Below, piece after piece: positions 1-10,320 of a stretch of DNA of 10,320 bases. The DNA comes from Mariprofundus sp. (GTDB lineage: Bacteria > Pseudomonadota > Zetaproteobacteria > Mariprofundales > Mariprofundaceae): NCBI GenBank assembly GCA_030951095.1, contig JAUZQI010000079.1:1-10320 (forward strand). The letters run 5' to 3'. Below the pieces are notes generated by a model. It worked only from the letters and a program-made list of their open reading frames with translations. It searched no databases and had not been told where the DNA came from. The stretch's first letter is position 1; every line of letters begins with the position of its first letter. A program made the position numbers and the translations under genes.

Positions 1-146
1 GGTGTAAAACATGGTATTGGTTTTGCATTCATTGATAACCAGGCCAGGCCGAGGTTATCTTCGTAGCTAATCTCCATGCATGAATAGGCGTGCATGTCCT
101 CACTTGGCTGTAATTTTAGGTTTGAACGTGTCTTATATTCCATCAT
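1..146 (-). CDS. Partial crotonase-fold protein, DSF-synthase (RpfF)-like N-terminus
   Basis: The reading frame opens with two adjacent ATG codons and stays open for 48 codons to the window edge, so the 3' part is missing. A strong Shine-Dalgarno (AAAAGGAG, 153-160) lies 6 nt before the first ATG, which fixes the start. Residues 25-48 read MEISYEDNLGLAWLSMNAKP followed by IPCFT, and the next partial codon is compatible with Pro. The pattern 'Y-(D/E)-x-x-L-G-x-x-W-(L/I)-x-M-(N/x)-x-x-x-x-P-C-F-(T/S)' is what I recall at the N-terminus of RpfF-type enoyl-CoA hydratase/thioesterase proteins that make diffusible signal factor (cis-2-unsaturated fatty acid) messengers. No catalytic residue is inside the window. 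That this is a real gene is well supported by the ribosome-binding site and open frame. The family call is inference from a short stretch, and a generic enoyl-CoA hydratase remains possible. It is divergent from the small gene at 300. Confidence 0.6.
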   Translation of the reverse strand, partial: MMEYKTRSNLKLQPSEDMHAYSCMEISYEDNLGLAWLSMNAKPIPCFT

Positions 147-152
147 CTGAAA

Positions 153-160
153 CTCCTTTT
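153..160 (-). promoter_or_regulatory. Ribosome-binding site of the left-edge partial gene
   Basis: On the minus strand the site reads AAAAGGAG and ends 6 nt before the ATG at 146. It is a near-ideal Shine-Dalgarno and is the main evidence that the edge frame is a gene. A perfect 8-bp palindrome, CGATATCG (166-173), lies just upstream; its meaning is unknown. I see no convincing sigma-70 promoter pair for this gene in the 147-299 spacer. A TTGACG hexamer occurs on the minus strand but lacks a good -10 at the right distance. Confidence 0.6.
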
Positions 161-299
161 TCATTCGATATCGGCGAAGTCATGCCTCCCCGTAATGCTC
201 AGACTGAACCTGTTGGATGAGATGCGTCAATTTTGAACACCGCTTTGCTTTTAAATTTCTGAGCTCGATTCATCATGAAATCATTGTAGAATCCTGCAA

Positions 300-536
300 A
301 TGGGTGAGAAAGTGCGTTACACCAGTGAGAACGCATGGCGCAAGGCCGCGATGCGGAGAGTGTCCGGTATTGATGATGCAGAATCTTGCCAGCGCAGAGA
401 AATCGCGGAGGCGTATAATTTGAAGGAAGGTATCAGTGATGACGACACGTTGGCTGATCAGGATCTTTATATTCAAGGTAAAATGTCCCTTGAGGAATAT
501 CAGAAATACCTGCTTTTCAAGCATTCAAACCCTTGA
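300..536 (+). CDS. Small acidic hypothetical protein (78 aa) ahead of the TauE/SafE permease
   Basis: I do not recognise this family. The protein is soluble, highly charged, and has no signal peptide or membrane segment. Its second half (about residues 42-75) reads as a short helix, an acidic turn (SDDD) and a second helix with the segment IQGKMSLEEYQKYL. This 'GK-(I/M)-(S/T)-x-EE' pattern recalls the C-terminal part of small antitoxin-type or regulatory proteins such as VbhA, but the likeness is too weak for a call. The ATG at 300 lacks a clear Shine-Dalgarno. An alternative ATG at 351 has AAGG 5 nt upstream and would give 61 aa. A TAGAAT hexamer at 287-292 could be a -10, which would make the ATG at 300 nearly leaderless. 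The gene ends 20 bp before the permease and probably shares its transcript. Composition and frame are far better than the overlapping alternative frame at 217-423. Confidence 0.55.
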   Translation: MGEKVRYTSENAWRKAAMRRVSGIDDAESCQRREIAEAYNLKEGISDDDTLADQDLYIQGKMSLEEYQKYLLFKHSNP

Positions 537-547
537 TTCCGTATCAC

Positions 548-556
548 TGATATAAT
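548..556 (+). promoter_or_regulatory. Consensus extended -10 box (TGATATAAT) touching the permease start codon
   Basis: TGA-TATAAT matches the extended -10 consensus TGn-TATAAT exactly. It ends immediately before the ATG at 557. No -35 hexamer stands at the usual distance, which an extended -10 can tolerate. If used, transcription would begin at about 562-564, inside the annotated gene, so translation would have to start downstream; the in-frame TTG at 581 is the nearest candidate. It may instead be chance in AT-rich spacer DNA. Confidence 0.3.
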
Positions 557-1363
557 ATGCCTGAAATAGACCTGTCCCTGTTGATATATGGCCTGGCGGT
601 TGGTCTCGGTGCTGGTGCTATCGCCGGCATACTGGCCGGGCTGGCCGGTGTTGGCGGTGGCTTGATTTATATGCCTGTATTCTACGCTTGCATGCCAGGC
701 ACAACTGCCGGCGTGGCGATACATGTATTCGCCAGTTTGGTCGCTGTGGTTATTACCGGGTTTTTTTCTGCCCGCTCGCACTGGCGGTTGCAGCATGTCG
801 ATTACCACATGTTGAAAATATTGCTGCCCGGTTTGATTGCCGGTGCCGGCCTGGGGCTGTGGAGCACATTACACTTACCCGAAGCATGGGTGCTGCTGGC
901 TTTGGCGACACTGGACGGATGGATGGCGTATGACTATGGGCGTAACGTGCTTGTGAAACCGGCAGGCAAAACATCAGCGGCCCTGTTTTCCGGCCCCATC
1001 GGATTTATTTCCGGAACCCTGGGTGTTGGCGGAGGAACAATGATAGCACCATTATTGCGCCGTTTTGTGGCATTACGGATCGCCGTTGGAACTTCGGCTG
1101 CATGCGGACTGTTGATGGCACTTGGTGCTATTTTGGCCAATATATTGTTCGAGCCCGGATGGCATTATATGCTGGCAGAGCAGTCGACATTTCTGGCCGG
1201 TGCATGGTTTGGCATAGCAGTGATTCTGCCCAAAAGTACAGCCTGGGCCGCGCATCTGCATACCGTAGTGCCCGATCACACGCTGCGCATATCTTTAAAG
1301 ACAACGTTTATGCTGTTGGCAAGCGGACTGTTTGTTGCTGCTATATTATCTGCGTTGTCATAA
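557..1363 (+). CDS. TauE/SafE-family membrane permease (putative sulfite/organosulfonate exporter)
   Basis: This 268-aa, strongly hydrophobic inner-membrane protein has the internal duplication typical of the TauE/SafE (DUF81) family. The first half carries GILAGLAGVGGGLIYMP (residues 24-40) and the second half GFISGTLGVGGGTMIAPLL (149-167). Each has the GxGGG turn, and each is followed by an A-V-G/H-x-S-type helix (AGVAIHVFASL; AVGTSAACGLL). The length is normal for the family. Members are known or proposed to export sulfite, sulfoacetate or related anions; the substrate here cannot be read from the sequence. The start at 557 has no Shine-Dalgarno, and an in-frame TTG at 581 just before the first membrane helix is an alternative. 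The gene follows the small protein by 20 bp and converges on rodA, with 17 bp between the two stop codons. Confidence 0.85.
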   Translation: MPEIDLSLLIYGLAVGLGAGAIAGILAGLAGVGGGLIYMPVFYACMPGTTAGVAIHVFASLVAVVITGFFSARSHWRLQHVDYHMLKILLPGLIAGAGLGLWSTLHLPEAWVLLALATLDGWMAYDYGRNVLVKPAGKTSAALFSGPIGFISGTLGVGGGTMIAPLLRRFVALRIAVGTSAACGLLMALGAILANILFEPGWHYMLAEQSTFLAGAWFGIAVILPKSTAWAAHLHTVVPDHTLRISLKTTFMLLASGLFVAAILSALS

Positions 1364-1380
1364 CTACTCGGGCAGTCCTG

Positions 1381-2487
1381 TCAGGCCAGAGGACTCCCCG
1401 GCCGCTGCCACGGGATTTTTTCTTTTGACTCAAGGGCAACCCGCATCACCAGGCCGAGCGCCGCCAGCATGGTGACCAGTGCCGAACCGCCATAACTGAT
1501 AAATGGTAACGGCAAGCCGACAACGGGGAATAGCCCTGACACCATGCCGATATTAACCGTGATATACAGTATGAATATCAAAGCAATGCCAATACAGAGC
1601 AATGAGGCAAAACGGTTGTGGGCACGGTGGCCGATCAAAAGAACCCGCAAAATAAGTACAGCATAGAGCGATAACAACAGTACAACAGCGAGAAAGCCGC
1701 CTTCCTCGGCCAATATGGAGAAGATGAAATCGGTATGTTGCTCAGGTAAAAAGTGTAATCTTCCCTGAGTTCCTTGCAAAAAACCCTTGCCTGCTAATCC
1801 CCCTGATCCAATGGCAATGGTAGATTGAATCACATGATAACCGGCGCCCAGTGGATCGGATTGCGGATCCAGCAAAGTGAGTACACGCTGCTTCTGGTAA
1901 TCATGCATGAAATGCCATAATACGGGCAAGGAGGCAATTCCTGTCACAATGGAAATCATCAACAGCCTCCAGGGCAGCCCTGCGGCAATAACCATGCCGG
2001 TGGCTGCAAACAGCAGCACCAGAGTCGTTCCCAAATCCGGCTGGATGATGATCAGACCAGCAGGGATTACAGCCAATAACAGTGGCACCATAATCTCGAC
2101 CTTACCTCTGGCTTCCCGGCTGGAAAACCAGCTTGCCAACACAAAAATCAGTGCCCATTTCATAATTTCCGAGGGTTGAATATTAGCAACTCCAAGATCC
2201 AGCCATCTGCGCGCACCCATGTGTATATCGCCGACCAGTGGTACAAGCATCAGTAACAGCAATGCCGCGCCATACATGGGCCAGCAGGCCAACCCCAGTA
2301 TCCGCAGGGGCACAAAACACAGCATGCTGAATACCAGCATGCCAATCGCCCAGAACATGGCCTGTTTTTGCCATAATTCGCTATCTCCCTGATGTACTGC
2401 GGCATAGAGCACAATCATACCCAGTGCCGCCAGCCCAAACAGGCTGGCAAGCAATATCCAGTCCAGAGATTTCAACATACGAATCAC
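1381..2487 (-). CDS. rodA: RodA, SEDS-family peptidoglycan glycosyltransferase of the rod complex
   Basis: RodA (also called mrdB) polymerises lipid II into glycan strands for lateral-wall growth, working with PBP2 in the inner membrane. The 368-aa polytopic protein shows the SEDS landmarks: RRWLDLG...QPSEIMK (93-110), IQPDLGTTLV (148-157), FLPEQHTDFIFSILAEE (246-262), which holds the Asp (D253) matching the catalytic aspartate known in RodA, and the C-terminal block GLFPVVGLPLPFISYGGSALV (318-338). Length is typical. The start chosen is a GTG at 2487, because AAGGTGA (2494-2500) lies 6 nt upstream. An ATG three codons further in is less well spaced. The GTG overlaps the mrdA stop as GTGA, a 4-bp overlap implying translational coupling. 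It is the last gene of the minus-strand wall cluster, and no terminator is evident beyond it before the converging permease. Confidence 0.95.
   Translation of the reverse strand: MIRMLKSLDWILLASLFGLAALGMIVLYAAVHQGDSELWQKQAMFWAIGMLVFSMLCFVPLRILGLACWPMYGAALLLLMLVPLVGDIHMGARRWLDLGVANIQPSEIMKWALIFVLASWFSSREARGKVEIMVPLLLAVIPAGLIIIQPDLGTTLVLLFAATGMVIAAGLPWRLLMISIVTGIASLPVLWHFMHDYQKQRVLTLLDPQSDPLGAGYHVIQSTIAIGSGGLAGKGFLQGTQGRLHFLPEQHTDFIFSILAEEGGFLAVVLLLSLYAVLILRVLLIGHRAHNRFASLLCIGIALIFILYITVNIGMVSGLFPVVGLPLPFISYGGSALVTMLAALGLVMRVALESKEKIPWQRPGSPLA
1397..1424 (+). terminator. Possible rho-independent terminator of the permease gene, inside the rodA 3' end
   Basis: The plus strand has CCCG (1397-1400), a 10-nt loop, then CGGG (1411-1414), followed directly by ATTTTTTCTTTT. 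It lies 34 bp past the permease stop, so it could end that transcript while overlapping the last rodA codons. The 4-bp stem is short, and the T-run may simply encode the Glu/Lys-rich RodA tail, so confidence is low. Confidence 0.25.
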
Positions 2488-4319
2488 GGCGTTTCACCTT
2501 TTGAGATATTGACCTGTTGTTTTGCAGCCATAGTTTCAATAATGGCGGCGGCTACAGGGCCGGCACTGCTACCGCCGTGGCCGCCATGTTCAACAAATAC
2601 AGCAATGGCAATTTTTGGCTTATCGTATGGTGCATAACCCATGAACCATGCATGATCCCTGTGACGCCGCAGCAGTTCATCTTTGCTCAGTTCCTTCTTT
2701 TCATTCCGGCGTATTTTCACCACCTGCGCCGTGCCTGTTTTTCCTGCCACTGCCCAAGCAGCTTTTGACAGCACCCTGTGTGCCGTACCATGAGGGTTCA
2801 GGACGACGCCCCGCATCGCTTGCTGAATTTTTTGCAATTGCTCTGGCTTAATATCCACCTGATGCAATACCTCTGCCTGACTACCCGCCAATAACTGCGG
2901 TTTGAGTACTTTACCGCCGTTGGCAATGGCGGCAGCCAGACGCGCCATCTGTAGCGGCGTCACGGTTAGCAACCCCTGGCCAATAGCAGTAATCATCGTT
3001 TCTCCACGATACCATTTCTTGCGTTTGGTATGACTGCTTTTGAAAGCGGCCATCATGTATGGCTGATGGGTGGGAATGATGCCGCGCGCTTCCGGCGATA
3101 AATCAATTTGCGTTTTCTCCCCTAGCCCCAACTCATGGGCAGTATCGCTGATTGCCGCCATACCAAGCTGATCGCCCAGCTGATAAAAATAAACATCGCA
3201 GGATTGAATCAGCGCCGAATTCAGCGTGACTTTACCATGCCCCCGGTGTTTCCAGCAGTGTAGTTTTCTGTCGGCAAGTTCAAGATAGCCCGGGCAAAAT
3301 GCACTTCCGTTCGCCAGACGGATGCCATTTTTAAGAGCGCCCAGTGCCGTGACAAGCTTGAACGTTGAGGCCGGTGGATATGCAGCCTGAGTGGCCCGAT
3401 TCAAAAGCGGCCTTTCCGGATTATTCAGCCACGCATTCCACTGCTCGGACTCCAGGCCGGTAATAAAACGATTGGTGTCGTAGCCGGGCTTGCTCAGCAT
3501 GGCAATGATATCGCCGGTTCTGACATCCATGACAACAACAGCGCCGGTTCTTTCTCCCAGCGCATCAGCAGCAGCCTTCTGAATATCGATATCCAGAGCA
3601 AGTTGAATCTGATCACCCATGACAGGAGGTGCCCGTTTTACAACAGCTACGCGTCTGCCACGTGCATCAACCTCTTCTTGCTGATGGCCGGGTTGGCCAT
3701 GAAGCTTTAGTTCAAAACTTTTTTCCACACCCGTGCGGCCAATAAATTCAGTGGGCAGATAACCGGCATCCATATCTTTCTTTCTGGCCAGTGATAAATA
3801 GCCGATCAGATGCGATGTCAGTTCGGCATACGGATATTGGCGGTAACTGCCGGCCTCGACGTCTACACCCGGCAGGTGGTGCAATCGGGCTGCCAGTGGC
3901 GCAACATTCAACCACTGCAATTTGTCATCCAGTAATACCGGTCGGTCGGGTCGTCTGGCCCGTTGAATTCTTTTGTGGATCAATGCGAATTTTGCCGGCG
4001 TCCAGACCAGCATCTCAGCCAAAATATTCAAAGTCGCATTGAGATGCTCTACCCGCTCCGGAATCAAAACAATGCGATACGCGATGCGGTTGATGGCCAG
4101 CCCCTTGCCATGGGCATCGATAATTTCCCCGCGCACCGGCAACACCGGCACTATGTTCAGACGGTTTTGATTGGCCTGCAGTGCATACTTGTCATGTTCA
4201 AACCACTGCATCTGCATAATGTGGAACAATAGCAGCCCCAGCAGCACCGGTACTGATGCATAAAAGAGGAGCATACGCACATCAAAGCGCTGTCGAGCCT
4301 CAAGCTTCTTGTTGCGCAT
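2484..4319 (-). CDS. mrdA: Penicillin-binding protein 2, peptidoglycan D,D-transpeptidase of the elongasome
   Basis: PBP2 crosslinks the glycan made by RodA and is a class B penicillin-binding protein anchored by one N-terminal membrane helix (about residues 15-37). All three transpeptidase motifs are visible: S318-T-F-K321 (in YPPASTFKLVTALGAL) with the acylated Ser318, S373-C-D375, and K527-T-G-T530 (VAGKTGTAQV). The N-terminal pedestal domain contains VRGEIIDAHGKGLAIN (62-77) and EFIGRTGVEKSFE (191-203). The FMGYAPYDKPKIAIAVFVEH block (559-578) closes the domain. At 611 aa it is close to the usual 600-650. The ATG at 4319 has GAGG 4-5 nt upstream. The gene overlaps the mreD end by 20 bp and the rodA start by 4 bp, so expression is probably coupled with both. 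Confidence 0.95.
   Translation of the reverse strand: MRNKKLEARQRFDVRMLLFYASVPVLLGLLLFHIMQMQWFEHDKYALQANQNRLNIVPVLPVRGEIIDAHGKGLAINRIAYRIVLIPERVEHLNATLNILAEMLVWTPAKFALIHKRIQRARRPDRPVLLDDKLQWLNVAPLAARLHHLPGVDVEAGSYRQYPYAELTSHLIGYLSLARKKDMDAGYLPTEFIGRTGVEKSFELKLHGQPGHQQEEVDARGRRVAVVKRAPPVMGDQIQLALDIDIQKAAADALGERTGAVVVMDVRTGDIIAMLSKPGYDTNRFITGLESEQWNAWLNNPERPLLNRATQAAYPPASTFKLVTALGALKNGIRLANGSAFCPGYLELADRKLHCWKHRGHGKVTLNSALIQSCDVYFYQLGDQLGMAAISDTAHELGLGEKTQIDLSPEARGIIPTHQPYMMAAFKSSHTKRKKWYRGETMITAIGQGLLTVTPLQMARLAAAIANGGKVLKPQLLAGSQAEVLHQVDIKPEQLQKIQQAMRGVVLNPHGTAHRVLSKAAWAVAGKTGTAQVVKIRRNEKKELSKDELLRRHRDHAWFMGYAPYDKPKIAIAVFVEHGGHGGSSAGPVAAAIIETMAAKQQVNISKGETP
2494..2500 (-). promoter_or_regulatory. 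Ribosome-binding site deciding the GTG start of rodA
   Basis: The minus strand reads AAGGTGA, 6 nt before GTG at 2487 and 15 nt before the next in-frame ATG. The spacing favours the GTG. The site lies inside the last codons of mrdA. Confidence 0.55.
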
Positions 4320-4707
4320 ATTGCCTCGTCAACAGATGCCATACCGGAATGCACAGACACAATGTCAACAGAGCTGCCGTCAGCCCCCAGCCGGGTTGCA
4401 GCAGAGAAAGCACGACAACCAACATCAGCAACAACCTTTGCGGCAAGCCGGCTCCAAGGTGCTGATCCAGATAAATCATAGCCAGCGGTACCAGTGTCAC
4501 CATTAGAAAACTGGCTCCAAACGACCAGTAGAGCACAACATCATGAATCAGCACACAGGGCAGTACCCATACCCAGTTTTGGCGATGTGCCAACAGGCTG
4601 GCCAGAAGCAATGCAAGTGCCCAATCCGGTTGCATCAGTGTGCTTGAAAAGGCCAAATTCAGGCTGATGCCGAGTAGCGAAAAAACAGGAATGATGATCG
4701 AAATCAT
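4300..4707 (-). CDS. mreD: MreD, rod shape-determining membrane protein
   Basis: MreD is a small polytopic inner-membrane partner of MreC that helps regulate PBP2/RodA activity. This 135-aa protein is almost wholly hydrophobic, with about five predicted helices. It starts MISIIIPVFSLLGISLNLAF, and a central segment reads WVLPCVLIHDVVLYWSFGASFL. MreD proteins diverge strongly in sequence, so the call rests on size, membrane profile and position between mreC and mrdA. I place the start at 4707, where ATG overlaps the mreC stop as ATGA. A longer frame back to 4743 exists but would overlap mreC by 40 bp and add 12 polar residues unlike an MreD N-terminus. There is no clear Shine-Dalgarno, which fits translational coupling to mreC. 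Its 3' end overlaps mrdA by 20 bp. Confidence 0.88.
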   Translation of the reverse strand: MISIIIPVFSLLGISLNLAFSSTLMQPDWALALLLASLLAHRQNWVWVLPCVLIHDVVLYWSFGASFLMVTLVPLAMIYLDQHLGAGLPQRLLLMLVVVLSLLQPGWGLTAALLTLCLCIPVWHLLTRQYAQQEA

Positions 4708-5492
4708 GGTATTTCGTGCAGTTGAGATGCAACTGCCAGCCATGTATCACGCTGCCAGTGCGCAACCGGTGCAGCAGATACGCTAATAAACAGCTGGCCG
4801 GGAATCGGTCGAATCCTGGTAATGCGTGCGACTGCAATGCCGGGGGGGAACATTCCGCCAGCACCACTGGTATACAGAATTTGTCCTGGCTGGGGAGCCT
4901 GCTCCAGCGGCACAAATTCAATCGACAGGCTTTCACCCTGACCGCGTGAAATGGCTGCCAGAGCCATTCCGGGAATGGTAACAGGCACAACCAGCGAGGC
5001 ATCGAAAATGGTTCTGACCGTTGCGTGATTTTCCGATGTACTGTCCACAACGCCCACCAGACCTTCACTGGATACAATGACATCATCTCTGGACACATCA
5101 TCCACCTGCAAGACCAACCGCTGGCTCATGGCTTCCGGACTGCGACCCCGGACTTTGGCGGCATGCCAGCGATAACCGGTAATATCAGAAATTTCGAGAA
5201 TTTTCCTGAGCTGCCGGTTTTCTTCCCTCAGGCTATTTGCTTCCTGAATCAGGGCAGCCTGCTGCTGGGATTTTTTCTCAAAGGTCAGATATTTCTTATG
5301 CAGCGAATCCTGTTCGGTAAACCACAGTTCAGCAGATTGCCACCACTGCACAGGTGCATGCAATGCTTCCAGAGCCGGCCACATGGCCAGCATGGCAGAA
5401 GATCCGATAGCAAAGCGGGAAACGGCGTAAAGACTCAGGAAAATAACGATAACAATCGTCCACAGTCTGTAGCGGCGGGAAATGGAGATCAT
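4704..5492 (-). CDS. mreC: MreC, rod shape-determining periplasmic scaffold protein
   Basis: MreC links the cytoplasmic MreB machinery to periplasmic PBP2. The 262-aa protein has a short basic N-terminus (SRRYR), one membrane helix (about 11-32), a coiled coil (about 58-98, with EKKSQQQAALIQEANSLREENRQLRKIL), and then the beta-rich domain with SEGLVGVVDS (141-150), TIFDASLVVPVTIPG (161-175) and YTSGAGGMFPPGIAVARI (206-223). The last of these is the conserved TSG-GG-(F/Y)PPG signature. It is shorter than the 367-aa E. coli protein because it lacks the low-complexity C-terminal tail, as many MreC proteins do. The ATG at 5492 is the only plausible start, but it has no Shine-Dalgarno: the 4 bp before it are one copy of the AAAT direct repeat, and beyond that lies the MITE-like element. 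Its stop overlaps mreD as ATGA. Confidence 0.93.
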   Translation of the reverse strand: MISISRRYRLWTIVIVIFLSLYAVSRFAIGSSAMLAMWPALEALHAPVQWWQSAELWFTEQDSLHKKYLTFEKKSQQQAALIQEANSLREENRQLRKILEISDITGYRWHAAKVRGRSPEAMSQRLVLQVDDVSRDDVIVSSEGLVGVVDSTSENHATVRTIFDASLVVPVTIPGMALAAISRGQGESLSIEFVPLEQAPQPGQILYTSGAGGMFPPGIAVARITRIRPIPGQLFISVSAAPVAHWQRDTWLAVASQLHEIP

Positions 5493-5661
5493 AAATGAGC
5501 CACTTGCAAAAGTCGTGAACGGCGAGTTACTTCCCCTCTCCGGCGCATTGTCGAACTGGAATTTCGGAGCATGGAACCACCATGCTCCTCATTCCATTCC
5601 AAAAATTCACTCGACGTGGCATTGCAATTCATCCACTCAGACTTTTGCAAGTGGCTCAAAT
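5493..5661. repeat. Target-site duplication AAAT flanking the MITE-like element
   Basis: AAAT occurs at 5493-5496 and again at 5658-5661, immediately outside the inverted repeats. Removing one copy plus the element (165 bp, exactly 55 codons) rejoins the sequence so that GATGAATGATT would lie directly upstream of mreC (plus-strand view). A 4-bp match can arise by chance (1 in 256), but its exact placement against perfect inverted repeats makes chance unlikely. Confidence 0.65.
5497..5657. mobile_element. 161-bp MITE-like element inserted 4 bp upstream of the mreC start
   Basis: The element begins GAGCCACTTGCAAAAGTC (5497-5514) and ends with the exact reverse complement (5640-5657), giving an 18/18 terminal inverted repeat. 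The 4-bp sequence AAAT flanks it on both sides (5493-5496 and 5658-5661), as expected for a target-site duplication. Inside, arms nest symmetrically around a centre: GTCGA/TCGAC (5550-5554, 5611-5615), TGGAAT/ATTCCA (5557-5562, 5591-5596) and a 9-bp stem GGAGCATGG/CCATGCTCC (5566-5574, 5580-5588) with a 5-nt loop. It encodes no transposase. Short size, perfect ends, duplication and palindromic interior are the hallmarks of a MITE moved in trans by a related insertion sequence. The TTGCAAAAGTC terminus resembles ends I associate with IS4/IS5/IS1182-like elements, but family assignment needs a search. It lies in the 389-bp gap between mreB and mreC. Confidence 0.78.
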
Positions 5662-5775
5662 GATGAATGATTACAATGTTATCATTGCACTCACATGCGA
5701 GCACGGAAAATACCATTCTGTATAGCCAGCTATTCATTTGCCGGTAACTCGGCAGCAATACTGTTAATATTCGGA

Positions 5776-5781
5776 ATTATA
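5776..5781 (-). promoter_or_regulatory. Candidate -10 box for mreC-mreD-mrdA-rodA
   Basis: On the minus strand TATAAT stands in the mreB-mreC gap, preceded directly by TG (ATGTATAAT). No good -35 hexamer is found 16-18 bp upstream. A transcript from here would begin near 5769 and carry a leader of about 275 nt, including the whole MITE-like element, before mreC. It is the best promoter candidate in the gap but is not proven. Confidence 0.33.
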
Positions 5782-5840
5782 CATCTCAATCTGGCACATT
5801 CCGTGACGCTTGCCTGTACGATAGTCGAATCCCGCGAGGG

Positions 5841-5876
5841 AAAAACCATGGATGGTCTTTTTGCAACTTCATCCAT
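5841..5876 (-). terminator. Terminator-like hairpin just downstream of mreB
   Basis: In transcript direction the sequence is ATGGATG (5876-5870), a 15-nt loop, CATCCAT (5854-5848), GG, then TTTTT (5845-5841). The 7-bp stem starts 5 bp after the mreB stop codon. The stem has only moderate GC content and a long loop, so termination may be partial. If active, it separates mreB from mreC transcription or sets a lower level for the downstream genes. Confidence 0.4.
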
Positions 5877-5881
5877 CTGAA

Positions 5882-6940
<1,059 letters not shown>

Positions 6941-6994
6941 CTAAGCCCTCAACGCTAGTAGCAGAATCAAGGCAGGTAAAGGGATGGAGGTTCA

Positions 6995-7009
6995 CATATA
7001 GCCATATAG
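6995..7009. repeat. Tandem CATATAG repeat upstream of mreB
   Basis: Two copies of CATATAG (6995-7001 and 7003-7009) are separated by one C, giving an 8-bp period. On the minus strand they read CTATATG-G-CTATATG, about 75-90 bp before the mreB start. They could form part of an AT-rich promoter or a protein-binding site. No well-spaced -35 hexamer accompanies them, so the role is open. Confidence 0.3.
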
Positions 7010-7021
7010 TTTGATAAAAGC

Positions 7022-7456
7022 TCAAGAACACAAGGTGGGTTTGGATTGGGGTGCCTGTAATGGCGGATAGCCTTTTTTTTTGCGCATAACGTTTATCGTG
7101 TTAATAATCAGCGGGCGGTTAATGATCGAGCATTCGAGGCGGTATTTACCGGGATAGTTCATCACCATCAGTCCGAACAGTATGCTTAACAAGCCCTGTC
7201 CAGGCGTGAACAGCATGATAATTCCGGCCAGTATCAGAAAAATGCCCAGTAGATTTTTTAGCCACGACAGCATCAGCGCCACGACAGGGTGATGGGTTTC
7301 ATCCGATATAGCATGTCGCTTATGATGGCTGAAATAATCCACTGGTATACGCACCACAAACATTTGCATGAAGATGCATCCAATGATCATGCTAAGCACC
7401 GAGATGACTAAAATCCAGGCTGCATATTCATGAATATAATCAATCCATATCTGCAT
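7022..7456 (-). CDS. PGPGW-type small integral membrane protein
   Basis: This 144-aa protein has a membrane helix at about 11-33, a basic/histidine-rich loop (SHHKRHAISDETHH, 43-56), then a helical hairpin at about 66-101 broken by FTPGQGLLSILFGLMVMNYPGKYRLE (83-108). The P-G-x-G turn followed by a small-residue helix and a YPGK...LE basic exit is the signature I associate with the PGPGW putative transmembrane family, whose biochemical role is not known. The C-terminus (INVMRKKKGYPPL, 121-133) is basic and probably cytoplasmic, as is usual for the family. The ATG at 7456 has no obvious Shine-Dalgarno. It lies 82 bp after the CPXCG gene and 102 bp before mreB on the same strand, so it may be cotranscribed with either. 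Confidence 0.72.
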   Translation of the reverse strand: MQIWIDYIHEYAAWILVISVLSMIIGCIFMQMFVVRIPVDYFSHHKRHAISDETHHPVVALMLSWLKNLLGIFLILAGIIMLFTPGQGLLSILFGLMVMNYPGKYRLECSIINRPLIINTINVMRKKKGYPPLQAPQSKPTLCS

Positions 7457-7538
7457 AAGCTAAAATGTATTGAAACTCTCTGAAATCAATCGCATCTGAC
7501 GCCCTTGGTTTAAATGGCTTGTGACAACATACTCTGCA

Positions 7539-7727
7539 TCAATCATCTTCACGGCGAACAGATACTTCGAGATCGTTGCCGCGAGACATGACACTAACCT
7601 GCATCGCACAACAGCAAACCTGACAGTCCTCAGGATAAAATTCGGCTTCCCCTGTGCGCTCAACCGTCAGTTCATTGCGTTCACCACAATACGGGCACAA
7701 TACCGTGACATATTCCAACACGTCCAT
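7539..7727 (-). CDS. CPXCG motif-containing cysteine-rich small protein
   Basis: The 62-aa protein has CPYCGE (residues 11-16) and a second cluster, EDCQVCC, at 33-39, forming a likely four-cysteine zinc-binding ribbon. A further Cys (C40) follows. The C-terminus is a short beta segment ending VSVRREDD. This order (CPYCGE, about 18 residues, EDCxVCCxP/A, EVxREDE-like end) fits the CPXCG family of conserved proteobacterial small proteins with no assigned function. I use the ATG at 7727, which gives the family's usual length. A GTG two codons upstream (7733) is in frame, and neither start has a strong Shine-Dalgarno. An extended -10 box sits about 30 bp upstream. Structural zinc binding is inference from the cysteine pattern. 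Confidence 0.8.
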   Translation of the reverse strand: MDVLEYVTVLCPYCGERNELTVERTGEAEFYPEDCQVCCCAMQVSVMSRGNDLEVSVRREDD

Positions 7728-7754
7728 ATCCACTATCTTAAGAATGTCTTCATT

Positions 7755-7763
7755 ATTTTACCA
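7755..7763 (-). promoter_or_regulatory. Extended -10 promoter of the CPXCG/PGPGW gene pair
   Basis: The minus strand reads TGG-TAAAAT, matching TGn-TAnAAT, in an AT-rich spacer after purM. The -35 region is poor, which an extended -10 can tolerate. A start near 7748 would give a leader of about 20 nt before the CPXCG gene. The 142-bp spacer (7734-7875) otherwise holds only a 23-codon frame overlapping the purM end, which I do not regard as a gene. Confidence 0.42.
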
Positions 7764-7875
7764 TGAATTGAAATTATTTTATTCACATGGCGACTATGCC
7801 TGTTTATAAGAATGGAGTTATTTGAAGCTCATGCCCGTAAAGGGGACTCGTTTCGTGCATGTACCTCGCCCTCAT

Positions 7876-8922
7876 TTATCCTATCAATGTAACCACTTCA
7901 CCATCACGTTTATGCACTGTGCCAATCCGATATGTGATTTCACCTGCTTCTTTCAGAACGGTTTCCACTTTGTCCGCTTCGGATTCGGGCAGAATCACGG
8001 CAAAACCGATGCCCATGTTAAAAGTGCGATAGCGCTCATCGCGGGCTACATCGGCAAAACCGAGCAGATATTCGAATACGGGTGGAACAGGCCATGCACT
8101 GACATCAATAGTGACAGCCAGGCCATCGGACAGCAGCCGTTCAAAATTATCGAACATGCCGCCGCCAGTAATATGGGAGAAACCGTGAATATCGGCACCG
8201 GATTTCATCAATGTGTTCACAGTCGGGACATACAAACGAGTGGGGGCAAGAACACCATCAACGGCTTTACAGCCATCCGAAAGCACATCGTTATTCAAAT
8301 CAGCCTGGCCAAGCTCCATCAGTTTTCTAACCATCGAAAAACCATTGGAATGCGGGCCATTGGAAGCCAGGCCGATAATAACATCACCGGCTGCAATCCT
8401 GCTGCCATCGACCATTTTCGGCCTGTCGACGACACCGACACAGAAACCGCCGATATCGTAATGACCCGGTGCATACATACCCGGCATTTCAGCGGTTTCA
8501 CCGCCTACCAGCGCGCATTCGCAGGTGTTGCAAGCATCGGCAATGCCTTCGACAACGCCCGCCAAGGTTACACCGGCCAGTTTTCCGGTGGCCAGATAAT
8601 CGAGAAAAAATAATGGCGTGGCGCCCAGAGCTGCCAGATCGTTCACACACATCGCCACGGCATCGATGCCTGCAACGTGTGGACGATCATATTCCTGCAA
8701 CACTAATAACTTGGTACCCACACCATCGGTACCGGATACGAGTACAGGTTCTTCCATATCTGAAAAATCAGGCTTGAACAGACCACCAAAACCACCAAGC
8801 CCGGATAACACTTCCGGTCGCATGGTGCTGCTAACCGCCTTTTTGATGCGGCCTACAAATGCATTTCCGGCATCAATATCAACGCCACAATCGGCGTAAC
8901 TCAGAGATTCCTTTTCAGACAC
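7876..8922 (-). CDS. purM: Phosphoribosylformylglycinamidine cyclo-ligase (AIR synthetase)
   Basis: PurM closes the imidazole ring in de novo purine synthesis, converting FGAM and ATP to aminoimidazole ribonucleotide in the cytoplasm. The 348-aa protein shows the family blocks in order: SLSYADCGVDIDAGN (6-20), LVSGTDGVGTKL (61-72), VNDLAALGATPLFFLDYLATGKL (93-115), VGGETAEMPGMY (139-150), and a GLASNGPHSNGFSMVRKL block that helps bind the substrates. The start is the GTG at 8922: AAGGAG (8930-8935) lies 7 nt before it, and the resulting N-terminus aligns with the E. coli start. The upstream GTG at 8964 would add 14 basic residues and no ribosome site. It follows gyrB by 106 bp. The usual partner purN is not next to it; the next gene is the CPXCG protein. 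Confidence 0.97.
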   Translation of the reverse strand: MSEKESLSYADCGVDIDAGNAFVGRIKKAVSSTMRPEVLSGLGGFGGLFKPDFSDMEEPVLVSGTDGVGTKLLVLQEYDRPHVAGIDAVAMCVNDLAALGATPLFFLDYLATGKLAGVTLAGVVEGIADACNTCECALVGGETAEMPGMYAPGHYDIGGFCVGVVDRPKMVDGSRIAAGDVIIGLASNGPHSNGFSMVRKLMELGQADLNNDVLSDGCKAVDGVLAPTRLYVPTVNTLMKSGADIHGFSHITGGGMFDNFERLLSDGLAVTIDVSAWPVPPVFEYLLGFADVARDERYRTFNMGIGFAVILPESEADKVETVLKEAGEITYRIGTVHKRDGEVVTLIG

Positions 8923-8929
8923 ACTTCTG

Positions 8930-8935
8930 CTCCTT
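8930..8935 (-). promoter_or_regulatory. Ribosome-binding site deciding the GTG start of purM
   Basis: On the minus strand AAGGAG stands 7 nt before GTG at 8922. It lies inside the longer frame that begins at 8964, so the site argues that the first 14 codons of that frame are untranslated leader. Confidence 0.7.
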
Positions 8936-9028
8936 GATTCCCGTCTTTTCAGATCCTTTCGCACAAAGAACCCACACTGCAGGATTTATGATTTTCCTCT
9001 GCGGTAAATACTTTTAACTCTATGGTGA

Positions 9029-10320
<1,292 letters not shown>

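Follow-up and report, generated by a model that had tools for sequence, protein, structure and literature searches.

A MITE of 161 bp has inserted directly before the start codon of mreC, a normally essential cell-shape gene, in the window (the whole 10,320-nucleotide stretch of Mariprofundus DNA analyzed here), and a short upstream reading frame that ends on that start codon passes through the insert without a stop. That the element is a MITE, and that it was inserted before mreC, is as good as certain. We propose, at a probability of about 0.5 for the account as a whole, that mreC is now translated by termination-reinitiation from this lengthened upstream frame. What stands out is an insertion that preserved the frame although it struck the start of a core gene; the family itself is new and of a known kind.

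The element and both AAAT copies together occupy 5493–5661, and one 4-bp duplication separates the element from the mreC ATG (5492–5490, minus strand; Table 1). Its terminal arms are complementary at 18 of 18 positions, or 19 counting the flanking T/A. The sequence-only reading had described a 161-bp unit with perfect 18-bp ends, an inner palindrome and AAAT flanks, ending 4 bp from the mreC ATG, and all of this is borne out. Further downstream, an alternative mreD start at 4707 would overlap the mreC TGA as ATGA.

Table 1. Features at and around the insertion before mreC (positions within the window).
Feature	Position	Strand	Basis or remark
MITE copy, 161 bp	5497–5657	+ (arbitrary orientation; mreC transcription runs along the minus strand)	sequence; family copies
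Left terminal inverted repeat, 18 bp, GAGCCACTTGCAAAAGTC	5497–5514	+	arm comparison; terminus matches
Right terminal inverted repeat, 18 bp	5640–5657	−	arm comparison
Inner palindrome GGAGCATGG-AACCA-CCATGCTCC	5566–5588	none	pairing of GGAGCATGG (5566–5574) with CCATGCTCC (5580–5588); folding
Target-site duplication AAAT, left	5493–5496	none	flank comparison
Target-site duplication AAAT, right	5658–5661	none	single copy in G004 and G018
Short upstream frame, 82 aa	5489–5737	−	ATG 5737 to TGA 5491–5489
40 nt adjoining the mreC start before the insertion	5658–5697	−	nucleotide conservation in relatives; element now separates it from the ATG
mreC, intact, 262 aa	4704–5492	−	PF04085
mreB, upstream gene, 345 aa, ends GAGGAGTAG	5882–6919	−	Pfam
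mreD candidate, 135 aa	4300–4743	−	without Pfam match; named by position and the sequence-only reading
mrdA	2484–4319	−	Pfam
rodA	1381–2487	−	Pfam; GTGA overlap with mrdA

The element is one of a large family. Across its own genome (1.65 Mb, 78% complete), the terminus matched with at most two mismatches at 77 forward and 74 reverse positions, while a reversed-pattern control gave 0 forward and 0 reverse matches. At least 73 MITE copies were found in 70 partly overlapping genome stretches, and the genome holds about 75; the 73 comprise 63 full-length copies with both flanks, nine partial copies and one at a contig end. The 4-bp flanks are identical in 49 of the 63 full-length copies and agree at three of four bases in seven more; 2000 shuffles of the right flanks gave 1.61 identical pairs on average and at most 7. 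The target duplications are 78% A+T against 50% for the window, and lengths of 161 and 160 bp account for 39 and 18 copies, respectively. The family thus has inverted ends, is short, carries no transposase gene, occurs in many dispersed copies, and shows both target-site duplications and an empty site, which are the traits by which MITEs are recognized, and the suspicion of a MITE-like insertion at mreC, for which a search for further copies had been advised, is upheld by the copies, the duplications and the empty sites. Misassembly at a repeat was judged unlikely because the flanks are colinear with those of relatives and the duplication is perfect. A conserved element-encoded peptide was also rejected, since no frame is open throughout the 35 copies compared and four copies from G005 have no open frame at all.

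Comparison with relatives identified the site before insertion. All 23 genomes of the genus have mreC, with an mreB–mreC gap that ranges from 3 to 224 bp and reaches 389 bp with the element. In the two closest relatives (G004 and G018; 93% MreC identity), the gap is 224 bp and contains one ATTT. Because the 389 bp of the window equal these 224 bp plus 161 bp of element and 4 bp of duplication, G004 and G018 represent empty sites, each with the single AAAT/ATTT that was to be looked for in close relatives. The element is absent from the 105 bp available upstream of mreC in a third relative (L136; 92% MreC identity), from the 134 bp available before mreC in G014, and from the gaps of the remaining congeners, which measure 3 to 99 bp. 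Gap sequences were compared in 21 of the 23 genomes, and in the other two (G008 and G005) the sequence after mreB was used.

The family extends beyond this genome. When up to ten candidates were scored per genome, the MITE or its end was matched in 20 of 78 genomes of the class, with long matches in 14, the window's own genome included, and short end matches only in six (G006, G010, G017, G022, G050 and G055). Perfect 4-bp duplications flank 13 of 27 copies from G001, G005, G014, G015 and G027. Loose MITE candidate places number 178 in G085, 157 in G005 and 87 in G081, against 87 in the own genome (ten scored in each), and no transposase match at E ≤ 1e-30 was found in G085, G005 or G081.

The MITE terminus also bounds an insertion sequence in two genomes (G017 and G010), which supplies the related insertion-sequence end that had been called for. 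The insertion sequence in the congener G017 (L068) is 1458 bp long and encodes a 379-aa DDE transposase; its ends are identical to those of the MITE at 22 of 22 positions on the right (5636–5657 in the window) and 14 of 15 on the left. Its transposase scores over the cut-offs of Pfam DDE_Tnp_1 and DUF772 and is labeled ‘IS5/IS1182 family transposase’ in one source; with NCBIfam scores below cut-off for both IS1182 (103.7 bits, cut-off 270) and IS5_4 (62, cut-off 140), we place it in the IS5/IS1182 group at group level only. Three of the 78 class genomes contain this transposase at E ≤ 1e-30: G017, G010 (with one TAG) and G069. The related insertion sequence of G069 has ends (GAGGTAATTGCAAAACTC) that are similar to the MITE ends and not the same, and the MITE terminus was unmatched with up to three substitutions at the eight loci tested. 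Flanks read TATG/TATG for one G069 copy (L162) and GTAT/ATAT for L068, the remaining insertion-sequence copies being cut by contig ends or truncated. An intact transposase of this kind was not found in the 78%-complete own genome, where the one trace is a 38%-identical fragment with three stops; the family there is either orphaned or has its transposase in the missing part of the genome.

The sequence-only reading had also placed the element at a former Shine-Dalgarno position, a claim that finds no support. Across the genus, all 12 congeners whose gap measures 3–9 nt have a Shine-Dalgarno sequence at the usual distance (−5.9 to −8.4 kcal/mol), mostly as GAGGAG at the end of mreB, and pairing with the anti-Shine-Dalgarno is −3.3 kcal/mol or weaker in ten of the 11 genomes with longer gaps, the other being G007 (−7.2 kcal/mol). 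No such pairing at the usual distance was found in G004, G018, L136 or the joined empty site, and the window reaches −2.1 kcal/mol. As the three relatives with this leader have no Shine-Dalgarno before mreC, the insertion displaced none. The further suggestion that initiation signals came with the element is weak: a Shine-Dalgarno-like GAGAGGGGA is indeed present inside it (5532–5540, minus strand, −8.2 kcal/mol), but some 40 nt separate this stretch from the mreC ATG, and none of the 30 open codons leading up to that ATG in the mreC frame is an ATG, GTG or TTG. A search of 5400–6000 that covered sigma-70-type promoters alone gave no match (0.9 expected by chance).

What the longer-gap genomes share is a stop/start overlap. 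ATGA occurs at the mreC start in all 11 long-gap genomes among the 23 of the genus, against a GTGA overlap in three of the 12 short-gap genomes (G008, G012 and G021; Fisher p = 2.7e-4, ignoring kinship, the genomes being related and the independent cases fewer). The second mreC codon varies (ATC, ATT, ATG, AAC or AAT). The start is TGATG in L136 and ambiguous in G014, where it reads ATGATG and the upstream frame is a few codons long. A passage of PMC6728339 lists both ATGA and TGATG as ways in which gene pairs overlap.

In the window, the TGA that overlaps the mreC ATG as ATGA closes a frame of 82 aa, compared with 27 aa in G004 and G018. The insert and duplication together measure 165 nt, or 55 codons, and are free of stops in this frame, so that it gained these 55 codons and still overlaps mreC as ATGA. 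The element consensus is open in three of its six frames; the upstream frame therefore had a roughly even chance of staying open, and its doing so was not a rare outcome. Upstream of ATG 5737 it continues without a stop past TTG 5758, and its ATG has weak anti-Shine-Dalgarno pairing (−2.5 to −3.5 kcal/mol). Selection on the upstream peptide was tested, and the codon changes do not support it: non-synonymous changes exceed synonymous ones in five of six pairs and equal them in one, with no consistent third-position excess and no coding constraint.

The predicted fold of the element is −82.8 kcal/mol on the strand transcribed with mreC and −68.8 kcal/mol on the other. Paired changes occur within the family: in the 35-copy alignment, columns 16/149 are C-G in 18 copies and G-C in 16, columns 6/159 are A-U in 25 and U-A in 8, and changes of that kind affect seven of 31 predicted pairs. 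When the whole element was included (200 or 400 nt upstream), nucleotides −20 to −5 had an unpaired probability of 0.00 and the AUUU before the mreC AUG one of 0.67–0.69; at the same lengths, the values for −20 to −5 were 0.21–0.37 in G004 and G018, with 0.43 at 200 nt for the joined empty site. With 60 or 100 nt upstream, which loses the other stem arm, the window gave 0.51–0.52, and full pairing thus depends on including the whole hairpin. With nucleotides −20 to −5 predicted to be fully paired, ordinary ribosome binding there should be blocked. MreC is still under purifying selection: the window genome gives mreC dN/dS values of 0.074 with G004, 0.081 with G018 and 0.076 with L136, compared with 0.094 (G004–G018), 0.098 (G018–L136) and 0.285 (G004–L136, dS 0.048) in pairs without it; relaxed selection on mreC was not seen in these pairs.

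The element is best explained as a non-autonomous MITE of about 161 bp that belongs to the IS5/IS1182 transposase group, is presumably moved in trans and makes a 4-bp, AT-rich target duplication; after the split from G004 and G018, it inserted into the ATTT that adjoined the start codon of mreC. We propose that ribosomes would then translate the upstream frame, unwinding the hairpin en route, terminate at its TGA and re-initiate on mreC through the ATGA overlap. Translation of the upstream frame and dependence of mreC on re-initiation are the steps that we infer from sequence, and mreC has perhaps been kept intact because the insert leaves the short frame open onto its start codon. The overlap motifs, the scarcity of Shine-Dalgarno pairing in long-gap genomes and the constraint kept on mreC speak for this mechanism; the unconstrained upstream peptide, the weak pairing at its ATG, the conservation of the sequence before mreC at the nucleotide level, the few-codon frame of G014 and the kinship of the long-gap genomes speak against it.

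The same insertion can be read in other ways. If the hairpin simply loops out, it would return the conserved stretch that precedes the element to a place beside the mreC AUG, allowing direct initiation. The near end-to-end predicted fold with its mostly unpaired AUUU would suit this, as would the conservation of that stretch: clade members differ at 3–5 of the 40 nt closest to mreC, against 9–16 of the 40 nt before those in five of six pairs and none between G004 and L136. A precedent exists in phage T4, whose genes 25 and 38 have split ribosome-binding sites, as described in a passage of PMC3014915. The best anti-Shine-Dalgarno pairing between −70 and the ATG of the joined empty site is nonetheless only −2.8 kcal/mol, at −62, and the mreC hairpin is far larger than those of T4, so we regard looping-out as unlikely. 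Conserved as nucleotides and not as codons, the stretch before mreC may be another kind of signal. It is conserved in four genomes (5658–5697, minus strand) and contains a small dyad, CAATG-AYAA-CATTG. A separate observation concerns G018 (L043), in which AGGCGGG (−6.4 kcal/mol) stands 8 nt before an in-frame GTG, the two lying 62 to 47 nt before mreC; this GTG is a candidate start of the upstream frame, and AGGCGGG was not seen in G004.

RNase III might instead cut the hairpin, leaving a separate mreC mRNA with a short leader that is uncoupled from mreB. The stem is long and near-perfect, the genome encodes RNase III (TIGR02191, 204.5 bits, over cut-off), and transcripts that contain Correia elements are cleaved by this enzyme according to a passage of PMC10969869. 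The resulting mreC 5′ end would still have no Shine-Dalgarno at the usual distance, however, and we give cleavage a low probability. It is about equally improbable that the MITE merely lowers mreC translation, the insertion being neutral or slightly deleterious and having become fixed by drift. Such a reduction would follow naturally from a stem that buries nucleotides −20 to −5, and the window copy has no special conservation (seven substitutions against the consensus of the 44 main copies, which is the median value); against it stand the constraint kept on mreC (dN/dS 0.074–0.081) and the intact upstream frame and overlap. A native structured mreC leader without any insertion has a negligible probability and is ruled out by the empty sites, the duplications, the other copies and the absence of the 161 bp at mreC in relatives, with no Rfam match in 5300–6000 at E ≤ 1 and no supporting point found.

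Copies elsewhere in the own genome also lie at gene starts. In a gene of the NAD-dependent epimerase type (Epimerase, PF01370; L128 1974–3011, contig C69), a MITE sits in frame after codon 3; the relative of this gene in G022 starts MSRYPDNILILGCG, and its counterparts in G004 and G018 diverge in the part preceding LLILGCG. In msrA (PF01625; L119 1899–2654, contig C153), a MITE lies in frame within codon 3, counted from a candidate start; the whole msrA frame is open and has 55 additional codons ahead of a presumed signal peptide. Both resemble cases of Rickettsia palindromic elements (RPEs) that are described in part of PMC10969869, and they are the only such copies found among the 63. Two further copies (L007 581–590 and L016 1496–1504) end 5–6 bp before a candidate ATG, one beside a lysine-decarboxylase/SLOG-like gene and the other beside an ORF for which Pfam gave no match. 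Copies at L002 1662–1680 and L015 1666–1681 abut a Shine-Dalgarno-like stretch (AGAGGAG or AAAGG) that precedes a candidate start, and the 4-bp duplication copies part of this stretch. Enrichment at start codons is unsupported. Six copies at contig edges and a doubtful ‘inside’ copy were set aside, and for the other 56 of 63, each with two called neighbors, the median distance is 41.5 to gene ends that face the element with their stop (n = 58) and 96 to those that face it with their start (n = 54); the gene calling was rough, overlooking msrA, the epimerase-type gene and the genes at L007 and L016, and these figures are therefore approximate.

With the element and its duplication making up whole codons and three of six frames open, the MITE could land on a start codon and extend a putative coupling ORF. 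We tentatively extend the proposal of termination-reinitiation to suggest that the hairpin has become a translated lead-in of mreC, whose translation would be tied to ribosomes crossing a transposon, and that the family perhaps tolerates landings at gene starts by being read through, as the msrA and epimerase-type copies might illustrate. Beyond mreC, the analysis describes a MITE family for Zetaproteobacteria along with a related insertion sequence, and a gene that has remained under selection with a strong hairpin naturally placed 4 nt ahead of its start codon. The empty sites of close relatives provide a ready test of whether short ORFs that end on start codons carry translation through structure.

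No published account of a MITE in Mariprofundus or the Zetaproteobacteria was found, and none of the papers retrieved on MITEs, start codons and hairpins concerns this family, judging by titles and the beginnings of abstracts. MITEs related to IS5/IS1182 are similarly short, lack a transposase gene, share the ends of insertion sequences with DDE transposases, have target-site duplications and occur in many, mostly intergenic copies; unlike them, the mreC family is palindromic over nearly its full length. Correia elements (NEMIS) of Neisseria also form a hairpin, a possible RNase III substrate, and can sit just upstream of genes, but the mreC MITE has no outward promoter match and makes a 4-bp duplication, whereas that of Correia elements is TA. 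RPEs are likewise palindromic, about 150 bp long and carry readable frames within host genes; nearly half of them lie in genes, as stated in a passage of PMC10969869, whereas the mreC family is in frame inside a gene in two of 63 copies and has no frame open in all 35 compared. Phage T4 genes 25 and 38 share a hairpin between an upstream leader and the AUG, but there the Shine-Dalgarno lies upstream of the hairpin, and none was found at mreC. Our proposal has a parallel in termination-reinitiation coupling at ATGA and TGATG, the same overlap motifs as at the mreC start, except that the upstream partner here is a short, non-conserved candidate ORF that has been lengthened by a mobile element.
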